Assembly: GCA_018830865.1 (NCBI GenBank)
Contig: JAHJRN010000012.1
Span: forward strand, 1 to 41,240
Source: Patescibacteria group bacterium
Lineage (GTDB): Bacteria > Patescibacteriota > Patescibacteriia > 2-12-FULL-60-25
Length of the DNA stretch: 41,240 bases
Direction: 5' to 3'
Shown: positions 1-41,240 of the stretch, piece by piece
Numbering within the stretch: the first letter of the stretch is position 1
Layout of the letters: every line of letters starts with the position of its first letter
Notes under the pieces: generated by a model
Database searches by the model: none
The model's input: the letters and a program-made list of their open reading frames with translations, nothing else
What the model was told of the DNA's origin: nothing
Program-made: the position numbers and the translations under genes

Positions 1-76
1 AGACGAAAGTATCTGTACCTATTCGTCGGAGAGATTGTTTGGAAGTTCAACCATCGTCGCCAATCTCTCAAAGACC

Positions 77-105
77 AAGAACGAACCCTCATCGGGCTCG
101 TTCTT
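77..105 (-). terminator. Possible terminator hairpin downstream of recO
   Basis: A 12-nt inverted repeat (77-88 with 94-105, one mismatch, 5-nt loop) lies about 90 nt beyond the recO stop codon. On the minus strand it is followed by a T-rich but broken stretch (TTGGTCTTTG), not a clean T run. It may end the DUF389-to-recO transcript. The rest of 1-193 holds nothing I can recognise; the small ORFs there lack any family signature. Confidence 0.4.
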
Positions 106-193
106 CCTAAGAGTTTGGTGGCATGAAACAGGGATTACCCAAGAAAAAGAACGCCAAAAAGCGCCAGCATAACAACACGGAAACGCGGGCCTG

Positions 194-865
194 TCAACGC
201 GTCGAGAGGAGCGCGCCGATGGTGGTCGGACCGTGCGGCGGTCGGTCAAGGGGGGTCTGGCGCATCGCCTCGTCCACGAACGCGCAGGCCGCCTCGAGGA
301 CGTCCGTGGTAACCGTTAGGCGCAGGACATCTAAGATGGGCGCACGACGCATGAACGCGAGCGCCTTGACCGGCCCGGATACGAGGCCTGACGAACGATC
401 CGCCGTCGGCGCAAACCCGATGAGATCCAACAATTTTAGACTCGCGGCCGCATGAAGGAGCCGCCCGCGTTCCGGTGTCGTCGCATCCGGAAGCGACGAA
501 GCGGCTTCGCGCACGTCACGATACAGGTCGAAGATGCGCGGGTCCGCGATGCCGGGCCGGGTCAACGAGGCGATGAGGTCGGAAAACGCGCCGAGGACCG
601 CGAGACCTCCGAGACGGAACCGTGGAAGCGCGTCCGGGACACGGGACGCCACGGCGAGCTTATCGAACGCCTTGCCGTGCGCGATCATGACATCCGCTTC
701 GGAGAACGGTTCGAGATGCCCCGCCTGCTTGGACGATGCGTTGGACGAACCGCGTGCGACAGCGACCAAGAGGCCGTGTTCCCGCCCGTACATCACGATA
801 CGCCGATCCTGTTCCCGGAACGGCTCTTTCTTGAGGATGAAGACGCGGTCACGAAGATAGGGCAC
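194..865 (-). CDS. recO: DNA repair protein RecO
   Basis: RecO mediates loading of RecA onto SSB-coated DNA in the RecFOR recombinational repair pathway. The N-terminus has the OB-fold pattern of the family (a short beta segment RDRVFILKKE, then a GREHGLLVAVARG segment), followed by the helical C-terminal part with a conserved LLDLIGFAP stretch near residue 140. Length is 223 aa, normal to slightly short. The start is GTG at 865; no ATG further in keeps the first beta strand. It follows ruvX after 79 nt and is the last gene of the adk-map-ruvX-recO unit. The zinc-binding cysteines found in some RecO proteins are absent. The identification rests on these patterns and on context. Confidence 0.8.
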   Translation of the reverse strand: MPYLRDRVFILKKEPFREQDRRIVMYGREHGLLVAVARGSSNASSKQAGHLEPFSEADVMIAHGKAFDKLAVASRVPDALPRFRLGGLAVLGAFSDLIASLTRPGIADPRIFDLYRDVREAASSLPDATTPERGRLLHAAASLKLLDLIGFAPTADRSSGLVSGPVKALAFMRRAPILDVLRLTVTTDVLEAACAFVDEAMRQTPLDRPPHGPTTIGALLSTR

Positions 866-944
866 GGGTCGTGGGTGGTTTGTGATGAGTGGAAAGTAGG
901 CTGTCCCGACCTCTACCGACCACTCACTACCAACTACAAACTAC

Positions 945-1349
945 TCACCGTCCCCTGTCCAGCCATGACTGGAGGATCGCCGCGGCTGCGAGGTCATCGC
1001 GCTTGCCGGATTCGCCGCGTTCGCGCTGCTGCGTCGCCGCCAGTTTTGACGACAACGTCTCGTCCGCCTCAACGACAGGAAGGCCCTGCGCCTTCACGTC
1101 CTCGATGAACGCACGGATGGTTTTTGCCTGATTCGTCTCGCGTGACTGCTTGCCGAGCGGTCGCGGGACACCTACGACAATGGTCCCGACACCCTCACGT
1201 TCCGCAATCTCATGGATGCGTCGCAGGAGGTCTAGGCGGTCTTCGCCCGGCAGCTCAGCCCAGGGGCTCGCGATGCAGGACTCCGTGTCGCCGAGTGCGA
1301 CACCGACCCGTTTGCCCCCGAAATCGATGCCTAGGACGCGCATACTCAT
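945..1349 (-). CDS. ruvX: RuvX/YqgF family Holliday junction resolvase-like protein
   Basis: RuvX (YqgF) is an RNase H-fold nuclease implicated in 16S rRNA 5'-end maturation and resolution of recombination intermediates. The 134-aa product begins MSMRVLGIDFGGKRVGVALGD, which carries the first catalytic Asp in the GIDFG motif, then VVGVPRPLGK near the middle, DETLSS, and a C-terminal DDLAAAAILQ motif. All the family's acidic positions look intact. The start chosen is ATG at 1349, which overlaps the map stop codon in an ATGA quadruplet; a second ATG lies two codons in, at 1343. No Shine-Dalgarno sequence is visible, so translation is probably coupled to map. Confidence 0.88.
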   Translation of the reverse strand: MSMRVLGIDFGGKRVGVALGDTESCIASPWAELPGEDRLDLLRRIHEIAEREGVGTIVVGVPRPLGKQSRETNQAKTIRAFIEDVKAQGLPVVEADETLSSKLAATQQRERGESGKRDDLAAAAILQSWLDRGR

Positions 1350-2125
1350 CGGTCCGGCCACGGCGTGATGAGGTCGTACCCCTTCTTCGTCACGGCGATC
1401 GTCACCTCGAAATGTGCCGCCGGCGACCCGTCCTTCGTCACGATGGTCCACCCGTCGTCCTTCATGTGGACCTTCCAGGAACCGAGCGCGACCATAGGTT
1501 CGATCGCGAGGACCATCCCCTCCTCCAACCGAACGCGGGGCGCGCGCGGTTCGCGATAGTTCGGGATCTGCGGTTCCTCATGCACATCATGCCCGACCCC
1601 GTGGCCCACGAGGTCACGGACGATACCGTAGCCGCCCGGCAAAAGCCGGTCCTCGATGGCCGCGCCGATATCCGCCACGGTCGCGCCCGCCTTCACGGCC
1701 TTCAATCCGCACACGAGGGCATCGCGCGTATCCGCCACGAGACGCTTCACATCCGGCTTTACGTCACCGATGAGCACGGTCGTCGCCATGTCCGTCGCGA
1801 GCCCTTCGTACCACATGCCCACGTCGAGACTTACGATATCCCCATCCTGCAGAAACCGTTCCGGCTCCGCGAGGCCATGCACGACCTCGTCGTTGACCGA
1901 AATGCAGACGGCGGACGGGTACGGTGGATCCTCCGATGAGATCCTATATCCCAAAAACGACGGTTTTCCGCCGGCTTTCACCATCTCGTCGCGGACCATC
2001 CGGTCCAACTCGAGCGTCGACGTCCCGACACGGCATGCTCCTGCCGCGTGCCGCAGGATATCCGAAAGGATGGCACCACCGCGCTTCAGCGTCTTGATAT
2101 CGGACGGTGTCTTGATGAGGGCCAT
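1346..2125 (-). CDS. map: Type I methionine aminopeptidase
   Basis: Removes the initiator methionine from nascent proteins using a dinuclear metal centre. At 259 aa it has the usual length for type Ia enzymes and no N-terminal zinc extension. The five metal ligands are all recognisable: Asp101 (SLDVG), Asp112 (ATDMATT), His175 (VGHGVGH), Glu209 (AIEP) and Glu240 (HFEVT). His83 (VVHG) and His182 (HEEP) match the substrate-binding histidines. It sits two nt after adk and overlaps ruvX by 4 nt, the adk-map order found beside secY in many bacteria. Here that pair is separated from secY by a DUF389 gene and a presenilin-like gene. Confidence 0.96.
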   Translation of the reverse strand: MALIKTPSDIKTLKRGGAILSDILRHAAGACRVGTSTLELDRMVRDEMVKAGGKPSFLGYRISSEDPPYPSAVCISVNDEVVHGLAEPERFLQDGDIVSLDVGMWYEGLATDMATTVLIGDVKPDVKRLVADTRDALVCGLKAVKAGATVADIGAAIEDRLLPGGYGIVRDLVGHGVGHDVHEEPQIPNYREPRAPRVRLEEGMVLAIEPMVALGSWKVHMKDDGWTIVTKDGSPAAHFEVTIAVTKKGYDLITPWPDR

Positions 2126-2127
2126 GG

Positions 2128-2787
2128 CTATTCGGTGAACCCGAGCTTGCGGATCTTCTTCAGGATATCCTCAAACACGTACGGGATGGCCTGCTCGCCG
2201 TTGATGGAGAGGAGGACGCCACGCTGTCGATAATAGGTCGCGAGCGGCTCGGTCATGAAATGGAATCCCGCGAGCCGTTTTCGGATCACGTCCTCGGTGT
2301 CGTCGGCGCGCTTGACGAGATGTCCACCGCAGATTACGCAGACCCCAGGCTTGATGGGCGGCGCATAGGTCTTATGGTAGACCTGTTTGCATCGGCGACA
2401 CTGGAGGCGTCCCTGCAGACGCCGTACCGCCTCCTTATCGGAAATCTTGATCTGGATGGCGAGATTCAACTTGGCGATGCGGTCGAGATGTGTCGCTTGC
2501 TCCACGTTCCGCGGATACCCGTCAAGGACGTACCCGCGTGAAATGTCGACACGCTTCAGGTGGTGCGTGACGATGGCGTCCACGAGTTCGTCGGACGCGA
2601 GCGTCCCGCTTTCCACGAACGGTTTTACGAGGCGCCCGAGCGAGGTCCCTTGGGAAATCTCGGCGCGGAACATGTCCCCTGCACCGATGAGCGGGACGTC
2701 AAAACAATCCGCAAGGAGTTGCCCTTGCGTCCCCTTCCCGCATCCTTGCGGGCCGAACAATGTCGCACGAAGTCGTTTTCTGGTCAC
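2128..2787 (-). CDS. adk: Adenylate kinase with four-cysteine zinc lid
   Basis: Catalyses ATP + AMP to 2 ADP in the cytoplasm. The P-loop GPQGCGKGT is at residues 12-20, the AMP-binding region includes GAGDMFR (about 35-41), and DGYPRN is at 89-94. The LID domain holds four cysteines (130, 133, 150, 153) in a CxxC...CxxC arrangement, as in zinc-binding adenylate kinases of Gram-positive bacteria. The start is GTG at 2787, overlapping the TGA stop of the upstream presenilin-like gene in a GTGA quadruplet; the frame stays open further upstream, but that part is antisense to conserved coding sequence of the neighbour. Length is 219 aa, normal for the long-LID form. Confidence 0.96.
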   Translation of the reverse strand: MTRKRLRATLFGPQGCGKGTQGQLLADCFDVPLIGAGDMFRAEISQGTSLGRLVKPFVESGTLASDELVDAIVTHHLKRVDISRGYVLDGYPRNVEQATHLDRIAKLNLAIQIKISDKEAVRRLQGRLQCRRCKQVYHKTYAPPIKPGVCVICGGHLVKRADDTEDVIRKRLAGFHFMTEPLATYYRQRGVLLSINGEQAIPYVFEDILKKIRKLGFTE

Positions 2788-3629
2788 AGGCGCGAGATGA
2801 GATAGATGCCGAGGAACGGGATGGCGGTACCGAGCGCAAGCGGAACGAGGGCCGCGCGCGGATGCAACTCCTTCCGAAAGCCGAGGACGACGCTTCCGAC
2901 CACGAGGCCCGCAAGGACAAAGAAGGCGGACGTGATGTCCCACGCGGCGGCCCGGATGACGAGCAGGAGCGGTAGGATGAGGTCGCCGGTCCCGAGAAGC
3001 GCCGCATCCGAACGAATCGCATCATCGACGGACGACAGGAACCCTTTTCCGTTCGACGGGAGGATGAATCCGGGGACGACACCATGCCGCACGAGCCGCG
3101 TCGCCAATGCCGCGACCGGCCCCTCCGGAGGCCCCGCCACCATATCATAGACCATGAATGCGGCCAACGCCGCGAGCAGGACCTCGCTCGGCAGCCAAAG
3201 CGCGAAATTCAGCGCCACGCCGACGCATCCAAGCAGGAAGAAGACATCATGCACGAGGACGATGCGCAGGAGCAGATGTGCGAGGGTGAAGAGCGACGCA
3301 ATCGCGATGGCCCACGCCAACGGCAGGCCAAACAGCAAGAAGACGTACCAGATCCCGAGGAACGCGGCGGCGGTCAACAGCGCCTCCCAGACGACCTGGG
3401 TCATCCGTCGAAGTAGGACAAACACCGTCGCACCGAAAATGACCGACCCGACGATGGCGATATGCCAGCCGGAAATCCACGGAATCGTCTCCGGCCTCAC
3501 GGACGCGGGTCCGAACCGGACCACGGCGATAGAGACGAGTCCGGCTGCGAGGAAGAGGGACGTCAACGTCCACCGACATCCGCGAAACACGACGTCGGAC
3601 ACCCTGGAGGATGACATCGGCCGGGTCAT
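2784..3629 (-). CDS. Presenilin-like (A22/GxGD) intramembrane aspartyl protease homologue
   Basis: A 281-aa polytopic membrane protein with about nine hydrophobic segments. Two signatures of GxGD aspartyl intramembrane proteases are present in the right order: Tyr161-Asp162 in one helix (FMVYDMV) and Gly213-Thr-Gly-Asp216 in the next (LLGTGDLILP). The third family motif, PAL, is expected in the last helix; here that region reads VPLALGTAIPF and the motif is diverged. The segment between the two Asp helices carries a soluble loop (about 165-208), as in archaeal presenilin homologues. The gene is coupled by 4-nt overlaps to DUF389 upstream and adk downstream. Substrate and activity are unknown. 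Sure of the membrane topology type, fairly sure of the family. Confidence 0.72.
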   Translation of the reverse strand: MTRPMSSSRVSDVVFRGCRWTLTSLFLAAGLVSIAVVRFGPASVRPETIPWISGWHIAIVGSVIFGATVFVLLRRMTQVVWEALLTAAAFLGIWYVFLLFGLPLAWAIAIASLFTLAHLLLRIVLVHDVFFLLGCVGVALNFALWLPSEVLLAALAAFMVYDMVAGPPEGPVAALATRLVRHGVVPGFILPSNGKGFLSSVDDAIRSDAALLGTGDLILPLLLVIRAAAWDITSAFFVLAGLVVGSVVLGFRKELHPRAALVPLALGTAIPFLGIYLISRL

Positions 3630-4306
3630 GCCGTTGCGTTCAGGTCTTTTTCCTCCTTCTCGATGGTCTCCTCGACCTTCCGGCGCAGGGGATGGAACCC
3701 GAGGAGGGAAAAAACCACGGTCGCGGCAAGGACAACACCGACGAGGTTCACGAGGAAGACGGAGAACGACCCGACGACGAACGTCCAGTCGCCCATCGAA
3801 AGCCCGACGCCTGTCGCGGCGATGGGCGGGAGGAGCGAGACCGCGACGGCGATGCCCGGGATGGTCGCGGACAGGTCCGACTTGCTGAACGCGAAGGCCG
3901 CGGCGACGCCTGACGCGACGGCGACTATCATCCCCGCGAGCGAGGCGGACGACCGCGCGGCCAGCTCATCGGTCATGAAACGATCAGGGAAAAAAAACGC
4001 GACGATGAGCGAGATGCCCACGATAAGGATCGTCGCCAGCATGAGCGTGCGGGCGGCCCATCCGATAACCTTCACGTCCGCGACGACGATGCCCATCGCG
4101 ACGCTCAGAATCGGCGAGAGCAACGGGGCAACGAGCATGCCGATGATGATGATCGACAGGTTCCCCATGAGGAGGCCGAGCGTGACGATGATGATAGCGA
4201 GCACGAGCAGCAGGAAGAACTCCGCTTTCGGTGAACTCTCGCCCATGAGCCGTTCGACCGATACCTTCCGGTCTTCGATGGGAATCGTAAGCAACTTGAG
4301 GCGCAT
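3626..4306 (-). CDS. DUF389 family integral membrane protein
   Basis: 226 aa with six or so hydrophobic helices. It begins with a short cytoplasmic stretch and the pattern SSPKAEFFLLLVLAIIIVTLG, followed by GNLSIIIIGMLVAPLLSPIL and VAVSLLPPIAATGVGL, all typical of the DUF389 family (TIGR00341-type proteins). Function of the family is not established. The C-terminal tail is highly charged (KVEETIEKEEKD). It is the first gene after the secY terminator, has a good promoter just upstream, and overlaps the presenilin-like gene by 4 nt, so it leads the adk-map-ruvX-recO transcript. Confidence 0.85.
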   Translation of the reverse strand: MRLKLLTIPIEDRKVSVERLMGESSPKAEFFLLLVLAIIIVTLGLLMGNLSIIIIGMLVAPLLSPILSVAMGIVVADVKVIGWAARTLMLATILIVGISLIVAFFFPDRFMTDELAARSSASLAGMIVAVASGVAAAFAFSKSDLSATIPGIAVAVSLLPPIAATGVGLSMGDWTFVVGSFSVFLVNLVGVVLAATVVFSLLGFHPLRRKVEETIEKEEKDLNATA

Positions 4307-4335
4307 GCGTTCTGTTGATATAAGGTTTCACCGCC

Positions 4336-4364
4336 AGCATACGTTGCGGGCACCGCCCGGACAA
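4336..4364 (-). promoter_or_regulatory. Sigma70-type promoter for the DUF389-recO unit
   Basis: On the minus strand TTGTCC is followed by 17 nt and TATGCT, with the DUF389 ATG about 30 nt beyond. The promoter lies between the secY terminator and the start codon, which is where one is needed. Confidence 0.6.
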
Positions 4365-4392
4365 GCGTATGGCCCCATGGGCAGGGACCGAA

Positions 4393-4414
4393 AACCGCCC
4401 CTTCCGGGACGGCT
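4393..4414 (-). terminator. Intrinsic terminator after secY
   Basis: On the minus strand a stem of about 9-10 bp (with two G-U type pairs) closed by a GGAA tetraloop is followed directly by TTTTC. It lies 35 nt after the secY stop and marks the end of the long ribosomal-protein/secY transcript. Confidence 0.7.
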
Positions 4415-4448
4415 TCTTGTTCTCGCTTCTTGTTTTTCCCTTCTTCAA

Positions 4449-5726
4449 TCAATACGCGTCGTACTGGCGCATCGTGATCTGGGACTCGATCTGCTTCACG
4501 GATTCGATGATGACCGAGACGACGATGAGCAGCGACGTGCCACCAATCGCGAGCAACTGTGATCCGCCCGCACCCTGCGCCAGGAGCGGCAGAACGGCGA
4601 TAGAGCCCAAGAACGACGCGCCGAACAGGTTGATGCGCGTGATGACCGAGCTCAGATAGTCTGCCGTGGGCTTGCCCGGACGGATGCCCGGGATGAACCC
4701 GCCGGACTTCTGGAGGTTCTCCGCGATCTTGTCCGGATGGAAGACGACCGACGTGTAGAAATACGTGAACGCGAACACGAGCAGGAAGTACAGCGCGCCG
4801 TAAATCGTCTGGTTCTGCATGGTCGTAAGGATCCAGCGTGCGGCGTCCGCGAGCCATTCGGAGCGGGCGTTCACGAGATATTGCGCGACGACCGACGGGA
4901 TGAGCAGGATGGAGATAGCGAAGATAATCGGGATGACGCCTGCCATGTTCACGCGCAACGGGAGATTCGAGGCGATGCCACCGGAGAGCGTCCCTTGCCC
5001 GCGCACCTGCCGCGCATACTGCACCGGAATGTTGCGCTGCGCCTCCGTCACGTACACGACCCCGACGATCGTGAGCACCGCGATGAACGCGTAGAGTGCC
5101 CACACGAAGAGCTGTGACGAATCGTAGGTGATGAACAGCTGCGAAGCCTGTTGCGGCAACCCGGCGAGAATGCCTGCGAAAATCATGAGCGAGATGCCGT
5201 TGCCGACCTTCTTCTCGGAGATGAGCTCGCCGAGCCACATGAGGAACACGGTCCCGGCCGTGACGGAGATGATGAGTATCAGGATGTGCAGCGTATCGCT
5301 CTTCGTCAGGATCTGGAACTGCGAATTCCGGAGGATGGTAAGGAGACTGAACGATTGCAGGATGGCGAGAGGCACCGTCAACATGCGCGTCCACTGGTTG
5401 ATGCGCTTCTGTCCCGATTCCCCTTCCTTCTGGATGGCCTCGATGCTCGGGACGATCATCGCGAGCAGCTGGAAGATGATGGACGCCGTGATGTACGGCG
5501 CGACGCCCATCGCTACGATGGAAAAGCGTTCTATGGTGCCGCCCGAGAACATGCTCAGCATGCCCAAGACCTGGTTCGCCTGGAAGAACCGGTCGAGGGC
5601 TTCCAGATCGACGCCCGGCAGCGGGATATGCGCCGTGATCCGGAAAATCACCATCGCCGCGGTCACGAACAGGAGTCCGTTCCGGATGTCCTTGATGCGC
5701 CAGGCGGCGCGGAGTTTATCCCACAT
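4449..5726 (-). CDS. secY: Preprotein translocase subunit SecY
   Basis: Channel-forming subunit of the SecYEG translocon in the cytoplasmic membrane. The 425-aa product has ten hydrophobic segments and standard landmarks: the N-terminal KIKDIRN-like segment (RIKDIRNGLLF), the plug region after TM1 with IPLPGVD, GIAPY-like GVAPYITASIIFQLL, the NGISLMIFAGI stretch, the cytoplasmic loop with RNIPVQYARQVRGQ, and a C-terminal GGTSLLIVVSV. The start chosen is ATG at 5726 (MWDKLRAAW); an in-frame TTG lies 12 nt upstream. It is the last gene of the spc-type cluster, as usual, but the adk-map pair is not immediately downstream. Confidence 0.97.
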   Translation of the reverse strand: MWDKLRAAWRIKDIRNGLLFVTAAMVIFRITAHIPLPGVDLEALDRFFQANQVLGMLSMFSGGTIERFSIVAMGVAPYITASIIFQLLAMIVPSIEAIQKEGESGQKRINQWTRMLTVPLAILQSFSLLTILRNSQFQILTKSDTLHILILIISVTAGTVFLMWLGELISEKKVGNGISLMIFAGILAGLPQQASQLFITYDSSQLFVWALYAFIAVLTIVGVVYVTEAQRNIPVQYARQVRGQGTLSGGIASNLPLRVNMAGVIPIIFAISILLIPSVVAQYLVNARSEWLADAARWILTTMQNQTIYGALYFLLVFAFTYFYTSVVFHPDKIAENLQKSGGFIPGIRPGKPTADYLSSVITRINLFGASFLGSIAVLPLLAQGAGGSQLLAIGGTSLLIVVSVIIESVKQIESQITMRQYDAY

Positions 5727-5748
5727 AGGTATGTTCAATAGTTCTGTC

Positions 5749-5768
5749 GTTCCTGCGGAAGCAGGAAC
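5749..5768. repeat. Palindromic repeat between rplO and secY (ATTCCCGC-type family)
   Basis: A perfect 8-bp inverted repeat, GTTCCTGC and GCAGGAAC around GGAA, inside the otherwise compact operon. Read on the minus strand, its flanks (GGTTCCTGC...GCAGGAACGACAG) resemble the element at 17637-17656 (ATTCCCGC...GCGGGAATGACAC). Probably a dispersed palindrome; it would also form a hairpin in the mRNA just before secY. Confidence 0.6.
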
Positions 5769-5796
5769 CTCTCCGATATGTCCGACACGTCCGGCG

Positions 5797-6288
5797 CTAT
5801 GCCTTTTTCTTCGCGTCTTTCCCCTTCTTCACGAGACGCTTCGGTGCGGCTTCGAAGGAGCCGCCGGCCTTCTCGACCTCCGCTTTGACGGATACGGTCG
5901 CCCTGATGCCGATGAACCGGAGCTTCTTGTCGACAGGTCCGCCGCCGATGACCTTCGCGAGGACCGCAGCCTTCGGCACGATCTTTTTCTCCTTCAACGC
6001 AGCAAGGTCGACGCGGTCGCCGTCCTGGAACGCCAGGATGACACGGCCGATGCGGACATCATACACGCTCGGATGCGTGCTCGTGAATCCGCGCTGCTTC
6101 GGGAAGGAGAGGAGCATCGCGCGCATCCCCTTCATCTTGAGGCGCTTGCGTCCGCCGGTGCGGGCTCGCTGGCCTTTCGTCCCGCGACCGGCGGTCGTCC
6201 CGTGGCCGGAGGCGTTACCTCGTCCCACGCGCTTCTTCGTCGTGCGGCTGCCGCGGGCGGGCTTCATGGTGTGGAGTGACAGCGTCAT
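5797..6288 (-). CDS. rplO: Large-subunit ribosomal protein uL15
   Basis: L15 binds 23S rRNA late in 50S assembly. The N-terminus (MKPARGSRTTKKRVGRGNASGH) and the GRGTKGQRARTGG rRNA-binding segment are diagnostic, with the GGFxxx-type C-terminal fold ending in a lysine-rich tail. Length is 163 aa, slightly long because of the tail. Its ATG overlaps the rpsE stop (ATGA), so no rpmD gene (uL30) is present between rpsE and rplO, where most bacteria have it. A 70-nt gap with a palindrome separates it from secY. Confidence 0.96.
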   Translation of the reverse strand: MTLSLHTMKPARGSRTTKKRVGRGNASGHGTTAGRGTKGQRARTGGRKRLKMKGMRAMLLSFPKQRGFTSTHPSVYDVRIGRVILAFQDGDRVDLAALKEKKIVPKAAVLAKVIGGGPVDKKLRFIGIRATVSVKAEVEKAGGSFEAAPKRLVKKGKDAKKKA

Positions 6289-7046
6289 ACGGTTTCGGTG
6301 GATTCGACGTTCTTCTCCGGAGCCTTCAGCATCCGGAGCGCCTTGAACGTCGCCTTCACGTTATTGATCTTGTTCGCGGACCCGAGGATCTTCGACGTCA
6401 CGTTCGGGACGCCCGCGAGCGCCAGCACGACGCGTACCGCGCCTCCAGCCTTCACGCCGGTGCCTTTCGGGGCCGGTTTGAGAAGTACGCGCGCCGCAGC
6501 GAACTTTGCCTCGATCGGATGCGGAATCGTCTCGTTCACGAGTGGGACGGTAATCAAAGACTTCCGTGCCTGCGCCGTGGCCTTCGAGGTCGCTCCCTGC
6601 ACGTCCACGGCCTTCGCGACGCCGAACCCGACGCGTCCCTTATGGTTCCCAATGACGGTCAACGCGCGGAACCGCATGCGCTTACCGCCCTTCGTGACAC
6701 GGGTCACGCGCGAAATCTCGAGGTTTTTCTCCTCGTATTCCAACTCCGGGAGATCACTCGGGCGGCCTCGATTCGGGCCACGTCCGCGACCGCCAGGGCC
6801 TCCGCCGAAACGACCGCCGCTGGGGCCACGTCCGCGACCGCTAAAACGCCTGCCGACCCTCGCATCGACGATTTTCACGGGGGCGGCTGCCGCCTCGATG
6901 ACGGAGGCTTCCGTAACGGGCTCGACGGCCTTTTCAGGCACGGCGGGCTCGACAGCTGTCGCTTCGGCCGCTGTCGGCTCCGGGGCCTCGATCGGCGCCT
7001 TGGGCATGTCGTTCCCCGTCGGTTGGATGTTCTGATCTTCAGTCAT
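6285..7046 (-). CDS. rpsE: Small-subunit ribosomal protein uS5 with long N-terminal extension
   Basis: S5 helps decoding accuracy and mRNA unwinding at the entry site. The conserved S5 region starts at about residue 103 (LEYEEKNLEISRVTRVTKGGKR) and includes the KGRVGFGVAKA and KFAAARVLLKPAPKGTGV segments. Ahead of it is an unusual extension of about 100 residues: positions 1-60 are rich in Ala, Pro and Glu, and positions 65-97 form an Arg/Gly tract (GRGRGPSGGRFGGGPGGRG). Total length is 253 aa compared with about 165-175 in E. coli-like proteins. The ATG at 7046 is 6 nt after the rplR stop; no internal start has a better context. Confidence 0.96.
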   Translation of the reverse strand: MTEDQNIQPTGNDMPKAPIEAPEPTAAEATAVEPAVPEKAVEPVTEASVIEAAAAPVKIVDARVGRRFSGRGRGPSGGRFGGGPGGRGRGPNRGRPSDLPELEYEEKNLEISRVTRVTKGGKRMRFRALTVIGNHKGRVGFGVAKAVDVQGATSKATAQARKSLITVPLVNETIPHPIEAKFAAARVLLKPAPKGTGVKAGGAVRVVLALAGVPNVTSKILGSANKINNVKATFKALRMLKAPEKNVESTETV

Positions 7047-7052
7047 ATGCGT

Positions 7053-7415
7053 TCAGAATTGGAGTCCTTCGTCACGAGCACCATCCGCGACCGCCTTGAC
7101 GCGGCCGTGATATTTCTTATCGCGACGGTCGAAGACAACGCGTTCGACGCCCTTCGCCTTCGCGCGCTCCGCGACCGCCTTGCCCACGAGAAACGCGATC
7201 TCCGTCTTAGTCTTGCCTTTGACGGCCGTCTTCTTGAGGTCAAGATCGGAACAGGCAGCGATGGTCTTCCCGACGCCGTCGTCGATGACCTGCACATAGA
7301 CATGCGTCAAAGTCCGACGGACCGTCAGTCGAGGACGCTCGGCCGTCCCGTCGATCTTCGCCCGCGTACGCGTGATGCGGCGCGCCCGGACCTCTTGTAC
7401 GTTACGTGTCGTCAT
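7053..7415 (-). CDS. rplR: Large-subunit ribosomal protein uL18
   Basis: L18 binds 5S rRNA and joins it to the 50S central protuberance. The 120-aa sequence has the basic N-terminus (RRITRTRAKIDGTAERPRLTV), the HVYVQVIDD strand, and the C-terminal VVFDRRDKKYHGRVKAVADGARDEGL segment typical of the family. Normal length. It starts 3 nt after the rplF stop (TAACCT then ATG) without a Shine-Dalgarno sequence. Confidence 0.96.
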   Translation of the reverse strand: MTTRNVQEVRARRITRTRAKIDGTAERPRLTVRRTLTHVYVQVIDDGVGKTIAACSDLDLKKTAVKGKTKTEIAFLVGKAVAERAKAKGVERVVFDRRDKKYHGRVKAVADGARDEGLQF

Positions 7416-7418
7416 AGG

Positions 7419-7976
7419 TTATTTCGCTCCCGCTTTAGCCGCGGTCTTGCCGGCCTTCCGGCGAACCGTCTCGGTCGTGAGTCGGATACCCTTACCCTTA
7501 TACGGCTCAGGGGGTCGGACGCGACGAATTTGCGCGGCGACTTCGCCGACGGCCTGCTTCTCGATGCCAGAAATCGTCAGAAATTGCTTATCGACGTTCG
7601 CCTCGACGCCGTCCGGCAGATGGAACATCACAGGATGTGAGAAGCCGACTTCCATGTTCACGTCACGGCCGACGACTGACACACGAAACCCGATGCCAAC
7701 GAATTCGAGCGTCTTCTCGAACGGCTTTTGGACGCCGTCCACCGCATTCGCAAGAAGCTGTCGCGTCAATCCCCACAGGGCCTTATCGCCCGGTGACTCC
7801 TGGTTCTTGACGTCAACGACGAGAGCCTTCGGTTCGGCTTCCATCGTGACGGTCACGACCGGATTTGTCGGGACCGTAATAGTCCCTTTCGGACCTTTCA
7901 CCGTGACAACTGAACCTGCCACCGTCGCTTCGACGCCAGCTGGGATGAGGACGGGCTTTTTTCCGATGCGTGACAT
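7419..7976 (-). CDS. rplF: Large-subunit ribosomal protein uL6
   Basis: L6 lies near the factor-binding site of the 50S subunit. The 185-aa protein begins MSRIGKKPVLIPAGVEA and ends with the signature VRPPEPYKGKGIRL segment. The two tandem L6 folds are complete. The start is the ATG at 7976, one nt after the rpsH stop (TGATATG junction); the frame is open further upstream but that part overlaps rpsH. Confidence 0.96.
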   Translation of the reverse strand: MSRIGKKPVLIPAGVEATVAGSVVTVKGPKGTITVPTNPVVTVTMEAEPKALVVDVKNQESPGDKALWGLTRQLLANAVDGVQKPFEKTLEFVGIGFRVSVVGRDVNMEVGFSHPVMFHLPDGVEANVDKQFLTISGIEKQAVGEVAAQIRRVRPPEPYKGKGIRLTTETVRRKAGKTAAKAGAK

Positions 7977-7977
7977 A

Positions 7978-8370
7978 TCAGTAAATTTCGCAGAGGACTT
8001 CCCCTCCGAGCTTACGCTTCCGCGCATCCTTGTTCGTCATGATGCCCGCGGACGTAGAGACGACCGCGATACCAATATCCGATAGGACGCGAGGAAGCTC
8101 GTTCGCGCGACGGTACACGCGACGACCCGGCGTGGAGACGCGAGAAATTCCGCGAATCGTCGGCTGCTTACCGTCGTATTTCAGGATGACCGACAAGGTC
8201 TTTCGGGGCCCATCCGCGTGTTCGGAAATCGCACCGACGTATCCTTCGCGCTCGAAGATCTTGGCGATTGCGAACTTCATCCGCGAGGAGGGGATGTCGA
8301 CGGATTCCATGTGCGCGTGTTGCGCGTTGCGGATGCGCGTTAGGAAGTCGCTGAGTGGATCGGTATACAT
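7978..8370 (-). CDS. rpsH: Small-subunit ribosomal protein uS8
   Basis: S8 is a primary 16S rRNA binder and in E. coli the translational repressor of the spc operon. The 130-aa sequence begins MYTDPLSDFLTRIRNAQHA and contains the C-terminal RNA-binding motif GIAVVSTSAGIMTNKDARKR. Length is normal. It follows the S14 gene after 5 nt. Confidence 0.97.
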   Translation of the reverse strand: MYTDPLSDFLTRIRNAQHAHMESVDIPSSRMKFAIAKIFEREGYVGAISEHADGPRKTLSVILKYDGKQPTIRGISRVSTPGRRVYRRANELPRVLSDIGIAVVSTSAGIMTNKDARKRKLGGEVLCEIY

Positions 8371-8375
8371 AGAGG

Positions 8376-8561
8376 TTACCAGCTGGATTTGGTCACGCCG
8401 GGGAGTTCACCGCGGTTCGCGAGTTCGCGGACGCAGATTCGGCACAGATTGAAGTCGCGCATGAACCCGTGGCGGCGGCCGCAGCGCCAACAGCGCCGCA
8501 CGGTGCGGGTGCTGAACTTCGGCGTGCGCCGGGATTTTGCGATTTGGGATTGGGTAGCCAT
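8376..8561 (-). CDS. rpsZ: Small-subunit ribosomal protein uS14, zinc-binding (type Z) form
   Basis: S14 assembles late into the 30S head. This is the short 61-aa C+ form with four zinc-ligand cysteines at 24, 27, 40 and 43 (RRCWRCGR and [10 protein letters not shown]), followed by the conserved [11 protein letters not shown] end. It lies between rplE and rpsH, the standard spc position. Confidence 0.97.
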
Positions 8562-8567
8562 ACGCGG

Positions 8568-9104
8568 TTAGTCGTTAAATGGGAATCCGAGGGCACGGAG
8601 AAGGGCAATGCCCTTCGCCCGATCGCCGGCGGTGTTTGAGACGGTGACTTCCAATCCATGGACGCGCTCAACCTCGTCCGGACGAATTTCCGGAAACGAG
8701 AGGAATTCGCGGAAGCCGACCGAGATGTTGCCGCGGGCATCGACATGCTTCGTCGTGATGCCGCGGAAGTCCCTGATGCGGGGGAACGTCACGCGGAGCA
8801 GCTTCTCGAGGAAGTGCCACATGCGAGGGCCGCGCATCGTGACCCGCAGTCCCACGACCATCCCCTTACGAATCTTGAAGCTCGCAATGGACTGCTTCGC
8901 CTTCGTCTTGACAGCCCGTTGGCCCGTGATGCGCGCGAGCACGTTTTCCGCGGTCTCGAAGAACTTCGGGTCCTTCAGCCCCTGCGATGCGCCAATTGAG
9001 ACGGTGATGGCCGAGATCTTGGGTACGGCAAGCGCGTTTGCGATGCCGAACTCTTTGGCCAACGCGGGTGCAATCTCTTTGGTGTAGCGTTCTTTCAGCG
9101 TCAT
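8568..9104 (-). CDS. rplE: Large-subunit ribosomal protein uL5
   Basis: L5 binds 5S rRNA and contacts the P-site tRNA. The 178-aa protein starts MTLKERYTKEIAPALAKEFG and contains the KxSIASFKIRKGMVVGLRVTMRG-type core and the GISVGFREFLSFPEI-type C-terminal half. The start is the ATG at 9104, joined to the rplX stop by a TGATATG junction; the open frame further upstream overlaps rplX and is not used. Confidence 0.96.
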   Translation of the reverse strand: MTLKERYTKEIAPALAKEFGIANALAVPKISAITVSIGASQGLKDPKFFETAENVLARITGQRAVKTKAKQSIASFKIRKGMVVGLRVTMRGPRMWHFLEKLLRVTFPRIRDFRGITTKHVDARGNISVGFREFLSFPEIRPDEVERVHGLEVTVSNTAGDRAKGIALLRALGFPFND

Positions 9105-9105
9105 A

Positions 9106-9375
9106 TCAGGCCTTGGGCTTATCATCATGGCGGACCGTCTTGCCGCTCTCGGTGATCGGCAGGACATTCGACGCATGGATCGGCATGGAGAACTCGACGG
9201 TCTGTCCCTTCTCCCCGGCGCGCCGGGAACGTAGGTGCCGCTTGGACAGGTTCACGCCCTCCACGACGACGCGATTCAGCTTCGGGAACGTCTGCATGAC
9301 CTTTCCGGTCTTCCCTTTATCTTTGCCGGCGAGGACCTTCACGACGTCGCCGGTCTTGATGCGGAATTTCGTCAT
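9106..9375 (-). CDS. rplX: Large-subunit ribosomal protein uL24
   Basis: L24 is an early 50S assembly initiator. The 89-aa sequence has the KOW motif at the start (IKTGDVVKVLAGKDKGKTGKV) and the VEGVNLSKRH segment that follows in the family. It is slightly shorter than the E. coli protein. The ATG is one nt after the rplN stop (TGATATG). Confidence 0.96.
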   Translation of the reverse strand: MTKFRIKTGDVVKVLAGKDKGKTGKVMQTFPKLNRVVVEGVNLSKRHLRSRRAGEKGQTVEFSMPIHASNVLPITESGKTVRHDDKPKA

Positions 9376-9376
9376 A

Positions 9377-9748
9377 TCAGAGCACTTCAGGCGCTAATGA
9401 GACGATCTTCATGAAGCCTTGACCGCGGAGCTCACGCGCCACGGGGCCGAAGATACGGGTCCCCTTCGGTTCCTTGGTCTTGCGGTCGATGATGACCGCG
9501 GCGTTATCGTCGAAACGGATATACGTCCCGTCCGGGCGGCGAGTTTCCTTATGCACCCGCACGAGCACGGCATGCACCACGTCCGACTTCTTCACGGTCC
9601 CATGCGGGACGGCGACCTTGACGACGCAGGTAATGACGTCCGCGAGGCCCGCGGTGCGTTTCTTGTAGCCGCCGAGTACGCGGATGCACTGGAGCTTCTT
9701 TGCTCCGGTGTTATCGGCGACGTGCAGCATCGATCGGTGTTGGACCAT
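9377..9748 (-). CDS. rplN: Large-subunit ribosomal protein uL14
   Basis: L14 forms inter-subunit bridges and binds the silencing factor RsfS. The 123-aa protein starts [24 protein letters not shown] and has the [22 protein letters not shown] and [13 protein letters not shown] signatures. Usual length. It follows rpsQ through a TAACCGTATG stop-start junction. Confidence 0.97.
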
Positions 9749-9752
9749 ACGG

Positions 9753-10034
9753 TTATGCGACGGATGTGACGGTCTTGATGAACCGCCAGCGCTTATCCTT
9801 CGAGATGGGGCGCGTCTCTTCGAAAAGAATCGCGTCGCCGAGCTTGGCCTTCCCGTGCTCGTCGTGCACCTTGAAGTTCCTCGAACGTGTGAAGACCTTA
9901 CCGTATTTCTCGTGCGCGATGCGCCGATCCACGCGCACGACGACGGTCTTCGTCATCTTCGTGGACACGACGACACCCTCGAGGCGGCGGCGCTTCGATC
10001 GCGTGTCATTCGTTGTCTCGGTGAGTGCTGTCAT
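9753..10034 (-). CDS. rpsQ: Small-subunit ribosomal protein uS17
   Basis: S17 is a primary 16S rRNA binder. The 93-aa product has the [18 protein letters not shown] core and the [16 protein letters not shown] segment, with a short Thr/Lys-rich N-terminus. The ATG at 10034 overlaps the rpmC stop in an ATGA quadruplet; the same frame runs upstream across rpmC but that part is an overlap artefact. Confidence 0.96.
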
Positions 10035-10240
10035 ACGTGTGGATGGGTAGTAGGCTTTTTCTGGGTCAAGGCCGTGAGCACGCGAGCGAGGTCTTTCTTC
10101 GCGTTGCGGAGCATGCGTACCTTGGCGTTCTGACGGGTCGCGACCTTGAAACGGAGATCGCGGATGTCCGCGCTGAGCTCGGCGGCGAGCCGTGTCAGCT
10201 CGTCGTGTTGCTTTTGGATAAGGTCCTTCGGGTTCATCAT
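10031..10240 (-). CDS. rpmC: Large-subunit ribosomal protein uL29
   Basis: L29 sits at the polypeptide exit tunnel next to L23. The 69-aa helical-hairpin protein reads MMNPKDLIQKQHDELTRLAAEL, then DLRFKVATRQNAKVRMLRNAKKDLARVLT, the family pattern. Start at ATG 10240 overlaps the rplP stop (ATGA); a second ATG follows directly. Both neighbours are translationally coupled to it. Confidence 0.93.
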   Translation of the reverse strand: MMNPKDLIQKQHDELTRLAAELSADIRDLRFKVATRQNAKVRMLRNAKKDLARVLTALTQKKPTTHPHV

Positions 10241-10656
10241 ACGATTTCCTTGGTGATGTACTTGCAGCGGCATGCGAGCTTATAGGCCGCGAGTTCGAGC
10301 GCCGTCTTCGCGGAAGCCTCAGGGATACCATCCATCTCGAACATCACGGTGCCAGCCTTCACGACCGAGATGTAGTGGTCGACGGCGCCTTTGCCGGCGC
10401 CCATCGGCACCTCGTTCCCTTTCTTCGTGACCGGGTGATCCGCGAAGATACGGATCCAGATCTTGCCGCCACGCCTGGTGTAGCGCGTGAGGACGCGACG
10501 CGCGGCCTCGATTTGCCGAGCCGAAATCCATGCTCCCGTGAGCGCCTTCAATCCATAGCTCCCGAACGCGAGTTCGATCTTGTCGGTCGCTCCGCGGATG
10601 TTGCGGCGACGGCCCTTATGCCACTTTCGGTGTTTGACCTTCTTCGGAATCAGCAT
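10237..10656 (-). CDS. rplP: Large-subunit ribosomal protein uL16
   Basis: L16 helps position tRNAs in the A and P sites. The 139-aa protein starts MLIPKKVKHRKWHKGR and contains GSYGLKALTGAWISARQIEAARR, RGGKIWIRIFADHPVTKK and the PMGAGKGAVDHY loop that reaches the peptidyl-transferase centre. Normal length. The gap to rpsC is 9 nt. Confidence 0.97.
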   Translation of the reverse strand: MLIPKKVKHRKWHKGRRRNIRGATDKIELAFGSYGLKALTGAWISARQIEAARRVLTRYTRRGGKIWIRIFADHPVTKKGNEVPMGAGKGAVDHYISVVKAGTVMFEMDGIPEASAKTALELAAYKLACRCKYITKEIV

Positions 10657-10665
10657 ATACGGATA

Positions 10666-11403
10666 TTAGGCATTCGGACCGGAGGACAACGGTCCGCGAC
10701 GATCGCGGGCACCCGTGCGTGCGCGACTTGGCGTCGTGGGCTGGTACTGCGCGAGTCGATCCTGTTCGAAGATGTCGCCACGATAGATCCAGACCTTCAC
10801 GCCGATCGTACCAGCCATGGTATGCGCCGTATCCTGGGCGAAATCGATGTCGGCACGAAGATTTGTGAGGGGAATTTTTCCCCACCCGAGCCATTCACGG
10901 CGTGCAATCTCAGCACCGTTCAGACGACCGGAGACGGCAATCTTCACGCCGAGCGCACCAGCCTTCTTCACGCGTTCAACCGCCATGCGGAAGACGCGAC
11001 GGAAAGGCATACGTCGCTCAAGGTCCTGGACAACCTGCTGCGCGACGATAACGGACTCGAGCGCCGCCTTGGGCGCCTCAACGACATTGACCTGCAACTG
11101 GACCTTCTTGCCCGAGAAGAACGTCTTCAGGAGCTTCTTCTTGAGGTCTTCGATGCCGACGCCGGAACGTCCGATGATGAGACCGGGCTTACCCGTTGTT
11201 ATCGTGATGATGAGCGTCCCCCGGGACCGTTCGACCGTCACCTCGCTTACCTGCGCATCCTTGAGTTCCTTCTTCATGAACCCGCGGATCTCGATATCCT
11301 GCTTGAGCAGCGAACGGTACGCGGCATCGCGCGCGAACCACCGCGACGGCCAGGTCGTGGTCGTTCCGAGACGAAAGGATTTTGGATGGACTTTGTGACC
11401 CAT
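10666..11403 (-). CDS. rpsC: Small-subunit ribosomal protein uS3
   Basis: S3 forms part of the mRNA entry tunnel. The 245-aa product starts MGHKVHPKSFRLG and has the KH domain with GRSGVGIEDLKKKL (GxxG type) and the C-terminal GRLNGAEIARREWLGWGKIPLTNLRADIDF segment. The tail is Arg-rich. The ATG at 11403 lies 4 nt after the rplV stop (TAACCGTATG junction); the frame upstream overlaps rplV. Confidence 0.97.
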   Translation of the reverse strand: MGHKVHPKSFRLGTTTTWPSRWFARDAAYRSLLKQDIEIRGFMKKELKDAQVSEVTVERSRGTLIITITTGKPGLIIGRSGVGIEDLKKKLLKTFFSGKKVQLQVNVVEAPKAALESVIVAQQVVQDLERRMPFRRVFRMAVERVKKAGALGVKIAVSGRLNGAEIARREWLGWGKIPLTNLRADIDFAQDTAHTMAGTIGVKVWIYRGDIFEQDRLAQYQPTTPSRARTGARDRRGPLSSGPNA

Positions 11404-11407
11404 ACGG

Positions 11408-11869
11408 TTATGCGGTGGTATTCGGTGTCGCGGCCTTCTTCGGGGCACGCGGCTTTGACGTCGCCTTCGACGGGGCGACAGCCTTCTTCTTGGTCGCCGC
11501 GGCCTTCTTCACGGCACGCTTCGACGGAACGATCTCGGAGGCAGGTGCAAGGATGAGCGTGATGTGCGTCGTACGCTTCCGAATCGGCGCGGCGCGTCCG
11601 TGCGCGCGGGGACGCCAACGCTTCAACGTGGCACCTCCGTCCGCGGCGATCGCCTTGACGACGAGCGTGGACTTGTCGAGTTTAAAATTATGCTCGGCGT
11701 TCGCGATCGCGGACTCGATAAGCTTCCGCACGGGCAACGAGGCGTCCTTCTGGAGGAACGTCAACCGCTGCAGGGCCTCGGCCACGGGAAGACCGCGAAC
11801 GAGGTCGACCACGAGGCGGACCTTACGGGGGGCCATGCGGAGATGGCGAAGGGATGCGTGGACGTCCAT
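11408..11869 (-). CDS. rplV: Large-subunit ribosomal protein uL22 with Lys/Ala-rich C-terminal tail
   Basis: L22 lines the exit tunnel. The core (residues 1-110) carries HLRMAPRKVRLVVDLVRG and the tunnel-loop signature KRWRPRAHGRAAPIRKRTTHITL. Beyond about residue 112 there is a 40-residue extension rich in Lys, Ala, Pro and Thr, so the protein is 153 aa compared with 110 in E. coli. The start follows the rpsS stop by TAACGTATG. Confidence 0.97.
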   Translation of the reverse strand: MDVHASLRHLRMAPRKVRLVVDLVRGLPVAEALQRLTFLQKDASLPVRKLIESAIANAEHNFKLDKSTLVVKAIAADGGATLKRWRPRAHGRAAPIRKRTTHITLILAPASEIVPSKRAVKKAAATKKKAVAPSKATSKPRAPKKAATPNTTA

Positions 11870-11872
11870 ACG

Positions 11873-12202
11873 TTATTTCTTGGGTGCTGGTGCCGCGGCC
11901 GGGGCAGCAGACACGGCCGACTTCGACGACTCGATTTCCTTCTGCATCTTGCCACCGTGACGGACAAACTTCCGCGTCGGAGAAAACTCGCCGAGCTTGT
12001 GACCGACCATATTCTCGATGACGAAGACCGGGAGATGCGCCTTGCCGTTATGCACGCCGAACGTCATCCCCACCATGGCAGGCGTGATGGTCGATGCGCG
12101 GGACCAGGTCTTGATGACCGTCTTGTCGCCGGGCTTCACTTTTGCCACCTTTGCGAGCAGCTTGAGGTCCGTGAAAGGACCCTTTTTCAGGCTTCGTGAC
12201 AT
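11873..12202 (-). CDS. rpsS: Small-subunit ribosomal protein uS19
   Basis: S19 is in the 30S head and contacts S13 and 16S rRNA. The sequence [30 protein letters not shown] and [18 protein letters not shown] are diagnostic. The 109-aa length includes a short Ser/Ala/Pro-rich tail (about 15 residues). The start follows the rplB stop by TAACGTATG. Confidence 0.97.
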
Positions 12203-12205
12203 ACG

Positions 12206-13039
12206 TTATTTCTTACGTCGGCGTTTGAGAATGAGTCTATCCGACGGCCGGTTCTTCCGGCGCGTCTTCACGCCCATCGCGTGCTTGCCCCACTTGGTCT
12301 TGGCGTATTTCATGCCGATCGGATGCTTGCCTTCACCTCCACCATGCGGGTGATCGACCGGGTTCATGGCCTTACCGCGGACGGTCGGCTTGATGCCGCG
12401 CAAGCGCATACGCCCCGCCTTGCCCCAACGTACGAGGCGCCAATCCGGATTCGAGACCGTGCCGATCGTAGCCATGCAGTCCTTCTGGACGTTCCGCGTC
12501 TCGCCCGACGGAAGCTTCAGCGTCGCATACGACCCTTCGACGGCCATGATCTGAATGGATGTACCAGCACCTCGACCGATCTGCCCGCCCTTTCCGGGCT
12601 GGAGCTCGACGCTGTGTACCGTAACGCCGACCGGCATATTACCGAGCGACATACGGTTGCCGACCGCGATATCGGTCGTTCCCTTCGTGGACACGACCAT
12701 GTCGCCGACCTTCTGGCCATCGGGCATCAGCATGTAGCGCTTCTCGCCGTCCTTGTAGACGAGCAGGGAGATGCGGGCTCCACGATTCGGATCGTATTCG
12801 ATGGAGTCGACACGTGCCGGGATATCGAACTTGTCGCGTCGGAAATCCACGATACGGATGCGCTGAGCGACGCCACCACCCTTATGGCGGACGGTGAGCT
12901 TCCCTTTGGTCCGCCCCGCGAATTCCTTCCGGGCTACGGTCAGCTTCTTTTCCGGGGACTTCCGTGTCACGTCGGACGTGTCCTGCACCGATGAGATGCG
13001 GCGTCCGCTCGTGTTAGGTCGGTAGATCTTGATCGGCAT
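12206..13039 (-). CDS. rplB: Large-subunit ribosomal protein uL2
   Basis: L2 is required for subunit association and the peptidyl-transferase centre. The 277-aa sequence has the KGKLTVRHKGGG segment, the SH3-like GTSIQIMAVEG core and the near-invariant MNPVDHPHGGGEGK loop with its conserved His, then a basic tail ending KRRRKK. Standard length. It begins 4 nt after the rplW stop. Confidence 0.98.
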   Translation of the reverse strand: MPIKIYRPNTSGRRISSVQDTSDVTRKSPEKKLTVARKEFAGRTKGKLTVRHKGGGVAQRIRIVDFRRDKFDIPARVDSIEYDPNRGARISLLVYKDGEKRYMLMPDGQKVGDMVVSTKGTTDIAVGNRMSLGNMPVGVTVHSVELQPGKGGQIGRGAGTSIQIMAVEGSYATLKLPSGETRNVQKDCMATIGTVSNPDWRLVRWGKAGRMRLRGIKPTVRGKAMNPVDHPHGGGEGKHPIGMKYAKTKWGKHAMGVKTRRKNRPSDRLILKRRRKK

Positions 13040-13043
13040 ATGC

Positions 13044-13475
13044 TTAGACTCCTTCGTAGAGGTCGATCGTCTGTCCGTTCTTGAGCGTGACGATGGCCTT
13101 CTTCCAGTTTCGACGACGGCCTTCGATGCGACCGCGCTTCAGGTACTTCCCGATACCGCGTGCCGTGCGCACGGACGCGACCGTCACCTTGTAGAGCGCC
13201 TCGACCGCCTTCCTGATCTCGACCTTGTTGGCGTCGACCGGGACGTCGAACACGTACGTGCCCTTCGGGGACGATGCAGCCTTCTCGCTGACATGCGGCT
13301 TCACGAGCAGACGCGGCGAATTCCCGCCGAGGACGGACGGGGCCGCGACGACGGTCGTCTCCGCGGCCTTCTCCGCCACGGGTGTCGTCGCATCCGTGTC
13401 CTTCTTCGGCTTCTTCTCGGACGCGGTCTCCTTCGGAGACGGCATCTTCTTCTTCACGCGATCAAACAGTCCCAT
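13044..13475 (-). CDS. rplW: Large-subunit ribosomal protein uL23 with N-terminal extension
   Basis: L23 is the docking site for trigger factor and SRP at the tunnel exit. The core begins near residue 54 (RLLVKPHVSEKAA) and runs through YVFDVPVDANKVEIRKAVEALYKV, the family signature. The first 50 residues are a Lys/Ala/Thr/Glu-rich extension (MGLFDRVKKKMPSPKE...), giving 143 aa compared with about 100. The ATG at 13475 overlaps rplD by 14 nt; an internal ATG at 13445 would remove ten residues. Confidence 0.94.
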   Translation of the reverse strand: MGLFDRVKKKMPSPKETASEKKPKKDTDATTPVAEKAAETTVVAAPSVLGGNSPRLLVKPHVSEKAASSPKGTYVFDVPVDANKVEIRKAVEALYKVTVASVRTARGIGKYLKRGRIEGRRRNWKKAIVTLKNGQTIDLYEGV

Positions 13476-14094
13476 AGAGTTTCTCGAAAGCAGGCACCGC
13501 GTCCTTCTGGAAGAGGATCGTCGGCGTGTTCACGATATCAACAATATTCAAGGTGTTGACGGTCACCAGCTTCACATCCTTGAGGTTCCGCACCATGCGT
13601 AGGAACGACGGGTTGGACGCCGGAATGATCAGCAGCGTCCGACGGCCGAGCGGAAGGTTGCGGAGCATCGCCACGGCGAGCTTCGTCTTCGGCTCCGCGA
13701 ACGTCGGGGGTTCGAGCACGAGCAACTTCTCGTTCGAGACCTTGTCGGACAACGCCATAAACAACGCACTGCGCTTGGCCTTACGGTTCACCTTCACGCC
13801 GAAGTTTCGGACGTTGCGAGGTCCGTGCGCGACGCCGCCACCGACCCAGTGCGGATTGCGCGTCGACCCTTGGCGGGCGCGACCCGTCCCCTTCTGGCGC
13901 CACGGCTTCTTACCGCCGCCGCTGACCTCGCCCTTGGTCTTGGTATGGCCGGTGTTGCGGCGCGCATTGGCTTGTTGCGCGACGACCACCTCGTGCACCA
14001 GCGTCGGATTCACCTTCACGCCGAAATGCGCGGCGGAGAGTTCCATGTCGCCGGCCTTCGTGCCGTCTTGCTTGTAGATGATGACGTTCGGCAT
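13462..14094 (-). CDS. rplD: Large-subunit ribosomal protein uL4
   Basis: L4 lines the exit tunnel and in E. coli represses the S10 operon by acting on its leader. The 210-aa product starts MPNVIIYKQDGTKAGDMELS and has the tunnel-loop signature GGGKKPWRQKGTGRARQGS, then the NVRNFGVKVNRKAKRSAL region. The start is the ATG at 14094, 4 nt past the rplC stop. Given the structured leader upstream of rplC, L4 is one possible regulator, but nothing in the sequence proves that. Confidence 0.97.
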   Translation of the reverse strand: MPNVIIYKQDGTKAGDMELSAAHFGVKVNPTLVHEVVVAQQANARRNTGHTKTKGEVSGGGKKPWRQKGTGRARQGSTRNPHWVGGGVAHGPRNVRNFGVKVNRKAKRSALFMALSDKVSNEKLLVLEPPTFAEPKTKLAVAMLRNLPLGRRTLLIIPASNPSFLRMVRNLKDVKLVTVNTLNIVDIVNTPTILFQKDAVPAFEKLYGTV

Positions 14095-14098
14095 ATGC

Positions 14099-14701
14099 TT
14101 ACGCGGTTCGGAGCTCAAGGACGGCATTTCGGGCGCCAGGCACAGCACCTTTCACGGCGAGGACTCCTCCGTCGCGGACTTCGATGACCTCGAGATTCTT
14201 GACTGTGACCGTATCCGCGCCCATGTGGCCGGGTTTCTTGGTCCCTTTAAGCACGTGCTGGAGACCGCCAGCTCCGGACGAGCCCGGCATGCGTTCCTGG
14301 TCCTTATGCCCATGTGACTTCGGCTGCCCATGAAAATGATGGCGCTTGACCACGCCCTGAAACCCCTTACCTTTGGATGTACCCGTCACGTCAACGACAT
14401 CGCCGACGATGAACGCCGCGGCCTCGATCGTGTCGCCCCGCTTCATGGATGCAATCTCGTCGATCCGGAACTCACGGAGAACGCGGAGCTTAGGCAAATC
14501 CTTCAAGTGACCTTCCTGGGGTTTCGTCAATTTCTTCGCCTCGAGGAACCCGATCTGGACCGACGTATAGCCATCGGTCGTCATATCCTTCACCTGCGTC
14601 ACGACGCACGGTCCTGCCTGCAACAGGGTCACGGGAACAACCGTCCCATCGGGACGGAAAATCTGCGACATCTCGATTTTCTTCGCAAGGATGAATTTCA
14701 T
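14099..14701 (-). CDS. rplC: Large-subunit ribosomal protein uL3
   Basis: L3 is an early 50S assembly protein near the peptidyl-transferase centre. The 200-aa protein starts [15 protein letters not shown] and has the signature [25 protein letters not shown] followed by [22 protein letters not shown]. The start at ATG 14701 is chosen because the family N-terminus begins there; the frame upstream runs into the leader. No Shine-Dalgarno sequence is visible; a 6-bp hairpin (14715-14731) ends 13 nt before the ATG. Confidence 0.97.
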
Positions 14702-14982
14702 AGGATGACTGGCGCTCCGGACAGGCCGGAGACAGTTGAGATGCACAAAGGCCCTCACATGGGCCGTGACCTGCCTGCCGAGTTAGCAGGATCTTTCGTG
14801 TCTCGGAACATGTGCGGGCCTCTGAGCGATCAAAGGCACTTGATTGTGAGCTGATGGCCCGTCTATCACATCTCTCGGCAGGGAGGTTATGCCATGGCCC
14901 CACATCGCTGGTGGGGATTATCCTGCCGTATCGGCGGGAAGCAACTTACTCCTTGGAAAAACGTTTTGACGGGGTGCGAGTC
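14702..14982 (-). ncRNA. Structured leader RNA between rpsJ and rplC (candidate ribosomal-protein regulatory element)
   Basis: This 281-nt gap is by far the longest in the ribosomal cluster and is packed with complementary segments. Seen directly: S1 14876-14882 with 14922-14928 (7 bp), enclosing hairpin 14898-14903/14911-14916 (6 bp); S2 14774-14782 with 14874-14882 (9 bp); S3 14750-14761 with 14809-14820 (12-nt arms, one mismatch), enclosing 14778-14782/14802-14806; S4 14815-14820 with 14856-14861 (6 bp), enclosing 14829-14833/14840-14844; and hairpin 14715-14720/14726-14731 just before rplC. S1 and S3 can coexist, S2 and S4 can coexist, but the two sets exclude each other. An AAGGAG (14949-14954) precedes a TTG mini-ORF of eight codons (14918-14944) that overlaps the S1 arm. 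It matches no leader family I know; regulation is inferred. Confidence 0.6.
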
Positions 14983-15327
14983 CTACATTTTAATCTCTAC
15001 GTCGACGCCAGCGGGAAGGTTCAAGCTCGTGAGCGCGTCGATGGTCTTCGCGTTCGGATCGAGGATGTCTACGATGCGCTTGTGAATCCGCATCTCGAAC
15101 TGTTCGCGGGCGTTCTTATGGACGAACGTGGAACGGTTGACGGTCCACTTCTTCTTTTCCGTCGGCAACGGGACCGGCCCGACCACCTTCGCGCCTGTCC
15201 GTTCCGCCGTATCGATGATCGTACGGGTGGACTGGTCGATGATCTTGTGGTCGTACGCGCGGATCTTGATGCGGACGCGGGACGACGCGACGTCCTTCGT
15301 GGCCTTCTTCTCAGCAGTATCAGTCAT
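14983..15327 (-). CDS. rpsJ: Small-subunit ribosomal protein uS10 (NusE)
   Basis: S10 is a 30S head protein and, as NusE, a partner of NusB in transcription antitermination; nusB is also in this window. The core has [35 protein letters not shown] and the [10 protein letters not shown] segment. At 114 aa it is slightly longer than usual because of a short charged N-terminus ([12 protein letters not shown]). It is 33 nt downstream of tuf and is followed by the structured leader. Confidence 0.97.
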
Positions 15328-15360
15328 GTCGGTTCCCGTTAACCTCGTTCGTTCGTCGAA

Positions 15361-16554
15361 TTACTTGACGATTTTCGTCACGACGCCGGCGCCGACCGTA
15401 CGGCCGCCTTCGCGGATGGCAAAACGCATCTTCTCCTCGATGGCGACCGGGGTGATGAGCGTGATCTTCATGCCGTTCACCGTATCGCCCGGGTTGACCA
15501 TGGCCACACCTTCCGGAAGGGTCACTTCGCCCGTCACGTCGGTGGTACGGATGTAGAACTGCGGCTTGTAGCCCGAAAGGAACGGCTTGTGGCGGCCGCC
15601 TTCATCCTTGGTCAGGGCGTACACCTCGGCTTCGACCTCCGTGTGCGGGGTGATGGAACCAGGCTTCGCCAAGACCATGCCGCGCTCGACATCTTCCTTC
15701 TTGATACCGCGGAGGAGCAGGCCGGCGTTATCGCCCGCCATGCCTTCCGTAAGCTGCTTGTTGAACATCTCGATGCCGGTGACGACCGTCTTGCGGGTCT
15801 CCCCGAGGCCGACGATCTCGACTTCCTCGTTCAACTTGGCCATGCCGCGCTCGATACGACCGGTGACGACCGTGCCGCGGCCTTCGATGGAGAACACGTC
15901 CTCAATCGGCATGAGCAACGGTTTGTCCGTCTCACGGACCGGCTCCGGGATGTATTCATCCAAGGCCTTCACGAGTTCCATGACCGACTTGGTCGCTTCC
16001 TCGTCCGTCGGGTTCTGGAGGGCCTTCAGGGCCGAACCACGGATGATGGGGGCGTTGTCGCCGTCGTATTCGTACTTGTTCAGGAGGTCGCGGACTTCCT
16101 GCTCGACGAGATCGATGAGCTCCGGATCGTCCACCATGTCCACCTTGTTGAGGAACACGATGACGCTCGGGACGCCGACCTGGTGCGCCAACAGGATGTG
16201 CTCACGTGTCTGCGGCATCGGACCGTCCGTGGCCGCGACGACGAGAATCGCGCCGTCCATCTGCGCGGCGCCCGTGATCATGTTCTTGATATAGTCCGCG
16301 TGGCCAGGGCAGTCCACGTGCGCGTAGTGACGCTTCTCGGACTCGTACTCGACATGCGCGGTCGCGATGGTGATGCCACGCGTCTTGGATTCTGGCGCCT
16401 TATCGAGATCATCGACGCCCTTCGTTTGGGCTTTCTGGCCCCTCGCGCTCAAAACGGCGAGCAATGCCGCTGTGAGAGTGGTCTTACCGTGGTCAACGTG
16501 ACCGATTGTCCCGACGTTGACGTGAGGCTTGGAACGGTCGAATACTTCTGCCAT
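15361..16554 (-). CDS. tuf: Elongation factor Tu
   Basis: GTPase that delivers aminoacyl-tRNA to the ribosome. The 397-aa protein has all GTP-binding motifs: [10 protein letters not shown], the switch [10 protein letters not shown] segment, DCPGHADY with the catalytic His, and NKVDMVDD. Domains 2 and 3 are complete ([13 protein letters not shown] and a C-terminal [14 protein letters not shown]). Usual length. It has its own promoter and a leader of about 60 nt. It is separated from fusA by two genes, unlike the fusA-tuf order of most str operons. Confidence 0.99.
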
Positions 16555-16622
16555 ACGAGAATGAGATAGAAAGACCTCAAAAAGGGTCTATATGTACATT
16601 AATGGCTTGTATAAGCGGTAGG

Positions 16623-16651
16623 ACTATAGCAGAGCCAAAAAAATGACGCAA
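16623..16651 (-). promoter_or_regulatory. Promoter of tuf
   Basis: On the minus strand TTGCGT, 17 nt, TATAGT, with the tuf ATG about 70 nt beyond. The T run of the preceding terminator (16637-16643) lies inside the spacer of this promoter, so termination and initiation signals are interleaved. Confidence 0.7.
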
Positions 16652-16673
16652 GACCCGGACCAATAGGTCCGGG
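16637..16673 (-). terminator. Intrinsic terminator upstream of tuf
   Basis: A perfect 8-bp stem (16654-16661 with 16666-16673, 4-nt loop) is followed on the minus strand by TCTTGCGTCA and a run of seven T. It ends the transcript of the 16707-17084 gene. The 10-nt spacer before the T run is longer than ideal. Confidence 0.6.
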
Positions 16674-16706
16674 CGATGTTCAAACTTCGCTATCCTTAGC
16701 TCCGTT

Positions 16707-17084
16707 TCAGGATGTTCCCTTGTCCTCGACCGGCTCGAGATAAAAGCGCTCTTCTAGAGGAATTTCTGACTTTTCGACCCCCGAATCGACTAGGGTCTCG
16801 ATCTGGACGGCCACATCCTCCACCCGACTCTTCAGCCGCTCGGCCGCCATCTCCGCAAAGGCCTCGTCAACGGTCTCGATGTGAGACTTTTTCGGAGAAA
16901 AAGAATGCTCCTTCCGAACGGAGGGTTCCCGATGCGAGGATTTCCCCCCATCCGAGCCGACGCCGGCCATGGCCTCGAACTGCTCTAGCGGAAGGATGAC
17001 CAACGGTTCGCGACCGGCCACATCCGTCAGGATGACGGGGGTCCCGGTCTTCCGAGCCGTCTCAAGCACGCGTTGCAATGACAT
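16707..17084 (-). CDS. Small protein with Phd/YefM-like N-terminal region, function unknown
   Basis: 125 aa. The first 38 residues (MSLQRVLETARKTGTPVILTD, then REPLVILPLEQFEAM) resemble the DNA-binding half of Phd/YefM antitoxins: a short helix, a beta hairpin and the LVILPLEQFE strand-helix. The remainder is a charged region with Ser/Lys-rich linker (about 45-65) and a helical, acidic C-terminus that does not look like a toxin-binding tail. No toxin gene is adjacent; the gene upstream encodes a peptidase-like protein. The ATG at 17084 is the start because the open frame upstream overlaps that neighbour. It could be a nucleoid or regulatory protein; the family call is weak. Confidence 0.6.
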   Translation of the reverse strand: MSLQRVLETARKTGTPVILTDVAGREPLVILPLEQFEAMAGVGSDGGKSSHREPSVRKEHSFSPKKSHIETVDEAFAEMAAERLKSRVEDVAVQIETLVDSGVEKSEIPLEERFYLEPVEDKGTS

Positions 17085-17095
17085 ATTGAGGGTAT

Positions 17096-17581
17096 CTAAC
17101 CCGAATGGCCGCCGGGACGCAAGGGGGATAATTTTCGATACCACCAGATGGATTCGATGCGACGTGTCGTGCCGTGCGCATGCGCGGGTTTCCAGAGCGA
17201 GTGCTCGACGGGGACGTGCTTCACCGTGCTGTTGCTGATGGCTCTCCCCTTCCCGACGACAAAGCCGATATGACGATGTGCGCCGACAGGTTCCCACACG
17301 ACGACGGCACCAACGCGAGGTGTCCGAATCGTCTTCCATCCCGACGCTTCCATATCCTTCAGCGTGCCTTCAACCGTCGCATGCGTTTCCTTCACGAGAC
17401 CAAACATGACGAGGACACGCGAGACGAAGATGCCGCACGAGAGCGCGCCGTCCTTCGCAATGTCCTGCTTCTTTCCACCGACAGACGCGAAGAGATGCCG
17501 GAACATCTTCGATCCCACGCTCCCCCGTATCGCAGCGAGGTAGGAGTCGAGGAGGAGGATGAATACCTGTCGACGTTTCAT
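17096..17581 (-). CDS. NlpC/P60-CHAP-like cysteine peptidase-fold protein (putative)
   Basis: 161 aa, no signal peptide, but the N-terminus is hydrophobic (VFILLLDSYLAA). A Cys at 49 in DGALSCGIFVSRVL at a helix start, and a His at 104 in AHRHIGFVVGKGRAI in a beta strand, match the Cys-His order and spacing of papain-like NlpC/P60 or CHAP enzymes; a polar residue for the third position could lie in the ISNSTVKHV stretch. Start ATG 17581 is preferred; an upstream in-frame GTG lies inside the fusA terminator hairpin. The gene sits between fusA and tuf with a small Phd-like gene 11 nt downstream. Activity and localisation are unproved. Confidence 0.6.
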   Translation of the reverse strand: MKRRQVFILLLDSYLAAIRGSVGSKMFRHLFASVGGKKQDIAKDGALSCGIFVSRVLVMFGLVKETHATVEGTLKDMEASGWKTIRTPRVGAVVVWEPVGAHRHIGFVVGKGRAISNSTVKHVPVEHSLWKPAHAHGTTRRIESIWWYRKLSPLRPGGHSG

Positions 17582-17599
17582 ACGGACGAAGGATACCAA

Positions 17600-17620
17600 A
17601 AGAGCGGGCACAAGGCCCGC
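17600..17620 (-). terminator. Terminator-like hairpin downstream of fusA
   Basis: Perfect 6-bp stem GCGGGC (17604-17609) with GCCCGC (17615-17620), loop ACAAG, followed on the minus strand by TCTTTTGG. The core is nearly identical to the hairpin at 26983-27001 downstream of ndk, differing at one loop base, so it may belong to a dispersed repeat that also serves as a terminator. Confidence 0.6.
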
Positions 17621-17636
17621 CCTTACCGCCGGATGG

Positions 17637-17656
17637 ATTCCCGCCTTCGCGGGAAT
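17637..17656. repeat. Palindromic repeat ATTCCCGC-CTTC-GCGGGAAT
   Basis: Perfect 8-bp inverted repeat with loop CTTC in the fusA 3' region, within the wider string GGATGG-ATTCCCGC...GCGGGAAT-GACAC. This is the form of a dispersed palindrome seen in many bacterial genomes. A related full copy is at 5749-5768 and a half copy at about 23041-23062. Confidence 0.65.
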
Positions 17657-17669
17657 GACACGACGGTAA

Positions 17670-19751
17670 CTATTTCTTCGTCTTTCCTTCGATGATCGCA
17701 GCCGCGACGCTCTGTGGGGTCTCGGCGTAGTGGTCGAATTCCATCGAATACGACGCGCGACCCTGGGTCATGGAACGAAGCGCCGTAGCGTAGCCGAACA
17801 TCTCGGCGAGCGGAACCATGGCGTCGATGACCTTAGCGCCCATGCGGTCCGTCATCTCCTGAACCTGCCCGCGCTTGGAATTCAAGTCGCCGATGACGTC
17901 GCCCATGAAGTTCTCCGGCGTCACGACCTCGACCTTCATGATAGGTTCGAGCAGCGCCACTCCACCGCGGCGGCACGCTTCCTGGAAGGCCATGGACGCC
18001 GCGATCTTGAAAGCCGCTTCGGACGAGTCGACCTCATGGTAGGACCCGTCGTACACCGTGACCTTCGCATCGATGAACGGATAGCCGGCGATGACGCCAC
18101 GGCCCATCGCTTCCTGCACGCCCTTGTTGATCGGCTGGATGTATTCGCGCGGGATGACGCCGCCCTTGATCTCGTCCACGAACTCGTAACCCTTGCCGCG
18201 TTCCTGCGGTTCCACGCGTAGCCAGCAATCGCCGTACTGTCCGCGGCCGCCGGACTGACGGATGAACTTGCCCTGCGCCTCGGCCGTCTTCTTCAAGGTC
18301 TCCTTGTATGCGACCTGTGGCGCACCGACGTTAGCCTCGACGGTGAATTCGCGCTTCATCCGGTCCACGATGATATCGAGATGGAGCTCGCCCATGCCGG
18401 AAATGATGGTCTGGAGCGTCTCCTCGTCCGTACGGACGCGGAAGGACGGGTCTTCCTCGCCGAGTTTCTGCAGCGCGACGCCCATCTTCTCCTGGTCCGC
18501 CCTGGTCTTCGGTTCGATGGCGACGGAGATGACCGGTTCGGGGATGGTGATGGATTCGAGGACGATGGGATGGTTCTCGTCACAGAGCGTATGTCCCGTG
18601 AACGTCGCCTTGAGACCGACGGCCGCGGCGATGTCGCCCGCATACACGTGATCGACGTCCTCGCGTGCGTTCGCGTGCATGCGCACGATGCGTCCGATGC
18701 GCTCCTTCTCGCCCGTCGCGACGTTCAGGACGTACGAACCCGCGGCGAGGTTGCCGGAATAGACGCGGAAGAACACGAGTTTGCCGACGAACGGGTCGGA
18801 CATGACCTTGAACGCGAGGGCCGCGAACGGTGCCTCGTCGGACGCGGAGCGCTCCTCCGCCTGCTCCGGATGATCCGGATGGAATCCCTTGATGGCCGGG
18901 ACTTCGAGCGGCGTCGGGAGATACGCGACGACGGCATCCAAGAGAAACTGTACGCCCTTGTTCTTGAGCGCGGAACCGCAGAGCACCGGGAAGATGTCCA
19001 TCGAGAGCACGCCTTTGCGCAGGCCCTCACGGATTTCGTCGTGCGTCAGCTCCTCGCCCGCCACGTACTTGTTCAGGAGCGTCTCATCCGTCTCCGCGAC
19101 CGCCTCGATGAGTTCGGCGCGCGTCTTCGTAGCGAGTTCGAGCATGTCCGCTGGCACCTCCGATTCCTCGATCTGCTGACCCATCTCATCCTTGTAAATC
19201 TCGGCCTTCATGGTTATGAGATCGATGATGCCCCGAAAATTGGACTCGGTGCCGATAGGGATTTGGATGGGATACGCGTGCTTCGTGAGACGCGTGCGGA
19301 TGGATTCGATATCCTTCTGAAAATCCGCGCCCATGCGGTCGAGCTTGTTGACGAAGCAGATACGCGGGACGCGGTACTTGTCCGCCTGGCGCCAGACCGT
19401 CTCGGACTGCGGCTCCACGCCGGCCACGCCGTCGAACACGACGACCGCGCCGTCGAGCACGCGCAACGACCGCTGCACCTCGATGGTGAAGTCGATGTGG
19501 CCCGGGGTGTCGATGAGGTTCAGGCGTTTGCCCTTCCAGAAGCAGGTCGTCGCGGCCGACGTGATGGTGATGCCGCGCTCGCGCTCCTGGGCCATCCAGT
19601 CCATGGTGGCCTCGCCCTCATGCACCTCGCCGATCTTGTGCTTACGGCCGGTATAGAAGAGGACGCGCTCGGAGACGGTCGTCTTACCGGCGTCGATGTG
19701 GGCGATGATCCCGAAGTTACGGGTATCATGGAGGGAATATTCTCGGGGCAT
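17670..19751 (-). CDS. fusA: Elongation factor G
   Basis: GTPase that drives translocation on the ribosome. The 693-aa protein has [15 protein letters not shown] (G1), [11 protein letters not shown] (switch I), DTPGHIDFT (G3) and NKLDRMGAD (G4), then domains II-V, including [13 protein letters not shown] in domain IV and the C-terminal [12 protein letters not shown] segment. Normal length. It follows rpsG after a 123-nt leader, longer than the other junctions in the str cluster. It is followed by a terminator-like hairpin and a palindromic repeat. Confidence 0.99.
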
Positions 19752-19874
19752 ATGCTTTTAAATAAAAAATGTCATCTCGGCTGGAATGGAGAAATCTTCC
19801 AATCGGAAGGTCTCTCGGCCGACTCGAGACGACAACTTGTTTTTACACGGTCGGTACCATCATCCATACCGGCG
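19752..19874 (-). other. rpsG-fusA intergenic leader
   Basis: 123 nt with two short hairpins on the minus strand (CTTCC-GATT-GGAAG near 19796-19809 and TCTCG...CGAGA near 19810-19830), then an AT-rich stretch (TTTTTTATTTAAAAG) directly before the fusA ATG. No clear promoter or Shine-Dalgarno sequence. The AT-rich segment may keep the start codon unstructured. Confidence 0.4.
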
Positions 19875-20342
19875 TCAACGCGCGAAGTGCGCGAACGCGC
19901 GGTTGGCTTCGGCCATGCGCTGCACGTCCATTTTCTTCTTGACGGCGTCGCCCGTGTTCTCTGCCGCGGCCATAATCTCGCCAGCGAGCTTCTCCGCCAT
20001 GGGACGGCCCTTCTTGGACCGCGCGGCCCCGATAAGCCAACGGAACGCGAGCTGCTGACGACGTTCAGCGCGTACCTGCATCGGAATCTGATAATTTGCA
20101 CCTCCCACGCGCTTGGACTTGACCTCGAGCGACGGTGACACGTTGACGAGCGCCGTCTCGAACACCTCGTTCGGGGCCTTCTCGGTCTTCTTCGCGACGA
20201 TATCGAACGCGCCGTAGACGACGCGCTGCGCCACGGACTTCTTCCCGCCCGTCATGATGTAGTTGATGAACTTCGAAAGCACGGGCGAGCCGTACTTCGG
20301 GTCGTTCGCAATCTTCCGACGGGGTGCTGGTTTACCGCGCAT
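19875..20342 (-). CDS. rpsG: Small-subunit ribosomal protein uS7
   Basis: S7 nucleates 30S head assembly and in E. coli represses the str operon. The 155-aa product has PRRKIANDPKYGSPVLSKFINYIM, the VGGANYQIPMQVRAERRQQLAFRWL signature and the C-terminal GDAVKKKMDVQRMAEANRAFAHF. Normal length. It joins rpsL through a TAACGTATG stop-start junction. Confidence 0.97.
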   Translation of the reverse strand: MRGKPAPRRKIANDPKYGSPVLSKFINYIMTGGKKSVAQRVVYGAFDIVAKKTEKAPNEVFETALVNVSPSLEVKSKRVGGANYQIPMQVRAERRQQLAFRWLIGAARSKKGRPMAEKLAGEIMAAAENTGDAVKKKMDVQRMAEANRAFAHFAR

Positions 20343-20345
20343 ACG

Positions 20346-20774
20346 TTATTTCTTCACTTCCTTAGGCTTCTTCGCGCCGTAGAGGGATCGACTGCGGCGA
20401 CGATTGGCGACGCCCTGCGTGTCGTACACGCCGCGCACGATATGGTAGCGGACGCCCGGAAGGTCCTTCACGCGTCCACCGCGGATGAGCACGATGGAGT
20501 GTTCCTGGAGGTTGTGGCCCTCGCCCGGGATGTACGCGTTCACTTCCATGCCGTTCGAAAGACGCACGCGCGCGATCTTCCGGAGCGCGGAGTTCGGCTT
20601 CTTCGGAGTCATGGTCTTCACCTTCACGCAGACGCCGCGCTTGAACGCCGCACCGCGCGAAAGCTCCGTCCGCTTCCGATGCATCGTGTCGAGCGTGAAC
20701 TGCATCGCAGGACTCTGGGATTTGACCTTTGCCGAACGGCGAGGCCGTCGGACGAGTTGATTGATGGTAGGCAT
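20346..20774 (-). CDS. rpsL: Small-subunit ribosomal protein uS12
   Basis: S12 monitors decoding in the A site. It begins [16 protein letters not shown] and has [22 protein letters not shown] and [25 protein letters not shown], with Lys at both positions where streptomycin-resistance mutations occur. At 142 aa it carries an N-terminal insertion (about residues 24-42) of the kind seen in Bacillus S12 but absent from E. coli. First gene of the ribosomal cluster, directly behind a strong promoter. Confidence 0.97.
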
Positions 20775-20790
20775 GTATGTCGTGCGCCGA

Positions 20791-20820
20791 AATATAGCAA
20801 CGATAAGCGAAAATCGTCAA
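20791..20820 (-). promoter_or_regulatory. Promoter of rpsL
   Basis: On the minus strand TTGACG, 18 nt, TATATT, with the rpsL ATG 17 nt past the -10 box, giving a very short leader of about 10 nt. The -35 box begins 5 nt after the stop codon of the upstream membrane-protein gene. Confidence 0.75.
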
Positions 20821-20824
20821 TACC

Positions 20825-22399
20825 TCAGCGCCGTATCATGACGAGGCTCGCGGCTACTGACGCAACCCATCCGACCAGAAGCAAGCCGAAAAACGCATAG
20901 GTTCGCCAAATATCCTTACGCTCCCTCACGCGATACAGGATGAGGAGGAGGAGGGCGAGTGGGGCGAGGACGACGGGAAGACGGAGGACGGTGGCGAGAC
21001 AGACGCCCACGAGAGCGACAACCCCGAACGGCAAGACACGACGCCACCCGACGGTCGCATGGCCAGCGATGACGGCGGCGATAGCGAGGATGGGGGCGGA
21101 TGCTGCGATGACGGCCCAGACGATTTCGAAGCGGTCGAGGAGATACGGATATTGGGCGGTCCGAGAAATGACGAGACCTCCGGCCGCGACAAGGAACGCG
21201 GCGAACGCGCCGTACGCGGCTCCTCGCCCCAATGGGGATCTCATCCAGGCTGATGATGCTTCACCGAGAATTGTCAGGGCAAGGAACGCGAGGAGGACCG
21301 GCCATCCGAGGAGCGTCGCGCCCACGAGCGTCGCGACGGACAGGACATCGCGTGCCGAACGGACCTCCTCTTCGGTCACGAGGCCGGACGCGAGAGGTCG
21401 TTCCGGGTGCGATATCCTGTCCGTGGGCAGACGATCGAGCTCCCGCCCAAGCAGGAACCGCACGATCCATCCGGACGCGGCGATGAGGAAGATGGCAATC
21501 GGGACCGCATCGATTGTATTCCAACCATGACGACGCGAAATGATGTCGGCGACATAGAGGCCGCACAGAGCGGCGGACGTCAAGACAAGTGACGCGTACG
21601 TGTCCCCGGTCAGGATCCGACGGAACAGCGCCGACCGCATGCCCGATCGCGACCAGGACGACCAGAGAAACGCGACGAGGAGGAGAAGGATGCCGACGAG
21701 ATACAGGACGCTGGACGACGAAAGGAGCGCCGACGTCTCAAGTTGCTTGCCGACACCCGCGAAAAAACGGTCCGCCTGGAAATTCGACCAATAGGCGTTC
21801 GTGTGAACGACGCCCAACGCCCGCATGGCGTCCTCCGCATGCGCGAGCGGAAGGTCGCGTGCGACGGAGATCGCGAACGCCATCCACGTCTGGACGAGGA
21901 GCGCGAGCGCACCGACGATCCATGCGAAAACACCTGCCACGACAGGACGAACCCGCGACGGTCCCGAATGCCACGCACGATACGCGATACCGAGAGCAGA
22001 GACGAGGATAATGGTTCGGACGAACGCATCCGGTCCGATCGACAGGGGGACGACACCGACTGTCGCAATAAATAGCAATCCATCCTTGAGCGACGTCGGG
22101 ACGGTCCCGCTCCCGTCGTTCCAGACGCCGATCCAGGACACGAAGATGGCGATGCCTGTGGCGAGCGGAAGCATGCGCATCGCATCTGTCCAGGCATCCT
22201 TGAACGTCCTACGGAGGACGGCCGACGCGCAGAGGCATGCCGCGAGCAAGGCGACGGCGACGGCGACGGGGCGCTGGACCACGACCACGAGGAAGGAGGG
22301 AGCCTGATGCGAATCCTGCAGTGCGATGACGAGGCTCCCCGTGATGATACTTCCCCAGATGGCTGCGATGGACGCGAGGGCCGGACGCGGCGTCGTCAT
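20825..22399 (-). CDS. Large polytopic membrane protein with a UbiA-like motif, function unknown
   Basis: 524 aa with roughly 12-14 hydrophobic segments and few charged loops. I do not recognise the whole protein. Residues 319-345 read RELDRLPTDRISHPERPLASGLVTEEE, which resembles the loop after the Asp-rich motif of UbiA prenyltransferases (DRIN-P-RP-PSG). The first Asp-rich motif itself is only partly preserved (Glu320, Asp322, Asp327 rather than NDxxDxxxD), so activity is doubtful. The N-terminal 280 residues have no counterpart in a normal UbiA of about 290 aa. The ATG overlaps the stop of the M50 protease gene (ATGA), so the two are co-translated; rpsL follows with its own promoter and no terminator in between. 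Confidence 0.65.
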   Translation of the reverse strand: MTTPRPALASIAAIWGSIITGSLVIALQDSHQAPSFLVVVVQRPVAVAVALLAACLCASAVLRRTFKDAWTDAMRMLPLATGIAIFVSWIGVWNDGSGTVPTSLKDGLLFIATVGVVPLSIGPDAFVRTIILVSALGIAYRAWHSGPSRVRPVVAGVFAWIVGALALLVQTWMAFAISVARDLPLAHAEDAMRALGVVHTNAYWSNFQADRFFAGVGKQLETSALLSSSSVLYLVGILLLLVAFLWSSWSRSGMRSALFRRILTGDTYASLVLTSAALCGLYVADIISRRHGWNTIDAVPIAIFLIAASGWIVRFLLGRELDRLPTDRISHPERPLASGLVTEEEVRSARDVLSVATLVGATLLGWPVLLAFLALTILGEASSAWMRSPLGRGAAYGAFAAFLVAAGGLVISRTAQYPYLLDRFEIVWAVIAASAPILAIAAVIAGHATVGWRRVLPFGVVALVGVCLATVLRLPVVLAPLALLLLILYRVRERKDIWRTYAFFGLLLVGWVASVAASLVMIRR

Positions 22400-23031
22400 A
22401 CCCGAAGGACGAGGTTGATGACCCCGTCAGTGAGCCGAAACAGCGTCCCGAAGACATCGAGACCGAACACGGCATCAAGTACGACCAGCCCGATGAGCAA
22501 CCATGGTCCGCGGGTCTCGAGCCACATGCGGAGACGGGCCCACTCGGGACCGCGTAGAGATGCGAGGAGGAGCTTCGAACCGTCGAGTGGCGGTATGGGA
22601 AGAAGATTGAACAACAGGAGCGCGACGTTGATGAAGATGCTCACGTACAGGAACTGGACGAGGAGGTTCGTGGCGCTCAGCCAAATCCCGACGAACCGCA
22701 GGAGGAAACCGAGGAGGATGGCGACGAGAAGGTTCATGGCCGGCCCCGCCAACGCGACCTTCACCGGACCCCACTTCTGGTCGCGGAGGTTATAGGGATT
22801 GAACGGCACGGGCTTCCCCCATCCGAATCCGACTGTCACGAGCGCCATGAGACCGAAGGGATCGATATGTGCAATCGGATTCAGCGTCAGACGACCGAGC
22901 CGTTTGGCTGTAGGATCCCCGAGGAGCGACCCCATGAGCGCATGCGAAAACTCGTGTACCGTGAGCGCGAACAGGATCGCGAGGACCCAGGCTACAAACA
23001 TCAATGGATCCTGAAAGAGGAGGGATAACAT
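22396..23031 (-). CDS. Site-2 protease family (M50) membrane metalloprotease
   Basis: 211-aa intramembrane zinc protease. The HExxH zinc motif is at residues 26-30 (VHEFSH) in the first transmembrane helix, and the third ligand motif [10 protein letters not shown] is at 142-151. The size and motif order fit the short S2P/Rv2869-independent group common in Patescibacteria and Firmicutes, without a PDZ domain. Other segments include the [13 protein letters not shown] helix. It is divergent from rpmB and coupled by ATGA to the large membrane protein. Substrates unknown. Confidence 0.9.
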
Positions 23032-23064
23032 AATATCGAACGACGGGAATCCATCGCCGGCCGA

Positions 23065-23093
23065 ATTGTCTCATCAGCACTTGACTCGGTCAA
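23065..23093 (-). promoter_or_regulatory. Possible promoter of the M50 protease gene, overlapping the rpmB promoter
   Basis: On the minus strand TTGACC, 17 nt, GACAAT. Its -35 box lies inside the spacer of the plus-strand rpmB promoter and the two -35 boxes form an inverted repeat (TTGACtcgGTCAA). Confidence 0.45.
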
Positions 23094-23109
23094 CGACTTC
23101 CGCTATCTT
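23081..23109 (+). promoter_or_regulatory. Promoter of rpmB
   Basis: TTGACT, 17 nt, TATCTT, with a leader of about 65 nt before the rpmB ATG. The leader includes a C-rich, G-poor stretch (CTACCAACCACAAACT) that also occurs, slightly changed, at about 912-941. Confidence 0.7.
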
Positions 23110-23181
23110 TCAGCGACACCGAACCGGCCTCATGGCCCCCTTGCCACCAACCACCCTCTACCAACCACAAACTCCCCAGAT

Positions 23182-23427
23182 ATGTCCCGCATCGACATGC
23201 TCACGGGCAAGCGCGCCAACGTAGGCAACTCCCGGAGCCACTCCAACATCGCCACCAAACGGAAGCAGGAAGTGAACCTCCAGACGCTTCGCGTCGGCGG
23301 GGCGAAGGTCCGCGTCTCCGCTCGGACAATGAAGACGCTCAAGAAGTTCGCTGCCATCGCCGAAGGCACGCGGCCCACGAAGCGACAGAAGAAGGCGGCA
23401 AAGACCGCCGCCCGCAAGGCCGCCTAA
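23182..23427 (+). CDS. rpmB: Large-subunit ribosomal protein bL28
   Basis: 81 aa. The sequence [34 protein letters not shown] is the L28 signature (GKRxxxGNxxSHxxxxTKRxxxxNLQ), followed by the [18 protein letters not shown] segment and a Lys/Ala-rich tail. No zinc cysteines. Single gene with its own promoter; its last codons form the left arm of the terminator. Confidence 0.97.
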
Positions 23428-23440
23428 GGGCGGCCTTTTT
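23416..23440 (+). terminator. Intrinsic terminator of rpmB
   Basis: Perfect 9-bp stem (23416-23424 with 23429-23437), 4-nt loop containing the TAA stop codon, then a run of T through 23440. The coding sequence and terminator overlap. Confidence 0.9.
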
Positions 23441-23449
23441 CGTAGCTTC

Positions 23450-24205
23450 CTATCCAAAACTCCGCTCCCCCGTCTTCCTGATGATGTCGTAGGCCTGCTT
23501 CGCCGTGTCCACGATGCGCATGATGGCGACGTCCTCCTTATGGACGTTGTTATGTTTTTTACAGACTGTGTCGTCGATCCAATTCAGGAACGGCTGCCAA
23601 TACTCGCGACCGACGAGGACGATCGGGACCTCTGGCGGAATCTTCCCGGTCTGTGTGAGCGTGACCATTTCCGTCAGCTCGTCGAGCGTACCGAACCCGC
23701 CCGGGAAGTAGACATACGCCTGCGCCGACGCCGAAAGCATGACCTTACGCGTGAAGAAATAATGGAATCCCATGGCCTTATCCGCATACTCGTTGCGTCG
23801 CTGGCCCTTCGGAAGCTCGATATCTAGCCCGACGGATGTGCCGCCCGCCTCGAACGCGCCACGGTTCGCCGCTTCCATGATGCCCGGACCGCCGCCAGTG
23901 ATGACGGTGTAGCCGCCCTTCCCGAGAAGCTTGCCGAGCTCGCGTGCGATTTTGTAGTACGGATCGTCAGGCATGGTCCTCGCGCTCCCGAAGACCGTCA
24001 CCTCCTTCTTGAGTTTCGACAGGAACTCGAACCCTTCGATGAATTCGGCCATGATGCGGAAGATGCGCCAGTTCGGGTTCTCCGTGAAGGGGCGTTCCTC
24101 CACCGGGACGCAGACGTTCCCCGGCGCGCAGAGCCAAGAGGCGAATCGTTTCATGTCGACCATCGGGGCCTTACGGCTACGGGTGTTGTTCGTGGACTTT
24201 TTCAT
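23450..24205 (-). CDS. LOG family protein (TIGR00730-type)
   Basis: 251 aa, Rossmann-like fold. It has the two family motifs: GGGPGIMEA at 104-112 and PGGFGTLDE at 168-176, the latter forming the nucleotide-binding and catalytic site in cytokinin-activating phosphoribohydrolases. VTVFGSAR (about 69-76) is the first beta strand. The N-terminal 45 residues are an extension common to the longer bacterial LOG proteins. Known activity in the family is hydrolysis of nucleoside 5'-monophosphates; the in vivo role in bacteria is unclear. It lies 18 nt after the PH-like gene and probably shares its transcript. Confidence 0.9.
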   Translation of the reverse strand: MKKSTNNTRSRKAPMVDMKRFASWLCAPGNVCVPVEERPFTENPNWRIFRIMAEFIEGFEFLSKLKKEVTVFGSARTMPDDPYYKIARELGKLLGKGGYTVITGGGPGIMEAANRGAFEAGGTSVGLDIELPKGQRRNEYADKAMGFHYFFTRKVMLSASAQAYVYFPGGFGTLDELTEMVTLTQTGKIPPEVPIVLVGREYWQPFLNWIDDTVCKKHNNVHKEDVAIMRIVDTAKQAYDIIRKTGERSFG

Positions 24206-24223
24206 AGATATGGATGATGTTTC

Positions 24224-24739
24224 TCAGCGTCGTGCGTCGGATGCCGGCCGCGACGCGAGCGCGCGATCGACGGATCGGACAAAAGCATCCAACGTCTCGC
24301 GGTTCCAGCACGGACCGAGCGTGACCTTCTCCCCGCGACCTCCGTGCATCCGGAACCGAATCGTCTCGAAGCCGCGGTCGATATTCAGACCTTCATGCGT
24401 CAGAGACATGGCGTCGAGGTCGTCGAGCTGAAAGTCATGCCGCCGGCCGAGGACAGATGAAAGGGTGAGCGTCGACCCGCAAAGCGAGAGCCGCTCCGTG
24501 ACCGCATTCAAGAAATACATCCACGCTGCCACGGAGAGGACCGCGGCGATGAATCGCTGGATCTCCGTCCCGCGTTCCGCGAGGACCGTGCTCACGAACG
24601 CGGCCGTGCAGAACGTGCAGAGGACGAGGAGGAGTGCGCCGGCGACCGACACGAATTCCGCGGACGCCTGCACGAGGCACATCTCTTCGGGAGGATCCTC
24701 GCGACGTCGAGACGCGGATGCGATGACGGTACGTGGCAC
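24224..24739 (-). CDS. Two-TM protein with a bacterial PH-like domain
   Basis: 171 aa. Two hydrophobic helices (about 30-52 and 60-82) are followed by a beta-rich region (about 85-160: LTLSSVLGRRHDFQLDDLDAM, IRFRMHGGRGEKVTLG, then a C-terminal helix DAFVRSVDRAL) that resembles bacterial PH domains of membrane proteins. No enzymatic motif. The start is uncertain: GTG at 24739 gives the listed product, ATG at 24682 removes 19 residues and leaves both helices. A perfect 6-bp palindrome (24743-24757) lies just before the GTG. Confidence 0.6.
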   Translation of the reverse strand: MPRTVIASASRRREDPPEEMCLVQASAEFVSVAGALLLVLCTFCTAAFVSTVLAERGTEIQRFIAAVLSVAAWMYFLNAVTERLSLCGSTLTLSSVLGRRHDFQLDDLDAMSLTHEGLNIDRGFETIRFRMHGGRGEKVTLGPCWNRETLDAFVRSVDRALASRPASDARR

Positions 24740-24742
24740 AGC

Positions 24743-24757
24743 GATACGTAGCGTATC
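24743..24757. promoter_or_regulatory. Palindrome GATACG-TAG-CGTATC, possible operator
   Basis: A perfect 6-bp inverted repeat with a 3-nt centre, 4 nt upstream of the GTG start of the PH-like gene. Its position fits an operator or a translational hairpin; no regulator is assigned. Confidence 0.3.
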
Positions 24758-24793
24758 ACCCGAGGGGACGCCGGAAAAGGTTTCCGAAACGAA

Positions 24794-24818
24794 AGCCCCC
24801 TGCCATCGGCGGGGGGCT
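24794..24818 (-). terminator. Terminator of the HU gene
   Basis: AGCCCCC-x-GCC pairs with GGC-x-GGGGGCT (10 bp with one mismatch, 3-nt loop), followed on the minus strand by TTTCGTTTC. It lies 19 nt downstream of the HU stop. Confidence 0.75.
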
Positions 24819-24836
24819 GTTTCACTTATCGTCGGA

Positions 24837-25118
24837 TTACAGGATGGAATCCTTCGCGGCCTTGGCCACGCGGAACTTCACGACCGTCTTCGCCGGGATT
24901 TGGATCTCGGCGCCCGTCGCCGGATTGCGGCCCAAGCGTGCGGCACGATGCTTCTTCACGAGCTTCCCCAGTCCCGGAATCGAGAATTCACCGGCCTTCT
25001 TGGTCTGGTTGTACGCGAGATCGACCATCGCTTCAAGGACCGCGACGACGTCTTTCTTGGTGTGCCCCGTCTTCGACGCGATCGCGTCCATAAGCTGGGA
25101 CTTCGTCATTTTTGCCAT
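24837..25118 (-). CDS. hup: HU family DNA-binding protein
   Basis: Histone-like nucleoid protein that bends DNA as a dimer. The 93-aa product starts MAKMTKSQLMDAIASKTGHTKKDV and has the GLGKLVKKHRAARLGRNPATGAEIQIPAKTVVKFR arm region, with the conserved RNPxTG tip and a Pro for DNA intercalation. The ATG at 25118 is used; the frame is open upstream but that part covers the leader. It has a promoter with a perfect -35 box and its own terminator, so it is monocistronic. Confidence 0.96.
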   Translation of the reverse strand: MAKMTKSQLMDAIASKTGHTKKDVVAVLEAMVDLAYNQTKKAGEFSIPGLGKLVKKHRAARLGRNPATGAEIQIPAKTVVKFRVAKAAKDSIL

Positions 25119-25186
25119 AGGGCGTTGTGATGAAAAATGAGTGAAGATGAGTAAGATGTGCACAGGATACGGGTTCTGTCGGAGAG

Positions 25187-25215
25187 ATGCAAGAGAAAAC
25201 CCCCGTAAATGTCAA
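25187..25215 (-). promoter_or_regulatory. Promoter of the HU gene
   Basis: On the minus strand a perfect TTGACA, 17 nt, TTGCAT (weak -10), about 70 nt upstream of the ATG. A CCCC-GTGAA-GGGG hairpin sequence lies directly upstream of the -35 box. Confidence 0.5.
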
Positions 25216-25239
25216 CCCCTTCACGGGGATAGGGATTTT

Positions 25240-25254
25240 CGACCTCGTGCGACG
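25240..25254 (-). terminator. Hairpin between the CDP-alcohol transferase gene and hup
   Basis: Perfect 6-bp palindrome CCTCGT-CGC-ACGAGG about 12 nt downstream of the phosphatidyltransferase stop, without a T run after it. It could be a weak terminator or an mRNA 3' stabiliser. Confidence 0.35.
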
Positions 25255-25265
25255 AGGTGTGACAT

Positions 25266-25850
25266 CTATGGGGGATCAGACGGGGACTTCGTCTTGGAGG
25301 CGTGGACGATATCGACGATATGGCCGCCTACGGAAAGGATGCCGAGCGCGATGCCGATGAGATAGACCGGCTGAGCATGCATTTGCGCGCCCATGTCATG
25401 CAGGAACGCGAGGCCCATGGCGATGGAATATGCCCAGACCTTGGCACCGCCCCAGCGGTTGGAGCTGGTCGAGACGCCATACCGATTCTTGAGGGGTCGA
25501 ATCAGCGTCAGGAAGATGTCGATGCCGAGCGCGATCCAGAAGAGATCGGCGGAAATCGCATGGAGGCACGCCATATACGTGACGGCATGGATGTAGATCT
25601 TATCCCCCGTCGCGTCGAGCACGGCGCCCCACTCGCTCTTCTGGCCACGGACACGCGCGAGCGGTCCGTCGAGCAGGTCGCAGAGGGACGACGCTAGGAG
25701 GAATCCAATCGCCGTCGTCGGGTCGTCCTTATAGACAATCGTCGGCGCGGCTAGGATGAACCGCGCAATCGAGAGATGGTTCGGATGGATCCAATCCGGG
25801 ACGTACGCCAGCAACGGCTTGCGCACGGCCAGGTCGAACTCGACAGCCAT
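25266..25850 (-). CDS. CDP-alcohol phosphatidyltransferase family protein
   Basis: Integral membrane enzyme that transfers a phosphatidyl group from CDP-diacylglycerol to an alcohol. The complete motif D-x2-DG-x2-AR-x8-G-x3-D-x3-D is present: Asp58, Asp61-Gly62, Ala65-Arg66, Gly75, Asp79 and Asp83. About six hydrophobic segments. The start is ATG at 25850 (MAVEFDLAVRK), because GGAGG lies 5 nt upstream, one of the few strong Shine-Dalgarno sequences in this window; an upstream ATG at 25916 would add 22 low-complexity residues. The product (phosphatidylglycerophosphate, phosphatidylinositol phosphate or other) cannot be told from the sequence. Confidence 0.88.
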   Translation of the reverse strand: MAVEFDLAVRKPLLAYVPDWIHPNHLSIARFILAAPTIVYKDDPTTAIGFLLASSLCDLLDGPLARVRGQKSEWGAVLDATGDKIYIHAVTYMACLHAISADLFWIALGIDIFLTLIRPLKNRYGVSTSSNRWGGAKVWAYSIAMGLAFLHDMGAQMHAQPVYLIGIALGILSVGGHIVDIVHASKTKSPSDPP

Positions 25851-25933
25851 GTTGTCCTCCGACGTTGATGGTGAAGGTGCGGATGGTATGAAAGCATCTT
25901 GAGATACTTCGGACAAGGTGCGTTGTCGGCAAC

Positions 25934-25962
25934 AAAAAACGCCCTCACGTTATTGAGGACGT
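25934..25962 (-). terminator. Terminator of tRNA-Pro(GGG)
   Basis: Nine-bp stem (25939-25947 with 25954-25962, one G-U) with a 6-nt loop, followed on the minus strand by six T. Starts a few nt after the encoded CCA. Confidence 0.85.
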
Positions 25963-25968
25963 TTCCGT

Positions 25969-26044
25969 TGGTCGGGCTAGTGGGACTCGAACCCACGGCC
26001 TCTTGCACCCCATGCAAGCGCGCTACCAACTGCGCCATAGCCCG
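25969..26044 (-). tRNA. tRNA-Pro(GGG)
   Basis: 76 nt with encoded CCA. Acceptor stem CGGGCTA pairs with TAGCCCG (C1-G72, usual for bacterial tRNA-Pro), discriminator A73. D stem GCGC, anticodon stem CTTGC/GCAAG, loop ATGGGGT gives anticodon GGG. T arm GTGGG-TTCGAGT-CCCAC. The anticodon-loop sequence is the same as in E. coli tRNA-Pro(GGG). Confidence 0.95.
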
Positions 26045-26118
26045 TCTCTGCGTGGGCCGATGGTAACGCACTACCGGATTCCGTTCAAGATGGTCAGGTG
26101 TACCGTTTATCTGGATGC

Positions 26119-26140
26119 AAAAAACCCGCCACATGGCGAG
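26119..26140 (-). terminator. Intrinsic terminator of the candidate small RNA
   Basis: Six-bp stem with loop ATGT, one G-U pair, followed by six T on the minus strand. About 270 nt after the nearest upstream stop codon. Confidence 0.8.
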
Positions 26141-26354
26141 TTGTGCGCCCGAAGCGATCGGTGAGACATTCGGCTCTGCTCGAAAGGTGAGCACATCGTC
26201 CTGGGGAGCTAGCTGAGGACAGCGCGTGCCATCCTGCCGACACCCCCAAAACTGAACGCTGCAGGTCTGTCATCGCTCCGCCACGGCGGATGCCGAAATC
26301 GTGGACCTAAGAACTGAATTAGCCCGACATCTCTATCCGACCTGTCCCTCGGAC
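26125..26354 (-). ncRNA. Candidate small RNA in the gene-free interval 26045-26411
   Basis: This 367-nt interval has no coding sequence that I can support. On the minus strand a possible promoter, TTGACC (26384-26389), 17 nt, CATGCT (26361-26366) with an extended TGG, is followed about 215 nt later by a strong terminator: CTCGCC-ATGT-GGCGGG (26125-26140) and TTTTTT. Between them are several hairpins, e.g. CCGCC-GT-GGCGG near 26283, GTCCT...AGGAC near 26190-26220 enclosed by GCAC...GTGC, and TGCTC-ACCTTTC-GAGCA near 26180. I find no conserved blocks of tmRNA, RNase P RNA or SRP RNA; 6S RNA cannot be excluded. It could also be a long 3' UTR of the 26412-26897 gene. Confidence 0.45.
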
Positions 26355-26411
26355 ATCTTCAGCATGCCAAACCGCGCGGTGCGGGTCAAGGCCATGTCAA
26401 GGTGCGTCTCG

Positions 26412-26897
26412 TCATGCCGTCTGTTCCGCCGAGACGGCATCGCGGGAGACGAAACAGAGAAGAAGCGGGACGTCCGGCGACAGGAGGCCTTTCGCGCATG
26501 GATCCGTCGAATCTTCGACGCGAACGGATACATCGCGAACCGTGAGCAGCGCCGTCATGATGAAGTCCTCGAGGACCTTCGCGGTCCGCGGTAAGAAGCA
26601 GCCGCTCGTCACGGTCGCGTCCATGTCGTCGTAGGCCGCCTCGATGAGCGTACCGGCATCCAGCACGGCGTCGTCGTCGGGACATACCTCACGAAGCGTT
26701 CTCCCGGAATGCAACAGCCAGAAGGCATGCAGGCATTCGTCCTCGAGCGACGTGTCGTCCATGTCGCGCCGGACGATGTCGAGCAGTTGCGCCCGCGATG
26801 CGAGCGGCAACGAGAGGATGACGGTGCGCGACGGGATGACCCCCCGCAACAGACGAAACATCAGAAAATTCGACTGGTCGTTCCTCGCATCGTCCAT
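26412..26897 (-). CDS. Hypothetical protein, 161 aa
   Basis: I do not recognise a family. The product is acidic and mostly helical: MDDARNDQSNFLMFRLLRGVIPSR, a segment ASRAQLLDIVRRDMDD, LEDECLHAFWLLHSGRTLREV, then a C-terminal hydrophobic stretch (VPLLLCFVSRD). No signal peptide or clear transmembrane helix. Start ATG 26897 is fixed by a strong GGAGGG six nt upstream, and a TTGACA-type promoter lies about 60 nt before it; the in-frame ORF further upstream is antisense-like leader. It stands alone between ndk and the candidate sRNA. The base composition matches its neighbours. Confidence 0.6.
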   Translation of the reverse strand: MDDARNDQSNFLMFRLLRGVIPSRTVILSLPLASRAQLLDIVRRDMDDTSLEDECLHAFWLLHSGRTLREVCPDDDAVLDAGTLIEAAYDDMDATVTSGCFLPRTAKVLEDFIMTALLTVRDVSVRVEDSTDPCAKGLLSPDVPLLLCFVSRDAVSAEQTA

Positions 26898-26930
26898 GTC
26901 GTCCCTCCATGTCGAAATGTACGTTGAAGC

Positions 26931-26959
26931 AACGTATGCCGATTCGACCGATATGTCAA
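26931..26959 (-). promoter_or_regulatory. Possible promoter of the 26412-26897 gene
   Basis: On the minus strand a perfect TTGACA, 17 nt, TACGTT (weak -10). Confidence 0.45.
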
Positions 26960-26982
26960 CGCGGAATCTCCTCGACGCAAAC

Positions 26983-27001
26983 GGCGGGCACAGGGCCCGC
27001 C
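26983..27001 (-). terminator. Hairpin downstream of ndk, repeat-like
   Basis: Perfect 7-bp stem GGCGGGC with GCCCGCC around ACAGG, 22 nt after the ndk stop, followed on the minus strand by GTTTGCG. The core is the same as the hairpin downstream of fusA (17604-17620) except for one loop base. Confidence 0.55.
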
Positions 27002-27023
27002 GAGGCGAATCGAATCGTCGCAA

Positions 27024-27623
27024 TCAGACGAACCACCGCGGGTCGTACTGGACGCGATCGTTGACGTGTTCGTATTTGTGGAGCTCAACATCCGTGAACC
27101 AGACCGCGATCTCGTTCAGGGCCTCATCGACCGCACCGGACGCGTGGACGATGTTGCGGAGCGGCCGGTTCTGGCTGTTCGACAGCGCGTAGCTGTCATG
27201 CGAGAGGTCGCCACGGATGGTGCCGGGCGCGGACGACGCAGGTTCCGTCGTGCCGACGAGTTTTCGGATAAGAGCGACCGCACCTTCCCCTTCCACCACC
27301 ATCGCCACGATCGGCGCGGACTTGAGGAAGGTCACGAGGCCGTTCTTGATCTCGGTGCCGTAAGCGACGTGATCCGCATACGGGAATGTCTCCCCTTTGG
27401 CTTCGTACTTGGACTTCGCCTTCTCGAAAACGCCCTTCATCCACTCTTCCGTAAGCGCGTAATGCTTGTCGACGTCCTCCACGGCGGCATGAACCATCTT
27501 GAGCGCGATGATTTTCAAACCGACGCGCTCAAAGCGGCCGATGACTTCGCCGACGAACCCGCGCTGAACCCCGTCCGGCTTGATGAGCACGAGCGAACGC
27601 TCGAAATGTGTCGTTTGTTCCAT
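27024..27623 (-). CDS. ndk: Nucleoside diphosphate kinase with insertions
   Basis: Transfers the gamma phosphate from ATP to other NDPs through a phosphohistidine. The N-terminus ERSLVLIKPDGVQRGFVGEVIGRFE and the active site RNIVHASGAVDEA (His160) are intact. The protein is 199 aa, about 50 longer than the common bacterial form: an insertion of about 25-30 residues (roughly 62-92, with EKAKSKYEAKGETFPYADH) and a short one before the active site (around SNSQNRPL). Similar long forms occur in Patescibacteria and Mollicutes-like lineages as far as I recall. Monocistronic. Confidence 0.94.
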   Translation of the reverse strand: MEQTTHFERSLVLIKPDGVQRGFVGEVIGRFERVGLKIIALKMVHAAVEDVDKHYALTEEWMKGVFEKAKSKYEAKGETFPYADHVAYGTEIKNGLVTFLKSAPIVAMVVEGEGAVALIRKLVGTTEPASSAPGTIRGDLSHDSYALSNSQNRPLRNIVHASGAVDEALNEIAVWFTDVELHKYEHVNDRVQYDPRWFV

Positions 27624-27711
27624 AGAATTTGCGATAGGTTAGCATAGGATGCCAGATCGGACAAGCTTGATGACGAAACGAAAAGCCACGTTTTGTTGAC
27701 ATTTGACGATA

Positions 27712-27740
27712 TTGCATAAATGAGCATTTCCTGATATTCT
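27712..27740 (+). promoter_or_regulatory. Possible promoter of rpmF-nusB-rnc
   Basis: TTGCAT, 17 nt, TATTCT, with the rpmF ATG 29 nt after the -10 box. Two TTGAC hexamers (27695 and 27703) lie just upstream and could provide alternative -35 boxes. Confidence 0.45.
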
Positions 27741-27768
27741 TCCGCAATAAGAACCTGATTCACCTGCT

Positions 27769-28014
27769 ATGGGACTTCCCGGACATCGTCGGACGAGTTC
27801 AGATAAGCGTCGCCGCGCCTCACATTTCGCGTTGAAAGCGACCCATGTGACGGTCGACCCTAAGACGGGCGCCGCACATCTTCCGCATCATCCGGCTCCG
27901 GGTGCGACGGAATACCGAGGTATCCCGATTCATATCAAAGGACGCGATCGGAAGCTCCAAAAACTCCTGAAGAAGCCCTCTGGATCGACCACCGAGAAGC
28001 CTGAGAAGACATAA
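27769..28014 (+). CDS. rpmF: Large-subunit ribosomal protein bL32, zinc-free form
   Basis: 81 aa. The N-terminus [22 protein letters not shown] matches L32. The zinc-ribbon cysteines found in many L32 proteins are absent: the corresponding region reads [20 protein letters not shown] with no Cys. The C-terminus is Lys/Glu/Thr-rich and longer than usual. First gene of a plus-strand unit with nusB and rnc. It is in the rpmF-rnc neighbourhood found in other bacteria. Confidence 0.9.
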
Positions 28015-28039
28015 TCTCGACTTCGACTCCGCACCTTGT

Positions 28040-28501
28040 ATGTCAAACCGCCACCTCGCCCGCGCCGTCGCGCTCCAGACGCTCTACGAGTGGGATTTTC
28101 ATCGTGGCGAAAAGGATACGAAAGTCATCCTCGAACGGGACTTGGAGGAGTTCGCGCCTGAGCTCGACGAGAAGGACTTCGCACGTAGCATCGTGACCGG
28201 GGTACTGGCACATAAGCAGGACATCGACGCGACCATCACGAAATTCGCGCCTGACTGGCCGCTCGAGAAAATCACGACCGTGGACCGTAACGTCCTGCGC
28301 ATCGGAACGTTCGAGCTGAAGTTCAACGACGATATCCCATCGAAAGTCGCCATCAACGAGGCCATCGAACTCGCGAAGACATTCGGCGGTGAATCCTCCG
28401 GCAAATTCGTGAACGGTGTGCTGGGCGCAGTCTTCCGGAATCAAATCGAGCAGGGTATCGTCAAGGAATCCGATAAGCCAAAAGAACCCAAACAAGCCTA
28501 A
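28040..28501 (+). CDS. nusB: Transcription antitermination factor NusB
   Basis: RNA-binding helical protein that pairs with S10 on boxA during rRNA transcription. The 153-aa product starts [21 protein letters not shown] with the conserved Arg-rich first helix and has [14 protein letters not shown] and [29 protein letters not shown], the family signature. A Lys/Glu/Pro-rich tail of about 15 residues follows. It is 25 nt after rpmF. Confidence 0.96.
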
Positions 28502-28597
28502 TCCACCATTGATCGACATCGGCGAGGGTGCGCTCCGTGAGAGAGGGGCCATCATCGTCGGCGTCGTTCCCACAGCCTTCGGGCACGAAACGACCAT

Positions 28598-29311
28598 ATG
28601 GAACACACACAAGACCTCTCGCCCCTTGAGGAACGGTTGGGGCATGTCTTCAAGGACAAAGGCCTGCTCATCCAGGCCATCACGCACCGCTCGTACCTGA
28701 ACGAACACGTCGATTTCCTCTACGCCCACAACGAACGGCTGGAGTTCCTCGGCGATGCGGTGCTGGAACTTATCGTGACCGAGCACCTCTATCTCAACTA
28801 CGCGAATCCCGAAGGGGAACTGACCACATGGCGCAGCGCCCTCGTGAACGCCAAGACGCTCGCCGGCATCGCGGATCAGCTGCAGTTCGAAGAATTCCTC
28901 CTGCTCTCCAAGGGCGAAGCACGCGACGCGCATTCGAAGGCGAGGATGTACATCCTCGCGAATGCCATCGAAGCCATCATCGGCGCCATCTACCTCGACG
29001 GCGGAACGTCTGCCGCGACGAAGTTCGTCGACAACTACATCCTCTCGCATCTCCCGTTCATCCTGAAGAACCTCCTCTACGTGGACCCAAAAAGCCGATT
29101 CCAGGAAACGGCGCAGGAGATGCTAGGCGTGACGCCGACGTATAAGGTCTTGTCCGAGACGGGTCCCGATCACAACAAAGAATTCACGGTCGGCCTGTTC
29201 GTCGAGAAAGAGATGATTGCCGTGGGACGAGGGACGTCCAAACAGGAAGCACAGGTCGCGGCCGCGGAAGCGGGCTTGGAAGCAAAAGGATGGGACGTAA
29301 AAGCGGAGTGA
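28598..29311 (+). CDS. rnc: Ribonuclease III
   Basis: Double-strand-specific endonuclease for rRNA processing. Residues 45-58 are the signature NERLEFLGDAVLEL with catalytic Glu49 and Asp53; the second acidic pair region reads ILANAIEAIIGAIYLDGG, with Glu125 present but Asn122 at the position of Asp114 in the E. coli enzyme. The C-terminal dsRNA-binding domain is complete (SRFQETAQEML, FTVGLFVEKEMIAVGRGTSKQEAQVAAAEAGL). Length is 237 aa, normal. A 96-nt gap separates it from nusB, and tRNA-Arg follows 7 nt after its stop. Confidence 0.96.
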   Translation: MEHTQDLSPLEERLGHVFKDKGLLIQAITHRSYLNEHVDFLYAHNERLEFLGDAVLELIVTEHLYLNYANPEGELTTWRSALVNAKTLAGIADQLQFEEFLLLSKGEARDAHSKARMYILANAIEAIIGAIYLDGGTSAATKFVDNYILSHLPFILKNLLYVDPKSRFQETAQEMLGVTPTYKVLSETGPDHNKEFTVGLFVEKEMIAVGRGTSKQEAQVAAAEAGLEAKGWDVKAE

Positions 29312-29318
29312 CGACCAT

Positions 29319-29393
29319 GCGTCCTTAGCTCAACGGATAGAGCACCGGTCTTCGGAACCGGCAATGGGGGTTCGATTCCCTCAGGACGCACCA
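29319..29393 (+). tRNA. tRNA-Arg(TCG)
   Basis: 75 nt with encoded CCA. Acceptor GCGTCCT pairs with AGGACGC, discriminator A. Anticodon stem CCGGT/ACCGG, loop CTTCGGA gives anticodon TCG. T arm GGGGG/TTCGATT loop. Directly after rnc and 100 nt from the end of the restriction-modification island. Confidence 0.95.
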
Positions 29394-29430
29394 TATGAAA
29401 ACGTCCCGCAACGGTGGGGCGTTTTCATAT
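29393..29430. terminator. Bidirectional terminator between tRNA-Arg and the res gene
   Basis: Fifteen-bp stem (29393-29407 with 29416-29430, one G-U pair), 8-nt loop. Each arm carries a run of four T or A, so it can stop both the plus-strand rnc/tRNA transcript and the minus-strand mod-res transcript. The remaining sequence to 29493 is AT-rich and has no feature I can support. Confidence 0.8.
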
Positions 29431-29493
29431 ATGACGGCCGTTTGGAATCGAACGGGTGCGAATTCACGCCATCTATCATTCAGATTCCACTTT

Positions 29494-31782
29494 TTAGCTC
29501 AAATCAAGAACGTCCCAGCTCTTGAACGATGAGTCGTATGAATACTTAGCGTTGCGATTGATTTTCCAGCCGCTTGGTCCATCTTGAACGGCAATGCCGC
29601 CATCAAAACCTTTCCTGCCCTTGAGCCATGCTTGTAAGGCTTCCGCTTTGTATTTTGTATCGTTGCTCTCGGCAGTAATTCCAGCTTTTGTATCAATAAT
29701 CAAAACGCCGCTTTTCGTTTTCACGATCCAGTCAGGATAAAATAGCTTTTCCTTGTTCTCGTTGGGATTGTAAAAGGAAATTGAAAAATGCTCGCTTCCG
29801 GTGTCGCCATTTTTATGCCACCAAATAACGCTCTTATTTTTGGGGGATTCGAAGAAGTCAATAAACTTTCTTTCATTGCTTGTGCCTCCGAATAATCCAG
29901 CAGGATTTTTTTCAAACCAAAACGGCTCCATCGCGGACTTCTTAACATTCAGCTCCTTATATTGGTCAGTAAAGAACAACGCTTCGCGCGGTATTTCAAT
30001 ATGCTCCACGTGCTTCGCACGCGCCGCCTTCTTGTTTACTTCCTGCTCGCGAATCGGGCGATATACCAAAAGTGCGTCGCCGATGACTGGCGCAAGCGCA
30101 CCCGCCTCGCTTACCAAATCGTTTACGATAATTTTGTAAGCGTCGGCACGAGAAATTTTAAGTTTCTCCATGAGGTATATATTCAGAGCGGTTTTGAGCT
30201 TACCCCATGAACGCTCCGGCGCGAATTTTCTGTTTTCGTCGGTTTGTTTGGCGACAATTTTGAAGCACAGCAAGTTATACAGCCGTTCAAGATCGTGGCG
30301 AGACATTTCTTCGTCATAACTTCCGCCCTCCTCAAACAGCTCTTTGGTGAAATTGTCGTAATCGTCAATCTCCACGCCGACAATCAGGCCGTTCGTTACT
30401 TTCGGTTTTAGGTTGAGCTTCTTGGTGTCCAATATTTTATCCGCTACTTGCTTGAATGTCATTTGAAAAGAATCGCCCAAGTCGTTATAGTCCGCGCGCG
30501 TCATAAAGACGGATTCCAGCTTGAGTGGCTCAATATCCTTTTTGCGATAACTGCCGTAAATCGCCGGACGATTTTCGGTTTTGGACTTGGCGTATTCCGC
30601 CAAAACCTCATTTCGTTTGTAATTGGTGTAGAGATAACCAAGATTGAGTTCGGGATGAGCAAAATGCATTCCGAACGGCATACGTAAAATGCGTCCGACT
30701 GTTTGTATCGCAAAAGTAGGATTCTTAATTTCGCGGAACATTACTAAAACACCCGCGCGCGGACAATCCCAGCCCGTTGCGGCGGCTTGCTTGAATAGGA
30801 GAAACGACACCGGCGAATTGGTTTTTTCCAAATCCTCCAAGTTTTCTTTCTCTTTGGATAGCCATACGGCGATCTCGTCGCTTTTTGTGCCTTTGCGTTT
30901 TAGATACTCAAGCACAATCGTTTGTTTGTTCGTATCACCCGTTTCCTTTGTCGCTTGGTCGTCATTCGGAAGTTGAATCAAAACAAGCGGATTAACTTCA
31001 ACGCCGAGTTTTTTGTACAGCTCAATCAACTCAAGCCGTTTGTTATAGGCAAGCTCCAAAAGCATTTCGTCTTGATCGAGCTTCTTGACGGCTTTTTGCT
31101 CCAAATCTTCCTCTGTTTGGAAAACAATTTTTTCTTTGATAAGCCCCGCCTCGACAACATCGCTGCGCTTGACCTCAATATATCCAGCAGTGTCGGCACG
31201 GGTTGGGATGTATTTCGGAGTTGCTGACACACGAAGTGTAATCTTCGGCTTGATAAGTCCTTCCACCACTTCCAGCGCGAGGTCGGTGTCGCTTCCGATA
31301 TGCTCCTCATCAATGATGACGATAATTTTGCGCCCCGCTTCGTGCGTTTCGTTAATGAAGTCGTCAAAAGTCAGTCCTTGCTCATTTTCACGACGCAATT
31401 TTCGGCTTTCTTTGCTCCGTCCTTTGATTTTCTGCCAGTTTATGAAAAAGACATCATTTTGGCGGAGCTTCTCGCGCGACAAATCATTGAGATCAATCAA
31501 ATCGAGTTCGCTTGCCCCGCCGTAGTAGTCAAAAAGTTTTTTCTTGCTCTGCTCGTATGAATCCTCGCTAAACGAGAACCATACAAACGCGACATCATTG
31601 CCCTCAAAACGCGGATCGCTCACGATGTCGCGCAAAAATTGCGCCAGCATTATCGTCTTACCGCTTCCGGTGGGCGATTTGAAAACGAGCGGGATATTTT
31701 GATTCGGCAGTTTCCACAAGCTCAAAAACTGATCTTTGAGTTCTGATATTGCCGTTTCTTGAAATGGTTTGAGTGCGAACAT
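29494..31782 (-). CDS. res: Type III restriction enzyme, helicase/nuclease (Res) subunit
   Basis: 762 aa. SF2 helicase motifs: I SPTGSGKT at 36-43, II IDEEH at 156-160, III SATP at 185-188, and VI QTVGRILR at 359-366. Near the C-terminus FYPDW (Asp684) and IIDTKAG (Asp697, Lys699) form a PD-(D/E)xK nuclease motif. The enzyme would cleave DNA after translocation when it meets sites that Mod has not modified. It is shorter than EcoP15I Res (about 970 aa) but all motifs are intact. It is the second gene, 2 nt after mod, with start ATG 31782. Codon use is AT-rich and unlike its neighbours outside the island. Confidence 0.93.
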   Translation of the reverse strand: MFALKPFQETAISELKDQFLSLWKLPNQNIPLVFKSPTGSGKTIMLAQFLRDIVSDPRFEGNDVAFVWFSFSEDSYEQSKKKLFDYYGGASELDLIDLNDLSREKLRQNDVFFINWQKIKGRSKESRKLRRENEQGLTFDDFINETHEAGRKIIVIIDEEHIGSDTDLALEVVEGLIKPKITLRVSATPKYIPTRADTAGYIEVKRSDVVEAGLIKEKIVFQTEEDLEQKAVKKLDQDEMLLELAYNKRLELIELYKKLGVEVNPLVLIQLPNDDQATKETGDTNKQTIVLEYLKRKGTKSDEIAVWLSKEKENLEDLEKTNSPVSFLLFKQAAATGWDCPRAGVLVMFREIKNPTFAIQTVGRILRMPFGMHFAHPELNLGYLYTNYKRNEVLAEYAKSKTENRPAIYGSYRKKDIEPLKLESVFMTRADYNDLGDSFQMTFKQVADKILDTKKLNLKPKVTNGLIVGVEIDDYDNFTKELFEEGGSYDEEMSRHDLERLYNLLCFKIVAKQTDENRKFAPERSWGKLKTALNIYLMEKLKISRADAYKIIVNDLVSEAGALAPVIGDALLVYRPIREQEVNKKAARAKHVEHIEIPREALFFTDQYKELNVKKSAMEPFWFEKNPAGLFGGTSNERKFIDFFESPKNKSVIWWHKNGDTGSEHFSISFYNPNENKEKLFYPDWIVKTKSGVLIIDTKAGITAESNDTKYKAEALQAWLKGRKGFDGGIAVQDGPSGWKINRNAKYSYDSSFKSWDVLDLS

Positions 31783-31784
31783 AA

Positions 31785-33485
31785 TTATATCCGGTTGAGC
31801 TCCTTATATACTTCGATAATCGGCTCTGGAATATCCTCGACCCTGATATTCGCCGTTGAATACTCGCCTTTGTATTCGTTCTTGCCCCAACTAAAAATAT
31901 ACAAAGCCGTCGGCAGATTTTTCTTTTCCAATTTGGCGATAAGCTCTGCCAATTTCGCCTTATCTTCCTTGAAGTAAATCGCCGCCAACTTGCCTTTCCC
32001 CTCAAAAATCTGCCACCAGTCATTTTTCTCAACTTCATTGAGCGCGTCCTCTCGAACGGCGATCATTTCACCCGCTTCGTAAGTAATACGAATTTTTGCC
32101 TCATCTGGCACTTTGTGGATTTGCTCAATGTCCACGAGATCAGCTTTGTAGTAGAAAAGATTGCTCGGCAGTCCAGCGACTTTTTCGCCTTTTTTGTTCT
32201 TATAGCCTTTGATAACGGCTTTAATTCGCGGATAGCAGACTGATTCGGCAATCCCGCCGTTTCCGCCATTATTGTTTTCATTGTTCGTGCAGATAATAAA
32301 CTTGCGATGACCGCCATCAACTTTGTTCATTTCTAAAACAGCATGTCCTGTTGTGCCTGAACCGGCGAAAAAGTCCAAAACATTTGCGTGTGGACGCTGA
32401 CCGATGACCGCAAAGAGGCAGTCATAAACTGTATAAAGCGACTTTGGAAAATCAAAATCACATTTTGGTAATATTTCCCGCAAAAGTTTTGTTCCGTATT
32501 CGCTCGCGTCGTATTTTCTGTCTGTCCAAACCGTTTTATATGTTCCATAATCTTTTGCAATCATTATCTGAAATACGCCTCCGCGAGATTCCTTGATTTG
32601 GAGAATATCTTTTATTTCATCAACGCTTTGCCTTGCATATCGCCATTTTCGCTCAATGCCTTTTTCGTCAATCGGCCAAACATAAATGCTTCCGTCTTTC
32701 TGTTTTTCGTTTGCCGATTTTGGATGAAGTTTATCTGGTGCGACACCACCAAAACCGATAATCTTTTTATCTTTTAGGATAATTGGATAAAAACAATTTT
32801 TCGCGTCTGTTCGTTCGGATTCGTTGCCCCAGTTCCGCAAGTTTGAAACATAAATCTCGTCTTCGGAAAGAGAGCGATTGCCGATAGTTTTATTATTTTT
32901 TGGAACAACAAAGATTGCGTATTCGTGAGTATAGGAAAAGTTTGTGCCTTGAACACCTTTTGGATTGTGAATAATAGTTATGGTGTGCTGTTCGTGCGCT
33001 GGAAATAATTGCTCAATCAAAACTCCCAAGTGCGCCTGTTCATTATCATCAATCGCGCAAATTAGCACACCGTCATCTTTCAGCAAGTTTTTTGCCAGAT
33101 TGAGTCGGTGGCGCATAAACGAGAGCCACTTGCTGTGGCGGTATTCGTCGTCTTTGTCTACATAGTCATTGTTATATTTCCAGTTTTTTGCGCCTGTATT
33201 GTACGGCGGATCAATGTAGATAAGGTCAATATTCTTTTTGTGGGTATAGTTGAGAACAGAAAGCGCGAGATAATTATCGCCCTCAATCGTCAAGTTGTTC
33301 GGATACGCTTCGTCCAAATCAAGGCGGTTTTTGGTAACTTCTTTCAGAACTGGGACTTTCGTTTTTGACTGCTCAACAACATCTTCTAGTTTGTCCTCAA
33401 AAACCAGTCCAAGATTGTTTTTCTTGAGTTTCCTAACTTGAGCTTCCAGCTCTGCCACTTTCTTTTGTAAATTATTGTCCGTCAT
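31785..33485 (-). CDS. mod: Type III DNA N6-adenine methyltransferase (Mod) subunit
   Basis: 566 aa. Catalytic motif DPPYNT at 92-97 comes before the SAM-binding motif DFFAGSGTTG at 371-380, the beta-class order of Type III Mod enzymes. The target recognition region lies between about 150 and 340. The N-terminal 30 residues (LQKKVAELEAQVRKLKKNN) form a probable coiled coil, also seen in the family. The ATG at 33485 is the start; a TATAAC hexamer (33498-33503) is only 12 nt upstream, so the mRNA may have almost no leader. The recognition sequence cannot be predicted. Confidence 0.94.
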   Translation of the reverse strand: MTDNNLQKKVAELEAQVRKLKKNNLGLVFEDKLEDVVEQSKTKVPVLKEVTKNRLDLDEAYPNNLTIEGDNYLALSVLNYTHKKNIDLIYIDPPYNTGAKNWKYNNDYVDKDDEYRHSKWLSFMRHRLNLAKNLLKDDGVLICAIDDNEQAHLGVLIEQLFPAHEQHTITIIHNPKGVQGTNFSYTHEYAIFVVPKNNKTIGNRSLSEDEIYVSNLRNWGNESERTDAKNCFYPIILKDKKIIGFGGVAPDKLHPKSANEKQKDGSIYVWPIDEKGIERKWRYARQSVDEIKDILQIKESRGGVFQIMIAKDYGTYKTVWTDRKYDASEYGTKLLREILPKCDFDFPKSLYTVYDCLFAVIGQRPHANVLDFFAGSGTTGHAVLEMNKVDGGHRKFIICTNNENNNGGNGGIAESVCYPRIKAVIKGYKNKKGEKVAGLPSNLFYYKADLVDIEQIHKVPDEAKIRITYEAGEMIAVREDALNEVEKNDWWQIFEGKGKLAAIYFKEDKAKLAELIAKLEKKNLPTALYIFSWGKNEYKGEYSTANIRVEDIPEPIIEVYKELNRI

Positions 33486-33504
33486 TAGCTTAAGTTTGTT
33501 ATAC

Positions 33505-35484
33505 CTATTTCCTCACGACACCCTTCCCTTGCGCCCCCTCGTCGTTCTCGAGGTCGGTCGTGAGCGCGGGCAGCGTCCGGAAGACAGGTTGGCCCAACGC
33601 GACGTCCGTCGCGTCGAGACGCGTCTCCCCCATCAGCTGCGCGAACCTGTCCGCATCCGCCTCGGTCGGCGTGATGGCGACATCGAAGTCCACACCCGCC
33701 TCATTGACGCCTTCCGGCATGCGATTCAGGGTCCACGTCACGGTCCGCGATGCGCCATCGTAGGTCACCTCGCCCGCTTCCGCCACGGCATTGCCTGGCC
33801 ATGAAGCGATCTTCGGCAGGACAGCCGTGACCGTCACGCCCTTCAGCTCATGGAACCGCTTCGCAAGGACCCATCGGATGCGGTAGGTCGTCGTCTCCCC
33901 GACCCTTGGGGGCAACGAACCTGACCCGAGCGGCGCGCCTTCTTCGGAGAAATATCGCGCCTCGACCGAGATATCGGCATCCGTGAGATACCTGATCGTG
34001 ATGGGCGTCGCATGGATGGTGCGATGTACCGGCACGTCGCCGACCGAGCCGATCTCGGCCTCAAGGACGACGCGAAACGCGAGGGTCGAGGTCCCATTCG
34101 TCGCCTGCAATCCGCGCATCGAGACGTCGATTATCCCCTCCTCCTTCGGCGGAAGGTCCAGGAACATCGGAATCGACTTTGCGCTCCATGTCACCACGTC
34201 GCCGGAGCGCGTCCCGCTCGCGTTGTCGTCATAGGTCTTCCAGTCCACGAACGCCATGCCTGCCGTCGAGGACGCGATAGGCTCGAACCGCAGGCGCAGC
34301 TTCACGTCTTTAAGGTCTTCGGACGCCGTGTTCTCGTACCCGATACCGAAACGGAGCGCTCCCCCGTATTGGATGGTCGTATCCCCATCCGTGCCGTTCA
34401 CCACGAGCTTCAAGGAAAGATCGCCCGTCAGCACCGTGACCGTCGCCTCGGCGCGCTGATTCGGCAGGAACGACCCGTCGGCGGAGGGGCGTCCTGCTTC
34501 GGCGATGAACATCGCGTCACCCGAGATGCCTGAGGAGAACGTACCGGCAATCATCACGGTCGTGCTCGCAGCCGCCTCGAGCTTCCCAAGCGGAATCAGG
34601 ACCTCACGCCCGTCCATGGCATCGGATTCCGAAGCCACGCGCTGGAACCCTTCCGGCAGGGTGAAACGCGCCTCCAGTCCTTCGATGGGTTCATCTCCCT
34701 CGTTCGTGACGATATATGCAACGGCCACTTCATCGCCCGGCATGACCTTTACGGGGACGGACAAGGTACCGCTCAACACACTCTCATCGTAGGTGAGCGC
34801 CTTGGTCGCAAGCGCCTCAAAATCGCTGTTGAACGTCGCGGGACGATAGGACCCGACCACTTGGATGGCGCTCTGTGTCCCGAGCGCGCCTGTGAAGACG
34901 CCGCGAATCTTGATCGTGCCGCTTCCGTCCACGGGCAGGGAACCAATGCGCCAGTTCATGCTCCTTTCTTCGTTCGGTGGCGGCTCAAGCCCCGTAACCA
35001 CGAAATCCGAAGGGAACGTCACGCGCAACTCCGCCGTAGCGAGCGGATCTGATGTTCGATTCCGGTAATTGATGAAATATGTCGTCTCTTGACCGATCAC
35101 GACATGCTCGGACCCTTCGATGGCGATGGCGAGCCCTTGGCCGGAGAATCCGCGGAACGGCTTGAAGAACGAAAAACCTGCCCAGGCCGCTACGATGAGC
35201 ACGGCGGCGAAGGCTGCGCCGGCCGTGAGCGCATATACCCACCATCGCGACCGGACCGGCTCGAACTTCGTGAGGTCGGGCATGCCTCCCCCCTCGTCCC
35301 GATAGATGGCCTCTAGGCTCCGCTCGACATCCGCCTCATGTTCGACCGCCGTCAGGATCTTCGGGGCATCAGGAAGCTGCGGCGTCGCTTCCGCTGGCGG
35401 CGCCCGTTCCACCGATGTCTCGGGAGTCGACGATGCGACGTCCTCAACGGACGTCGGTCGCTCAGTCTGTCTCTTCCTGCTCAT
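33505..35484 (-). CDS. Membrane-anchored surface protein with DUF11-like repeats
   Basis: 659 aa. Cytoplasmic N-terminus of about 80 residues rich in Pro, Glu and Thr, one transmembrane helix (82-108), then about 550 residues outside the membrane. This part holds several Ig-like repeats of the DUF11/conserved repeat type: each has a pattern like VAVAYIVTNEGDEPIEGLEARFTLPEGF, at about 135, 255, 385 and 500. No catalytic motif or C-terminal anchor. The start at 35484 overlaps the DUF4012 gene by 23 nt. Probably a cell-surface protein that works with DUF4012 and the GT4 enzyme; function unknown. Confidence 0.75.
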   Translation of the reverse strand: MSRKRQTERPTSVEDVASSTPETSVERAPPAEATPQLPDAPKILTAVEHEADVERSLEAIYRDEGGGMPDLTKFEPVRSRWWVYALTAGAAFAAVLIVAAWAGFSFFKPFRGFSGQGLAIAIEGSEHVVIGQETTYFINYRNRTSDPLATAELRVTFPSDFVVTGLEPPPNEERSMNWRIGSLPVDGSGTIKIRGVFTGALGTQSAIQVVGSYRPATFNSDFEALATKALTYDESVLSGTLSVPVKVMPGDEVAVAYIVTNEGDEPIEGLEARFTLPEGFQRVASESDAMDGREVLIPLGKLEAAASTTVMIAGTFSSGISGDAMFIAEAGRPSADGSFLPNQRAEATVTVLTGDLSLKLVVNGTDGDTTIQYGGALRFGIGYENTASEDLKDVKLRLRFEPIASSTAGMAFVDWKTYDDNASGTRSGDVVTWSAKSIPMFLDLPPKEEGIIDVSMRGLQATNGTSTLAFRVVLEAEIGSVGDVPVHRTIHATPITIRYLTDADISVEARYFSEEGAPLGSGSLPPRVGETTTYRIRWVLAKRFHELKGVTVTAVLPKIASWPGNAVAEAGEVTYDGASRTVTWTLNRMPEGVNEAGVDFDVAITPTEADADRFAQLMGETRLDATDVALGQPVFRTLPALTTDLENDEGAQGKGVVRK

Positions 35485-38128
35485 GGCGTTCGTTCTGCGG
35501 ATCCCCGCTGGTGATGAGCGCCGCGACGACGCGATCGCGATCCCACATCTCCATGGTCGTCAACGACCGTTCGTCCTCTTCGGTTACCCCTCGGGACCAC
35601 ACGACGGTCCACGGCTCGGCCAACCGCACCGTCGAGACGATACGGCGCGACGTCTTGCCGGACTGGCTCGTAAGCAGGAGGGAATAGGCTGCACGCGGCG
35701 TATCGCCCTCCGATTCGGGAGACGCGTCGAGCTTGGAACGGATGTCCGTTACCGTAAACGGAAGACGATAGCGGAGCGAGACGGTCTGGCTCGCGCCGGG
35801 GTCGAGCTGCAGCCAGCCCCCGAACACAGTCCGATCCCCTTCGACCGACACGTCCGCGCCGCCCGGTCCCTTCCGCAAGGTCCGCTCCACGGCCGCGACG
35901 TCCGCATCCGGGATGTAGTCGTCATCCGGCACCTTGAAGAGGTTCGATGGGGGCGCCTCGAAGCCTGATGCCTCGAGAAGTTCACTGCCGAGCGGGACGT
36001 AGAATCGTACGTATGTCACGTTTCGCACGCCACGGAACAGCTCGCCTTTCGAGCCCGTATGCGTCCGTACGAGCGTCACGCGGTCCTCGATGCTTCCATC
36101 CCGCATCAGGTCCGCGAGATGGTCCACACGCTCCGTCACGACGCCATCGGTCTTCTGTCCAGCGATGTTCGCCTCGATGATAGCCAGACTATCGCCGTCC
36201 GTGGCCTTCATCTGTCCGTTCCATCCGTATCGTTCCGCGAGCGCTTCTTCCTCCGGGTCGGACAATGCGACCTGGATATCCTTCGTGGTCAGGCTCTCGG
36301 ACACGAGCATCGCCACCTGCATCCATTCCTCCCGCCCGAAGGCCTTGGTCCGTTCACGGAGCGCGTCCGCGAGGTCGCTGATGAACTGTTTCGGGGTATT
36401 CGCCTCCTTGTCGTATTCGAGCTCGACCGCCTTCTGCGTCTCGATGAGAAAATTGGACCGCGTCACGGTCTTGCCGTATGCGGGCATCTCGATAGGTCCG
36501 GTCACGTCGAGCAACTTCTCCATGAACGACGCGTTCACCGCGATGACGCCATCAAGCGTCGGTTGTCCCGACCTGCTCCAGAACCAACGGATCTTCTCGG
36601 CGCAGGACGGAAAATCGGGCGACCAATTCGCGTCCTGGAACTGCCAGTGCGCGTTGATGAGATGCAACGGCTCCGGAGAAATGACGTGGCTGAGGAGTTG
36701 CCCCTTGAGATCGTACGTCCCGCCCGGAGGCACGCGAAGACGCGTGATCTTCCCGCGGTCGAGCGTAAGTTCGGCGACCGACCCCATGAACCCGCCGGAC
36801 GGGCGGAGCTCAGTCTGGTTCTGGAAGACGAGCAGGTACGTGCGCATCCCTTCCTTGCCCGAAAGCATGGAAAGGAAATCCGCCAGACCCGCGAATTCCC
36901 GCACCGATGCCGTCGCGCCATCGAGACGGCCGGCAAGGGCCGTGAACTGCTCACGCTTATCCGCCGGAAGCACGTCCACGTCGACATCCGCGGCAGCGGC
37001 GCTTGCGTCCGCGAGGAGCGGAAGCACGCCGCGGGCATAGGCCGCGAGCACATCGAGCCGCTCATCGATTCGTCGCGACGGATCGTGGAAGACCTTGTCG
37101 AATGCAAGCGCGAGGATCCGCGCCGCCTCGCTCGACTTGTCGCCGACTTCCAACAGCGCACGTGCCGTGCGATACCTGTCGGGGACGACCGATGCGAGTC
37201 CGATGGCAATCGCATGGGAATCACCTAACAAGGCGTCAGCTTCGCGGAATCGCGACGATGCGCGCTTGAGCGATTCGATAGTCGATGATAGGTCGCCGGC
37301 GTCCTTCGCGGACGTCAGGTCCTGCAGGGCAAGATTCCCCGCGCCTTCAGCGGCACTCTGTGTCGTACTCATGCTCCGCACCAAGACGACTGCATTGGCG
37401 GGCAAAGTCACGACGAGCAGGAGAGCGATGAACCCGACCATGCCGCGCACGAGGGAAAAACGCCGGATATCGATGACATGCAACGTATCCTGTACCTCAT
37501 CGGCCACATGGCGCTCGACCCGCTCGACACGCTGGAACAATCCGACGAGGTCGCCGACGGATGAGCGGACGAACGACCTGAGCCGGCCGAGCCGTCCATA
37601 GGCCATCCGATACGACATACGGAAATCGCCATGGGTGAATTGACGTCTGAGATCATGGGGATCGATTCCTTCGAGACGCAGGTCCTGCGTCAATGTGCCG
37701 TAGACGCCCGAATCCTGAACACCGAACGGGGGGACGTGCCCGGAGACGAACGCCTCGTGCGGGGAGACGCGCGCATCATCCGGCATCGAGCGTCGTGCGG
37801 AAAACGACCCGCGCAGGGACAGGACGTACGCGCTCCGTTCATGTTCGACCGTCGCGATGGTCACCGTCCGTTCCACATGTCCCTCGACGCTCGCGACCGC
37901 GCAATTCACGGACGCACGATCCAATTCCGCGACTTCATCGACACCCATGATCGGCTGCGCATCAAAAAAGACGGACGGCGTTGCCGGCGTCGGCGGCCGA
38001 TGCTTCTTGAGACGACGCGCCCTGCGTCGGATGCCGTCGGACGACAGCATGGTCACGCCATCCTGCTCCAAAACCCCCGCGAGCAACGCTTCGAGGTCAT
38101 TCGAAGATGTGACGGACGGTGGCGTCAT
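35462..38128 (-). CDS. DUF4012 domain-containing membrane protein
   Basis: 888 aa. A cytoplasmic region of about 225 residues, one transmembrane helix (228-250), and a large extracytoplasmic part. The DUF4012 signature is at 430-450 (TYLLVFQNQTELRPSGGFMGS), followed by an ANWSPDFPSCAEKIRWFW segment at about 500-517 and DGVIAVNASFMEKLLDVTGPIEM. The C-terminal part (about 680-860) is beta-rich. DUF4012 proteins are frequent in Patescibacteria and Actinobacteria, often near glycan genes; their activity is not established. Coupled by ATGA to the GT4 gene upstream and overlapping the DUF11-like gene downstream. Confidence 0.85.
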   Translation of the reverse strand: MTPPSVTSSNDLEALLAGVLEQDGVTMLSSDGIRRRARRLKKHRPPTPATPSVFFDAQPIMGVDEVAELDRASVNCAVASVEGHVERTVTIATVEHERSAYVLSLRGSFSARRSMPDDARVSPHEAFVSGHVPPFGVQDSGVYGTLTQDLRLEGIDPHDLRRQFTHGDFRMSYRMAYGRLGRLRSFVRSSVGDLVGLFQRVERVERHVADEVQDTLHVIDIRRFSLVRGMVGFIALLLVVTLPANAVVLVRSMSTTQSAAEGAGNLALQDLTSAKDAGDLSSTIESLKRASSRFREADALLGDSHAIAIGLASVVPDRYRTARALLEVGDKSSEAARILALAFDKVFHDPSRRIDERLDVLAAYARGVLPLLADASAAAADVDVDVLPADKREQFTALAGRLDGATASVREFAGLADFLSMLSGKEGMRTYLLVFQNQTELRPSGGFMGSVAELTLDRGKITRLRVPPGGTYDLKGQLLSHVISPEPLHLINAHWQFQDANWSPDFPSCAEKIRWFWSRSGQPTLDGVIAVNASFMEKLLDVTGPIEMPAYGKTVTRSNFLIETQKAVELEYDKEANTPKQFISDLADALRERTKAFGREEWMQVAMLVSESLTTKDIQVALSDPEEEALAERYGWNGQMKATDGDSLAIIEANIAGQKTDGVVTERVDHLADLMRDGSIEDRVTLVRTHTGSKGELFRGVRNVTYVRFYVPLGSELLEASGFEAPPSNLFKVPDDDYIPDADVAAVERTLRKGPGGADVSVEGDRTVFGGWLQLDPGASQTVSLRYRLPFTVTDIRSKLDASPESEGDTPRAAYSLLLTSQSGKTSRRIVSTVRLAEPWTVVWSRGVTEEDERSLTTMEMWDRDRVVAALITSGDPQNERHEQEETD

Positions 38129-39240
38129 GGATGAAGGGAGGCGTACGCCTCAAGAGTCCGTTCAGCCGCACGCGCCCAGTCGTGTCGACGGCGCAATTCC
38201 GGCAAGGCGGCCGCCGCTTTCCGGCGCGCGGCCTCGGGATCCTGAAGCACGGTCTCTATGGCGCGAAGTATACCATCCTTGGAGCCTGACGGGAAAAAGA
38301 AGACACCGTCGTCGCCGAGGACTTCCGGCAGCGCGGCCGCGTCCGAAGAGACGACCGGACATCCGGCCTGAATCGCCTCAAGCGGTGGTAGTCCGAACCC
38401 CTCGAATCGCGACGGGAACACGAGAGCGATCGCCTCCCGGTACAGCTTCAGGAGCTCCTCGTCTCCGACATACCCGAAGAATTCCACGCGTGGCAAGTTC
38501 GCCTGACGTACGACGTCCTTCATCCGCCGCATGAACACGTCTTCGGAGCCTGCGATCTTGAGATGCAGGTCCGGATGCTCCAGCGCGAGCTGGGACCAGG
38601 TATCGATGAGAAGGTCAAGCCCTTTGTGCGGATAGGCGGAGCCGACGTACAGGAGATAGTCCGCGCGTGGCGGCATCTTCGATGGGTTCGGCGGGAACAT
38701 GTTCCGACGCCCCATACCCTCACCGGTCACGACGACCTTGTCCGCAGCCTTCGGGTACAAGGACGAAAGGTCATCGGCCGTGAACCGCGTCGGGACGAGG
38801 ATTTTTCTGGCATGATGGATCGCGGCGGCGAGCGCCCTGCGATACCCGAAGCGCTTCATCGAGGCGACGACGGGATGACGCGTCGAAATGCGGGCGCTCA
38901 TGGGCTCGTGACGCAGCAGGAGATCATGGATGGTAATGACGAGCGGTCCGGCGTACAGGATGGGAACGTTCCAATGCGGCACGTGGATGACATCCGCCTT
39001 CAACGACGCGAGCACGAACGGCATCCGCATCTGTTCCGCAATGCCGTACCACGGCACGTTCGCGACGACCGTCTCGACGGACGGATGCGCCGAGAACGGA
39101 TGGATGGGACGGCGCGTGACGAGCACGTACTGATGCTCCGGCGCGAACGCCAACATGGCGCGCACGAGCTCCTCGACATAGCGGCCGATGCCTCTCGTCG
39201 CCTTGGGGGTCATCATCCGTGCATCGATGCCAATTCTCAT
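38125..39240 (-). CDS. GT4-family glycosyltransferase
   Basis: 371 aa, GT-B fold. N-terminal MRIGIDARMMTPKATRGIGRY, the HVPHWNVP and TIHDLLL segments, SAYPHKGLDLLIDTW at the start of the second domain and the EX7E motif Glu280 to Glu288 (FPSRFEGFGLPPLEA) are typical of retaining GT4 mannosyl- or rhamnosyl-transferases. No transmembrane segment. The start is ATG 39240, with GAGG five nt upstream. It is first of three surface genes and overlaps DUF4012 by 4 nt, so it probably builds a surface glycan linked to those proteins. Donor and acceptor cannot be told. Confidence 0.9.
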   Translation of the reverse strand: MRIGIDARMMTPKATRGIGRYVEELVRAMLAFAPEHQYVLVTRRPIHPFSAHPSVETVVANVPWYGIAEQMRMPFVLASLKADVIHVPHWNVPILYAGPLVITIHDLLLRHEPMSARISTRHPVVASMKRFGYRRALAAAIHHARKILVPTRFTADDLSSLYPKAADKVVVTGEGMGRRNMFPPNPSKMPPRADYLLYVGSAYPHKGLDLLIDTWSQLALEHPDLHLKIAGSEDVFMRRMKDVVRQANLPRVEFFGYVGDEELLKLYREAIALVFPSRFEGFGLPPLEAIQAGCPVVSSDAAALPEVLGDDGVFFFPSGSKDGILRAIETVLQDPEAARRKAAAALPELRRRHDWARAAERTLEAYASLHP

Positions 39241-39322
39241 ACGTTCCTCATAGAAGATGTAACACGCCGCACCACGCTTGGGAAGCAGAAAGATGTCCGA
39301 TTCCGACCTCAAAGCCGATATG

Positions 39323-39348
39323 AAAAACAGACGCCTCCAGACGTCCGT
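39323..39348 (-). terminator. Terminator of tRNA-Phe
   Basis: Nine-bp stem (39327-39335 with 39340-39348, with G-U pairs) and loop TGGA, followed on the minus strand by TTTTT. Ends the mgtC-tRNA-Phe transcript. Confidence 0.75.
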
Positions 39349-39355
39349 GTTTTCA

Positions 39356-39430
39356 TGGTGCCGAGGGCCAGGATCGAACTGGCGACGCAAGGATTTTCAG
39401 TCCTTCGCTCTACCACTGAGCTACCTCGGC
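39356..39430 (-). tRNA. tRNA-Phe(GAA)
   Basis: 75 nt with encoded CCA. Acceptor GCCGAGG pairs with CCTCGGC, discriminator A. Anticodon stem AAGGA/TCCTT, loop CTGAAAA gives anticodon GAA. The first ten nucleotides overlap the 3' end of the mgtC-like gene, whose stop codon TAG is formed by tRNA positions 8-10. Confidence 0.95.
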
Positions 39431-39909
39431 GTTCTCTTCTTCTTTCTCTTCGATATCGACAAGTTCTTATCCATCCACTCCTCACGTCCCATGATTTTGG
39501 CGTCCAGCGGTCCCAGCACGGCGAGGAGGACGAGGACGATGATCGTCGAGATCAACGCGCCTTCGTAGAACCCGAATCCGGTCAAGATGCCGATTCCCGC
39601 GCAGACCCACATGGTCGCGGCGGTCGTGAGTCCGCGGATGGAACCCGACGCCTGGATGATGGCGCCGGCGCCGATGAACCCGATGCCTTGGACGACCACG
39701 GACGCGACACGGCTCGGATCCGTCGTCTCTGGCCACATGGCGGCGATCGACAATCCGGCAAGCGTCATGATGGCGGCACCGAGGCCGATGAGGGCGTTGG
39801 TCCTGATGCCGGCCGGTTTTTGATGTAGCTCGCGTTCCATGCCGATAAGGCCGGAAAGCGTGGCGGCAGCGATCAGACGCAACGTCAACTCTTGGAGGGT
39901 GAGGTCCAT
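39421..39909 (-). CDS. MgtC/SapB family membrane protein
   Basis: 162 aa. Four or five hydrophobic helices with the MgtC core: GLIGMERELHQKPAGIRTNAL, VVVQGIGFIGAGAIIQ, and IRGLTTAATMWVCAGIGILTG. The C-terminal cytoplasmic tail is short and basic (SISKRKKKRTPR), lacking the ACT-like domain of Salmonella MgtC. Family roles include magnesium stress survival and inhibition of F-type ATPase in pathogens; the role here is unknown. The start is ATG 39909, after a good promoter; the upstream open frame runs through the tRNA-Gly gene. The stop codon lies within tRNA-Phe. Confidence 0.9.
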   Translation of the reverse strand: MDLTLQELTLRLIAAATLSGLIGMERELHQKPAGIRTNALIGLGAAIMTLAGLSIAAMWPETTDPSRVASVVVQGIGFIGAGAIIQASGSIRGLTTAATMWVCAGIGILTGFGFYEGALISTIIVLVLLAVLGPLDAKIMGREEWMDKNLSISKRKKKRTPR

Positions 39910-39924
39910 ACGACAAGCGAAGAA

Positions 39925-39953
39925 AGGATAGCGCGGGACGCGGTCCATGGCAA
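39925..39953 (-). promoter_or_regulatory. Promoter of the mgtC-like gene and tRNA-Phe
   Basis: On the minus strand TTGCCA, 17 nt, TATCCT, with the ATG 15 nt past the -10 box, giving a very short leader. Confidence 0.65.
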
Positions 39954-39960
39954 GGGTTTT

Positions 39961-39986
39961 AAAACGAAAAGACCCCATTTGGGGCC
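39961..39986 (-). terminator. Terminator of tRNA-Gly
   Basis: Six-bp stem (39971-39976 with 39981-39986, one G-U), loop AAAT, followed on the minus strand by TTTTCGTTTT. Confidence 0.8.
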
Positions 39987-39994
39987 ATCTCGTA

Positions 39995-40069
39995 TGGAGC
40001 GGGTAGCGGGAATCGAACCCGCCTCTCAACCTTGGAAGGGTCGCATAATAGCCACTATACGATACCCGC
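39995..40069 (-). tRNA. tRNA-Gly(TCC)
   Basis: 75 nt with encoded CCA. Acceptor GCGGGTA pairs with TACCCGC, discriminator T73, as is usual for glycine. Anticodon loop CTTCCAA gives anticodon TCC. T arm GCGGG-TTCGATT-CCCGC. Confidence 0.95.
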
Positions 40070-40084
40070 GTGTTTTGTGGCCGC

Positions 40085-40113
40085 ATCATACGCAACGTCC
40101 GAAGTTTATGCAA
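40085..40113 (-). promoter_or_regulatory. Promoter of tRNA-Gly
   Basis: On the minus strand TTGCAT, 17 nt, TATGAT, 15 nt before the mature tRNA 5' end. Confidence 0.7.
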
Positions 40114-40125
40114 TCGTCCTGAATC

Positions 40126-40154
40126 TCGACAGACGGATGAATTTCGGATAGGAT
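40126..40154 (+). promoter_or_regulatory. Promoter of tRNA-Pro(TGG)
   Basis: TCGACA, 17 nt, TAGGAT, 10 nt before the mature tRNA 5' end; back to back with the tRNA-Gly promoter. Confidence 0.65.
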
Positions 40155-40164
40155 TGAGCCGCTT

Positions 40165-40240
40165 CGGGCTGTAGCGCAGTTGGTAGCGCACCTGCTTTGG
40201 GAGCAGGGGGTCGTGGGTTCGAGTCCCGCCAGCCCGACCA
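40165..40240 (+). tRNA. tRNA-Pro(TGG)
   Basis: 76 nt with encoded CCA. Acceptor CGGGCTG pairs with CAGCCCG, discriminator A. Anticodon stem CCTGC/GCAGG, loop TTTGGGA gives anticodon TGG. The acceptor and D arm are nearly the same as in tRNA-Pro(GGG) at 25969-26044. Confidence 0.95.
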
Positions 40241-40242
40241 TA

Positions 40243-40270
40243 CGAAAACCCCCTTGTCGGGGGTTCTTCG
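40243..40270. terminator. Bidirectional terminator between tRNA-Pro(TGG) and tRNA-Ile
   Basis: Core stem ACCCCC-TTGTC-GGGGGT (40248-40264) extended by CGAAA/TTCG pairs. T-rich on both exits (TTCTTCG on plus, TTTTCG on minus), fitting two convergent tRNA genes. Confidence 0.8.
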
Positions 40271-40273
40271 TTA

Positions 40274-40350
40274 TGGTGCGCGTGCCTGGACTCGAACCAG
40301 GGACCTTCACATTATCAGTGTGACGCTCTAACCACCTGAGCTACACGCGC
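40274..40350 (-). tRNA. tRNA-Ile(GAT)
   Basis: 77 nt with encoded CCA. Acceptor GCGCGTG pairs with CACGCGC, discriminator A. Anticodon stem TCACA/TGTGA, loop CTGATAA gives anticodon GAT. It is here as a lone tRNA and not in an rRNA spacer. Confidence 0.95.
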
Positions 40351-40409
40351 CTGTCTCTGAAAGCGACGCTATCGTATACGAAAGCCGTCGCGATGGCAAG
40401 GACCGCCCA

Positions 40410-41156
40410 TCACCCGAAAATCTCCTGCCGGAACGACGATGCCGGGTCGACGCCGAGCTCCTCGGCGACGGTCTTGACCCCATCCACCAGGTCCTTGGGT
40501 CCGCATGCATAGAAGCGACAGGCCGCCGGATCGGACACATGTCGTTTCACCATCTCCGCATCGACATGCCCGGTCTCGCCGTCCCATCCCTCGAGCGCCT
40601 CGCGCGTGACGACGGGGACGAACCGGAACGACGGATGCTCGGACGCGAGCGACCGCAGCTCCTTCTCGAACGCCATGTCCTCACGTCCCCGGCATGAATA
40701 GAAGAGCGTCGTCTCGCGCGGGAACGCGCGGTCCGCGAGCTCAAGGACCATGCTCCGCAATGGCGTGATGCCGATACCTCCGCCGACGAAAACGACCGGC
40801 GCGTCAAACACGTCGAGCGTGAACTTCCCGAACGGACCCTGCGCGCCCAACACGTCGCCGACCTTCGACCCGACGATGCGGCGCGACGTCTCGCCCGCCT
40901 CCTTCACCGCGACCTCGAAGGACGTCGCGGACGCGGACGGTGCGGACGCGACGGAATACGACCGCCTGATCGTCGTCTCCTCCGGCGTGTTCACGCGAAG
41001 CATCACGAACTGCCCGGCAAGGAACGGGAACATCGGCACGCCGTCGGCCGGCTCCAACGTCAACATAGCCGTCCCGTGGGCGACCGTTTCGTTCCGCGTG
41101 ACGCGGAAGGGTCGGATGGAAGATGAAGTGGTCATGACAGGGGTATTGTTCGACAT
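40410..41156 (-). CDS. Ferredoxin-reductase-like FAD/NAD(P)H oxidoreductase
   Basis: 248 aa, two domains. FAD-binding beta barrel with RSYS at 65-68 (RxYS motif) and a GPFGKF segment near 107; NAD(P)-binding domain with GGGIGITP at 125-132, YSCRGREDMAFEKEL at about 153-167, FYACGP at 215-220 and the C-terminal EIFG. No 2Fe-2S ferredoxin domain is fused, so electrons must go to a separate partner. Possible roles are flavodoxin/ferredoxin reduction or as a reductase of an oxygenase; no partner is adjacent. Start ATG 41156 is used; MTTSSS at 41135 is an alternative. No Shine-Dalgarno sequence. Confidence 0.87.
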   Translation of the reverse strand: MSNNTPVMTTSSSIRPFRVTRNETVAHGTAMLTLEPADGVPMFPFLAGQFVMLRVNTPEETTIRRSYSVASAPSASATSFEVAVKEAGETSRRIVGSKVGDVLGAQGPFGKFTLDVFDAPVVFVGGGIGITPLRSMVLELADRAFPRETTLFYSCRGREDMAFEKELRSLASEHPSFRFVPVVTREALEGWDGETGHVDAEMVKRHVSDPAACRFYACGPKDLVDGVKTVAEELGVDPASSFRQEIFG

Positions 41157-41171
41157 CAGAGAATAATTCGT

Positions 41172-41207
41172 CGTTGCGAACCCCGTCCGACGGGGTGAAG
41201 CAATCTT
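41172..41207. repeat. Dispersed palindrome of the TTGCGAA...GAAGCAATCT type
   Basis: A perfect 7-bp inverted repeat ACCCCGT-CCG-ACGGGGT (41180-41196) flanked by CGTTGCGA on the left and GAAGCAATCTTA on the right; the outer GTTGC/GCAAT arms also nearly pair. The flanks match a palindromic repeat type common in bacterial genomes. It lies upstream of the reductase gene. Confidence 0.6.
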
Positions 41208-41240
41208 ACCTTGATTCTTCGTGCTTACAAATCCGACGAC

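Follow-up and report, generated by a model that had tools for sequence, protein, structure and literature searches.

A candidate ribosomal-protein leader between rpsJ and rplC in a class of Patescibacteria, with an upstream internal-loop domain and a putative attenuator linked by a predicted kissing loop

The rpsJ-rplC gap and its upstream domain

The window (by which is meant the whole stretch of DNA analysed, 41,240 nucleotides) is part of a 1.14-Mb draft genome; among named bacteria, Candidatus Uhrbacteria are its closest relatives. Its minus strand carries, in order, tuf, rpsJ, a gap of 281 nt, rplC, rplD, rplW, rplB, rpsS, rplV, rpsC and others; neighbouring r-protein genes overlap or lie tens of bases or less apart, as against the 281 nt that separate rpsJ from rplC. 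Since the genes lie on the minus strand, the leader RNA is the reverse complement of the strand read in the first-pass annotation, a change of strand that complementary arms survive. Folded in this sense, the RNA of the gap reaches -110.9 kcal/mol; dinucleotide shuffles average -89.6 (sd 5.3), which gives z = -4.0, and none of 200 folds as well. The gap measures 152 to 590 nt in every Uhrbacteria relative read (one is assigned a longer gap), and only 5-26 nt in four loci that resemble other phyla (L095, L106, L108 and L111).

The features of the locus and of the upstream part of the leader are these, A1 being an alignment of 27 sequences that shows P1, the internal loop, P2 and P4:

14983..15327, minus strand: rpsJ (S10), the gene upstream of the leader
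14702..14982, minus strand: the whole leader, that is the rpsJ-rplC gap, 281 nt; the gap is long in all family relatives
14949..14955, minus strand: 5' arm of P1, CAAGGAG, pairing with 14885-14879 CUCCCUG, with an A.C mismatch at the fifth pair
14943..14948, minus strand: strand Y of the internal loop, UAAGUU (NAAGUU), candidate protein-binding site; A-A-G-U-U invariant in 27/27
14941..14942, minus strand: 5' arm of P2, GC, pairing with 14892-14891
14921..14939, minus strand: P3 hairpin, variable in sequence and length; it folds in two-hairpin relatives
14898..14916, minus strand: P4 hairpin, CCCCAC-CAGCGAU-GUGGGG, compensatory changes at 6/6 pairs
14904..14910, minus strand: P4 apical loop, CAGCGAU, in which AGCGAU is predicted to kiss AUCGCU of the antiterminator loop
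14886..14890, minus strand: strand X of the internal loop, AUAAC, candidate protein-binding site; near-invariant in A1
14879..14885, minus strand: 3' arm of P1, CUCCCUG; CUCC invariant in A1
14099..14701, minus strand: rplC (L3), the first gene under putative control, followed by rplD, rplW, rplB, rpsS, rplV and others

Across P1, P2 and P4 taken together, A1 contains ten pairs at which both sides have changed, with 69 such cells as compared with 25 (sd 4) in shuffled alignments, and the signal is destroyed when the partners are slid by one base. Three of the P1 pairs covary in A1 and further P1 pairs in a second alignment, A3 (described below), while the second pair of P2 varies between C-G, U-A and U-G in A1 and P2 covaries strongly in A3. 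The string GGAG-NAAGUU, with AUAACCUCC further on, is visible in 39 of 40 distinct family gaps, and the apparent exception (L116) is still matched by the covariance model. The first-pass annotation had proposed an internal two-state leader at this position, controlling rplC and the later genes separately from tuf-rpsJ, and had named covariation and retention of the gap in relatives as its test; a leader is indeed conserved there, with strong compensatory change in P1, P2 and P4 and with long gaps throughout the family, and its placement suits such separate control. The arms originally listed miss the separate upstream domain made up of P1, the internal loop, P2, P3 and P4.

As regards other signals in the gap, the window has no good promoter there, the best candidate scoring 8/12. 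Two relatives do carry one of sigma-70 type, perfect in L053 (TTGACA-17-TATAAT) and near-perfect in L057 (TTGACA-17-TAGAAT), which suggests that rplC is transcribed separately in some relatives; in these two the leader may accordingly constitute a genuine 5' UTR. A further motif, ACCAA(T/G), often as GCGACCAATCCGA, stands within the final 60 nt upstream of rplC in 15 of the 40 gaps of the family (for instance L031, L041, L043, L044, L008 and L016) against 0.9 expected from shuffles, and is absent from the window.

Antiterminator, terminator-type hairpin and kissing loop

The downstream part of the leader contains two further hairpins:

14818..14837, minus strand: antiterminator hairpin, GCCUUU-GAUCGCUC-AGAGGC, in which pair types GC/CG/UA change on both sides
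14747..14823, minus strand: terminator-type hairpin, AGAGGCCCGCACAUG...CAUGUGAGGGCCUUU, with 5' base AGAGGC and a short U-run after it

In 26 of 26 relatives the 3' arm of the antiterminator is also the base of the 5' arm of the long, stable hairpin, so that the two are mutually exclusive. The antiterminator arms change together among relatives (GC, CG and UA at one pair), and those of the terminator are complementary when both come from one genome, less so when they come from two (0 of 3000 permutations). When transcripts are cut before the terminator 3' arm the antiterminator is predicted, with a median probability of 0.94 (1.00 in the window), and in complete transcripts the terminator is predicted, with a median of 0.99 (again 1.00 in the window); this overlap, together with the folds predicted for truncated and full transcripts, is the anatomy of a putative attenuator. 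The run of U after the stem is only 3-5 long in the window's family and partly paired, which makes unaided termination uncertain. Other families of the class have longer runs, including textbook T-runs, behind a hairpin in the corresponding position. Towards its top the terminator-type hairpin varies hugely in length and sequence among relatives and is still base-paired, reaching about -64 kcal/mol (for instance L005, L017 and L113).

The apical loop of P4 (CAGCGAU in the window) is complementary to the loop of the second hairpin (GAUCGCUC in the window) in 29 of 29 relatives, giving a kissing helix of 4-9 bp with a mean of 5.9, as compared with 4.9 when partners are dealt among species (0 of 5000 permutations as good), both results being limited by the loops having been taken by eye from printed folds. 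Loops that depart from GCGA are compensated, as in L005 (GGAUCGAUC/GAUCGAUCC) and L009 (AACGAAC/GUUCGUU). In several relatives a single hairpin replaces P3 and P4, implying that the coupling must differ there.

The arms on which the first-pass annotation had built its switch can be read directly from the sequence, all four pairs being present (coordinates on the forward strand):

S1: CCTGCCG 14922-14928 / CGGCAGG 14876-14882
S2: CCTGCCGAG 14774-14782 / CTCGGCAGG 14874-14882
S3: 14750-14761 / 14809-14820, corresponding to the conserved terminator-type hairpin
S4: 14815-14820 / 14856-14861

The switch was to lie between S1 with S3 and S2 with S4, by way of the shared CGGCAGG arm, and in the window the two states really are mutually exclusive at sequence level; S2, with 9 bp, is also better than any of 300 shuffles. 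However, among 25 relatives S2 is absent and S1 and S4 occur at chance level, whereas P1, P4, the kiss and the antiterminator are retained, as is S3. That S1, S2 and S4, which are peculiar to the window's genome, constitute the switch is thus very improbable indeed, and they have been set aside in this role. The competition conserved among the sequences compared is that between the antiterminator hairpin (14837-14818) and the terminator-type hairpin (S3), with the predicted kissing loop as its coupling to the upstream domain.

Distribution and strand order of the internal loop

Of 41 genomes of the family, 40 contain exactly one match to the covariance model R1, adjoining rplC wherever the locus was read; the remaining genome (G017, 82% complete) also lacks a match to rplC. 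Beyond the family, strands X and Y recur at rpsJ-rplC in many other families of the class, some of which have them in swapped order. Alignment A3 represents a single-hairpin form with the same internal loop, found in Buchananbacteria and others, and A2 a swapped-strand form, GAUAAC-UCU ... AGA-AAGURUC, found in Falkowbacteria and others; each has covariation of its own. A2 and A3 show the internal loop to be older than the window's family.

In a search of 286 genomes of the class, model R2 matched 20 and model R3 63, and the matches lay between rpsJ and rplC at 20 of 21 R2 places and in 39 of 40 of the R3-hit loci fetched. The two loop topologies occur in different families; where the swapped form is present R3 gives few matches, all weak, and the one checked, L187, lies away from rplC. 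Five weak matches came from outside the class, none near rplC and about as many as chance predicts.

Two side observations concern relatives other than the window. A second conserved string, GGAGGTAAATCAG, stands downstream of the permuted loop in L062, L073, L080, L082, L085, L088, L091 and others, where it could compete with the AUAACUC strand. In L079 and L081, which lie outside the Uhrbacteria family, the later part of the gap is flanked by inverted copies of strings resembling CCCGTTAGAAnTTT (CCCGTTAGAAGTCT in the former, CCCGTTAGAAATTT in the latter), and these possibly belong to a different switch.

Proposed mechanism, rival readings and known systems

The interpretation favoured here, which we hold to be rather probable, is that of an r-protein leader acting by transcription attenuation of rplC-rplD-rplW-rplB and beyond, with L4 as the likeliest candidate ligand. 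The nascent RNA would first fold its upstream domain, comprising P1, the NAAGUU/AUAAC internal loop, P2, P3 and P4; the small antiterminator hairpin would form next, and its loop would kiss that of P4. While the kiss held, the base of the terminator 5' arm would be occupied and polymerase would read into rplC-rplD-rplW-rplB and beyond. Binding of a free r-protein of the cluster (again, most likely L4) to the internal loop would cost the kiss, whereupon the terminator hairpin would regain its base and transcription would stop after rpsJ. What comparison among relatives establishes, at the level of sequence, is how the leader folds, that its two loops can kiss, that antiterminator and terminator overlap, and that there is one copy per genome in a fixed place; we infer a protein ligand, its identity, a kiss that is broken rather than made (as the logic of feedback suggests) and actual termination at the hairpin.

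That an r-protein encoded downstream probably turns down its own gene cluster through the leader is consistent with the features by which r-protein leaders are recognised, namely an RNA secondary structure that is conserved with the support of covariation and a position consistently upstream of r-protein genes, from which position we infer binding by an r-protein of the operon that lowers expression. Autogenous control would suit an element that occurs once per genome next to r-protein genes, and it best explains the combination of one site before rplC-rplD-rplW-rplB, a conserved loop and a putative attenuator. L4 is by analogy the likeliest ligand, given the rule that for a multi-gene operon an established ligand encoded within it is the best guess (PMC7247131), and given that the S10 operon of E. 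coli is under L4 control (PMC10931766).

Mimicry of rRNA did not help to name a ligand, as no candidate in 23S rRNA rose above chance: searched with models, neither Uhrbacteria 23S rRNA nor the S10 leader of E. coli yielded a significant match to the motif, and a pattern scan of the relatives' 23S genes gave many weak matches, none above chance with models. Those tempting by pattern and then rejected on this ground were an H18/H19-like region (L120), the hairpin GCCGUAACUUCGGGAUAAGGC (L121-L123), which we take to be H62, and a region of E. coli 23S that is presumably H35a.

Three other readings have to be weighed. The big hairpin could be a processing or stability element (e.g. an RNase site) separating the tuf-rpsJ mRNA from that of rplC, the upstream domain merely stabilising one mRNA end, and the very long, nearly perfect stem and the short U-run would suit this; it is nevertheless an unlikely reading, since the antiterminator overlap in 26 of 26 relatives and the kissing loop are hard to explain without a two-fold decision, and the textbook T-runs at the same place in other families of the class also tell against it. 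An aptamer-like domain joined to an antiterminator and a terminator is the architecture of a riboswitch too, so that the leader might sense some non-protein signal (a metabolite, an ion, or the state of the polymerase or ribosome) as a riboswitch or coupling device. Metabolite riboswitches, however, usually stand before several unrelated genes, whereas this element occurs exactly once per genome and before rplC only, in 40 of 41 genomes, and no Rfam riboswitch matches it, so this is quite unlikely. Translational control, in which the fold would mask or free the rplC start, has in its favour that classic r-protein control is often translational and that in a few relatives the hairpin ends 10-16 nt from the start codon; but with the hairpin ending 44 nt before the start in the window and 29-141 nt before it in most relatives, it is distinctly unlikely.

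Leaders of this general kind are known, and what would be new in the attenuator reading is where the leader lies, between rpsJ and rplC, its coupling through kissing loops and the permutation of its binding site. No leader for Patescibacteria is among the 20 of PMC7247131 (Table 1), and searches of the open-licence literature found none for this group either. We put forward only tentatively, as a possibility somewhat short of an even chance, that one class of Patescibacteria possesses an r-protein leader of a new class, with an internal-loop sensor in two circularly permuted forms and, in the window's family, signalling through a kissing loop. Should this be so, binding domain and terminator would in that family be joined by a loop-loop contact only, a coupling which yields a sharp, testable prediction. 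With identical letters on exchanged strands, the binding site would be a naturally occurring case of circular permutation in a protein-binding RNA, such permutation being documented in few natural RNAs (hammerhead and twister ribozymes, 5S rRNA and group II introns; PMC10085705). The leader would also be an experimentally accessible regulatory RNA for the central ribosomal operon of the Patescibacteria. To our knowledge gene control is nearly unexplored in this very large and almost uncultured group.

Among catalogued RNAs, Rfam 15 has no family or riboswitch class that matches the leader at gathering or relaxed thresholds, a result that says little, as it has no match to the E. coli S10 leader region either. 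An L4 candidate in Archaeoglobi, with a borderline covariation rating (PMC7247131, Table 1), likewise stands before rplC-rplD-rplW-rplB, though it is archaeal and is likened here by position alone. The E. coli S10 leader is also structured and controls the same L3-L4-L23-L2 gene block, L4 acting there by both transcription attenuation and translation control, with NusA and L4 assisting termination (PMC10931766); an imperfect U-run follows the hairpin in both, UUUUCGUUU in E. coli and UUUUGCGUUUU in several relatives here. The present leader differs in that it lies between rpsJ and rplC rather than upstream of rpsJ, shows no match to the E. coli leader in sequence or model searches, and keeps its candidate binding domain apart from the terminator while adding an antiterminator and a kissing loop. 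By eye the last E. coli hairpin, GGUUAC-A-CUC/GAG-GA-GUAAUC, resembles the permuted GGAUAAC-UCU/AGA-AA-GUAUC; models R2 and R3, run on the E. coli leader with filters off, found nothing above chance, so that homology is unsupported and the likeness serves as a lead only. In the rplJL attenuator of B. subtilis, L10(L12)4 stabilises an anti-antiterminator with a kink-turn (as summarised in PMC10931766), and no kink-turn is seen in the rpsJ-rplC leader. There too an r-protein steers the choice between antiterminator and intrinsic terminator, as is proposed here, where in contrast a kissing loop would hold the antiterminator to the upstream domain.
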